Shown piece after piece: positions 1 through 64,000 of a DNA stretch of 64,000 nucleotides. The position numbers and the translations under genes are program-made. Location of the stretch: contig BCIK01000009.1 in NCBI GenBank assembly GCA_039545295.1, forward strand, positions 124,001-188,000, read 5' to 3'. Every line of letters begins with the position of its first letter. Position 1 is the stretch's first letter. Under the pieces are notes generated by a model. It was not told the DNA's origin and searched no databases. It was given only the letters and a program-made list of their open reading frames with translations. Origin of the DNA: Udeniomyces pyricola (lineage: Eukaryota > Basidiomycota > Tremellomycetes > Cystofilobasidiales > Mrakiaceae).

Positions 1-3000
1 ACACGTATGAAGACGGAATAAAGTAGATCATGGGAATGATCAAAGCGACGAAGACCGCCCAGACCGGGAAGCCGGTCGGATACGCCTGACGACAAGACTT
101 ATCAGGTCACATTTTCCCACAGTCGTAGACACAGATCAGAATGTAGTGACTTACTGCCGCTGCGATGATTCCAAACGCGAGGAAAATGGCAAAGGAGATA
201 CCATACCACCTACCAGAGTTTGAGGTTAGCCTGTGACGCCAGAAACGAGGAACCAGCAGTTACCGAACATATAGCACGCACCACATCGGCACCTCTGGGT
301 AAGTCCGCATGAGCTTCGCGTGGACATCATCCTCCTCGACATCCTGCCCTCGAATGACCTTTAAAATTGGCTCCCAATAATGAAGCATTGTGTGAACGAT
401 GGCGGCCGTTGAGATAGCAAGACCGAGCATGTATGTCAAGGTCAAGCCGGTTGAGATGTATAGCGGCGAGTACTCCGCATATGCTGTTTGGTTGAAGCCG
501 CCGTGCTCAGTAAGAACTCGAGTGTAGTTGTATGAATGTCCGAAGCGATCAAAGGCGGTAGAAGAGATGATCGGGAAATACTGAGAGCTCCAGACCTGTG
601 GATTGCATATGTTAAGAGAACAGTCCAGTCAGCAACGATAACAACACACCGGAAAGAGATCACACTGAATACACGAACATTTGAGTAGTAGAGAGAAGGA
701 ACGATGATCCAATATGCCACAATCATGCCTATGGCGATGTTTGCCGTGGCCCACCAAGGCGTGATCAGAGGAGACCCGGTCCAAGATATCTGGCTCCAGT
801 CAAAGGTAAGAAGACTTCCTCCAAGGCCTGTTGCAGTACCAAAGATCTGATTGATGACGAGGTTATCTTTCAAGAGCGAAAATGAAGGCGACAGAAATTA
901 GATGGAGATTGTATGAATTAAGTCAGTATCACGCCAGGATGACGGACAGCGAGTATGTAAACAATCTCACTCGGTTTGATCCAGCAGACCCAAGAGAAAT
1001 AACCAAGGGCACCGAAGAGATAGCCTACAAAAAAAGGCAAGTCTTGATGCGTCAGAACGGTACTATAGCCTGACGTGGAGGGACTAGAATCTTACCAGGC
1101 AGGAAATAATATAATCCCGATCCCACAATCGTGATAGTAAAAAACTTGTTTCGAGACATCCGCCCATCAGGCACACCAAAGTCGGCATGGAGAACATTCA
1201 AGATAGTGCAGAAAATCAAGACTTGCGGCCAGATGAGCGACGCCGGCCATGTCTGTGAAAAGTGGAATATGATGAACGGATGAGCTGTCACGCTTGCGGT
1301 AACCAAGAATCTAGAGAGAATTGACTTGGAAGCAGCCACAGAAGGAACAACGATAGAAGAACAGAAGACAGAACGAGAGACGAGTTTGCGGGCAAGAAAG
1401 ATGACGCACGACTAATCGGCGTGCGAAGCCTGAGAACGAAAGGGCGATGAGCTGCGTCGAGATCACAAAGCAAAATTCGAAACTGGAGTAGAACATCTCT
1501 CAGCGAAGTGCACCGAACATCGGGTCATATAAGCAACCACATAAGCGGATATGGAAGAGAAAGTCATACCCAATTGGCAAAGTTTGGAAGTAATATTTCT
1601 TGCTAGCAATGGCGCCCATCACAGCGTAGGGTTGAATAGTTGACGATATGAGCATCATGCTGATAAGTGAATGTTCCTTGATGTTAAAAACACCTGAATG
1701 ACAGCACAAAAAGGTACATCAGCGTTGCTCAATCGAAATACAAAGCACAATAGTTACGAACCTGGATTTAACGAGAATCCACGGCCCCCCAAGTAGGGTG
1801 TCCATCTAGGAAATGTGACATCCCTGATAGGTAAAACCCAAGCGAGACCTTTTCCAAGGGGATAGACAATGAGGCTGCAAAATAGCAGGTAGAGTAAGCA
1901 CGAGTCCCTAGCAGGATGGTACCTCTGTCCTTTTCTTGCTATTTCCTGTCAAACTCACATGACAATGGATGGAGCAATGGATGGCCCTACAGCACGAAAG
2001 TACAATATAGTATTTAGACCTCCAATTATGGCAGATAGAGTGATACCAATCATCCAAACACGGATGGTGAGTGCTGAGGAGTTAAGAAAACGCGAAGTCG
2101 AAGGATGCGAGATTGGTCCTGATCAGCATCACTGTTCCGATCACGGTACCGCGCCAGGCAAGCAGTGAGCTGTAGTATGACTGTATTCTCAAGACTGACC
2201 TGGCATATCAGGATCGTCCAGGTTTGATACGCTGGCTCTAACCTCCGCAAAAGGGCTGTCGTCTTCAGTCATGTCGGCGTCAATCTCCCCTCTGTAGACA
2301 ACCCAAAACAAGCATCAGCTCTGCTCTAGTCATGATTACGTAATATAAAGTACAGCGTAAGAGTATCAAATAAGAGGACGAAAGAGAGGAGGCAGAAGGA
2401 AGGACGGAGTGGGCTTACTTCTCAAAGTCGTCTTGATCCCTGTCGCCTCCCCCCCTCGTCGTCATTCCATCCGGTATCGTTGTGACTCCATCGAGTTCAG
2501 TCGCTGCCCAAGTGCCTCTTGAATGGCCTCTGATGCTCGGCTCATCGACTGTGAGATTGTCAACAGATTCAAATGCCGCTTTGGAGCTCGCGTCGTCCGA
2601 ATGCGGCCGATGATTCACCAGTGGAGAAAAAGAAGTCATCCGGACGGCGTGTCGGTCGTTGTCGGGTAGCGAAAAGTCATCGCTTTCTTTCGTCATGCTG
2701 GTACTGGTCCGCTGGAGGATGGATCGAGGTGGCGGCTGGAGAGACGGTTCGACGGATGTGATACCATTGGTATACACGTATGGAAGGTAGGGCGTAATGA
2801 CGTTGTCGATCGGATGTGCGAGAGGCGAGGACACAGAGGGCACGATATCGTGTCTTGGGATAGCGGAAGGAATGCGATAGCTGAAAGGCGATGAGGAGAT
2901 ACCAGAGGAGGGAGGAGATGCCTGAGGAGTGCCAAATGGATTGACGGAGGGGATGACGGTGGCATCGAAAGCTTGGGAGACGCGACCGGTTTGGGGTCGA

Positions 3001-3242
3001 TGAAACGCGAACACCCCTTCTTCAAGATCGGACTCGTCTTCGCTCCCCTCGTTCTCCTCATCGTATTCGTCGAGATCAGGGTGAAATGTGTTCGGTGCGG
3101 GTTCAAAGTTGCTGATGACACTGCCCGAGGTGTCAGGGCGATCAAGGGTAGCAGCGGTGCTCGGACGAGCGCGAGCCGTCCCGGTGCGAGCGCGACGGGT
3201 CGAGACCGTTCCCGCAGAAGGTGGTTGTTCAGAGGGAGACAT
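1..3242 (-). CDS. Oligopeptide transporter, OPT family (3' end outside window)
   Basis: Membrane transporter of the OPT family, which in fungi imports small peptides (and in some members glutathione or metal chelates) by proton symport at the plasma membrane. The start at 3242 opens a 274-residue hydrophilic, Ser/Pro-rich and acidic N-terminal exon (donor after 2419). The next exon, about 2215-2290, carries the family signature SPFAEVRASVSNLDDPDMP. Further exons give typical OPT segments: MSRNKFFTITIVGSGLYYFLPG (about 1095-1165), NLVINQIFGTATG (about 830-870) and EEDDVHAKLMRTYPEVPMW (about 275-335). Near position 1 the reading continues as AYPTGFPVWAVFVALIIP, so the C-terminal part is missing only because the window ends. 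Substrate cannot be told from sequence. The cytosolic N-terminal extension is long and probably disordered. It lies 1.4 kb downstream of the secreted-peptide precursor on the same strand. Confidence 0.9.
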
Positions 3243-3512
3243 GAAAGGCTCAAGAATCGAGGAAGAGGGATGGATAGAAGGGAGAAGTAATGCTCAAGTC
3301 GATGCGAAGGCGACTAGCAGGAAAACAACGGCGGATGAGGTGAGAGGAGTAGGCGGTTGTTGTTCGATCTTACGATGAGCGATGTGATCGTGCTAAACAA
3401 GAGGCGGATCGATAGAGGTGACGGTGATGAACGGCTGGCCGTGATGGCTGGTGGATCAATGAGGGAGATGCAATGATATCAACTTGTACAAGAAGTGTGT
3501 TGGGAAAGAAGG

Positions 3513-3636
3513 TGGGGGGGGGGGNNNNNNNNNNNNNNNNNNNNNNNNNNNNNNNNNNNNNNNNNNNNNNNNNNNNNNNNNNNNNNNNNNNNNNNNNNNN
3601 NNNNNNNNNNNNNNNNNNNNNNNNGGGGGGGGGGGG
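3513..3636. other. Assembly gap of 100 N inside a poly-G tract
   Basis: Positions 3525-3624 are 100 consecutive N. They are flanked by 12 G on the left (3513-3524) and 12 G on the right (3625-3636). Exactly 100 N is the usual placeholder for a gap of unknown size. The true content is unknown and is probably a longer G tract or a hard-to-sequence repeat. Confidence 0.95.
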
Positions 3637-4042
3637 ATTGTCTCGGCTTATTAGCTGACTCGGGGAAGCACGAGAGGTCGAGAAAGCTTGGGACAGCTTG
3701 GGGAGATTCACGCTGAGGCGAATGCCACTATGGACAAGACGCGTTTGGCGCAGATACGAATGATGAACCGTTGAAGGGGGCTGGGTGGATGGGGGTGAGT
3801 GGATGGATGAAGCAACCAGCTGAAAGTCCGCGTGGTGGCACGTCTGTAATAGACAGGGATTCTGGTGTACTGAGCACGGGGTAAACCAGGCCGACCAGGG
3901 TCGAATATGAATTGTGTAGTTTAGGTGAACAACTCGGAGGATGAGAGAAACACAAGTTATCACACGCGCGCCCCTTATATCATGTACGTAGTTTCATTTG
4001 ATTTCCCTTACCAATATTATATATAAATATACCAACGCCCTC

Positions 4043-4270
4043 ATGTCGTTCAATCTAGTCTCATCCATTTCGACCTCTTCTAAGGGTGCGGCCAAATTCT
4101 TCGATCCCGATGAGAATCTGACCGTTACAACTAATAGCTCGCCACTCGCCGCGCATGCAATGGCATCCGCTAGCTGGACTTTAGCAAAACATCATCAGAA
4201 TGACTTTCCTGAAGAACACGTCCACGTCTTGGCATCGACTCACACAAGGGCGTTTATACGTAGGGGTTGA
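4043..4270 (+). CDS. Possible small hypothetical protein, 75 residues
   Basis: An open frame from ATG 4043 to a TGA ending at 4270, beginning MSFNLVSSISTSSKGAAKFF. An in-frame ATG at 3998 would extend it by 15 residues, but that extension is AT-rich and looks non-coding. A TATA-like A/T stretch lies 15-30 bases upstream. Composition is mixed and not low complexity. I recognise no domain, signal peptide or membrane segment, and no splice sites support it. It may simply be a chance open frame next to the peptide-precursor gene. Confidence 0.25.
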   Translation: MSFNLVSSISTSSKGAAKFFDPDENLTVTTNSSPLAAHAMASASWTLAKHHQNDFPEEHVHVLASTHTRAFIRRG

Positions 4271-4629
4271 CCAAGAAGTCTGGCAATACACATGGAGACG
4301 TCACATCATGTTATAGAGAGAAAGAGGACTGCGCGGCTGATCGAGGACGAGTGCACGGCGACAAAAGGCAAGAAAAAACAGCAAAGAGCGTGAATGTGGC
4401 GTTCATGGATAGGCGTCAAAAAGGTCAAAACTGGTAAGATGAGGAGCAAGGATCGTGGTTTCATGATGTCAAATATATAGACGGAAGACAAAGCTGGAGG
4501 GGCCCGAAGGCGACACAAGGCAAATGGAGAAACTAGGTAAGAGTCAGAGAAAAGGCGAAAGAAATGTGAAGATTGATGAGTGAACGCGTGCAGATGACAT
4601 CAGGTTGATACAGCGCATCGAAACTTCAT

Positions 4630-5245
4630 TTAAAAGGAGGTCGCCTGTTTAGTAGAACGCATTAGGATGTTAGCTAGAGCTACCAAGTTGAAAGAACACA
4701 TCTGTCTATATCGTGTTGACTCACGGAGTTTCGCCAGTCAGGGTTAGCGTTGGCTCGCTTGAAAGGAGCAGGCGCGTTCCACTCGGGCTCGGCCTCGTCT
4801 CGCTTGAAAGAAGTGGCCTGAGGTAGTAAAAGAGTGTGGAGTTAGTCGGGGGAATAGTCGTACTAGTATCGAGTAGGTAGAATAAGGCTCACGGAAGTTC
4901 GCCAGTCAGGAGTAGCTTGGTCTCGAGCCTGCAGTTCACCATGGATGTAGTCCAATCAGCTAAGAGTAGAAACCTAACAAGCACAGACGTCAGGTATCAT
5001 GCGCACCTCGACAGCGGCATCTCGCTTGAAGGGAGCGGGCGCGTTCCACTCGGGCTTGGCCTCGCCTCGCTTGAAAGAAGTGGCCTGAGGTAGTAAAAGA
5101 GGGAAGAGTTAGTCCGAAGGAATAGCCGTACTGGTATCGAGTAGGTAGAACAAAGGCTCACGGAATTTCGCCAGTCAGGAGTGACTTGGCCTCGAGCCTA
5201 CAATTCACCATAGGCGCCGAATCCAGTCAATCAAAAGTAGGAAAC

Positions 5246-5281
<36 letters not shown>

Positions 5282-5383
5282 GGGCGTTAGGTCTCAGGCG
5301 CGTACCTCGACGGCGACAGGGGCAGCGAAGGAAACCGTCGCGAGAGAAAGCGCGGCGATGAACGCGGAGGTAGGGAAGATCAT
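4630..5383 (-). CDS. Secreted Kex2-processed repeat peptide precursor (putative pheromone/signal peptide family)
   Basis: Six exons read on the minus strand: 5306-5383, 5162-5197, 5007-5084, 4893-4928, 4725-4817 and 4630-4644. All five introns are phase 0 with GT..AG ends. The product is 111 residues. Residues 1-20 form a clear signal peptide (MIFPTSAFIAALSLATVSFA, then AP). The rest alternates two related modules: PDWRNSATSF (or PDWRTSATSF) and PEWNAPAPF. Four Lys-Arg dibasic sites, each right after F, separate five predicted peptides in the order A-B-A-B-A. The last exon encodes only ATSF and stop, so the final peptide ends exactly where Kex2 would cut the others. N-terminal spacers are rich in Ala/Glu/Pro (GEAK, DEAE, ANAN), as in alpha-factor leaders trimmed by dipeptidyl aminopeptidase. 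This architecture is that of fungal Kex2-processed repeat proteins. I know of no family with these exact peptides. Function (mating, quorum sensing, surface or antimicrobial peptide) is not shown. No single-frame ORF covers the gene because its exons are so short. Confidence 0.78.
4725..5197 (-). repeat. Tandem duplication of two-exon unit inside the peptide-precursor gene
   Basis: Exon 2, intron and exon 3 (5007-5197) match exon 4, intron and exon 5 (4725-4928) in order, exon length (36 nt for exons 2 and 4) and sequence. The introns between them (5085-5161 and 4818-4892) are also nearly alike, sharing GTGAGCC, TTCTACCTACTCGATAC and CTTTTACTACCTCAG. Similarity in intron as well as exon means the unit was duplicated as DNA and fairly recently. 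Because all introns are phase 0, the duplication leaves the frame open. Confidence 0.8.
5249..5280. repeat. (CA)n microsatellite in intron 1 of the peptide-precursor gene
   Basis: Sixteen CA units on the plus strand (TG on the sense strand) lie within the 108-nt first intron (5198-5305), between the signal-peptide exon and the first repeat exon. Length is likely variable between strains. Confidence 0.95.
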
Positions 5384-8300
5384 GGTAGGCGTTGAAGTCT
5401 GAAGGCGTAGGGAGTAGATGGACAAAAGTGTTGTGCAAAGAATGCCAGGAAAGTGGCGGGATCATCGAAAGGGCGACGTCAACAAGTGCCGTGAAGCTCG
5501 GCAGAGAAGACACTGTGGCACAGCGTGAGATGAGCTGACTCACTAGGTTGGGATGTTGAGACGGGTAGGGTTGGGTCTGAGTATCTGAAGTTGAAAGGGG
5601 ATCGGCAGGGCAGAAAGTGGTATTCGGCGATGGTGGTAAGGAGACAAGATGAGGCGAAAGAAAAGGTTATAAAGGCGTGCGTGGACACCCTTCCGACCAA
5701 GATTCCTGGGGGTCATCGTTTGCCCGGGACTTTCCAGGCTTCCAAGGGCTGGCCTCGTTCGTTGCACCAGCCGGTTGAGGCACATCTCCATATAGTCACG
5801 ACCGTCGATCCTTTTATTCCTCATCAGGGGAACATCAATAGGAAGCAAGCCGCCGACGCGTCTTTGGACAGTGCATGGCAGCAGCTTGCAGTGCTCAATC
5901 CTTCCGTTTCTCGTTTGCTCTGACTTCTGACAGTCTGACGCGCCAGGAACAGTATGTTACTTTGACTCGATTGTCCTTATCTATATCTGGAGCTAACGTC
6001 AGGGAGGTTACACGAGGGGCGAGGTTGGGGCCGTTGGGGACCATGCTGCCAACGTGACGATATAATAGCGCGTCGATTACGTTCAACGATGGTTCGATGT
6101 TCGACCCGAGACCCGAGCGCACGAGTACTCTTTTTCTTGCCTTTCAGGACGCGCGGACGTGTCATCCTGATTTCTTTCTCTTTTGCCCTCGTTTACGCGA
6201 TCCTGCAGGTGGCGCAGGTCATATATACGGTAGTCTCACGTCTCACATTTCAGGATGTCTCAGAAAAGGCGTCATGGCAACGCATTTTGAAGATCTTGCA
6301 CGGTTGGATGTGAGAGGTTCGGATAAACTGTGGAACGTTAAATGTCAAAGAGGGTTGCGCGTGAGGCGTGACAAATCGATGCTTCGGCTTGGCAGGTAGG
6401 CGCTTGTCGCGCTTGTCTCCGGCAAGTTGCAACGTCGCAACAATGTGCTTGCGTCCATCTTACATTCACAAGCACGATTGATACTCACCCATCCATATCG
6501 TCATAGGTCTCTTCTCTGTCGAGCGATAGCAAGATGATATGTATGCGATAGATCGGCAGCCGACCCCGTATGTATACGTCAGCTAGCTCGTCAGCTCGTC
6601 AGATCCTCAGCCTCAGAGCTGGTAAAGCTCGGAGACTGAAATTGATAATGCCCCCCTCCTGCAAGCTCCAAGCCCCAGCTTGCCCCAACATCTAACATTC
6701 AACCCGCAAAACGTACATATCAACGCACTGCGCGTCACACGCGTCGGCGCGTCACTACGTCGACTAGAGACTATCATATAATTATGCATCGGCCGGAAGA
6801 TCCCAATCTCCTTCAATCAGAAGATCGACGATCGACACACGCGGAGGTAGGACGTAGGACGGTAGGACGTGGGCCGGTGGCGCGGTGGCTGCTGTACTGG
6901 TTTACACGCCAATGTGCCAATTTCCGGACCGCGCGGACCGCTGCGCAGTCGATCGCACGTCATGCCGATCTGATACCCGGCGTCTGGCGTCTGACCGTGC
7001 GGTAACCGTACAAATCGTACAGATCACACCCACCTTGTAAATTGCAAGCCTGCACCCAGCCGTCTACTAACATCCCACGGACCGGGCTTTCAACTAGGTA
7101 AGGAGCGCATTGGATATCGAATATATAATTCTAACGAGAAGTCACCGGTCAACGGTCATCGATGCATCGATTATCACACATTCAAGGATTTAGAATTGAG
7201 CGTGTAGGGTGTAGGGCTAGGCCTCACCGGCCCAGGAATGCCGACAATGAGGCGTTTGGGGGCGTCAAGCGGGGTGACCGGTAAGCCCAGGCCACCGGCT
7301 AAGTCTTGCGCCTTTTCTCGGTCCGACTCTGCTCGACCAGTGGCCTATCTATGATCTGTTATCTCGACCAAGCTAAATCCGAACCAAGCTCTTCATGAAC
7401 AGACAAGCCGCAAGTACTGCGTATATGCTTGCGCTCATGCGCTCATGAGAGATTGGGTGACCTGTTAACTTGCAGGGGAAGTAGCTAGCATTGTGGAAAA
7501 ACTTCAGCTAGCTGAATCTATGTAGCGCTTATGGTGGGTGCCGGAATATGTACCTTATAAACCGGCCGGAGTGATTATGCATCAACAGGCGGCATGTGTA
7601 TACAGTGCGTACGCGTCATGATGCATCAAACCCCGAACCTCTGGTGATCATCTGACGCTCACAAGCGTGTACGCGTATACGAAGAATGCAAAGCATCAAC
7701 GTAACGTCACGGGCATACAACATATATGTTTACGAGCATCGTAGGTTACAAACCGCACATCTGGGCCCTGCATTGTGAGTATCGCTTTGACCGCGGATGT
7801 GGGAGGAGGGATATGGTTGACCCTCTGTGCATGGTGGATATGAGCCGGTAATGACATATAATAGGCGATCAGTCGATTGAACCTTAGGCCAGAAGTATCA
7901 AGCAGAAACGGGCATCTGTGCGACGTCATAGATCATACGCGACTTGACATAGCACATGAGTATATAAGCTTGATAGCTTGATAATCGACGAATTCGATTC
8001 ATGCATGATCGATGCACGGATGCACAACCAGGTCGAATCCGGCGGAAAAACTCGACTGAGGATGTACGTTATACACTGTACTGCGTGTGCTGTGCAAGTA
8101 CGTCGGTCGAACGTCAAAGAGTAAGGATGGTCATGGGTGATGATCTATCCGCGAAGGCGATGCAAAATATCACGTCTCGCCGTAACTGATGTGGAGAAAA
8201 TGTGAGTACAGAGAGCGAGCATGGCCCTTGTATCAAGTTGGCGCACTGAAGTATCTTCTCTAGAGGATTACGAGATCCGTACAAGCTGGGAATGCGCTCC

Positions 8301-9263
8301 GCATCAATCGACCGAAGTTAAGATCAGAGGTCGCGGTTTCGCATGCGCGCTATACATCGATATTGACCTGCTAGAAGGGTCAGCTGGCAGACGATCGAAG
8401 AACTACCACATATGACTGAGTGGTGAGCTAATCAAAGCACATGTAGAGATTGCTGGGCGTAATGGACGGTTACGTATAAGAGACTGAGCAGGGTTCGAGA
8501 GAAATGATGATTTATTCATTGATCAGAATGCAACGTATGGTGGCTGAAGGCCTAGGATCAACACATAATCAAGTTACCACGTAAAACGCCGGACCATCTG
8601 CATCTAATCAGCTCGAATCATGTCCACCAATTTATATAACAACCGTGACGTTAATTACATGACGCATAGTACATAACATGCGCCGATATGAGTGGTAACA
8701 TCAGTACGTCACGATGTCGACAGCCTCGAACGATGATCATGCCCGGCGTAACGTCAACTGATCGTCCTTGAACAAGCGCAGTAATTAGTAGTATTGTTGG
8801 TCATGAGTGACATCAAGAGAGCTTGAAGAAATCAAGATGAAGCATCAACAACGTCAAAAGGGATAAACGATCGAGATGATGTACGTGCATGAATGATGAG
8901 GCGGAAGGAGGTGATGGTTTCGTCAGAGACGCGAGCGTCAGCGCTGTGTCGCATCATCGCAGCGTCGCCAGGACATGTGTCCGTTGACCGGCCCACGACC
9001 TGATCGACTCGCTGCGGGTCATCACCCCTCCCAATATCCCTAACATCACCCCTCGCCATCATCTCACGCTCGTCGTATCCAACCCATCAATCTTTCCACT
9101 CAGCGTACGCAACCAATCTACTCCCCATCAAAATCAAATTTCCAAGCTTGTCGTAACGCTCACACGCCCTCAGCTTCCCTCCACCAATCGATCGCTTCCT
9201 AGGGTCCGGCCCCTCCATCTTTTCGTACTTCATCTTCTTCCAGCTTCCACGTGCTCTCGCATC
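5384..9263. other. Gene-poor 3.9-kb divergent intergenic region
   Basis: It lies between the starts of the peptide-precursor gene (-) and NCR1 (+). I found no exon chain, family motif, tRNA A/B boxes or transposon-like frame on either strand. All open frames are short and of random composition. A TATA-like TTTATAA on the minus strand at about 5667-5673 could serve the peptide-precursor gene, about 285 bases upstream of its ATG. From about 6800 to 8900 the DNA is rich in short palindromes built from GATC, CGTACG and ATCGAT-type words, including a 14-bp perfect palindrome at 7158-7171. A short GTAGGAC tandem occurs near 6846-6873. Confidence 0.6.
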
Positions 9264-12200
9264 ATGCCCAACTCGACGAGCCCTCGTCACGGGCCTGGTA
9301 TCTGCGCCATGAGAGGCGGATGCGGCAAAAAGAGCATCTTCGATCCCGAGTTACCTTGTCCAGACGATGGTGATGCCGACGCGGTAAGTGAGACCACACG
9401 TTGCCATTCGCTAACCAGACACCGTCGCGATCCTGATAACCTCTTACTTACGGGCTTGGCAGACGACATCAGAGCTGCACGATCTCCTCGCCAACGTTTG
9501 TGGACCCTCGTTTCCGATTCCAGACACCGTCTGCTGTACGCAGGAGCAGGTGGAGACGCTGCAGGAGAACCTTCTGCGGGCTGAGCCGTGAGTCGGTCGA
9601 ACAAGACGTCGCCTGCTTCGTCCTACATTCTATATCTTTCGACTACTACTTTTATACTTTAAGGCTGTCAGTGTCAATTTTCACTTGAGCAGAGTTTGTA
9701 CTGAAAGATCGATGGCCCCTGTCTACGCTTCATTCTGCTATAGCATCATCGCGTCTTGCCCGGCGTGCCGCAACAACTTCCGGGCCTTCTACTGCCACTT
9801 TACCTGCTCGCCCGATCAATCCACCTTTCTCCGCGTCAACCAAACTCAGACCGTTGGTCGGGGTGCAAATCAGCAAACAGCGGTCAAGGAGGTCGATGTC
9901 TTTGTGGCCGACGCCTTTCGTGACGGCTTCTATGACTCTTGCAAAGACGTCCAGTTTGGAGCGACCAACTCGTTCGCTATGGATCTCATCGGTGGAGGGG
10001 CGAAGGACTCGCTATCATTCCTCAAGTATATGGGAACCGAAAGGCCGGGACTCGGTAGTCCGTTTCAGATCTCCTTCCCTCGCCCCGAAACGGCGCGCCC
10101 CTATGAAGAGATACAACCGCTTTCACCCAATCCCCTTTCCTGCTCGGACCCCACCCAACTCTCGGCGCGATGCACCTGCGTCGACTGCCCTTCCATCTGT
10201 CCGACTCTACCTTACCTTCCACCGCCATCCGATCCTCATCAGCCTCACTGCCGGGTGGGAGCTCTCTCCTGCCTGTCTTTTGGCCTCATCCTCTCTTACT
10301 CGATCCTCCTCGCTGCCGTTCTCTTCGCCTATATCTTCAACTTCACGCTTAAAGCCCGTCAACGGAGGTACGAGCGGCTCGCTCTGCTCTCGGGTGACTC
10401 AGGTCTCGTCGAAGATCGAGATGCCGCTGCTCTCTCACCCACGGCGTCGCAACCAGCCGGCATGAGTCGAGCAAGCACTGGTCTGCTTGCAGACGCCAGC
10501 AAGCGGGGACGGGATCGGTCAAACGGCGAGGGCGAGCGAGATTCGTATCCGAGCCGAAGTGGGTCGAGTCACATGGGTATGGGACGAGGCACGAGCCTGC
10601 TCGATCCCATCGATGCCCTCCAACCGAGAAAGAGCAAGGTCAACGTTGTCCTCAAGAAGACTTTTTACAGGCTGGGCTTCTTCTGTGCGAGCCGACCATG
10701 TACGTAGGGTTTTCCCGTCTATCGTTGTTCCACGCTTGGAAACGGTCTTGCTGACGTCTGCCATTGGTTTCTTGTACATGCGTGACGACAGTCCTCACTT
10801 TTGCCATCGCGTCAATCCTCATTGGTCTCCTCAACCTCGGGTGGAAGTCCTTTGATATCGAGACCGATCCTGTTCGACTCTGGGTCGCCCCCGACAGCGA
10901 GGCTGTCACGCAAAAGAACCACTTTGACGCCAACTTTGGCCCTTTCTTCCGACCGCAACAAATCTTCATCACCTCATCTGCAACTTCCTCTCCTTCCTCC
11001 TCGGACGCGGACGCTGAATCACAAGACCCTACCTCACTCGCTCTGCCGAACCCATCTGAGCCTGTCCTTTCATACGCACGGCTCGATTGGTGGCTGAAAC
11101 ACGAGGAGGCCATCACCTCGCTCACATCAACTCCCAACGGTTACACCTTCCAGGATGTCTGCTTCTCACCTGCTGGCCCAGATACGCCCTGCGTCGTTCA
11201 ATCCGTCTCGGCTTGGTTTGGCGGATGGCTCGACGAGGATTCTTGGGAAGAGACTGTTGATCAGTGTGCGACTCGACCGGCGGAGTGTCTCCCTGACTTT
11301 GGCCAGCCGATCGAACCTAAATTCGTTCTTGGCGGTGTTCCGAACAAGGCAAAGAAAAGTTGGAGAGATGCAAGGAGCATGGTCGTTACGTTCGTCGTCA
11401 ATGGCTCTCAGGATCCCGAGGCCCTGGCAAGGGCAGAAGAGTGGGAGAGGACCCTCGAGCAGTACCTCAAGGGTGTCGCCAAGGACGCTCATCGAGAGGC
11501 CGGGGCATGGATGACCTTCTCGACAGGCGTTAGTCTTGAGGAGGAGCTCAACAAGTCGACAAACACCGATTACAAGACCGTCGTCGCGAGTTACCTGCTC
11601 ATGTTCCTCTATGTCTCCCTCACTCTCGGAGGCGGTAGCTCGGGCTTCTTCTTCGGCGAGGACGGTCTCTTCCCAATCTTGGGCGAGAAAGCCGCTCAGC
11701 TTCCTGTCATGCTGCACCTTGTCGCCGCTCCTCCTCCTGCGACCCGTCCTTCCTCAGCTTCAACCTCGTCACCTTCGCGCCGCTTCACGTCGCGCATCTC
11801 CCGGTTATTTGCCATTCTCCCGACGCTTGTCTCGGTCAACTCCAAGTTTACCCTTGGCCTGTTTGGCATCATCACCGTCTTGGTTGCCGTGTCGACCTCG
11901 GTTGGGCTCTTTTCGCTTCTTGGGGTGAAGGTGACGCTCATCATCGCCGAAGTCATCCCATTCCTCGTTCTCGCTGTCGGAGTCGACAACGTCTTCATTC
12001 TCGTTCACGAACTCTCGCGTCAAAATGCTCTCCATGGCCCGGGGGCCACCGCCACCGCTGTCGGTCACCACGTCGGTGCGGCCTCCTACGCGGATGATTA
12101 CGATGGCGAGGATGACGACGAAGCGGAGCTTATTCCTCCAAGTCATCTTTCACCCGAAGAACGGGTCGCTCGCGCGCTCGCAAGGATGGGCCCCTCTATC

Positions 12201-14626
12201 CTTCTGAGCTCGCTGACTGAAACCATCGCCTTTGGACTTGGAGCCCTCGTACCAATGCCAGCAGTTCGCAACTTTGCCCTGTATGCAGCCGGAAGTGTCG
12301 CTCTCGACGCGATCCTCCAGGTGACGGTGTTTGTGAGCGCGATGGCCTTGGACTTACGACGAGTAGAGGTGAGTTTCCGGATGAGATTCTTCGATCCCTG
12401 TCCTCATCTCAGATCAATCGCGGAGATACCTGACTCTGGCTTTCAACTATCAGGCGACCCGTATGGACTGCTTCCCTTGTATCCGATTGCAACCTCCCAT
12501 TGGACTTTATGACACTCCAGCTCCTGTCCATCCCGGTATGTCTGCCGAATCGCATATCATTCCTTCCTATTATGCGCCTGAGCATTTCTCTGACGAAATG
12601 GAGGCATTTGAATCCTGGTCTCTGACAGGCGAGAGCATGATTTCGCGATTCATCCGTCGAACATACGCCCCATTCCTTCTCAAGAAGGAGGTCAAGGGCG
12701 CCGTCGTCGTCGGGTTTACCGGCCTTTTCATCGCAGCCGTCATAGGAACCCAAAAGATTGATCTTGGCTTAGGTTCGTCGATTGTACCTATTGGCATACC
12801 GATCGAGAAGGTCTACTGACATATGCCTCTGGTCTCTCAACCAACAGATCAACGCCTTGCTCTCCCTCGTGACTCCTATCTCATTCCTTACTTTGACGCT
12901 CTCGACCGCTACCTTGATGTCGGCCCTCCCGTCTACTTTGTCGCCGACCACATCGATGTTTCCACTCGACCGGGCCAACAAGCTCTGTGTGGCCGTTTCA
13001 CCACCTGTGTCGACCTCTCCATTGCCAACACTCTCGAAGCTGAACGAAAGCGACCCGAAGTCTCCTACCTCGCCAACCCGCCGGCCGTTTGGATTGACGA
13101 CTTCCTCGCCTGGCTCAACCCCGTCCTCGAGACGTGTTGCCGAGTCCGAATCGATGACGAGTCTGTCTTTTGTGGACCTAACGAGCCTGAACGGAGGTGC
13201 AAGCCTTGCTTCCTTGACAAGGAGCCGCCATTCGACATCACGATGCAAGGACTGCCGGAGGGCCCCGAATTCATGCGATACCTTTCGCACTGGCTCGAGT
13301 CACCGACAGACGAAAACTGCCCACTAGGCGGCAGGTCATCCTACGGCAACGCTCTCGCCGTCTCTGCCGACAACACTTCGGTCGTCGCTTCCCACTTTAG
13401 AACGTACCATACCCCGCTGAAGACTCAGGCCGATTTCATCAACGCTCTCGCCGCCGCCCGAAGGGTTGCCGATGACCTCGAAGCGAGGACGGGCGCTCGC
13501 GTGTACCCTTACTCGTTGTTTTACGTCTTTTTCGATCAGGTTCGTCCGGCGTGACGTAAACTCGGGATTTAAGTCTTGTGTCACTTGAGTTGGAAGTCAA
13601 AATACTTACATTTTTCGTCATCTTTTCCTCTTTTCTTTCATCTCCTTTCCGGTGTCGCATGTTAACCACAGTACGCTCACATCGTACCCATCACAATCCA
13701 AGTCCTCTCCCTCGCTCTGGTTTCAATTCTCCTGGTGACTTCCCTCCTGCTCGGCTCCTGGCGGACGGGCTCAGTCGTGACGTTTGTGTGCGGACTTGTC
13801 GTCTTTGACGTGATGGGCGTGATGGGTGTCTGGTCCATCTCGCTCAACGCCATCTCGCTCGTCAACCTCGTCATCTCACTCGGAATCGCCGTCGAGTTTT
13901 GCTCGCACGTCGCGAGGGCATTCATGGGCGCTGGAGATGGAGCGGGAGGTTTGCCGTTTGGACATCCGACGTCGGTCAAGGATCGAGATGAGAGAGCATG
14001 GTCGGCATTGGTCGACGTTGGCGCATCTGTGAGTGGCGTCAGGCTGGCTTGGTCCTTGGCTCCCTCGGTGTTTTTACACCAATCCCTAACATGGTTCGAA
14101 CGTCTGATACCAATCTCAATTACTTTTCTCTTCTCTTGCCCGTGACAGGTTTTCTCTGGCATCACCATGACGAAGCTCATCGGAGTTTCAGTCCTTGCCT
14201 TTACGCGATCCAAGCTTCTTGAAGTTAGTGCAATTTTTCTTTAGCAAACCCCCCACCCCCCTTTTTCTCCCTTCCTCCTTCTTGGCCTTGTTCTCGACTC
14301 ATTCCACACGTCATTCACTTACATCTTCTTTCTGTATCGTATCTTTTCCCCATCATACCTGGTCCTCTCTCCTCCCCCCCCCTTCTTTTCCTGTTTACAC
14401 TGCTCCGCAGGTCTACTTCTTCCGCATGTGGCTCACCCTCATCGTGTCGGGGGCGCTCCACGGTCTCGTCCTCCTCCCGGTCCTTCTCTCCTACTTTGGC
14501 GGCCGCGGGTTCGAGCTCGAGGACGCCGATGAGGAATGGATGGAGTCTAGGATTCGAGCGGCCGGGGGGGCCGGGTTGGATTACGCCCCGTTCGCGAGGG
14601 ATGACGATTCGGTCACGAGTGATTGA
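9264..14626 (+). CDS. NCR1: Niemann-Pick type C1-related sterol transporter
   Basis: Vacuolar/lysosomal membrane protein that moves sterol from the lumen into the limiting membrane. Nine exons: 9264-9383, 9463-9587, 9744-10699, 10792-12368, 12454-12772, 12848-13539, 13672-14028, 14149-14223 and 14411-14626, giving 1478 residues. The N-terminal Cys-rich sterol-binding domain is clear (CAMRGGCGKKS, then CCTQEQVETLQENL, CPACRNNF, CHFTCSPDQSTF). The sterol-sensing domain is in exon 4 (FTLGLFGIITVLVAVSTSVG to VGVDNVFILVHELSRQN), followed by GPSILLSSLTETIAFGLGAL. The C-terminal permease half includes NAISLVNLVISLGIAVEFCSH. An acidic insert of about 40 residues (DDYDGEDDDEAEL) interrupts the sterol-sensing region. 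Oddity: the start at 9264 gives no signal peptide, which family members have. The frame is open upstream to an AG near 9243, so a missed upstream exon is possible, but no ATG with a hydrophobic stretch was seen. Confidence 0.95.
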
Positions 14627-15222
14627 CCCGAATTGATCCACGCGGCGACGACGACGGCAACCAAAAAAAAAAGAACAAGAGAAAGATCGAAGTGAGAAAG
14701 ATGGGAGCTGAAGGGGAGGGAAAAGACGATTAAGGGAGAAGAAGGGGGAGGGGGAGGGGGGAGGGAAGACAGGGAAAGGTTGTAATTATGGAGATTAGAT
14801 ATCGTCGATTCAAGGATGTTTGTTGATCAGTATTTTCGGACATCGGGGGAGGGAAAGGCGATTCGCATCATGGAACCGATCGTCTTTTTGGTTTTCAAAA
14901 GAGGGTATGTTCGGTTTGGGGGGCCATGAAACGAACCATGGGCATTCAATCGCGAGTCAAGAACGTAGAAAGATTCGATCATGGATGGAAACCAAATCCG
15001 GTCAATGACCGAAAGAGAGAAAAGGAAAACATACACGCATACACACACACACGAGAAGAAGGAAGGCGACTTGAACGAATCGAAAAAAAGGGATGAGGTC
15101 CCATTAAGAACACGTCGTCGTCGTCGTAGTAGAGAAAAGGAAGGAGGAAAACATAGAAAGTAAAAGGAGCTGATGGGGAGGAGAATCGAAGATGCCTTTG
15201 AGCGACTAATATTTAAAACGAT
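14627..15222. other. Convergent 3' spacer, NCR1 / EDE1-like
   Basis: Purine-rich 3' flanks of two converging genes, with GGGGGAGGGGGAGG-type runs at 14740-14765 and a short (CA)6 near 15040. I see no gene here. Confidence 0.7.
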
Positions 15223-18200
15223 CTAAGCTCCCCCGACGAGGTGATCAATCGCGCCTTGGAGGTTGTAGTTGCTAATCTCGAGAGCTATCATCCAAAGACC
15301 CCATAAAGAAACAAAGAGAAAAAGAAAGAAAAAGAGAGGAAGAGTGCCTTTAGCTTGCTGCTCATCTTTTCAAACCCGGCTAAGAAAGGAACGGGGATTA
15401 GACATACCATTGAGAGCTTGAGACCGAGAGAAACCCATGGCGACGATCGTCTTGACGTCTGGGATATCATCAGCGTCAGCCGCCGTTGGGCGAGTCGGGA
15501 GGTTCGGTCGACTGCTGGGAGGAGCTTGAGATTGCTGCTGTTGTTGAGGAGGCGGGCCGGGCGGAGGCGCGTACTGCTGCTGAGCATCCGGCTGAGGGGC
15601 CAAGGGAGGAGCAACGGCCACGGGAGCTGAAGTCGACAAAGCAGACGAAGTTGGGGCGTCAAATGCATCGTCAAACGACAACGCCGTCGTCGGACCGGCC
15701 GGTCGGCTGTGTTCTTGCTGGGCGTAAGAAGGGGATGATGGTGAAGCGGTCGTGTTCGCCGCGAGCACGGGCTCAAACGCCGAATCGAAATCGGCGAAGG
15801 ACGGATCAACAGTGTAGGACGACGTCGAAGGGAAAGTTGCAGCTGAATTCGAAGCAGTCGTCGAAGATGTTGGCGCCGCCACCGAGGGGACCGTCTCGAA
15901 GTCCGGGTCAAATTCATCGAAACCAAAGTCGTTGGATGAAGAGGAAGGGGGGAAGGTCGAGGGAGGAGCGGTGGTAGTGGTCGCAGTGGGACTCGACGCT
16001 TTTGAGGCGAAAGGCTCCGTGCTCGTGTTGAATGAGCTGGTCGACACAGGAGCAAGGTCTCTTGCAGCAGGCACAGCATCGAAGTCGCTGTCGAAGTCGT
16101 CGTCAAAGTTGGCGACGACAGGCGACTTGGACGCCGACGGTGGGAGTGGGAGAGACGTCTGATGAGTCGGCGCTCCGAGAATGATGCCCGCAGGTCCAGA
16201 ATGAGCCGAAGTCTGAGTGGTTGGGGGAGGAAGCGTCAAGGACGTCGTCGGGGCGGGGAGCGTGGCGGGGAAGGTGGCGTCCGTGATGGTAGGGGCCTGT
16301 TCCTGGCCGAAAGCATCGTCGAACGCGGAGCTCGGCTGAGAAAGTTGCTGTCGAGCCGGTGAAGAAGGGGCATCGAATGGTGAAGACTCAAAGGGTGAGC
16401 TCTCCTCGAAAGGTGAGGCTCCAAACGCGTCGACAGGGGGTTGACTGACGGGTGTGGAAGAAGAAGTCGGGCGAGGGGGCATGACAGGAGGAACAAGACC
16501 ACCGCCAGTTTCCTTGCGAGGAGGAGGAGGGGGTGCGGCTCTTCTTTGGACTGACTCGGTGACGGCAGCAGCAGGGGCAGGCGGCGAAGAGCTCGCTGTC
16601 GTTCCAAAGGGCGAAGCATCGAACGCATCGATCGATTCGTCCGTTCCAAAGGCACTAGCCGTCGACGTCAAGTTGCTTGAAGTGGGCGGGCTGGCAATCG
16701 ATTCATCTCCGCCTGTGGCGAGAGTGTTGGTAGTCGGAAGGAAGGCCGAAGCCGCCGAGTTTCCAGAGGGTGTCTCCTCGTCCTGGCCGTGTTCGGCGGG
16801 GTCGATGGATTTGCCCTTGCTGCTGTACGCGGCCGACGGGCGAGCATCCAGGTCCTCGGGCCCTTCAGCCTCGTCATCGGACGAGTCGTCGTCTGAAGAG
16901 TCAGCATCAAGGCGGGTAGGACCAGAGTTGGACGCTTCGATGGCCGAAGGGACGGTCTCTTCAAATGGAGATGAGGGAGCGTCGAGGGGGATCGAAGTTT
17001 GGTGATCTGTAAGGAGACCCGAAAAGAAGGGATGACGACGCAACGGAATCAGCAATCTTCCCAAACGTGACCCACATGAATCTCGACCGCAACTTACCGT
17101 CTTCGTCGTCCTTTGGCAAAGTCGCAATCGGGACAAACTCATCGCCGAAACCCGAATCAAAGCGCTCAGCCTCAAACGGCACTTCGCTTGGCGTTTGAAC
17201 GCCTTCCGGAGCGGTCGAGATGGGGATCGAAGAGCCGACGGGTTCGAACCCATCCTCGAAACCATCGTCAAAGCCAGCAAAGTTCGCGGCCGCGACGCCA
17301 TCCTCGTCTCGCGAGGCAGCAACGGGGAAACCGTCCTCAGTTATGATTTCTCCCGCAGAAGCGACGGCAGGAGCAGGAACCGAGGCTCCGAACGAGTCGT
17401 CAAATGTGGCCGTAGTGGTAGGAGCAGTGGCGGATGATTCAGAGTCGACGATGGGTTCGGCAGATTCTTCAGTCACATCATCGTTGCGGTCCTCGTGGTC
17501 ATCATGGCCTCCACCTCCGACACTAGCAAACAGGGCGGCTCCTACCCCAGCGATGGCCGTTCCGGCCGCAATGATTCCTCCAACGGCGACATCCTTGGCG
17601 TGATCGAGTGGCTCGGGCAGCAGATGGGACTCTTCGGATGCGTCGACTTCCTTCGGCAGTTCGGGGGCGGTCGTGGAGTCTTCGACGCCAGCGGCAAGGT
17701 CCTTGATAGGCTGAGCCGGCTCATGGGCGACCGAGGCAGCAGCCGGCGAAGTCGCTTGAGGGCTCTCAGAAGAGGGGAGCGAGGCCGGTGGAGCGGTAGG
17801 TGGCGTAGCGACGAACCGGTCAAAGGGATTGTTGGACTTGATGGATGCGGTCGGGCTTAGAACGCGAGCGGGCGTCTCGGGAAGAGGGATGTGCGAGGCC
17901 GTCTGAAGCGTGCTGTTGGTGGGCGAAAGGAATGCCGACCCAGCGTGGACAGGAGCGAATGTGTCAAAAGGAGAGCCAGTGGGAGCCGACTGTAGATCCT
18001 CGATCCCCACACCGTTTTGAGCATCCTCGAGATCGCGGCTGGTCTTATCACGCTCAGCTTCAGATGTGCTGAGCTGCTTCTTGGTGATGGTGACGAGACC
18101 CTTCTGTTGACGGGCGTCCTTCTTGATCTTGTCGACGGTTGCTTTCATCTTGATAGTCTCCTCGCCAACCTCAACCATGCGTCGCTTCATCTCCCTGATG

Positions 18201-21109
18201 TCCTCTCGATCTCGCATGATCTGTCCATCAAGCGAGTCTTTCTCTCCCCGAAGTCCGCTCAACTCGCTTTCGGCACGAATCAGATCCTGGCTCAAGGTCT
18301 TCATCTCTTCGGCCTGGTCGGCCGCCTTTTTCCTCAACTTTTCGACATTGCCGTTCTCCGAATCATGCGTCGATCGGAGCGAGATAAGCTTGGCCTGGAG
18401 GTCCATGATCTCCTTGTTGTGAGCCAGCGTCTGGTTCTCGAGCTCAAGTCCGGTCGATTGAAGGCCCGAGACAGCCGAAGAGAGGGTCGAATGTTCGGAA
18501 CGAAGACGGGTGAGCTCGGGGGGAGGAGGAGCAGGAGCTCGAGGCGCCACAGGAGGAGGGGGAGGAGGAGCCGAAGGTTGAGGGGAAGAGATCGCAGAAC
18601 GAGAGACCGGAGCAGGCGGAGCGAAAGCCGGAGCAGGGGCGCCAAAGGGGTTATCGTCCTCGCCCATAAGGTCCCTCTCGGGTTCAGCGGGAACTGTAAA
18701 AACACATTTTGCCTGTGTGTCAGATTCTATGTCGGACTGAACATTCAAACATCGCACAAAAGGTTGAAAACTGCGCAGACTCACCTCCAAACGCACTCGC
18801 ACCAAAGGCATCCTTGCCACCATTCGAGAAAGCAGAGCTTGAGACGGGAGGAAGAGCAACCGCAGAAGAAGGAGGCGAGTCTCCGAACGCATCAAACAAA
18901 TCTTGAGCTGCCGAGGGTTGTTGCTGCTGCTGCTGCTGTTGATTAGGGGCGTTGGCCTGGTTCCTCAGGCTGGGTGGGACAAGGCTTGAGGGAAGAACGT
19001 CGGGAAGCTCTCGACCGGCAAGCTTCGCCTTGATGAGGTACATGGCCACAGCAAACTCGTCTCGCGAGAGGTTGCCCTCCTTGCGAATATCAGCAAGGTC
19101 CCAGACGGCGGCGAGGACAACCTCGGGCAGCTTGGACTCGAGCATGAAGGGGACAGCGACGTCTCCCTCGAGGAGGCCCCGGCCAAACTTGTCGAGACCG
19201 TCAAAGAATTTGTCGGACGAGGCTTTCTCGCTCGCCGAAACGTCCCATGGGACGGCCGAGGAGGCCGGAGCAAAGGCCGAGGCAAAGCCGGACTGAGAGA
19301 CCGAGGGAGAAAAGTTGTTCTGGAAAGATCCACCCGTGACGTTGGGAAGCATCGGCTGGGCGGAAGGAAACTGACCTCCGGTTGTGTGACGGGGAACAGG
19401 GGATGAGGCCTGTTGATAAGAGGTTTGTTGACCTGTGACCTGTCGAGGAATGGGAGCAGCGTTGCCGGTCGTTTGACGTGGAATCGGGGCCGGACTCGAG
19501 GACATGGCACGAGCGGGGTTGGACGAGAATTGCGAGCCTTGTCGCTCAGAAGCGATATCATAGAGTCCCGGAGGAAGTGTCGAAGGAAGGGTTTGGATCT
19601 TGCCAGACATGACGCCTGTCAGGGGACAGAAGTTTGAGACGGTTTAGTCTCGCATGGCAGAGGTTTTTCTCATAGGCAACGACTCGTTTATGTCATCTTT
19701 AAAACAGAACACTCACCTTGAATAAAGTACCTAAAGAAAGATATAAAGGATTTTCCGGCAGGACGATCACAAGAGTGAATTAGCTTTTGTTCTATACGAC
19801 TGCGCTTCATCGGCCCGGATGGAGAGTCGAGAAGGCCAAACGAACATTCCAATGATAAAGTCGGCCTGGTCAAGCACGCCTCGATCTTGAGTATCGGCAA
19901 GGTTCCTAACATCGAGGGGAGAGGGTTCCAGATTATCAGCACGAACTAGGGGTTGGTGAGGGCAGATACATTGTATCAATCGCCCCGATGACGAAAGAAC
20001 TCACCAGATCTGACCGAGCTGCGTGCTCGGGAGTTTGCTCTTGAGGAAGATGGTAGTCGCCTTGTCGCCTAGAGGGAAGTAGTGCTGTGAGTCAGTACAG
20101 GGATGAGTCGAGAGGGGTATCCTCGCCCTAAACGCGGCAAATCATTCATCAGAACAAAGACGGGTCACGTACTCGTCAGTCGGCCCCCGACTGGGCCGGC
20201 AAGGCTGAAGTGTCGCTTGAACTTGGCGAGGTCATCCGGCGTGAGCGGCGGGTTGAGCGCTTGAGCAGACGGATGAATTGATCCGGTTGGTGGAGGTACA
20301 GAGATAGAGGCTACACGTGAGGGGGCTGGAGGGGCATGGCCCTTGAAGACGGGCAGTCGAGGACAGGCTGGAACAGATGAGAAAGGGAAGAAGGAGGAAG
20401 ACGAAAGGGAGACCAGTCAGCATGACGCGTCTGGGTGTAGCGATCGCTCCACGCGTTCCATCCATCCATTGAGCTCGCCTCTGGCCAAAAGACGCTGGAC
20501 AAAGGATGGGCAAAGCTGCTCGGGCGACGTGATAAGCCATGAGGCCAGCCAGTACAAAAGGTGAAGGAAGAGATGACGTTGTCGCCCCCTCCTCTATCCA
20601 AGGTACTTGTACTCCTCCCTCGGTCATCTCCCCTGTGCGCTGTGCCTCCCCCTCCATCCAGACACTTGGTTCACCCATCCATCCAATCCGTGCCAACCGT
20701 TACCTGACTCACGAGCTTCTCCTGCATCCTTGGTGATATCACCTCCTCGCTGAGCGACGGCAATCAGCCGCATCGCCATCGTCCAGCCTGCGGCATCGAG
20801 ATGACCCTTGTCCTCGGGGTCGGCGAGCGCCCAGATCTCGCCGAGCGTGGCTTGCGGCACGTCCGACGTGACGAGGAGGTCAAACACAGACGCGCCAGGG
20901 ACGGTATTCCCGGAGTCTTGGTAGCGGGTGAAGAGGGCAGCGTAGAAGGAGGTCTCCGCGGGGGAGACTTAGTAGAGGCAAGAAGGGGGAGATGGACCGG
21001 CAGGGGAAAGGAGTACGGTGAGGAGGGAGATCAAATTAGTTAGGGAGGACTCATGATAGGAAATTATATAGTGAGGAGATCTGAACGGCTCACGTGAGGC
21101 GGGCGCCAT
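15223..21109 (-). CDS. EDE1: Ede1/Eps15-like endocytic scaffold (three EH domains, coiled coil, UBA)
   Basis: Early clathrin-mediated endocytosis scaffold that gathers adaptors through EH-NPF contacts and binds ubiquitin. The first exon is 21094-21109 (MAPAS) and the second starts at 20967. EH1 reads LSPAETSFYAALFTRYQDSG and ends LGEIWALADPEDKGHLDAAGW. EH2 runs from LTPDDLAKFKRHFSLAGPVGG (about 20230) through TTIFLKSKLPSTQLGQIW to NLADTQDRGVLDQADFIIGM. EH3 is in the exon ending near 19605 (DKFFDGLDKFGRGLLEGD, AAVWDLADIRKEGNLSRDEFA). A heptad-rich coiled coil lies at about 18000-18480. Then comes a very long Ser/Pro/Asp-rich tail with DNPF/NPFD-like motifs (about 15418-17900). The UBA domain is split by the last intron (KTIVAMGFSRSQALN joined to ALEISNYNLQGAIDHLVGGA; final exon 15223-15284). 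A (Q)8 run lies near 18930. Large plus-strand frames here are shadows. Confidence 0.93.
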
Positions 21110-21646
21110 GAGGATGAGGCGGCGAAAGGTCAACTGAGGGAGGGGTTGGATAGGGTGAGGGAGACAAAGTAGAGGAAGAAGAAGCGGGGGAGGACGAGTC
21201 GGTTGGTTAGTTTGTGGGTGACAAGTAACTTCGTCATCATCATTCGGTGATCCATCGCGCATGAATATTATTGAATCATCACCCTCCAACACCATCGACA
21301 GGCATGATGATTGATATATATATATATCAAGTATATATATAGATGTATAGATATATACACATACTGCATCGTCATTGACCCATCTTGACCTTCCTTGCGC
21401 CCCCCGGTTCTCTTTCCAAAGCTTGGTGTCGTCGTTCATCGTCAGAAAAAGTCCAAATTATAAGAGTCTATCGTGTATGTGTATGTGTATGGCCGCCGAC
21501 GGTGTGATAAAATACATTCGACCCAACATCATTCGTTGTTCCCATGATCGCACTCATCAACCTCCCTCCGGCCCCCCACCCCTCCCACAATACCTAGCTC
21601 CCGTCCAATCCCTCATTACCCAACCACCTACCTACCTTCCAACTAA
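21110..21646. other. Spacer between DHX35-like 3' end and EDE1-like start
   Basis: Upstream region of the EDE1-like gene and 3' flank of the helicase gene. It contains imperfect TA repeats at 21314-21357 and CT/GA-rich stretches. I see no gene in it. Confidence 0.6.
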
Positions 21647-25851
<4,205 letters not shown>

Positions 25852-26419
25852 GCGAGATGAGGTTGATATATATGGTCGGGGTTGGTGAACTGGATGCTGG
25901 GGATATAACGCGCAGGAGGCCGATTCCGATCATGAACAGGCATTGAGAGCTTCGGCCTGCTGTTGCTGCTGTGCATGGATCCTTGCACGTGGCACAGCTC
26001 TGCTATCAACGACCGACGTCTGACACGTGTTCATGACACGGGGTTGTTACATATGCATACATGCAGATCGATGGACGTGGGTGTATTTGCGATAGATTTG
26101 ATATATATGGGTGGGGTTTGGGAAAAGTCGAAAGTACGATGGGGACGGATGGATGATGTGCTTTGTCGATGGGTTAATATATATATGAAAAGAATGCAGA
26201 ACGAACTGGAAATAAAACGCCGTCGGGTGAGAGCGAAGAAATGGATGATGAATAATCGCTTCGATCAACCAGCCCAACCCACCCCCTCGCCGTTTCAAGC
26301 ATCGGACACCTTCCCCACGTCTGTCATTTGGAGTCTTCCTCTATTCCCTTCCCATCATCCGACCGGTCTCTCCTTCATACGTCGTCCTCACCCTCACAGC
26401 GTACCCTCATCCTTCCTAC
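25852..26419. promoter_or_regulatory. Divergent promoter region, DHX35-like (-) / YCF1-like (+)
   Basis: A 568-base stretch between two divergent start codons. It holds TATATATA words near 26100 and 26178 and a CT-rich stretch just before the plus-strand start. No specific factor site is claimed. Confidence 0.5.
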
Positions 26420-35411
<8,992 letters not shown>

Positions 35412-36512
35412 AAGAGAGAGTGAGAGAGAGAGTGTGTGTGAGAGAGAGAGAAAAGGAGATACAAAAAGGCGAACAAAAGGAAGGAACACGGCAAAGAAGA
35501 GAAGATAAATGGATGGTTTGGGCGGGGGAGGGGGAGGGGTGGACAGATAAATATATATAGGCATGATTGGAACAACCATACTCAACAAAACAAGAGACAG
35601 TATCAGAGAAGAAGAAAGAAAAAAAAAAAGAAGAAAAAAATGAACCCCCCCGAATCCATGCCCTTAGTGATGGAGACTGACTGGGACTGGCTGGGCTGGT
35701 TGGGGGGGGGGGGGGGGGGGGGGCCCCAAAGGGAAATTTTTCCGGTTCGCGGGGTTTTTTTTTCGTCCCCAGTGGCCCCCCCCCCCCCCCTTTGATTGAC
35801 GGACTATATATATACGATATACATGTACGACCGACGTCGCGCGCGCAAATGGACCTAAACCCAAGCTATCACGTACGTCCGTTTACACGTACATACACAA
35901 TCCACAAAAAAAAAACCTGCAAGCGTTTTTTTATTTATCTACAGCATCGTCCTATTTTAGTGTTGATTTAGATTCGTCTCGTCGACGTCCGTTGGATCGA
36001 TGGGACGGGCGATTACCGGTATACAGGATATCGTCGATGCCCCCCCCCCCCCGGTCGGTCCCATCTATGTTTCACTGTACCACTCGATCCAACGACACCC
36101 CCCTTTTTTTTTCTCCCCATGAGGACGCGTCCCGATGATACATATAACCTATCCACCCATTCATCGCAAGACCAAAGCATTCCTCTAGAAAAAAAAAACA
36201 CGTCCAAGTCAGCTTTATATCTCGTCCAAATGTAGTTAATGGATTAGTAAAGAGTCGGCGCGCGCGCCCAAGTCAGTCCCGATCACGGTTTAAATTACAT
36301 CTCCCCTCAAGGTCAGTAAGGTCGTATCGTCAGCATGTAAACTCCCTCTCCCCTTCAAGTTCAACAACAATACGAAACGAAACAAAAAAAAGAAGCCCAG
36401 GCATGCAATAGATAAGACGAGGAAGAGAGGAAAAAAGTCTCCTTTCCCCCCCCCCCTCTCCTTCTTCCAAAGAGCAAAAGCGGACGACGAGAAGAAAAGA
36501 GTGACGATCCGA
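35412..36512. other. Convergent 3' spacer with G and C homopolymers
   Basis: Lies between the ends of the YCF1-like gene (+) and the eL42 gene (-). It contains 22 G at 35702-35723 and 15 C at 35776-35790, plus several other runs (for example T near 35754-35763 and C near 36041-36052). I see no coding exon or RNA gene. Confidence 0.7.
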
Positions 36513-38349
36513 TTAGAACTGGATAGCGGCTCCCTTGGTCTAAAGAGCATCAACGCCAAGATTATAAAACACACACACACACACACACACACACAAGGAG
36601 AGAGGAGTGTCAGAAAACCCGAATGGGAAACGATAGTCAGGAAAGAAAGGGAAAAGAGAAAAAAAAAAGGGAGGGGAAACAACGGACCTTCTTGTCTCCA
36701 CCAAGCTCGAAGTGCTTGCATCGCTTGAGGACCATCTGCATCTTGTACTTGCAGGCGGTGCACTCTGCAAAACAAGGAACAAAAAAAAAACAAGACAGCA
36801 AAGGAAGAGAGGAAGACGAGCAAGGGTGTGTAAAGGGGGGGAGGGTTCGGAGAGTCCAGTCAGTCCACTTTATTCATCTATCAACAAAAGTCACCCGCAC
36901 GACGCGTCTCCAAGAAAGAAAAACCACCGATCAAGAAAAAAAACAAGAGAACACAGAGAGATGAAAAGAAACTCACCGAGCCTCAAAACGACCTTCTTGG
37001 TGGTCTTGGCCTTCTTGTGGAAGACGGGCTTGGTCTGACCTCCGTAACCGGATTGCTTTCGGTCGTAACGCCTCTTACCCTGGGCAAAGATGGAGTCCTT
37101 GCCCTTCTTGTACTGGGTGACCTTGTGAGGGGTGTGCTTCTTGCAAGCCTTGCCCTTGCAGTAGGTTCCTAAGGAAGGAAAGGGAGAGAAAAGAAACGTG
37201 AGGAGTGTAAGAGCGAGGGTCGGTTGAGGGTCATACGCGACGAATACAAAAAGGAGTGGATAGTGAACGTCTATGGGGGAGGAAAGAGGGAGAGAGGGAA
37301 GGGGAAATGTCGATGGGTAGATTGTTGGCGGGAAGCGTGAGGGCAGGGATGATCTCTTCATAAAGAAGCCCGTCAGGTCAAAGAAGAAAAAAGCCCCACA
37401 TCATCTCCCACCTCCTTTGAGACCAGTCAAAGAACAGAAAAAGACAAAACGGATCAAAGAGCCAATGAAAGAAAGAGAGAAGAGAAAGCAAGAGAAGCGA
37501 CACGTTCTCTCGCCCTCTCTCTCTCTCTCTCCCTTGTGAAAGCTCTGATCCGAGCCGCTCATCAATTCCATGGTTGGATCAAGTGAATGGGGAGAAGAAG
37601 ATGAGGGGATAGGTTTTTTTTTCTCCCTCTGACTTTGAAGAGCTTCCTTGACAAAAGACCACCCTGTGTCCCGTAGCCCTCCGAGCTGGATGATCCGACA
37701 TCGGCACCAGCAATCGGAGAGGTCTAATCTGCTTGCCACGATCAAACAGCCTCGACCTTTCGCCTACTTCATGTCGACGGTGGAGGGGATGGGATGGAGG
37801 GGAAGAGAGGGCAGAAGAAGGGGGGGAAGGGAAAAAGGGGAGGAGGGAGGGGAAGAGAGACGCGCGCAAAGGGTGGACAAAGAAGGGGGGGCAAGAGGGA
37901 AAGAATCGGGAGGGGCATGCATACGTCGAGTCTTAGGGACGTTAACTGTTGGGGGATTCAAATCATGGGATGAGAACCATAGGTGTGTGGTGGGTATGTC
38001 GAGTCAAACGAGAGGGTAAGAGGTGCAAAGAGCAAGCGTTGAGTCGATTTGAGCGAGCGAGCGAGCGAGGAGAGCAAAGGAGGAGGGGGGGGGGAAGGGA
38101 GGGAGAGCGGCGGGGCGAGAGTGGTGGGCGAAAATTCGAAGGCGAACGGAGGCGAGGGAACGGGGTGTAAAGGGGGGGGGAGGAGCAAGAGATTGTTTGA
38201 GCATGAAGCGACAACCAAGAACGGGCAGGGATTCAAAGGGACATGTAGTATAGGACAGAGAGAGAGATATGGAGTGAGTAAGTTGATTGAAGGATGGGAC
38301 CGGTAGGGACCGGTAAGGGACGAGGCAATGGGGAATGGAACTGACCCAT
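36513..38349 (-). CDS. RPL42: 60S ribosomal protein eL42 (L36a/L44)
   Basis: Large-subunit ribosomal protein near the E site. Five exons: 38346-38349 (just ATGG), 37925-37945, 36977-37168, 36688-36764 and 36513-36539. Joined, they give about 106 residues starting [20 protein letters not shown]. The zinc-ribbon cysteines are present: C12 and C17, then CTAC and the later CKHFELGG. The C terminus is TKGAAIQF, as expected. Residue 56 is Pro ([11 protein letters not shown]), the form associated with cycloheximide sensitivity in yeasts. The first coding exon is only four bases, so the true start is easy to miss. The first intron (37946-38345) is long and GC/GA-rich, as is common for ribosomal protein genes. 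Confidence 0.97.
36569..36595. repeat. (CA)n microsatellite in last eL42 intron
   Basis: About 13 CA units between exons 4 and 5 of the eL42 gene. Confidence 0.9.
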
Positions 38350-38666
38350 CTTGAAGAGTTGGAACGAGGAAAGAGGTGGACGGAGAGACGACAGACAGCA
38401 CGCCAACAATCACCAAGCCCAGTCTGGACAGTCAAGACAGTCGTCTGTGCTCTCTCAGCCAAGATTCTTTGTCACGCTACCAGTCACACCTCACGTTTCC
38501 CTGTCTGTCACGCAGGGATTGATTGCCATCATCATCATGCCATCCATTATTATTGGCTTCCATCATATTACATTTCATCTAAATCAATCAGCTCATTCAT
38601 CATCGGGACCCTTCTCCAGCTGTCCGATCCTTTCCACATCGACAGTCGAACCCGTTCCATACATAC

Positions 38667-38704
<38 letters not shown>

Positions 38705-39160
38705 CATACACCGCATATATATATATATATTAGCCAACACCCTTCCGATCCGTCTAAGTCAGACCTGGTCAATCATCTCCCCAACCTAAATCATCCATCC
38801 GCTCTTTGTCTTTCTCACTTTCTCACTCACTTCCCTCAAGAGAAGAGAAAAAAAAGGGGGGAGGAGGGAGAAACCCCCAACCAACCAACCAACTAACTGA
38901 AAGAAAAACCCATATATGCCACAAGAAGACAAATCAAACCATATTCAACCCCCTTCCCCTCCCCCCCCAAAAAAAAACCCCCCAAACGTTGTCGAGAAGA
39001 AAAGGTGTGATTCCATTTATATATTCTTTTTTTTTAGGGGGGAGGGGAAGTAGGGGAGCAAGTCAAAGAGAGAGAGAGAGAAGAAGCAGAAAAAGGTTTC
39101 TAAAGAACAGAGTAAAAGACAAAAGGAGACAAGGAAGGAAGGAAGGAAGGGTTGGTTTCT
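38350..39160. promoter_or_regulatory. Upstream region of eL42 and 3' flank of eIF3j gene
   Basis: Holds (AT)15 at 38673-38702, a second AT repeat at 38716-38731, and C/A-rich runs at 38945-38983. The CT/GA-rich DNA next to the eL42 start probably includes its promoter. No gene is seen. Confidence 0.5.
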
Positions 39161-41401
39161 CTACATAAAGTCATCGTCTCCGCTAGAAAACGGTCGGGGG
39201 GAGGGGAGGAAACAGCAAAAGAGAGGAACGCAGAAAACGAAGAAAAGTGATTTAGGTGATCAGTTTACGTTAGGACATAGTCGGAAGGTGTGAGACACCA
39301 ATCTAAGAAGGGGGGAGGGGGAGCGGTTGATCCCAGAAACGATGGAAATTCGCAAGAAGGGGCAAAATCGAGATGGATGGGAAGGAGAAAAGGGGGGGGG
39401 GAAGACTCACTCGTCAAGAGCATCCTCGTACACCCGAGTGTCGGCCCTGAGGGGTTTTGTTTTCGTCCAGGAAGGAAAGGGGGAGGGGAGAGGGGGTGAT
39501 AGGGAAGGGAGAGTAAAGAGAGAGATAAATGAGGGATGAGCTCGTTGTCACAACTTGGACAGTTTCCTTTTCGTGTACTTTCACCCATTCAGCTTAGTTG
39601 TCAATGCAAAGAAAATGAGAAAAAGGCACGAAAAAAAAATGCTGGAGACTCCCTCTCTGCCTCTCATCCAGACGATACCCCTCCAAAAACCACGATTCCA
39701 ATTCGCTCCCTCAAGCGACTCATCCCAACACAGAGAGAAGAAGAAAAAAAGATCTCAAAAGAGAGAAAGAAAGAAGAAAAAAAAAAGAGGCACTCACAAT
39801 GCGATTCCCTTGTTTCCGCCCAACGCCGGCTTCGCCTTAGCCGGCTTCTTCTTCCCACTCGCCTTATCCCTCTGCTCCTTCTGCTTCTCATTCGCAAGCG
39901 TCGACAACCCACTCGCCGCCTTCCTCACTTCGGAATCCTTAAGGCTCTCCGAAACTTGCTTGACGAAACCCTCGATGAACGAAGGGAACAACGGGTTTGA
40001 CGCGTGTCGTTGGATGAGCAGGCCGTAGAGTTGAGCGCCAAACGCCTCAAAGTCCGGCTTGGACTTGAGAGACGCCTTCAAAAGAGCATCGAGGGAGGTG
40101 TCTGAGAGGGATGGGAAGAATTGATGGTACAAAAGAATTGGAAACAGTTGTCAGTGTTCTATAGGCTTATACTCTGAACGACGCGAAACAACCGAAACTC
40201 CAATTCCCCATATGTCCCTCCCACGTGATGATCGCATAGACCTGCTGTTCGCTTGCTCTTCCTCACACACACACTCTCTCCCTCTCTCTCTTTTTCGTTC
40301 TCTTTCCCTCTCACCTTCAATGGCAGCCGAACCAAGGAGATCCTGAGCGTTGGCCAAATCGGCCTCGAGCTCCTGCTGCTTCTCCAATCGCCGCCTTTCT
40401 TGAGGCGTCATCTCCAAATCAATGTCATCGTCGTGCTGCCTCGCCTGCAAAAAAAGGTCGTCATGGAACGTACAAATCGGTAATTTAAAATAAAATAAAA
40501 AAAAGGTTTGGGGTCAGTTCGATATGAAAAATGGAGGTAAGTGGATGGTCTCCTCAGCTTTTTTGGCATCCGAGATGCACACCGGGACAGTTCGTTCACG
40601 CGAAACTCCAGATGAGGGATCAAAAGTAGAGAACAACGCCAACTCTTTCCCCCCCCCCCCTTCCCCCCATTCTCTTCCGTGCACGACTTCCCTCCTTCAG
40701 AGGAGAAACCACGTCACAACGAGCCATAGTGGGAACATGATAGGACAAAAGAAGGAAAGAGGAAGGGAACGAACCGGTCGAGACCTAGCCAAAGCGTCCT
40801 TCTCGGCAAGCTTCTGCTTGAGCGTTCCCTTCTTCTTAGGCGGAGCGACTGCGACGGGTTTAGGAGCCTCGGATTCCGAAGCGGATGAAGCGTCCCAATC
40901 ATCCTATTCGACGGGCGTTCGTTTGCGTTTTTTTTTGTGTTTACGTTTGAGAGATTGGAGGGAAAGCAAGGAAAAGAGACAACGACAACGAATGAGTCAG
41001 CGTTCAAGCGCTTGAAAGGGAAGGGGGGGGAGGGGGATTCTCGGCTTCTCGCGTGCTGGCTGCTTGTCCTTGCCTCCTCCCCCCCCCCCCCTCCTCCTTC
41101 CCTCGGCACTTGTGTTCCCCAAGACCAACTCGTGTCCCCATTCCATTTCTCCTGGCTGAACTTACGCCATCGCTGTTGGCCTCCTCGTCCTCTCCGGCGA
41201 ATCGGGACTTCTTGGACGGCACCGCCGCGGCGACGGGGGCTGGAGGGGGAGCTGGCTCGTCGTTTTCTACAAGAACGCAAAGGTCGGTCGATGAGGGAAG
41301 ATGAAGAACACGTTAGTGGGAGTTGGAGTGGTGTCGGGAGAAGTCGAAAGGGTTGGGTTAGGCCGAGGGATGAAAGGAAAGGACGGACCCCAGTCGGACA
41401 T
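39161..41401 (-). CDS. HCR1: Eukaryotic translation initiation factor 3 subunit j
   Basis: Loosely bound eIF3 subunit that acts on the 40S decoding centre and in 40S maturation and recycling. The first coding exon is 13 bases (41389-41401, ATG TCC GAC TGG G). It joins the exon starting near 41269 to read MSDWENDEPAPPPAPVAAAV. Later exons read DDWDASSASESEAPKPVAVA (about 40860-40910), DIDLEMTPQERRRLEKQQEL and DLANAQDLLGSAA (about 40320-40440), and DTSLDALLKASLKSKPDFEA through SFIEGFVKQVSESLKDSEVR to the Lys-rich KASGKKKPAKAKPALGGNKG (about 39798-40110). The last two coding pieces are ADTRVYEDALD and, after a final intron, GDDDFM with a stop at 39161 (exon 39161-39182). The acidic Asp/Phe C terminus is characteristic of the family. 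Length is about 260 residues, normal for eIF3j. Confidence 0.9.
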
Positions 41402-42035
41402 GATGATAGGATCGGGTAGGAAAGGAAGGAGGGGGGGGGGAGGGCGGTTGGTGGTTTGTCAAAAGCAAAAGTCAGAACGTCAGATCGTCAGACCGAGTTT
41501 TGGAATTCGTCGTCGGGATCCTTGGTGATCCCAACGTGATCTATTTGCCCAGAAACAACGTCACGCTCGTGCTTCAATGTGCTCAACTATTATATATTCT
41601 ATGTACATGTGATCTCAACAGGACCAGCATCCCCTCATGGCTTGAGCCTTGTTTGCCGCCCAGTGTTGGTCATCATGGAATCATCTTCATCAGTTGCAAG
41701 AATACGACCTTTTCCTATATATATATAGTCTGCAATATTACTGGCACTCTTTATAAATCATGAGTCATATAAACAAGGCCGATCTTGCTATAGCATGATT
41801 TGTAGTTTCGTCTCCTGCATCATGTGTCGGCTGTGATAGTTCTCTGCAGTTGGTTGCAGTCGACTGGCAAGAAACTCATAGTCATCGATCCCAACTTTAC
41901 TATCACTCACTCACCAGTATGATTATAAAACAAATCCATACATACTCAGATCCACTCCTCCCTCAATATCATAAGCCTCTTCACCTCACCCATTCAAGGG
42001 CCCATCATCATTGTTTTTTTTGTTTTTTTTTACTA
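41402..42035. other. Spacer between aminopeptidase 3' end and eIF3j start
   Basis: Tandem minus-strand genes flank this stretch. It contains AT-rich DNA around 41580-41760 and a T run near 42015-42030. I see no gene or RNA in it. Confidence 0.6.
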
Positions 42036-44975
42036 CTACTGAGCTTGGCTCAACTTCCTGACAAACTCGACAACGAGTCGAGTCGAGCGGCCAGTCATGC
42101 CCTTGAGCTGATAAGGGCCTTCCTTGGCCGTCTGCAAAGAAAGAAAAAAAAAGGAGGATTGAACCAAGAGTCCGCGCGGTGTGAATGGATAGTTCACTTC
42201 TCGGACAAAGACTAGGTATGAACCGGACAAGAAACTACCGTTCACAGCAAGGAGAGAGAGAGAGAGAAGGGAAAGAGGCGAGAGAAACCCGGATAAAATG
42301 TGATAGAACTTACGTCCATAGCTCCGGCGATGTCAAGATGAGCCCATTTAATGTCCGTCCTCTGAGTCTTATCGCCCGTCAGGCCAACGACGAACTCCCT
42401 GAGGAACGCAGCGGCAATGTTGGCACCTCCGTCCCGACCACCGATCTGAGGCGGGTTCGTGCCAAGAGCAAGACAAGGAGAACAGTGAGGTATGAACAGG
42501 GAAAACACGTCATTCAGCATGCAAAGAGGGAAAAGGAAGGACCAAGATATGAGTTATTTTCAATTTGAGGTAACAGACAAGAACGTACGTTACAGAAATC
42601 AGCAGCGGTGCCTCGCATAGTCTGGGTGTAGTAGTCGTCCAATGGCATCCTCTACATCAAAAGAAAGGGGGGGGGGGGGGTGAAGGACGAAAGAAGCCAA
42701 GTACCCTGTCAGTTGTGATACACTTGATCCATCACACCGAGTGAATTGATCGATCTGGCCAGTCGAAAGTGTGAAAACCCAAACAACTCACCCAAACCTC
42801 ATCACCTTCCTTCTTTCCAGCCTCCTCCAAGTCCTTCCAGAGCCCGTCGTCCGAGCTGTATACGCCGGTGTATCGCTCTCCGAGCGCAACGACCATCGCA
42901 CCCGTAAGCGTGGCCGAATCGAGGAGGATCGAAGGGTTAAACGCCTCGGAAACATAGGTCAGCGCATCCGCAAGGACTAAGCGGCCCTCGGCGTCGGTGT
43001 TGTCGACTTCGATCGTCTTGCCGTTCTTGGCAGTGAATCTAGGAATGAGTTCGGTCGCGAGTAGTGAGTTTGATAGCGAGTCAGGTCAGCAAACGAGTTG
43101 AAAGGGAGAAACACAACCCGTCCAACCTTTCTTCTACTCGGACAGAGAGATGCGGCCTGAAGAGAAAAGGTGCTAATCGACGTACACATCTCCAGGCTTA
43201 GTGGCATGACCACCCGGCATATTCTCACACAACGGCGTGCAGGTCACCAGGTTCGTCTTGAATCCAAGCTTGGCAATGGCCCAAGTGGAAGCAACCATGC
43301 AGGCCGCCCCACCCATGTCTCCTCGCATAAGCTTCATGCCTGCCCCAGGCTTGAGAGAGATTCCTCCAGAATCAAAAGTGATACCTGAGGAGGATCGATA
43401 TGTACAACAAGTCAGATCACTTCTCCTGGGAGTCACCATTCGAGGTGAGTATGAATAGAACATACCTTTGCCGACGAGCGAGATGGGACGCGCGGACGCA
43501 TCAGCGTGACCCATGTATCGGATCTCGAGGAACACAGCAGGCTCAGCAGTGCCGTGAGTAACGGAAAGGAAAGAGTTCATCTGCAATGACGACGAAGGAA
43601 AGAGTAAGAAGAGAACAAGATTCGGTTGAGTTGATACCTTTACGACCAGCTGTTCCACAAACAACGGCCACAAGAGCACTCATGAGATATCCAACATGAT
43701 CACTATTCGGACTCACGTTTTGATCCTTGGCCCAAGCCTCGTCCCTCGCAAAGATCTCGACGTTAGGAACACCCTCAAAGAGCTCCTTGGCTCGCTGCGC
43801 AAAGATCTATGAAGCAGCACATGATAAGCGCAAGTGGAAAGGATGAGCAGAATGTTTAGGTTCAGCAAAAAGTCGTCCAAGGAGGTTGTAACAGTCGCAC
43901 AGAAGGGGGGTTGCAAACAAACCGTCGGCGTGCAGAGATTGGCCGGAAGCTCCATGCTCTCCCTCGCCCAATTCTGAGCTGTGGATGTGAGTATATCAGG
44001 GCGGAAAGATTGTTAGATTAGTATAGTCAAGGTGGGTCAGAGAACACTTCACTTCTAGGGTACGGGCAAGTTGCGCTACGAATCTCGCTCGACCAGACTC
44101 ATCCAAACCGAGTCTTGACTAACCTTGAGCGTAGACTTTACCAGTAGCCCAATCGAGCCCGTCGTTGGACGAAGACGAAGACGCGGGCACAGGCGTGACG
44201 ATAGGGGTAGAAGGGTCGAGGACCTTGGCGAGAGACGGGGTGCCATGGGCGGTCTTGAGTTGGTTGAATGTCCAGAGAGCGAGGTGGGCGGCGGTTGCTA
44301 CATGGTACGAGATAAGAAGTTGGTCAATGGGTCAGCTTAAGAGTTGCAAGATCCGAGTTGAGTGAGCATGTATGCGAGCCAGAGGAGGACGAGATGGAAA
44401 CTGATTGACTGTGGATGTCCCCATTTTCGTCGTCCTCCTTTGTCCCTACCATCACCTTGACGGACGATTATCATATTCTGTGTGATAGATTCTCCACTAA
44501 AGTACCGATGACAAAACTTACAAGCAGCATGGTCCTCTCCTTGAGTATCAATCTTGACTTCGCCCTGAGCACCGGCAGTCCTCGCGGCCTTGATGCCAGA
44601 TCCGACCGACTTGCGAACGGCCTCCTTCTTGGCATCGCCTTCAAGCTCACCGGCAAGGGCGACCGTGGCGGTCACGCCATCGGGAGTGTAGAAGACACGA
44701 GTTTCGCCTGGAGTGTTTTGGGGTCGGGAGGCGGCGTGCAGCGTAGCGAGCTCGGCAGGAAGGGTCGAGCTGGTTGAGGAGGAACAGGTGGGGACAAGGT
44801 AGACGGCGTCGGACATGGTGCGGCAGGCGTGTAGTGGGGCGAGTTCGGCAGTGACGTGAGGAGTGATGGCTCTGGGACGACAAGAAGACAGGAAGGAACG
44901 AGTTGGAGAGTAAGATGGGATGGTGTGAAAAGTGGGGGCAAGCCTAGCAGCAAGCTGAAAGTGAAGGCGATACAT
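42036..44975 (-). CDS. M17 family leucine aminopeptidase
   Basis: Zinc-dependent (two-metal) exopeptidase releasing N-terminal leucine and other residues; the family forms hexamers in the cytosol or organelles. M17 catalytic landmarks are intact: GITFDSGGISLKPGAGMKL, MRGDMGGAACMVAS (about 43310-43390), MPGGHATKPGD (about 43200) and DNTDAEGRLVLADALTY (about 42955-43010). They are followed by LLDSATLTGAMVVALGERYT, MPLDDYYTQTMRGTAADFCN and a C-terminal GPYQLKGMTGRSTRLVVEFV, ending KLSQAQ at 42036. The start at 44975 gives an Arg/Ser-rich N terminus without acidic residues for about 43 residues (MYRLHFQLAARLAPTFHTIP), which looks like a mitochondrial presequence. A second in-frame ATG at 44816 (MSDAVYLVPTCSSS) would give a cytosolic form. 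AG sites close to the first ATG leave open an alternative first exon. Confidence 0.9.
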
Positions 44976-46480
44976 GTGGTTCAGCAGATTGGTTGGACAA
45001 TTTAGTGGAAATCACCTTCGGTCATGCCCGAGTCCGACCAGGGTTGCTCGATTATACATGTAATAGGTGACTAAATAGTACTGTACGTTCTGCACGCTCG
45101 GGAGGTATATAGGCTGCACTGGTTCAGGCTCAGTCTCGACCTCCACTCTTAACTTGTCAAGTATCGAATTTCTCCAAGGTTATCGAACGATCGCGTTAAA
45201 TGATATGCATCGATCTATCGAAGCAGCTACGTCATCATTACAACATCTAGTAATTTATCAACATTCATGATCAATTATCGAATCTTGCTCGCAAGCACCG
45301 GTTTGGATGAGCACGTGCCTTTGTACCAAGGCTAAGCGATGCGCAGTAATCGCGCGCGTCGCGTGTTGCACGTTGCGCGGCGACCTTGTTGGCTCGGCGC
45401 GATCTGCGCGCCGACAACGTCACAACCCGCGGCGGGTTTCTGTCATGAAATCTCCTGGTCTCCATCCGGCCGCCAGTGAATCGATGAACGCGCGCCCATG
45501 CTGGATCATGCTGTGTCTGTCGTCCACTCTAGTCGTTTCCTACCAACTGCCCCCTCTACGTTCACAAGTCATTCCTCATTGGTTGCCCCAAAGGGCTTTC
45601 CCTTTCGCCACAGACTTCAACTAGAGACCAAACCCAATGACGCGATCAAGTCGTTTCTGCGTCATGATCATACGCATCGCTGGGGGCGCAGAAACGAGTT
45701 GACGCCGAACGCTCCGTTGGATCGCGCCTTGTTCTTACCCTCTTCCCTTTCAGGTCCTATTTTCCCTCGCGTGCATACTCACAGCCGAGAAATCGACTGA
45801 ACCCTGATCGATTTGTTGTCATCGTTCTCGATCTACAATCGGCTCAATCAGAACGTTTCATCCTTGTTTGCCTCGCTATCGTAGCACTAACAACGAAAGC
45901 TTGAGCCCTTGTTCTCTCGAGGGTAAAGAGTGATGCTGCTCTTTGGGTCATGTTGTTGATCTCTATCCTTCACTCACTGGCCCTTGCTGCAGTTTCTCTC
46001 ATATCCCCTTCGATCTGCCATCATCCTATCTATCCCCCATCCTTTACCTCTCCCCCTCCTTCCTCGGCTGCTAACACTTCCCCCTCCCCCCTTCGCTGAG
46101 CTCATCCCCTGTTCCAGATCCCCCCTCTTGCCGCTTCGATCGCTTCAACTTCGTAAACTCACTGATCATTGATCATCGCCCCTTCGACTCGCAACTCCCC
46201 TCGTGCCCCTCTCACCCCTTCAATCTCGGTCGACTCCCGGTCTATCCACCTATTCATCTACTTTGGCTCAATTACCAGTTCATCAATCTCGCTCGATCCC
46301 CCTTTCCCTTGGACCCCTCCATTCTCGACGTCTCAAAAGAGCTGGTTCTCTTGCGGTTCGATTTCTATCTTCCATCCTCGATCTTCTCTGTCTGCACCCT
46401 TGCTTCCTTGTCGCATCCCATCCCATCCATCACATCTCGTCCCATCGCATCTCTTCTTATCCCATCAACACCGTTCCATC
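44976..46480. promoter_or_regulatory. Divergent intergenic region with long CT-rich leader
   Basis: Lies between the aminopeptidase start (-) and the unknown gene at 46481 (+). From about 45990 to 46480 the plus strand is strongly pyrimidine-rich, which suits a basidiomycete promoter/5' leader for the plus-strand gene. Open frames across 45300-46400 are low complexity and not called. Confidence 0.5.
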
Positions 46481-48582
46481 ATGACTTCTACTATCAACGC
46501 CCTCGCTCCACCTTTCCAGCTCAACGCTCCCAAAACCGCACCCGTCGCCACCTACGAGCGATCGATCACTCCTCCTTCGCCATCGGGTCCGCCTACCGTC
46601 AGCGCTCCCAAGTCTACTCAATCCACCGTCGATCAACAGGAGCAGAACACCCAGCTCTTTTTGTCCATCTTTTCCCTTTTGTCCCAGGTGCGTGCTGGTT
46701 CTTCCAATTCCCCCTCTTTCTCTATCTCCCTTTGATCTTGCTCTTCGCTTGCCTGTGCATACCGACATATTTGCTTAGCGTTTCTGACATCTACGTCTTG
46801 TGATTCCATCGATCTGCTCGATTCTCTTCCACAGGTTGGCAAATGCATCAAGGAGAAACGGGAGCCAACTCAAGCCACTGCCCTCCTTCAGCAGTCGTTG
46901 TCCCTCCTCTCGACTCTCTCGACGGCGATCCTTGTCCCAGACATCTCTACAACTACGACTACCGTCAAGGTCGTGTGTACGTTCCATCATCACCAGTATT
47001 GCTAGGCCTGTGGTTCTTCCCTTGAACATTTTACCGACTGACGCATTGTTCTTTTTGTTCTTTTTGTTTCGTCCCTTTCAAACGCACCCTGATCTATCTC
47101 AACATCTGCCCCTCTTATTTTCTATATCTATTCAGCTCCGGCCAAGTCCACCTTCAACCTTCACGACGATGATGACCAGGCCCCGTTCGATGACGGCAAC
47201 TTTGTTCATCTTGCTCGGTCCCTTTCTCGAAGTACGTTCCTCCGGCCTTCGTCTCATTAGAAATCTGTATTCTTCCAACTCCTTACTGGCACTGACGTAT
47301 ACTGCGTGTTCATATGTCCACAGGTGCCTCGACCCACTCGGCTCACAACTCGCCTCCCCAAACACACCGAACTACATTCTCGGTCTCTGCCGGCGCCTCC
47401 CCCGCCCGGTCCCTTTCTGCCACTCCCAACCGAGTGATCGTGCCTGGTACGCCTAACCGTCGTCTGCAACCTCCGACGGAGCTCCTCACGCCGCCATCGT
47501 CGCTTCAAAAGCCAGCCACCACGTGGACCGCACCCGATCTCTCTGCGTTTGCTGCCCTCAATTTCGACGCGAGCAGAAGTCAGAAAGCCAGCGAGGGAAG
47601 TGACCGGTCGAGTATCCCTAGCCCATCGACTAGCCCGGTCCAGGAAGTTAGCCGCAGTGGTTTGCCTGCTGGTTTCCGTGCGTTCTAGTTCCATGTTATC
47701 TTCTGACCAGTGCATTGTGGATTTTTAGAGCTGCATTTTGCAAAGTACTGACCCCCTCTATATATCTCCTTTCTGCACTTCGTCTCCTCTGTCTCAGAAT
47801 CTACCTCTGACCCTCGAACTTCGGACGCCGACTTCCAACGTCGAGCTCACCACCACCGGGTCCAGGGCCGCGGTGCGGCCGAGCTTTACGAGGCTACTCT
47901 TCAGATGACGGGTGCCACGACGATTGACGGCATGACTTGCCAGTTCAAGATCACCGACGTATGTTGCCCTTTTTATCGCATTCATCGATGTTGTCACTGG
48001 CAAGCCGCATACACGAGCACTCATTGACTGACCGACCGCTCTACTTTTTACCTCTCATCTTCTTTTGAACAAAACAACCAAAAAAAAAACTAAACAATTT
48101 ACAGGCTTACTTCAACCATGAGACGTTCAACTACTCTGAGAGTCTTGCCCGAACCGATGGATCGGGAATCACAGGATACCGCTACTCGAACCGCAATGGC
48201 AGTCAGTATATCCGCTTCGACGAATCCACCGGGCCTAGGATTTGCTTCGTGAGTCCACCTGCTGTTTGATCCGTCTTGGTTGTGCCGTATCGGTTAGTTC
48301 GATGATTCCTTTTGTTGACGAACCAATGTCTTCTGTTAAACCTTCTCCAACCAGACTCGTCACGCTCATCCTCCGTTCAACATGAACACCTCAGTCCCTC
48401 CTCAATCGTACCACAGTCCCTCCCCTATGGTCCCTCCCTTCGTGGTGACGCCTCAACTCAAGCGGGCCTCGATGCACCGACCCGTCAACATGACGACGCG
48501 ACACGCCAGCTTTGGTGGAGGAGACGTCTTGTGGGGTGCTAGCCCTGAGGGCAGATTCTCGGTCCAAGAGTTTTGGAACTAG
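46481..48582 (+). CDS. Fungal protein of unknown function, Ser/Pro/Thr-rich
   Basis: I do not recognise this gene. About seven exons can be chained. Exon 1 starts at 46481 (MTSTINALAPPFQLNAPKTA) and ends SIFSLLSQ. Exon 2 reads VGKCIKEKREPTQATALLQQ. A short acidic exon follows (TFNLHDDDDQAPFDDGNFVH, about 47150-47230). Then a Ser/Pro/Thr-rich exon (about 47325-47680) includes TPNRVIVPGTPNRRLQPPTE. Next are exons with QGRGAAELYEATLQMTGATT and AYFNHETFNYSESLARTDGS through YRYSNRNGSQYIRFDESTG (about 48105-48250). The last exon ends at 48582 (RFSVQEFWN). There is no signal peptide or membrane segment. The most ordered part appears to be residues encoded at 47800-48250; the rest looks disordered. 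Codon use and splice sites look normal, so it is probably a real gene. Confidence 0.7.
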
Positions 48583-49389
48583 CGACTCTCACGTATGCTA
48601 TATGACGTAGCGTTCAGATGATTTTGACTTTATCTCCTCCTTCAAATGTTTTTTTTTTCTTCCGTCTCGACGTCGTCAAACCTGTCGACCTATCTTTCCC
48701 AGTTGTGCAGCTTTTTATTTTGTCTTTTTTTTATTTTTTCTAAAACCCTGTTTCCCTTGTGTGCTTTCCCTGTCCTCATCTTGTGCCGCTCTACCACTTC
48801 TTTATCTCTTCACTATATGCTACCAATGATCATTTGTCTCTCTTTTTTCACTCTTTCTCTCTCTCGCTCTCTGTCGTCCTGTTTTTCGTTTTGCTTATAG
48901 CCTCGGTTTGTGTCTTGTGTTGATGTGATGTGATGTGTAGTGTACACGTCTCGATAGGATCGTCAAGCTGTCTGTATGTTGGGTGTTGATGGCTATCAGG
49001 GGACGTGCGTGAATCAGATACGTACGTGTGCAGGACGAAGGTAAATGATGAATCGATGAATATTGAACATTGAATGATAGATATAAATCGGACGCGTCGC
49101 GGGTTGACACGTCAATGGCTAAGCTTTAATAAGCGCTAAGATATGAAATGTAAACTCCATGGCTCGCAGCGCTCACGAACAAAGTGACTGACCCAAAAGC
49201 CGTGCTTGTCCATCTCACCACCAGCTCGACATCTTCCTCCTCCTTCTCCCTTCTTTCCCTGCCTCTCCCACCCTCACCTACCACACTCACGGCTACCGCC
49301 ACTCAGCCTTCACATCTACCCTTGTAGTTCTGACCCGCCCTCGACCTTCATCGACAACCTCATCCCCCCCTTCCGGTTCTCCTCGTTCG
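48583..49389. other. Spacer between unknown gene and PMT2-like gene
   Basis: T-rich 3' flank (48640-48900), then a region with GTGATGTGATGTG near 48922-48935, and CT/CA-rich DNA before the PMT2-like start. No gene is recognised. Confidence 0.6.
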
Positions 49390-52300
49390 ATGCAGAAGAG
49401 ATACCAACGAACGAACCCGCATCTTTCATCCTCTGCTGCCGACACTCCTCCCTCAGACAGCCCTTACGCTCCTTCGTCCCAACCCTCAGCCGCCGCTCAC
49501 GAGTCCTCTCCTTTCTTTACCAACAATCCCGAACCAGCCAACCTCGCCGATATCTCCTTTTCTTCCGATTACGACGACGATTCCTTTCGACGCCGACGCC
49601 AACCCGACGACGACCACGACAACGACGACCAGACCCTTCCGTTGCATCATCAACCGATGGACATCACTCCCGCTTCGACCTCTGCCTCAGATCCCATAGG
49701 CTCCGGAGCTCTCAACGCCCGAAGACGTGGCGTTCCAGGTCAGGGAGATTTGGATGGAGATCAAACCAAGTCGTTAGCCTATGAGCCAGGGGAGAAGGGA
49801 GAGCTGCGTGCCAGCACCAGCAATAGTCACGAAAGTCGCGGCGCAATGAGAAAGGATCGACCGGCATACAAACCTCGGTCCAAGACTTGGGTGAGTTGTG
49901 ATTGGAAATTAGAGGGTCTCAAGGGTCCCATTAAGACGCGTAGAGGAGCTCGGAGTAAATTACGACAGCGTCCTAAGAGCGCGACGGAAAAAGGAAGGGA
50001 GGGGGGGGGCATGAGAGGAACTATCTCATCTCTGTCTTGCTACGCGCACGGTTTGCTGATCCTTTGAACCCCTTTGCTTTTTGATCCGCCTAATAATCCG
50101 ACTTTCTGGGCCTTTCGTAGAGAGAGTTTGCCATCAACAACTCAGAACACATGTGGCCTCTTATCTACACCCTACTCTCCATGATCACTCGCTATTGGAA
50201 GATTGGCAAGAGTCCATCAGTCGTTTGGGACGAGGTAGGTCTGGTTTTCTTGTTTGGTTCATGCCCCACGTCCTCGCCATTCTTCTTCTGGGATTTCTGC
50301 TGGATGGGATCCCCGTAGACGAAAGAAAAATCGATGGAAGAATGCCATTGCTGATGCGATATGGGTTGGGTTCTAATTTTTTTGTTCATTATTTCTTAAG
50401 GCCCATTTTGGTACGCACGCTCCCTTTTTTGCTTGATCTAACGTCCCCGATCATCCCTCTTCCCCCCCTTCCGACTCACTTGTCAACGACATTCCTTGTA
50501 ACCGCTGTTTTTGTTTTTCTTGTTTCTTGTTATTGCAGGTAAATTCGGGTCCCACTACATCAAGGGCGAATTCTACTTTGATGTTCACCCACCGCTCGGC
50601 AAGATGCTCGTCGGTCTCGCTGGTCTCCTTTCTGGCTACGACGGCAATTTTGAATTCAAATCCGGAGAGCATTACCCAGAGTCGCTTCATTATACTCCTT
50701 GGAGAGTGATGATGGCGACGTATGGTGTGTTGATGGTCCCAGTTGCGTGGTATACAGCCAAGGGTTTGGGGTGGAAAGGGTTGAGCGTGCATCTCGTCAC
50801 GATCATGGTTCTCTGCGGTGAGTTGAGAAAATGTCTTGAGATATCAACCCGCTAGGAAGTGGAGGGCTAGGTTGTTGGGTAATCCTCTCGTTGTCCAATT
50901 GCAGTACATGACAACTGAACCCGCCTCCCATCCTTTGACCGTTAATATCTCTGGGCTATCTCTGGCTTTTCTTCGTCTCCTCCCCAAAACGACCTTGTCT
51001 CGACAGATCTTGCCTGGTTGACCATCTCCAGATTCATTCTCCTCGACTCGATGCTTCTCCTCTTTACGTTCACGACTGTCCTCGGTCTCGTCAACTTTCA
51101 CAATCAGCAAGCATAGTGCGTTGTGCTTTACTTGCCTGTCCTCTGCGACGCTTGCTGGCCTGTACTCGAAATGTATATTAGGAGATTAACTGTAATCTGA
51201 TTCACACTTGAATCATGTACTTCTCTGGTAGCTCCTTCTCGGATGAGTGGTGGCTCTGGCTCATCTTTACAGGTCTCTCGATCGGTTGCGTTTGCAGGTT
51301 CGTTCACTTGATACTTTCTGTGCTTCAATCCCCATCTTCTCGAAACTGACCCATTTCTCGCGACGTCGTCGCCTCCTTTCTCCTTCTTTCAGCGTCAAAT
51401 GGGTCGGACTCTTTGCGACGGCTCTTGTGGGGTTGTACACTGTCGAAGACCTTTGGGACAAGTTTGGAGACCTCTCGATGCCTTTTGTGCGTGTCAAGGC
51501 CAAACGGAGTGGCTGTTCATTCCTTGGGCTCTTACTAATTTCGCACCTGAAGAGGTTTTGATCGAAGCTGACGAAAAACCTGTCTTTGTTTGTCTTGTTT
51601 CCGTCGCCAACCTTCCCTCCTCTCTCTTTTTCCATTGACAGAGAACCTACGCGCGTCACTGGGTCGCTCGAATCCTCGGATTCATCGTCCTCCCCATCTC
51701 TGTCTATCTCTTCTGCTTCAAGCTCCACTTCCTCATCCTCCACAACTCGGGTCCGGGTGACTCGCAAATGAGCTCGTTGTTCCAGGCGAACCTTAACGGG
51801 AATGACTTTGCGGAGAACCCATTAGGTGAGTTCGATCATGTGTTGTTTTCTTTCTTTCTCTTTTCTCGTCAGTGACTCAAGCAGACCGTAATGGAATATA
51901 CTTGATTCTCATCCCTGTTGATTATTTCTTTACCCCTTCCTCTCGGTTTCCTTGTCTCTCTCTAACCCCCGCGCCGTTGTACGACACCAGAGGCCGCGTT
52001 TGGCTCCAAATTAACGCTTAAGAACATCGGCTACGGCGGAGGCCTTCTCCACTCGCACGTCCAGACGTACCCCGTTGGTTCTCTCCAACAGCAAGTCACA
52101 TGCTATCACTACAAGGACGACAATAACGCTTGGATCATTACCCCGACTTGGGAAGCCGATCCGATCCGAGAGGACGCGATTCGATACCTTCAAGATGGTG
52201 ATACGATCCGTCTCGTCCATGCGTCGACCGGTCGCAACCTCCACTCGCACCCCATCGCAGCGCCGGTGTCAAAGTTGGCGAACGAAGTCTCTTGCTACGG

Positions 52301-54443
52301 TAATGCCACCGTTGGGGATTCAAACGATTACTGGGTCGTCGAGGTCGTCGATGATACCGTCAAGGGAAGGAAGGAGAACTTGAACGGTCGCATCAACAGT
52401 TTGACGACGAGGATGAGGTTGAGGCATCTGAACTCGGGTTGTTACGTCCGCGCGGCCAACACGGTCTTGCCCCAGTGGGGATTCAAGCAGATTGAAGTCG
52501 CGTGCGAAAAGGAGAATAACCCCAAGGACGTCCATACGTATTGGAACATTGAGTCCCATTGGAACGAGAGGCGTGAGTGTATCTTCACTTTCTGTTGTCA
52601 TTGACGAACCGATTAACGAGTGATTGAGATCCTCAAACCGGATGTATAGACAGACAGAACTGACTTTTTTTCCCGTTTGGTTTATATGCCTCATCGTTCT
52701 TCTTTTTATCCTCCTCATCTACCATTTGTCGATACTCGATCCGCAGTTCCCAAGGGCAATGCCAAACTCTACAAGTCCCCTTTCTTCTCCGATTTCTGGC
52801 ACCTCAACGTCGCGATGATGACGTCGAACAATGCGCTTGTGCCCGATCCGGACAAGGAAGACATTCTTGCGTCGAAACCGTTCGATTGGCCGTGGCTCTA
52901 CCTTGGCTTGCGCATGTGTGGCTGGGGAGCCGAGCAGGCTAAGTACTACCTCATTGGCAATCCCGTCGTTTGGTACTCGGTAAGTTGCTGGAAAAATAGA
53001 AAAGAGGACCGAGATGGAGGATGGGGGTTGGATGCGTATTGAAGTGGGCAATGAATGTGAAACCCAACCTTTGATGGTAACCAGCTACACGCTCACCACC
53101 TCACTCCCCCTCTTTCTTTCTTTCTTTCTTCCTTTCTGTTTTTTTTTTTTTTTTTGGCTTTCTTACTTGTTCTTCCAAAGTCTTCTGCGAGTCTTTTCAT
53201 TGCCGTCGGTGTCGTTTCGGTATACCTCCTTCGTGCCCAACGAAGCTACGTCGATTTCGGACCTGGTGAGTTTTTACCTACCCATCCACCCGATTCGATG
53301 CCTCATTTTTTCTATGCGAACGATTACTCATCCCTTTCCCTCCTCCTCCTTCCATCCATCTTGTCCTCCTCCTCTTGACCTCCTCCCCACCCGCTAGGTG
53401 AATGGGACAAGTTCCTATTTGGGATCAAGCTTGCGTTTGGTGGTTGGGCTTTGCATTTCAGTACGTTGTCGAAAGCTTTCTCCCTTTGTCTTCTTCAGTC
53501 TCCCTCTTTGCCTTGGCTCTTGTCTACGTCTCTCTCGCGCGCTCAGAGCTATATGACCGTGAAGGACTAGAGGGGGAGAGAGTCGTTTTTCGTTTCAATC
53601 CCTAAAACTCACTCGAATTGATTTTTTTTTTGCGCGCGCGTGTGTGTATGTGTGTGTGTGTCTATGTGTGTTGATTGATGGTTGTTCTTCTTAGTTCCAT
53701 TCCTGATCATGGGTCGAGTCACCTACGTGAGTATTGTTTGGAGATCATTTTTTTTTCCTCATGATGTTCTCTTTCTTTTATGTTTCATCTTCTCTTTCCC
53801 GTTGAATTGGACCTCTGACGAACTCCCCTTGGTCTTCCCGTGGTCCTCCTTGTCTGCTTCTTGTGTTTGTTTCCGCCTTGAATAGTTGCACCACTATGTA
53901 AGTTACTCTTTCCCGTCTCTCCACACACCTCTCTCTCTCTTTGTTCCAACCCAAACCTGACCTTCCCCTTTCTCATGCCCATCTCCTCCCCCCCCCTCTC
54001 TCTCTCTCTCTCTTTTTTTTCTTTTTCTTCTAGCTCCCACCTCTTTGGTTCTCTGTCCTCATGGTCGGCCACCTATCCGACCACTTCGTCTTTGCCTCCC
54101 GTCGCCTTACGGATCGAGCCAAACTCGGCTTCTTCGTGGCGTTCGTGGCGGCGATCGTCGGTACGTTTGGCTGGTTCCGAGGAGTGAGCTTTGGAATCGA
54201 AGGCCCGATCGAAGAGCATTGGGGGTTGAAGTGGAGAAATAGTTGGAATGTGAGTGTTCTGTCTTTTCTTTTTCTTTTTCTTTTTTTTTCTTCTTCTTTT
54301 TTCTTCTTCTTCTTTTCTTCCTTAGTTTCTCTTTGAGTGGATCATTGGACGGGTGTGGAAAGGAGGAAGAAGGAGGTACTGACCGGTTTTTTATTATTAT
54401 TTATTTTCTCCCCTTGGTATAGATTTATGGAGCGGGTGGTTAG
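49390..54443 (+). CDS. PMT2: Dolichyl-phosphate-mannose protein O-mannosyltransferase, PMT2 family
   Basis: ER membrane enzyme that transfers mannose from dolichyl-phosphate-mannose to Ser/Thr of secretory proteins; PMT2-family members usually work as heterodimers with PMT1. Exon 1 (49390-49890) encodes a 167-residue hydrophilic cytosolic N terminus. Exon 2 (50121-50234) ends SPSVVWDE. A 10-base micro-exon (50401-50410) supplies AHFG. Exon 4 (50539-50817) gives KFGSHYIKGEFYFDVHPPLG, with the catalytic-loop DE split across exons 2-4. MIR repeats follow at about 51990-52575 (YGGGLLHSHVQTYPVGSLQQ, RLVHASTGRNLHSHPIAAPV, MRLRHLNSGCYVRAA). PMT2 affiliation rests on the GGLLHSHVQTYPxGS form and SSLFQANLNGNDF. 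The C-terminal membrane part includes GRVTYLHHY with a split exon at about 53700-53900. The last exon (54423-54443) reads IYGAGG and stop. Introns are numerous, some with T or CT runs. Confidence 0.9.
50401..50410 (+). other. 10-base micro-exon in the PMT2-like gene
   Basis: The bases GCCCATTTTG sit between AG (ending 50400) and GT (50411). Joined to GAG at 50234 and GTAAATTC at 50539 they give DE-AHFG-KFGSHYIKG, matching the conserved PMT motif exactly. Skipping it would delete three residues and shift the frame. Confidence 0.85.
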
Positions 54444-54986
54444 ATATCAAGGAAAGGTTTCAACGGGTGGTTGTACGGACGACGTAGATGATTGAGGATT
54501 GAAAGATAGGAGAGGGGGTGAGCTACTAGGGGGGGGGGNGGGGGACAGATTGAAGTTTGCATCATGATGGAGATCAGTTAAGAGAGAAAAACTCAACGGG
54601 ATGGAAAAAAGAGGCTCTAGGCTCGTCTTTCTTCGAAAGGAGGGGCCAAGTCTGTCTGTGTGTCTGTAGCAGATGAAAGAATTGAAGGTTGATCTTGATG
54701 TTTTTGTTGAATGTTGTTCTGTTTGAGATGATAGGTGAGAATGGCGGATGATGAAATATGCATATTGACGTTATTTCCAGTCATAATAATCCATGAGGAT
54801 GGATGGCCAAGGAGATGGACGAGATGATGACGGAGCTCGTTTAGGCGTGGCTCAAGTTCCAGCGAAACACTCAACGTAGTAGCGACTATCCATCCACCCA
54901 TCCACCCACTCACCCACTCACTCACCCACCCACTCACTCACCCACCCACCCATCCAACCCATCCCCTCCCCTACGCATCACACACC
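54444..54986. other. Spacer between PMT2-like and proteasome genes, with CCCA/CTCA repeat
   Basis: Contains a poly-G tract with one N (about 54531-54545) and a tandem CCCA/CTCA/CCAT-type repeat at about 54890-54957. No gene is seen. The T/C-rich DNA just before 54987 is the likely leader of the proteasome gene. Confidence 0.6.
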
Positions 54987-55785
54987 ATGGGTAGGCATCC
55001 CCCCTCACTCTCCATCACGTCCTCCCTCCATCCATCCTCCCCTCCCCTCCCACTGACTGACTGACTGACTCAACATCGCATACATCCCCCCACCAGCAGA
55101 GTGTTCATTCGGTATCCTCGGCAAAGACTACGTTCTCATCGCGTCCGACTCGACAGCTGCCCGATCCAGTTCGTGCTCTCCTCCCCTCCCCCTTTCTGTC
55201 CCTTGCCTCAATCGCCCCATCTAATCAACCCTGTTCTCTCCTTACTAATCCCCCTCTCACCCGTTGCCAGTCGTCAAGATGAAGTCGGACGAGGACAAGA
55301 CCAAGATCTTGAGCCCGCATCTGCTCATGGCTTACAGCGGCGAGCCTGGTTCGTCTCTCTCTCCTCTTGCCCTTCAGCTCTCATTCATCTCTGTGGATCA
55401 GAAGAGCCTATACAGACATGGTCACTACTGATACTGCTTGGACGTGAACAATGACAGGTGATACGATTCAGTTTGCCGAGTTTGTGGAGAGAAACGTTCG
55501 ACTGCATCACATGAGGTGCGCAAGCTTTCCACACTCTTGTTCTCTTTCTTTCCCTCTCTTTCTTGGCTCTCTCACTCCATCTCATCTCTGTGTGCATGAG
55601 CGTGGTATGGGTAGATGGAAGGGAGATGATTTTTTTTTATTTTTTTTATTTTTGAATTTGAATTCATCTTGGACTTGGTCTCTGTTCTCTTGCGTCTTCT
55701 TTCTTCTGACATTCAATCAATTAAACACTTCCATCTCCCCTCCTCTCCTTCCAAACAAACCTCTCCATCCCTCCCCCTCCTTTCC

Positions 55786-55816
<31 letters not shown>

Positions 55817-56774
55817 ATCCCTACACAAAAAACCCTTACTCGTCCGCTTGAACTTCAACCTCTTGTTTCTGATTTTAGACAACACTCCGAACTCCGGCCT
55901 GCCTCCGCAGCGTCCTGGATCCGTCGGTCCCTCGCGACCTCCCTTCGTTCCCGTCACCCTTACTCCGTCAACCTCCTCCTCGGTGGGTTCGACGTCCCAC
56001 TCGAGACGCCCCACCTCTACTGGATCGATTACCTCGGCACGCTCGCGACGGTGCCCTATGCAGCCCATGGATACGGCGCGTTCTTTGCGCTTAGTACGCT
56101 CGATGCCCATTGGGAGGAGGAGATGGAGAGGGAGAAAGGGATCGAGGTCTTGAGGATGTGTTTGACGGAGGTCAAGAAGAGTGAGTCGCTTTGTTATCCT
56201 TTGGTTGCTGGGGTCGGATCCAACGAGAGTGCTAAAGATTGGTAAAGATGGGAGAGGAAAAGTGAGGGCGAGAGAGGAAAGNGNGNNGNNGGNNNGGGGG
56301 GGGGGGGGGGGTTCTTAAGGAGATAGACGACGTGGAAGGACCCAAAGCGGAGAACCCCAGTTGGGCCTTTCTCCTCCTTCTTTCTTGGGGAGTTGTCAGC
56401 TATCTTACGTTCCAACGGTAGATCTCTGTGGATCTCAACCTTTCACCCATCACGCACTCACTTTCTGGACCTAGTCTCTCTCTCTCTCTCTCTTCTCTCT
56501 CATCTCGGACCCATGAACNCCCCCCCCCCCCCGTCTCTCGTCTCGCCCTTGCTCGCACTATCTTTTCCCATCTCCATCACTCACTCTTCCATAACACATC
56601 CTCCCCTTTCCCCCCTTTTGAATCCGAAACTGACGTCATCTTCTCTCTCCCTGTTCCCCCCCCCCCTTTTTTTTCTTCTTTTTTTTGACAGGACTCGTCG
56701 TTGACTTGGGGGACGTCAAGGTCCGGCTGGTCGATAAGGATGGGGTCCACGACATCGATATTGGAAAGTACTAG
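54987..56774 (+). CDS. PRE1: 20S proteasome beta-4 subunit (PSMB2/Pre1 type)
   Basis: Non-catalytic beta subunit of the 20S proteasome core. The first coding exon is four bases (54987-54990, ATGG). Exon 2 begins at 55100 and continues MECSFGILGKDYVLIASDST. Later pieces read VKMKSDEDKTKILSPHLLMA with YSGEPG (about 55270-55350), DTIQFAEFVERNVRLHHMR (about 55458-55515), QHSELRPASAASWIRRSLAT with HPYSVNLLLGGFDVP, and LYWIDYLGTLATVPYAAHGY (about 55880-56180). The final exon gives RLVVDLGDVKVRLVDKDGVH and DIDIGKY, ending at 56774. Match to Pre1 is good along the whole length, and no propeptide or catalytic Thr1 is present, as expected for beta-4. The last intron is unusually long and carries Ns around 56282-56295 and at 56519. 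Confidence 0.93.
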
Positions 56775-57909
56775 AATGGGGGGGGGGGGGAGGGGAAGAA
56801 GTTGACGTAGGACTTTGTTTCCTCCTCTGATGAGGCTCTTTTTTCTTGTTTTTCTTAAAAGAGGAGGAAGGAGGGGGGAGGGTTGGTAGGATTGGAGAGA
56901 GAACTTGGACGTGTCGTTGCTATAGTAGTAATAGTCGTGTTGAGTACAACTTGGAAAGTACTTTGACGGACGGAGCAAGCGACTGGCGAGTGAATAAGGG
57001 AAGGAAAGGGAGGGAGGGAGGAGGGAGGCATTTTCTTTTTTTTCTTCTTCTTCTTTTTATGACAGGATCTTTTTTTTTTTTTTTTTCTTCTTCTTCTCAA
57101 AGACTTGGATTGCTGTTTCCATCAGTATGAGCAACATTAGCCATCAGTATCGTCGTCGTCTTCCCTCTTTCCATCTCCTTTGGTTAATAGGTCCTGAGTT
57201 CGGGTTCCTTCCTCGGAGGTGGTGAGGATGATGATGGGTATGGGGGTTATGAGAAAGGGGATTAAAACCGAGGTGGGAGAAAGAACGGTGGTGGTAGTGG
57301 TACTGGTACTAATTCAAGGTGTCTTCATAAAGGTAGAGTGGTAGTAGTGGTTAATGAAGTGGATTCAGCTGCGAGGAGGGGGGTCAGACATCCGCGTTGC
57401 AGGAGAAGGAGAAGGAGAAAGCGGAGGAGAGTTAGCTGGTAGTAGTAGTAGTAGTAGTAGTAGTGGGAGTAGGATAGAAGGTTGGGCCGAGAAAAGAACG
57501 GATCAAGAAGATCAACGAGGAGGACGACGGGGGGGGAATGTCAAGTCTTGAGAGCAAACGAATAGATAAATAAACAAAAGGGAAAAATGAGGGCTGTTAT
57601 AACAAGGAAGTTAGGAGACGTTTTCTTTCTGCGACATGCAAGTCCACCCTTCACAGCTACCCATCATGAGCTTCCCGGGTCGAACGTACGTCACGAGCTT
57701 AAATAGTACATAGCGAGGGATCGCTGATCGACTGACTAGCCTAGAGGGGCCGCGGGATGAATTTGGTGCGGGAAAACTCAAGAAGGGAAAGAAGGAGAGA
57801 ATAGGATATCATCGAAAAGCTGTGTGTATGCATATATATATATATGCGTGTGTGTGTGTCATGGGTATGTGTATGTGCCTTCCCCCCCTTCCCCTCCCTC
57901 CCAAATCTC
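56775..57909. other. Convergent 3' spacer, PRE1 / HOOK-like
   Basis: Contains G and T homopolymers (about 56779-56790 and 57069-57085), a TAG/TAGT triplet repeat at about 57438-57465 and short TA/TG repeats at 57834-57858. I see no coding exon. Confidence 0.7.
57438..57465. repeat. (TAG)n triplet microsatellite
   Basis: About nine TAG units in the non-coding spacer downstream of the proteasome gene. Confidence 0.85.
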
Positions 57910-60900
57910 TCACCTCTGCAACCCCGCTGCCAATACCCTCCTCTGATTCGCCAACCAACTCGTCTGCGTTCCCTCCCCACCACCACCACCTCCTCCTCCT
58001 CCAACGCGTCGTCCTCCACCACCTCCTCGACCCGCACAGGTTCCACACGGCTTCGTCTTGAGATCCTTGAGTTGGAGGAAGAGTTCCTTGTAAGCCCGGG
58101 CGTACTTGGAGTTGAGTTCACGTAGGTTGCGCTGAAGTGAGATGAATAGATGGATGGATGGATGAATCAGCAAGGCCATGCATGCATGCAGTTCGGCAAT
58201 CCAAAATCGTTCACTGAAGAAAAGAAAAGAAAAAAAATCCCCAAGATAGAGAACAACCGAGACTTCCTTTGATCAAACTCACCCCGAATCTCGCGTTATC
58301 CTCTCGAAGCGCCTCAATCTCCCTCTCGTACCCCGCCTGAGCTTCTCCAAAGTCATGCCCAACGCCAGCGGACCTGATCATCCTTCCTCCGACAGGAGCC
58401 ATCGTCAATGATGATGGCGATGATGATGAGGATGGGTTCCCGTCGACGTCGAGGGTGTCTTGGTTCGACGAGCCGAGTTGGCGTTGGAGGTCTTTAATCG
58501 CGCCATCTTGATCGCGGATAAACTTGCAAGGGGAGAACAATAAACAACAATAAGAGTAAAAACACCCGAGGGAGTGTAAGGGACAGTGGAGAGAGAGACA
58601 AAGAGGCAGAAGTATATGATCAGCAAACCCAGTATCCGAGGTCGACTCCCGCGAGGGAAAAAAGAGAGAGAGAGAGAGAAAGAGAGAGGGGAACGGAAAG
58701 AAGAAAGAAAAATCGATCCCAAACCTTTCTCGCCTTGATCAACGTCTCGTCCTGACTCGCAATCTTCTCCTCAAGCGTCTTACGCGTTTCTTCGAGCGAG
58801 CGGACTGAAGTGGAGAGGTCGACGAGTCGAAGTTTGACGTCCTCTGGTAGGTCGCGTCCGGCGAATGAGGCGCGAAGATCGCTGCCAAGACAAGCCCAAA
58901 GCCCCAGCAAAGAGGGAAGGGGAGAGGAATAGGCAAAAGGATGTGGATCAAAACGGCAAGAGTAGTACGAATGGGAAAGGGCCAGCATGGAGGAAGGGAT
59001 TGATAGGAATAATACCGATCAATTAGCGTCGGGCGAATGAAACGACAAAAACGAGGAGGGCAAAGGGGGAGGGGGTTATAGTTTAATATCTTCTCCAGAA
59101 AAAAAAGAAAGAAGAAAAAAAGCAAAGACTCACCCAAACGCTCGTTCGCGTTCGAGCATGGCTTCGCGAGCATCGATGCCCTGGGATTGAAGGCTAACTT
59201 TCTCAAGCAACAGTCTTGGAAGGAAACAGATGGATCAGAGAAGAGAGATGGATATAAAAAGAGGAAAGAGATAAAGCGAAGCATGAGGGTTCAACATTTC
59301 CGCCAAGATCACGCCATATAGGAAGAAGAAGAAAAAACCCCAAGGGTAGCCAGTCCAGATCGACAACCAATCAAGCGAAAAGAAGGACACAAAAGGAAGA
59401 TCCCAGGAACAAAGAGGATCCACGTACGTATTGATCTGCTCCATCATCATCCGATTCTTCTCATCTGCCTCACCAATCTTCTCCCTCAGTCGTCGAGCCG
59501 TCGCTTCCAGCTCGACCTTGTCCTCGTTGACCGAGTCTCGAAGCGTCCGGAGGACTTCGATTTGATCTTTGTCCACCAGGGAGACTTTCGAGGAAGAGAC
59601 ACGAAGGGAAAGGGAGGAGAGGGTAGAGAGAGGGGGGGGGGGAGCGTGATGAAAGAAAAGACGGAGAAGTTCAGTTCAATCTACGCATCATCTTCCGCAC
59701 TCCATCAATCCCATCTCATATCGAGCATTTCCTTCCCCTCCGTGTCCTCCCTCCCTCAAAACCCCTGTATTTCTCTTCTATTCCAAACGTACGATTTGAT
59801 TGAGCAAGAGCGAGTTCCTGTTGGACGTTAACGTGGGCGACCTAGATAGATCCACGCGAACCGACGGATCCCATACCGAAAGCAGAGGTACAAAACTCAG
59901 ATCAGCCTCGTTCGTCCTGTTCCCGTCTCTTCTCTTCTCTACTCGACAGACGGATAGACAAGCCAAAAAGCTAGGAACCCAAATGTCTCCCTTCTTTTTC
60001 GATACTTTGCTTACCTCGAGCGCCGCGAGGTCCTTGCGCGTCTTGTCTAGGTCGTCCAACGTCGCGTCGAGTCGTTGACTAAGGACCAACGTCACTTCGG
60101 GTCTGGATGATTGCGATGGGTGTCATTCAATTGGATTCGGGGTTTTCCATGATGTCAGATGTGGTTGGTTTGTGGTGGTGAGATAAGGGTCAGAGGAGGA
60201 GTGAAGGGGAAGATCAGAAAGAAAGATACGGGAGGAAGGGGGGGGGGAGGCAATGAGATGAAAGAACCAGAAAACGACGGAAGAAAAAGTCACGAGAAAG
60301 AAAACTTTGACTTACCCATGTTGTTCCCCTTTGACCTCCCCTCCTCGGCCAAGCAGTCGCTTAACCTCGGCTTTCAACACCAACGTCTCTTTGAGGCCCT
60401 CGAGGTAGTCCCGTTCATACCTTTCCTTCATCCGTCGGGCGTCAGCTAACAAGTTCTCGAGCACGAGCACGCGTGACGTCGAGGAGGAGGGGGAGGAGGA
60501 GGCGTTGATCGAACTCGTCGGGTCCGCCGCTGCTAGTCGGCGTTGAAGCGATCGGATTTCGAGTTTCAGGCTGAGCAAAAAAGTAAACGTCGAAAGAGAA
60601 AGAGAAAGAAGGGGGAAAAGGAAGAAGGACAAACGAAGGAAATTCATGAGAAATGGTCGGGTCATTGAGTAGTGAGACAACTCGATCCAAAGAGAAACCA
60701 AACAAGAAGAGGGAAAGGAGGATATATATATATATATAAAAATCCAAGAAGACGAAGAGGGAGGGAACTCACGCCGTCTTTGTTTTTCCTTCCAATGCAT
60801 CTTCAAGTTCCCCTCCCAATCCTTCCCTTTCGTCCTCATCGCCATCCTCCTCGTTCTCTTCGGCTCCCTCCAAGCTACCGGCCCGAGCTCGTCTCCCACC

Positions 60901-63900
60901 ATGGGTCGATTGTAACTCGAGTTCTCGGACGCGGTCCTGGTTAAGTTCGAGCTCTTCGCGACTCGATGAAAGCTTCGAGTCACAGAAAACAAGGAGCGAG
61001 ATGGAAGGAGAGGAGGAAAAGGTGAGACAAGCAGAAGAAAGAAAGGAAAAGTTGAGGTTTGTTAGCCGCGCGAAAAAAAACTCGATGGATGAGGCAATGA
61101 GTGTCTCAAGAAACAAACGAATGAAAGGGAAAAAAGGACGGAAAGGGGAAGAAAGACTGTGGGGGGCTGGGGCGGAAACGACGAACCTCGAATTCAGCCT
61201 GGATCAACCGAGCCTTTGTCTGCTCAAGTTCAAAGTGGACTTCTAAACAACAGAAGAAGAAGAAGAAAGATAGGAAAAGCACATGGAGCGAATCACAATC
61301 CAAATTCAAAAAAGGAAGAAAAAAGTCAGATCCCATTCTGTTGAAAAGCCGAACAAGCCCTTCCTTATTTTATTTTGTTTTCTCGAATTCGTGAAAAGTT
61401 TCGTTCGAGCCGATCGAACGAAACACCGAAAGAGAGAGAAGAGCAATCCGAACCGGTCAATTCCGTCGATCGAACCCGATCTCGATCCTCCAACTCGACG
61501 AGTTGTCCCTTGTAATTCTCCGCCAGAGCTATTGAAATCAGATGTAAACAAAACAAAAAAAGAAACAGAAAGGAGATGCGTAAGAAAAGTCAGCAACAAA
61601 GCGAATCCTTCCTCGGCCCAACAGTGAAACCTGGACGGCAACCTCATTTCAACGGAGGGCATGACGTGCCGTGACGTAACGACAAGCCAAAGCCGAAACT
61701 GAGGGCCAAAGCAATACACCAAAGACTCCCCCTCCTCCTAGAGAAAGAAGAAGAAAAAGGAGAGAGAAAAGAAAAGAAAAAAGAGGGAAAAAAAGGAAAA
61801 GAGACGTTACATTTCAGGTTGGAAACCTTCTTAAGGTCCTCTTCGAGCGCCGCGTTCCGATTGATGAGTTCCGAGTTCTCCGCCTCGAGTCCCTAGTGGA
61901 CCAAAAAGAATGAAATATATATATATATATATAAAAAACACGAGAAGAAGCCATTCACCCACCCACCCACCCACACACGAAAATTTAGAGAAGAACGCAT
62001 GGGAACGTTTTTGGGGGAAAGAGGACCAAAGGGATCGATCAACACATATCAACGGAACCCAAAAAATCAAGATTTAAAAAAAAAAAAAAAACGTTAACAT
62101 CATCAATGCATCATCTGGAACAACCTCTTCCTTTGATCAAACCCCAGCTCCACATCTATCTGTTTTTTTTTCTCACTTTGAGTTGACGTTTGACATCTGC
62201 CGCTTCCTCGAGTTTCCGATTGAGTTTCTTGTTGGCCGCTTCGGCTTTTTGCCATCGATCGGCGGTGTGTTTCTGCCTTCAAGACAAAAACATAAAGGGG
62301 GAAGGGGGGGGGGGGGGGAAGGGGAAGAGATATTTGGGTTGAGGCGTCATCGTTCATTCGGATGAGAGGGCAAAGGATAGAATGCAGCGAGAGCATCATG
62401 AGAACAGCACACATTCACGCAAATAGAAATAGGCAAGGGGAAGTCGACGAGGGGAGGCGAGGGAGGGGAAGGGAGGGAGGGGAAGGGAGCAAAGGGGTTC
62501 ATCTAAATCCTCAAGATTGTATAGATGTGAGGTATGTAAGCATACGTACTCGTCCAATTGATCCCGGAGTTTAACGATTTCCGTCGAGTTTGCACTGAGT
62601 TCTTCAACCTGTTGGAACCCATGGATCGAATCGATTGATCAGCCATCTCGCAAGCACATGAACACACACACCTTCCCCTCCCCCNCCCCCCCCCCCTCCG
62701 CACCTTCTCCCATCTCCCCTTAAAAACAGATCGAACGAGAGGGGTTTCTCTATGGATCGTGGGATACATGTATGCAGGGATTGTAACGTTACCTTCCGAG
62801 TGAGCGTCTCGAGCGTCCGGGTTTGCGTCTCGAGCGCACCTTCCGTCTCGGCCAAGTTGTCTTCGCTTCTTTGCCTGATCCGGTCAAAAAAGAGGATAGC
62901 GGCGCAGAATTAAGACGGAAAAGGAAAAAAAAAGATAGGGGGGAACACAAAGGTTGCACAGTCAATACGGAAGGTCTCCTTTGGGAAAAGCCACTTGGGA
63001 ACCAAAGAGGAAGAAGAAGGAGGCAGGAAGAGAACCACAAGGGGGGCCAAAGGATCACATGGACGGGTTGGACTGACAACTCTTCTTTCAACCTCTCCAT
63101 TTCCACCCTCATAATCGTTCCACCTGAGCGTCCCCCAAACACCCCTCGTGCTGTACGCTCGTGAGGATCCATCCCAGCCGCAGTGGCTGAATCGTCGACG
63201 AACGCTCCGTCGTCAAAGTCCGCTTGAGATCGCTCCTTTTCCGCCACCAACTCGTCCTACAACCACAACAGAGGAATACCAACGACGTTAATACGGCATC
63301 GTGACCATCCTCAGCAATCGAGGACAGTAGATAGCTCCCCCGTTTCCCCCTTAAACGAAAACAAAGGTCCCCTCGGGACGATAAGTTGGCACCTTCTCCC
63401 CTTCCATCTTGCATAAACAGTATAAACTCACAAACTGATCTTTCAACACTCGATGTTCCTCTACCAACTCTCTATACGCTCTCTCGACGGCGTCCCGATC
63501 CCCTACCTCTCCTTCCTCTCGATCACGATCGAGTCTATCCCGCCCATGCGGTATCCTCCCACCCGATCCAGAAAGCGCGCCAGAGGCCGTCGTCGAGGAC
63601 GAAGAAGATGGCGTCACAGGACGCGTCATGCCAGGGTGAACGGCAGAAGGATCAGGTGATGCCAATCCTGACGAGTCAGATGGTTTGGGCAAATACTAAC
63701 ACCCGCACCAGGAAGGAAAAGCAAAAGCGTTAACGCACTTGATACCACTCGTCGAGATCCAGATCCCATCTAAAAGGGATAGCATAATGACAAAACGAGA
63801 TAAAAGGGGCACGAAAGGCCTTACGGGTCCGAGAGCGAGCATGAGAACCTCTTGATCGGCCGTGGAAAGCGTTTGGATCTTGGAGATGACGACTTCGTTT

Positions 63901-64000
63901 CCGGGCGTCGCTTGGACACTAAGCGAATGAGGAATACAGTCAGATCGAGTGAGCCCAAACGATACGAGAGAAAGAGAGAGAGAGAGAGAGAAGGTGTGTC
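57910..64000 (-). CDS. HOK1: HOOK-family dynein/early-endosome adaptor (5' end outside window)
   Basis: Coiled-coil adaptor that links dynein and kinesin-3 to early endosomes in filamentous basidiomycetes and ascomycetes. The exon at 63822-63920 ends the N-terminal Hook domain (EVVISKIQTLSTADQEVLML). Then a Ser/Pro linker (63430-63690) leads to long coiled-coil exons: ERAYRELVEEHRVLKDQF, NLAETEGALETQTRTLETLT, VEELSANSTEIVKLRDQLDE, GLEAENSELINRNAALEEDL, ELEQTKARLIQAEFE, NQDRVRELELQS, VLVLENLLADARRMKERYER, SLEETRKTLEEKIASQDETL and LRELNSKYARAYKELFLQLK. The sequence and order of these segments match fungal HookA/Hok1 as I know it. The protein ends with a Gly-rich tail containing CGTC (about 57910-58045). 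Exons are short and introns purine-rich on the plus strand. The microtubule-binding start of the Hook domain lies past 64000. The small exon near 63735-63762 is uncertain in frame. Confidence 0.8.
61914..61933. repeat. (AT)n microsatellite in a HOOK-like intron
   Basis: About ten AT units between coiled-coil exons of the HOOK-like gene. A similar shorter repeat occurs at 60722-60738 in another intron. Confidence 0.85.

Follow-up and report, generated by a model that had tools for sequence, protein, structure and literature searches.

A candidate Kex2-processed precursor of two sister peptides near an OPT transporter gene in Udeniomyces pyricola

What does a fungal gene with five related short modules separated by Lys-Arg pairs release from the cell, and for which recipient? 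The question is raised by a locus on contig C9 of the basidiomycete Udeniomyces pyricola, within a stretch of 64,000 nucleotides that was analysed as a whole and is referred to below as the window. Searches of the genome covered 25.0 Mb in 38 contigs. Kex2-processed repeat proteins (KEPs) have been surveyed by Le Marquer et al., who, in the part of their text available here, report 1193 KEPs from 226 species; KEPs are found in basidiomycetes too, where some are laid out like alpha-factor precursors and one group repeats an XSDW motif, and the function and sensing of basidiomycete Kex2 repeat peptides are described as largely unknown (Le Marquer et al., 2019; PMC6339444). Since that survey includes basidiomycetes, the kind of precursor considered here is already known. 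The gene at this locus is, on balance, probably a Kex2-processed repeat precursor from which two sister peptides are secreted, and these are candidates for a self signal apart from the CAAX pheromone.

Structure and copy history of the precursor gene

The precursor gene was rebuilt from the window sequence as six exons on the minus strand, from 5383 to 4630 (Table 1). All six exon lengths are divisible by three, with every exon in phase 0, and all five introns (108, 77, 78, 75 and 80 nt) run from GT to AG, which reproduces the phase-0 chain with canonical splice ends proposed in the preliminary description. The product has 111 residues, MIFPTSAFIAALSLATVSFA followed by APVAVEARGQVTPDWRNSATSFKRGEAKPEWNAPAPFKRDAAVEARDQATPDWRTSATSFKRDEAEPEWNAPAPFKRANANPDWRNSATSF and a stop codon. 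Its five modules fall into two sister kinds, A (PDWR[NT]SATSF), present three times, and B (PEWNAPAPF), present twice. They run in the order A (PDWRNSATSF), B, A' (PDWRTSATSF), B and A, with four FKR tripeptides between them; both the order and the separators match those first described. The proposed P[DE]W...F family does end in Phe, but its length needed correcting, as the residues after P[DE]W number six (PEWNAPAPF) or seven (PDWRNSATSF) and not five to seven. Because the last core copy, in the fifth module, ends at F-stop, the C-terminal Phe of the peptides is defined, and the earlier claim that this terminus is set without processing agrees with the rebuilt chain.

Table 1. Exons of the peptide precursor gene and the transporter gene downstream of it, in window coordinates.
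Feature	Position	Strand	Basis
Exon 1: MIFPTSAFIAALSLATVSFA followed by APVAVE; signal-peptide-like start	5306..5383	-	rebuilt chain, crude signal score
Exon 2: AR-GQVT-PDWRNS; first half of core A1	5162..5197	-	rebuilt chain
Exon 3: ATSF-KR, GEAK-PEWNAPAPF-KR (core B1), DAAVE	5007..5084	-	rebuilt chain
Exon 4: AR-DQAT-PDWRTS; first half of core A2	4893..4928	-	rebuilt chain; 32/36 nt identical to exon 2
Exon 5: ATSF-KR, DEAE-PEWNAPAPF-KR (core B2), ANAN-PDWRNS (first half of core A3)	4725..4817	-	first 63 nt: 59/63 identical to exon 3
Exon 6: ATSF and stop; fixes the C-terminal Phe	4630..4644	-	rebuilt chain
OPT oligopeptide transporter (ISP4 type best); next recognised gene downstream	1..3242, on to about C9:122662	-	PF03169, TIGR00727

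The start of the product combines a hydrophobic stretch with a small-X-small cleavage site. Its crude, home-made signal score is equalled by 34 of the 890 open ATG starts in the window, and the start is thus consistent with a signal peptide, short of proof. The pattern CCNGANTGG occurs eight times in the whole window, with no overall excess over shuffled sequence (mean 10.5; 82 of 100 shuffles reach eight). Five of the eight matches, however, are packed into 446 bp of a single strand, all in the frame of the model, and these are the five modules.

Relatives of the precursor were sought at several levels. No paralogue was found in the genome, where a protein search at E up to 10 returned five matches, all of them at the precursor locus itself. 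A PDB sequence search with the precursor at E up to 10 gave no match, and Pfam and NCBIfam yielded sub-threshold matches only (best E 0.099 and 0.11, respectively). Furthermore, tblastn detected no precursor relative in viral contigs (6 pattern stretches) or prokaryote genome contigs (83), which is unsurprising for a gene of fungal origin. Neither Rfam nor a tRNA scan yielded a match in the window.

Within the gene, a tandem duplicated unit of 267-269 nt can be recognised, introns 2 and 4 included (exon identities in Table 1). These two introns are identical at 67 of 75 aligned sites (8 differ), with 2 further gap columns. Introns 1 and 3 are less alike, with 49 of 78 aligned sites identical and 30 gap columns, and are similar mainly at their 3' ends; intron 5 has no recognisable likeness to introns 2 or 4. 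In all three copies core A is split at the same point by a phase-0 intron, so that a duplication or recombination located in an intron would keep the core whole. Intron 1 also contains a (GT)n run (window 5250-5279, minus strand), which is likely to vary in length between strains and is a possible marker.

The copies were further compared codon by codon, with changes counted by hand. The cores show eight codon-level changes, seven synonymous and one nonsynonymous (N to T in A'), with seven of the eight affecting third positions. Four changes, none of them synonymous, occur in the aligned four-residue spacers, a V/A codon that differs at two bases being counted as one change. Excluded from the count were the KR codons, which are invariant, the spacer ANAN and the DAAVE segment, neither of which has a clear partner, and exon 1. 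Without selection, at least seven synonymous changes in eight would arise with a probability of 0.0002-0.0006 for a transition bias of 1-4, and the contrast between cores and spacers gives a one-sided Fisher value of 0.010. It is this ratio of 7:1 synonymous to nonsynonymous changes in the cores, against 0:4 in the spacers, that makes the cores look selected. Summed over the pairs A1/A2 and B1/B2, the cores show 3 differences in 57 sites. Over whole duplicated exons the figure is 8 in 99, only little below the 8 of 75 for introns 2 and 4, because the spacers change fast. Drawn from only 12 codon changes, the copy comparison supports the reading frame and a view of the cores as the functional portion of the gene.

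Predicted processing and comparison with known repeat precursors

In every one of the five modules exactly four residues stand between an R, belonging either to KR or to EAR, and P[DE]W, the spacers being EAR-GQVT, KR-GEAK, EAR-DQAT, KR-DEAE and KR-ANAN. This constant spacing points to cleavage behind EAR as the step that would free modules 1 and 3, and the EAR motifs before these modules are likely processing sites. The dipeptides that follow the four KR sites are GE, DA, DE and AN, so that the STE13 signature (XA/XP) is present at one site in four. Since the other three sites lack it, STE13 trimming is not predicted, and since the spacers vary, the exact N termini of the peptides are uncertain.

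The maturation route outlined here is predicted from the sequence together with the presence of suitable enzymes. The signal peptide would be cleaved first, kexin would cut after each KR, and modules 1 and 3 would probably be cut by some activity behind their EAR; the KR pair would then be stripped by a Kex1-like carboxypeptidase. The secreted products would be peptides of 13-14 residues ending in Phe, namely GQVTPDWRNSATSF, GEAKPEWNAPAPF, DQATPDWRTSATSF, DEAEPEWNAPAPF and ANANPDWRNSATSF, and the computed [M+H]+ values of the five predicted peptides are 1413.680, 1472.633, 1550.698, 1565.734 and 1582.713, with 1180.538, 1167.543 and 1028.484 for the cores in trimmed form. Aminopeptidase trimming is expected to stall at an X-Pro bond, and the conserved Pro that opens every core would stop further trimming, leaving X-P[DE]W...F. 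As for the enzymes, the genome has a kexin-like gene on contig C30, with a P domain found by PF01483 and a catalytic segment just upstream identified by eye, in addition to a DPPIV-type peptidase and several S10 carboxypeptidase loci.

According to the available part of the survey, a KEP is defined by an N-terminal signal peptide and no membrane segment, at least four fragments after cuts at KR or RR, at least three similar fragments, and repeats that make up at least 15% of the length (Le Marquer et al., 2019; PMC6339444). In the present precursor four KR sites yield five fragments, and the three A and two B cores account for 48 of 111 residues (43%), their similarity being judged by eye and not by the Fimo pipeline of the KEP authors. 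The kexin that is also required in the genome is represented by the C30 gene, with its P domain and the catalytic segment seen by eye. The start of the precursor is consistent with the signal peptide of KEPs, and it shares with them the KR-separated fragments and the occurrence of two motif types in one precursor, a feature of 77 of the 1193 surveyed KEPs, while three motif types occur in 2 (Le Marquer et al., 2019; PMC6339444). None of the conserved motifs listed in the available text of that survey corresponds to the P[DE]W...F core; the basidiomycete motif mentioned there is XSDW (PMC6339444). On the sequence evidence, the precursor gene is a real one of the KEP type. The earlier proposal of a Kex2-type repeat precursor with a signal-like start draws support from the exon chain, the four KR sites and the kexin-like gene, and its interpretation as a predicted Kex2 peptide precursor is well supported.

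Mating genes and alternative roles of the peptides

STE3 is present in the genome on contigs C16 and C27, and the precursor lies on a different contig (C9). The STE3 region is found twice, at L024:5322-8917 (C16) and L025:4781-8376 (C27), with 99.94% identity over 3,596 bp; this doubling is probably an assembly duplicate and less probably a duplicated mating locus. A scan for CAAX ends, run over the 10 kb around STE3 on each contig, listed three short ORFs for C16 and none for C27. One of the three is the pheromone candidate, MDAFTAIFTPF...CTIA, which occupies L024:5217-5345 (C16), about 1.5 kb from STE3, and we take this ORF to fit a basidiomycete pheromone. Together with STE3, it also marks the genome as that of a basidiomycete. 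The C27 copy of the STE3 region begins at an N run inside the CAAX ORF, the last seven codons of which (SFICTIA) are present. The C16 candidate has no Pfam or NCBIfam match and is absent from the results of a genome search with PF08015; that search gave two sub-threshold matches, and in the CAAX scan neither of their 3-kb loci contained a CAAX ORF.

With a CAAX candidate beside STE3, the mating pheromone is probably something other than the precursor peptides, and the view that the precursor is distinct from the mating pheromone, already put forward in the preliminary description, is strengthened by this separate candidate adjoining STE3 on C16. The precursor would share with the CAAX mating pheromones of basidiomycetes the character of a secreted peptide signal, but differs from them in its signal-like start and in its position off the STE3 contigs. 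As a CAAX pheromone itself the precursor was rejected, its C terminus (...ATSF) having no CAAX box.

Ascomycete alpha-factor precursors have the same layout of a secretory precursor with KR-separated copies, and in yeast alpha-factor the last copy ends at the peptide C terminus. The present precursor differs in its two peptide kinds and in the STE13 dipeptides, and as an alpha-factor-type precursor it was rejected, the signature being found at only one of the four KR sites. It also has no alpha-pheromone motif as given in the available part of the KEP survey (PMC6339444). The same precursor could nevertheless release peptides that are sensed at the cell surface in the manner of ascomycete alpha-factor, for instance by a G-protein-coupled receptor, and the OPT gene nearby would then be coincidental. 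This is a serious contender, though a clearly less probable one than not: it draws on the entry into secretion and the KR-separated copies, as in alpha-factor precursors, and on the speculation by Le Marquer et al. that basidiomycete KEPs with STE13 signatures are sensed by such receptors (PMC6339444, in the part available), but three of the four KR sites here are without that signature, STE3 already has a CAAX candidate of its own, and the genome contains no STE2 match, a search in which no control genome matched either. Peptides aimed at other organisms, with an antimicrobial or host-directed role and not that of a self signal, are unlikely. Some Kex2-processed precursors do yield mycotoxins, and an effector role has been hypothesised (PMC6339444, same part), but the cores are short, non-cationic and without cysteines, and their conservation is equally expected for a self signal.

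The remaining alternatives have far less to recommend them. Ribosomal cyclic-peptide precursors of the dikaritin or ustiloxin type likewise consist of repeats separated by Kex2 sites (PMC6339444, in the part available), and W or F would in that case be cross-linked by UstYa-type enzymes. This is very improbable here: the two distinct cores are without tyrosine, no UstYa (DUF3328) match was found in the genome (or in any control genome), and the recognised neighbours are a Sec7/GBF1-like gene, the OPT gene, NPC1 and an EH-domain gene. These neighbours were identified by profile scans of selected open frames (10, 10, 10 and 8), so that a small cluster gene could be missed. Repellent peptides are larger than the 13-14-residue peptides of this precursor, and a structural or surface-active role like that of the Rep1 repellents of Ustilago is the least probable of all. 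The Rep1 precursor, likewise from a basidiomycete, is also Kex2-processed and lacks the STE13 signature, but repellent peptides are amphipathic, according to a title cited in the survey (PMC6339444, in the part available), whereas the present 13-14-residue peptides are polar- and proline-rich. Finally, the gene model itself could be partly wrong, the locus being no gene, a decayed gene or a gene with other exon ends. The model is known from sequence alone, and exon 6 contributes only four residues and a stop; the third-position changes in the cores, the in-phase exons, the canonical splice ends and the lack of a stop in any of the five modules nevertheless make such an error highly unlikely.

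The nearby OPT gene and possible reimport of the peptides

The identification of the OPT gene comes from several partial matches. Two PF03169 matches, at 263-628 and 445-897, lie above the curated cut-off and a third, at 1055-1411, lies below it. Weak TIGR00727 matches (E 0.002-0.05) cover N-terminal pieces at 2192-2314, 1958-2122 and 1503-1718; they score below the whole-protein cut-off of that model, with the order of the profile kept. Further C9 matches extend leftwards, past the edge of the window, to C9:122662. The first exon spans 3242-2419, with the ATG at 3242 and the junction read by eye, and this ATG lies 1.4 kb from the precursor stop on the same strand. The interval contains 100 N (an assembly gap at 3525-3624) and a possible 75-aa ORF, so that strict adjacency of precursor and OPT gene is not certain. 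The ORF (4043-4270, + strand) begins MSFNLVSSISTSSKGAAKFFDPDENL, has a TATA-like run directly upstream and no NCBIfam match, and may or may not be a gene.

The genome has at least seven OPT loci, as grouped by hand from 30 exon matches. For the remaining six loci, a crude scan over 20 kb at each listed 31 similar KR-peptide pairs, all with 5-6/9 identity; the precursor pair reaches 9/9, compared with 5/9 for the other pairs in the window among the 12 of 13 listed. The chance that an OPT gene is one of two neighbours is about 2 x 7 / 9000, roughly 0.2%, assuming ~9000 genes and that only OPT counted. Since many other kinds of neighbour would have seemed meaningful, the true surprise is much smaller than this figure implies. 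The nearby OPT gene suggests a cell-to-cell signal and is no proof of one.

In Cryptococcus neoformans, QSP1 and OPT1 presumably have consecutive locus tags. Qsp1, a secreted peptide of 11 residues, depends for its action on Opt1, a predicted OPT transporter; according to the part of the report available, the serine protease Pqp1 matures it extracellularly, and its site of action is inferred to be intracellular (Summers et al., 2020; PMC7537855). Similar peptide length, a basidiomycete source and the link with an OPT protein bring the two systems together, although the link here amounts to a precursor lying near an OPT gene. They differ in that the KR repeats point to kexin, whereas Qsp1 uses Pqp1, and the comparison is one of descriptions and not of sequences.

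For the precursor as a source of a self signal, the peptides would, with less certainty, serve the fungus as a diffusible signal among its own cells, and return through the nearby OPT importer followed by intracellular action is the leading guess for their perception. A fully linked pair, in which kexin would release A and B and the adjacent OPT protein would reimport them, as an independent or ancestral counterpart of Qsp1/Opt1, is a tentative and rather doubtful proposal. Its precursor type would differ from that of Qsp1, and the A:B ratio could possibly serve as information. With C termini that are defined, a pair of sister cores apparently under selection and an importer gene nearby, the locus is a testable candidate signalling system, which would represent peptide signalling of the Qsp1/Opt1 kind outside Cryptococcus, and precursor-OPT pairs are worth scanning for across basidiomycete genomes. 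Elsewhere in the window, 26 kb from the precursor, an ABC-transporter membrane segment (PF00664) lies at 31381-32292 on the + strand.
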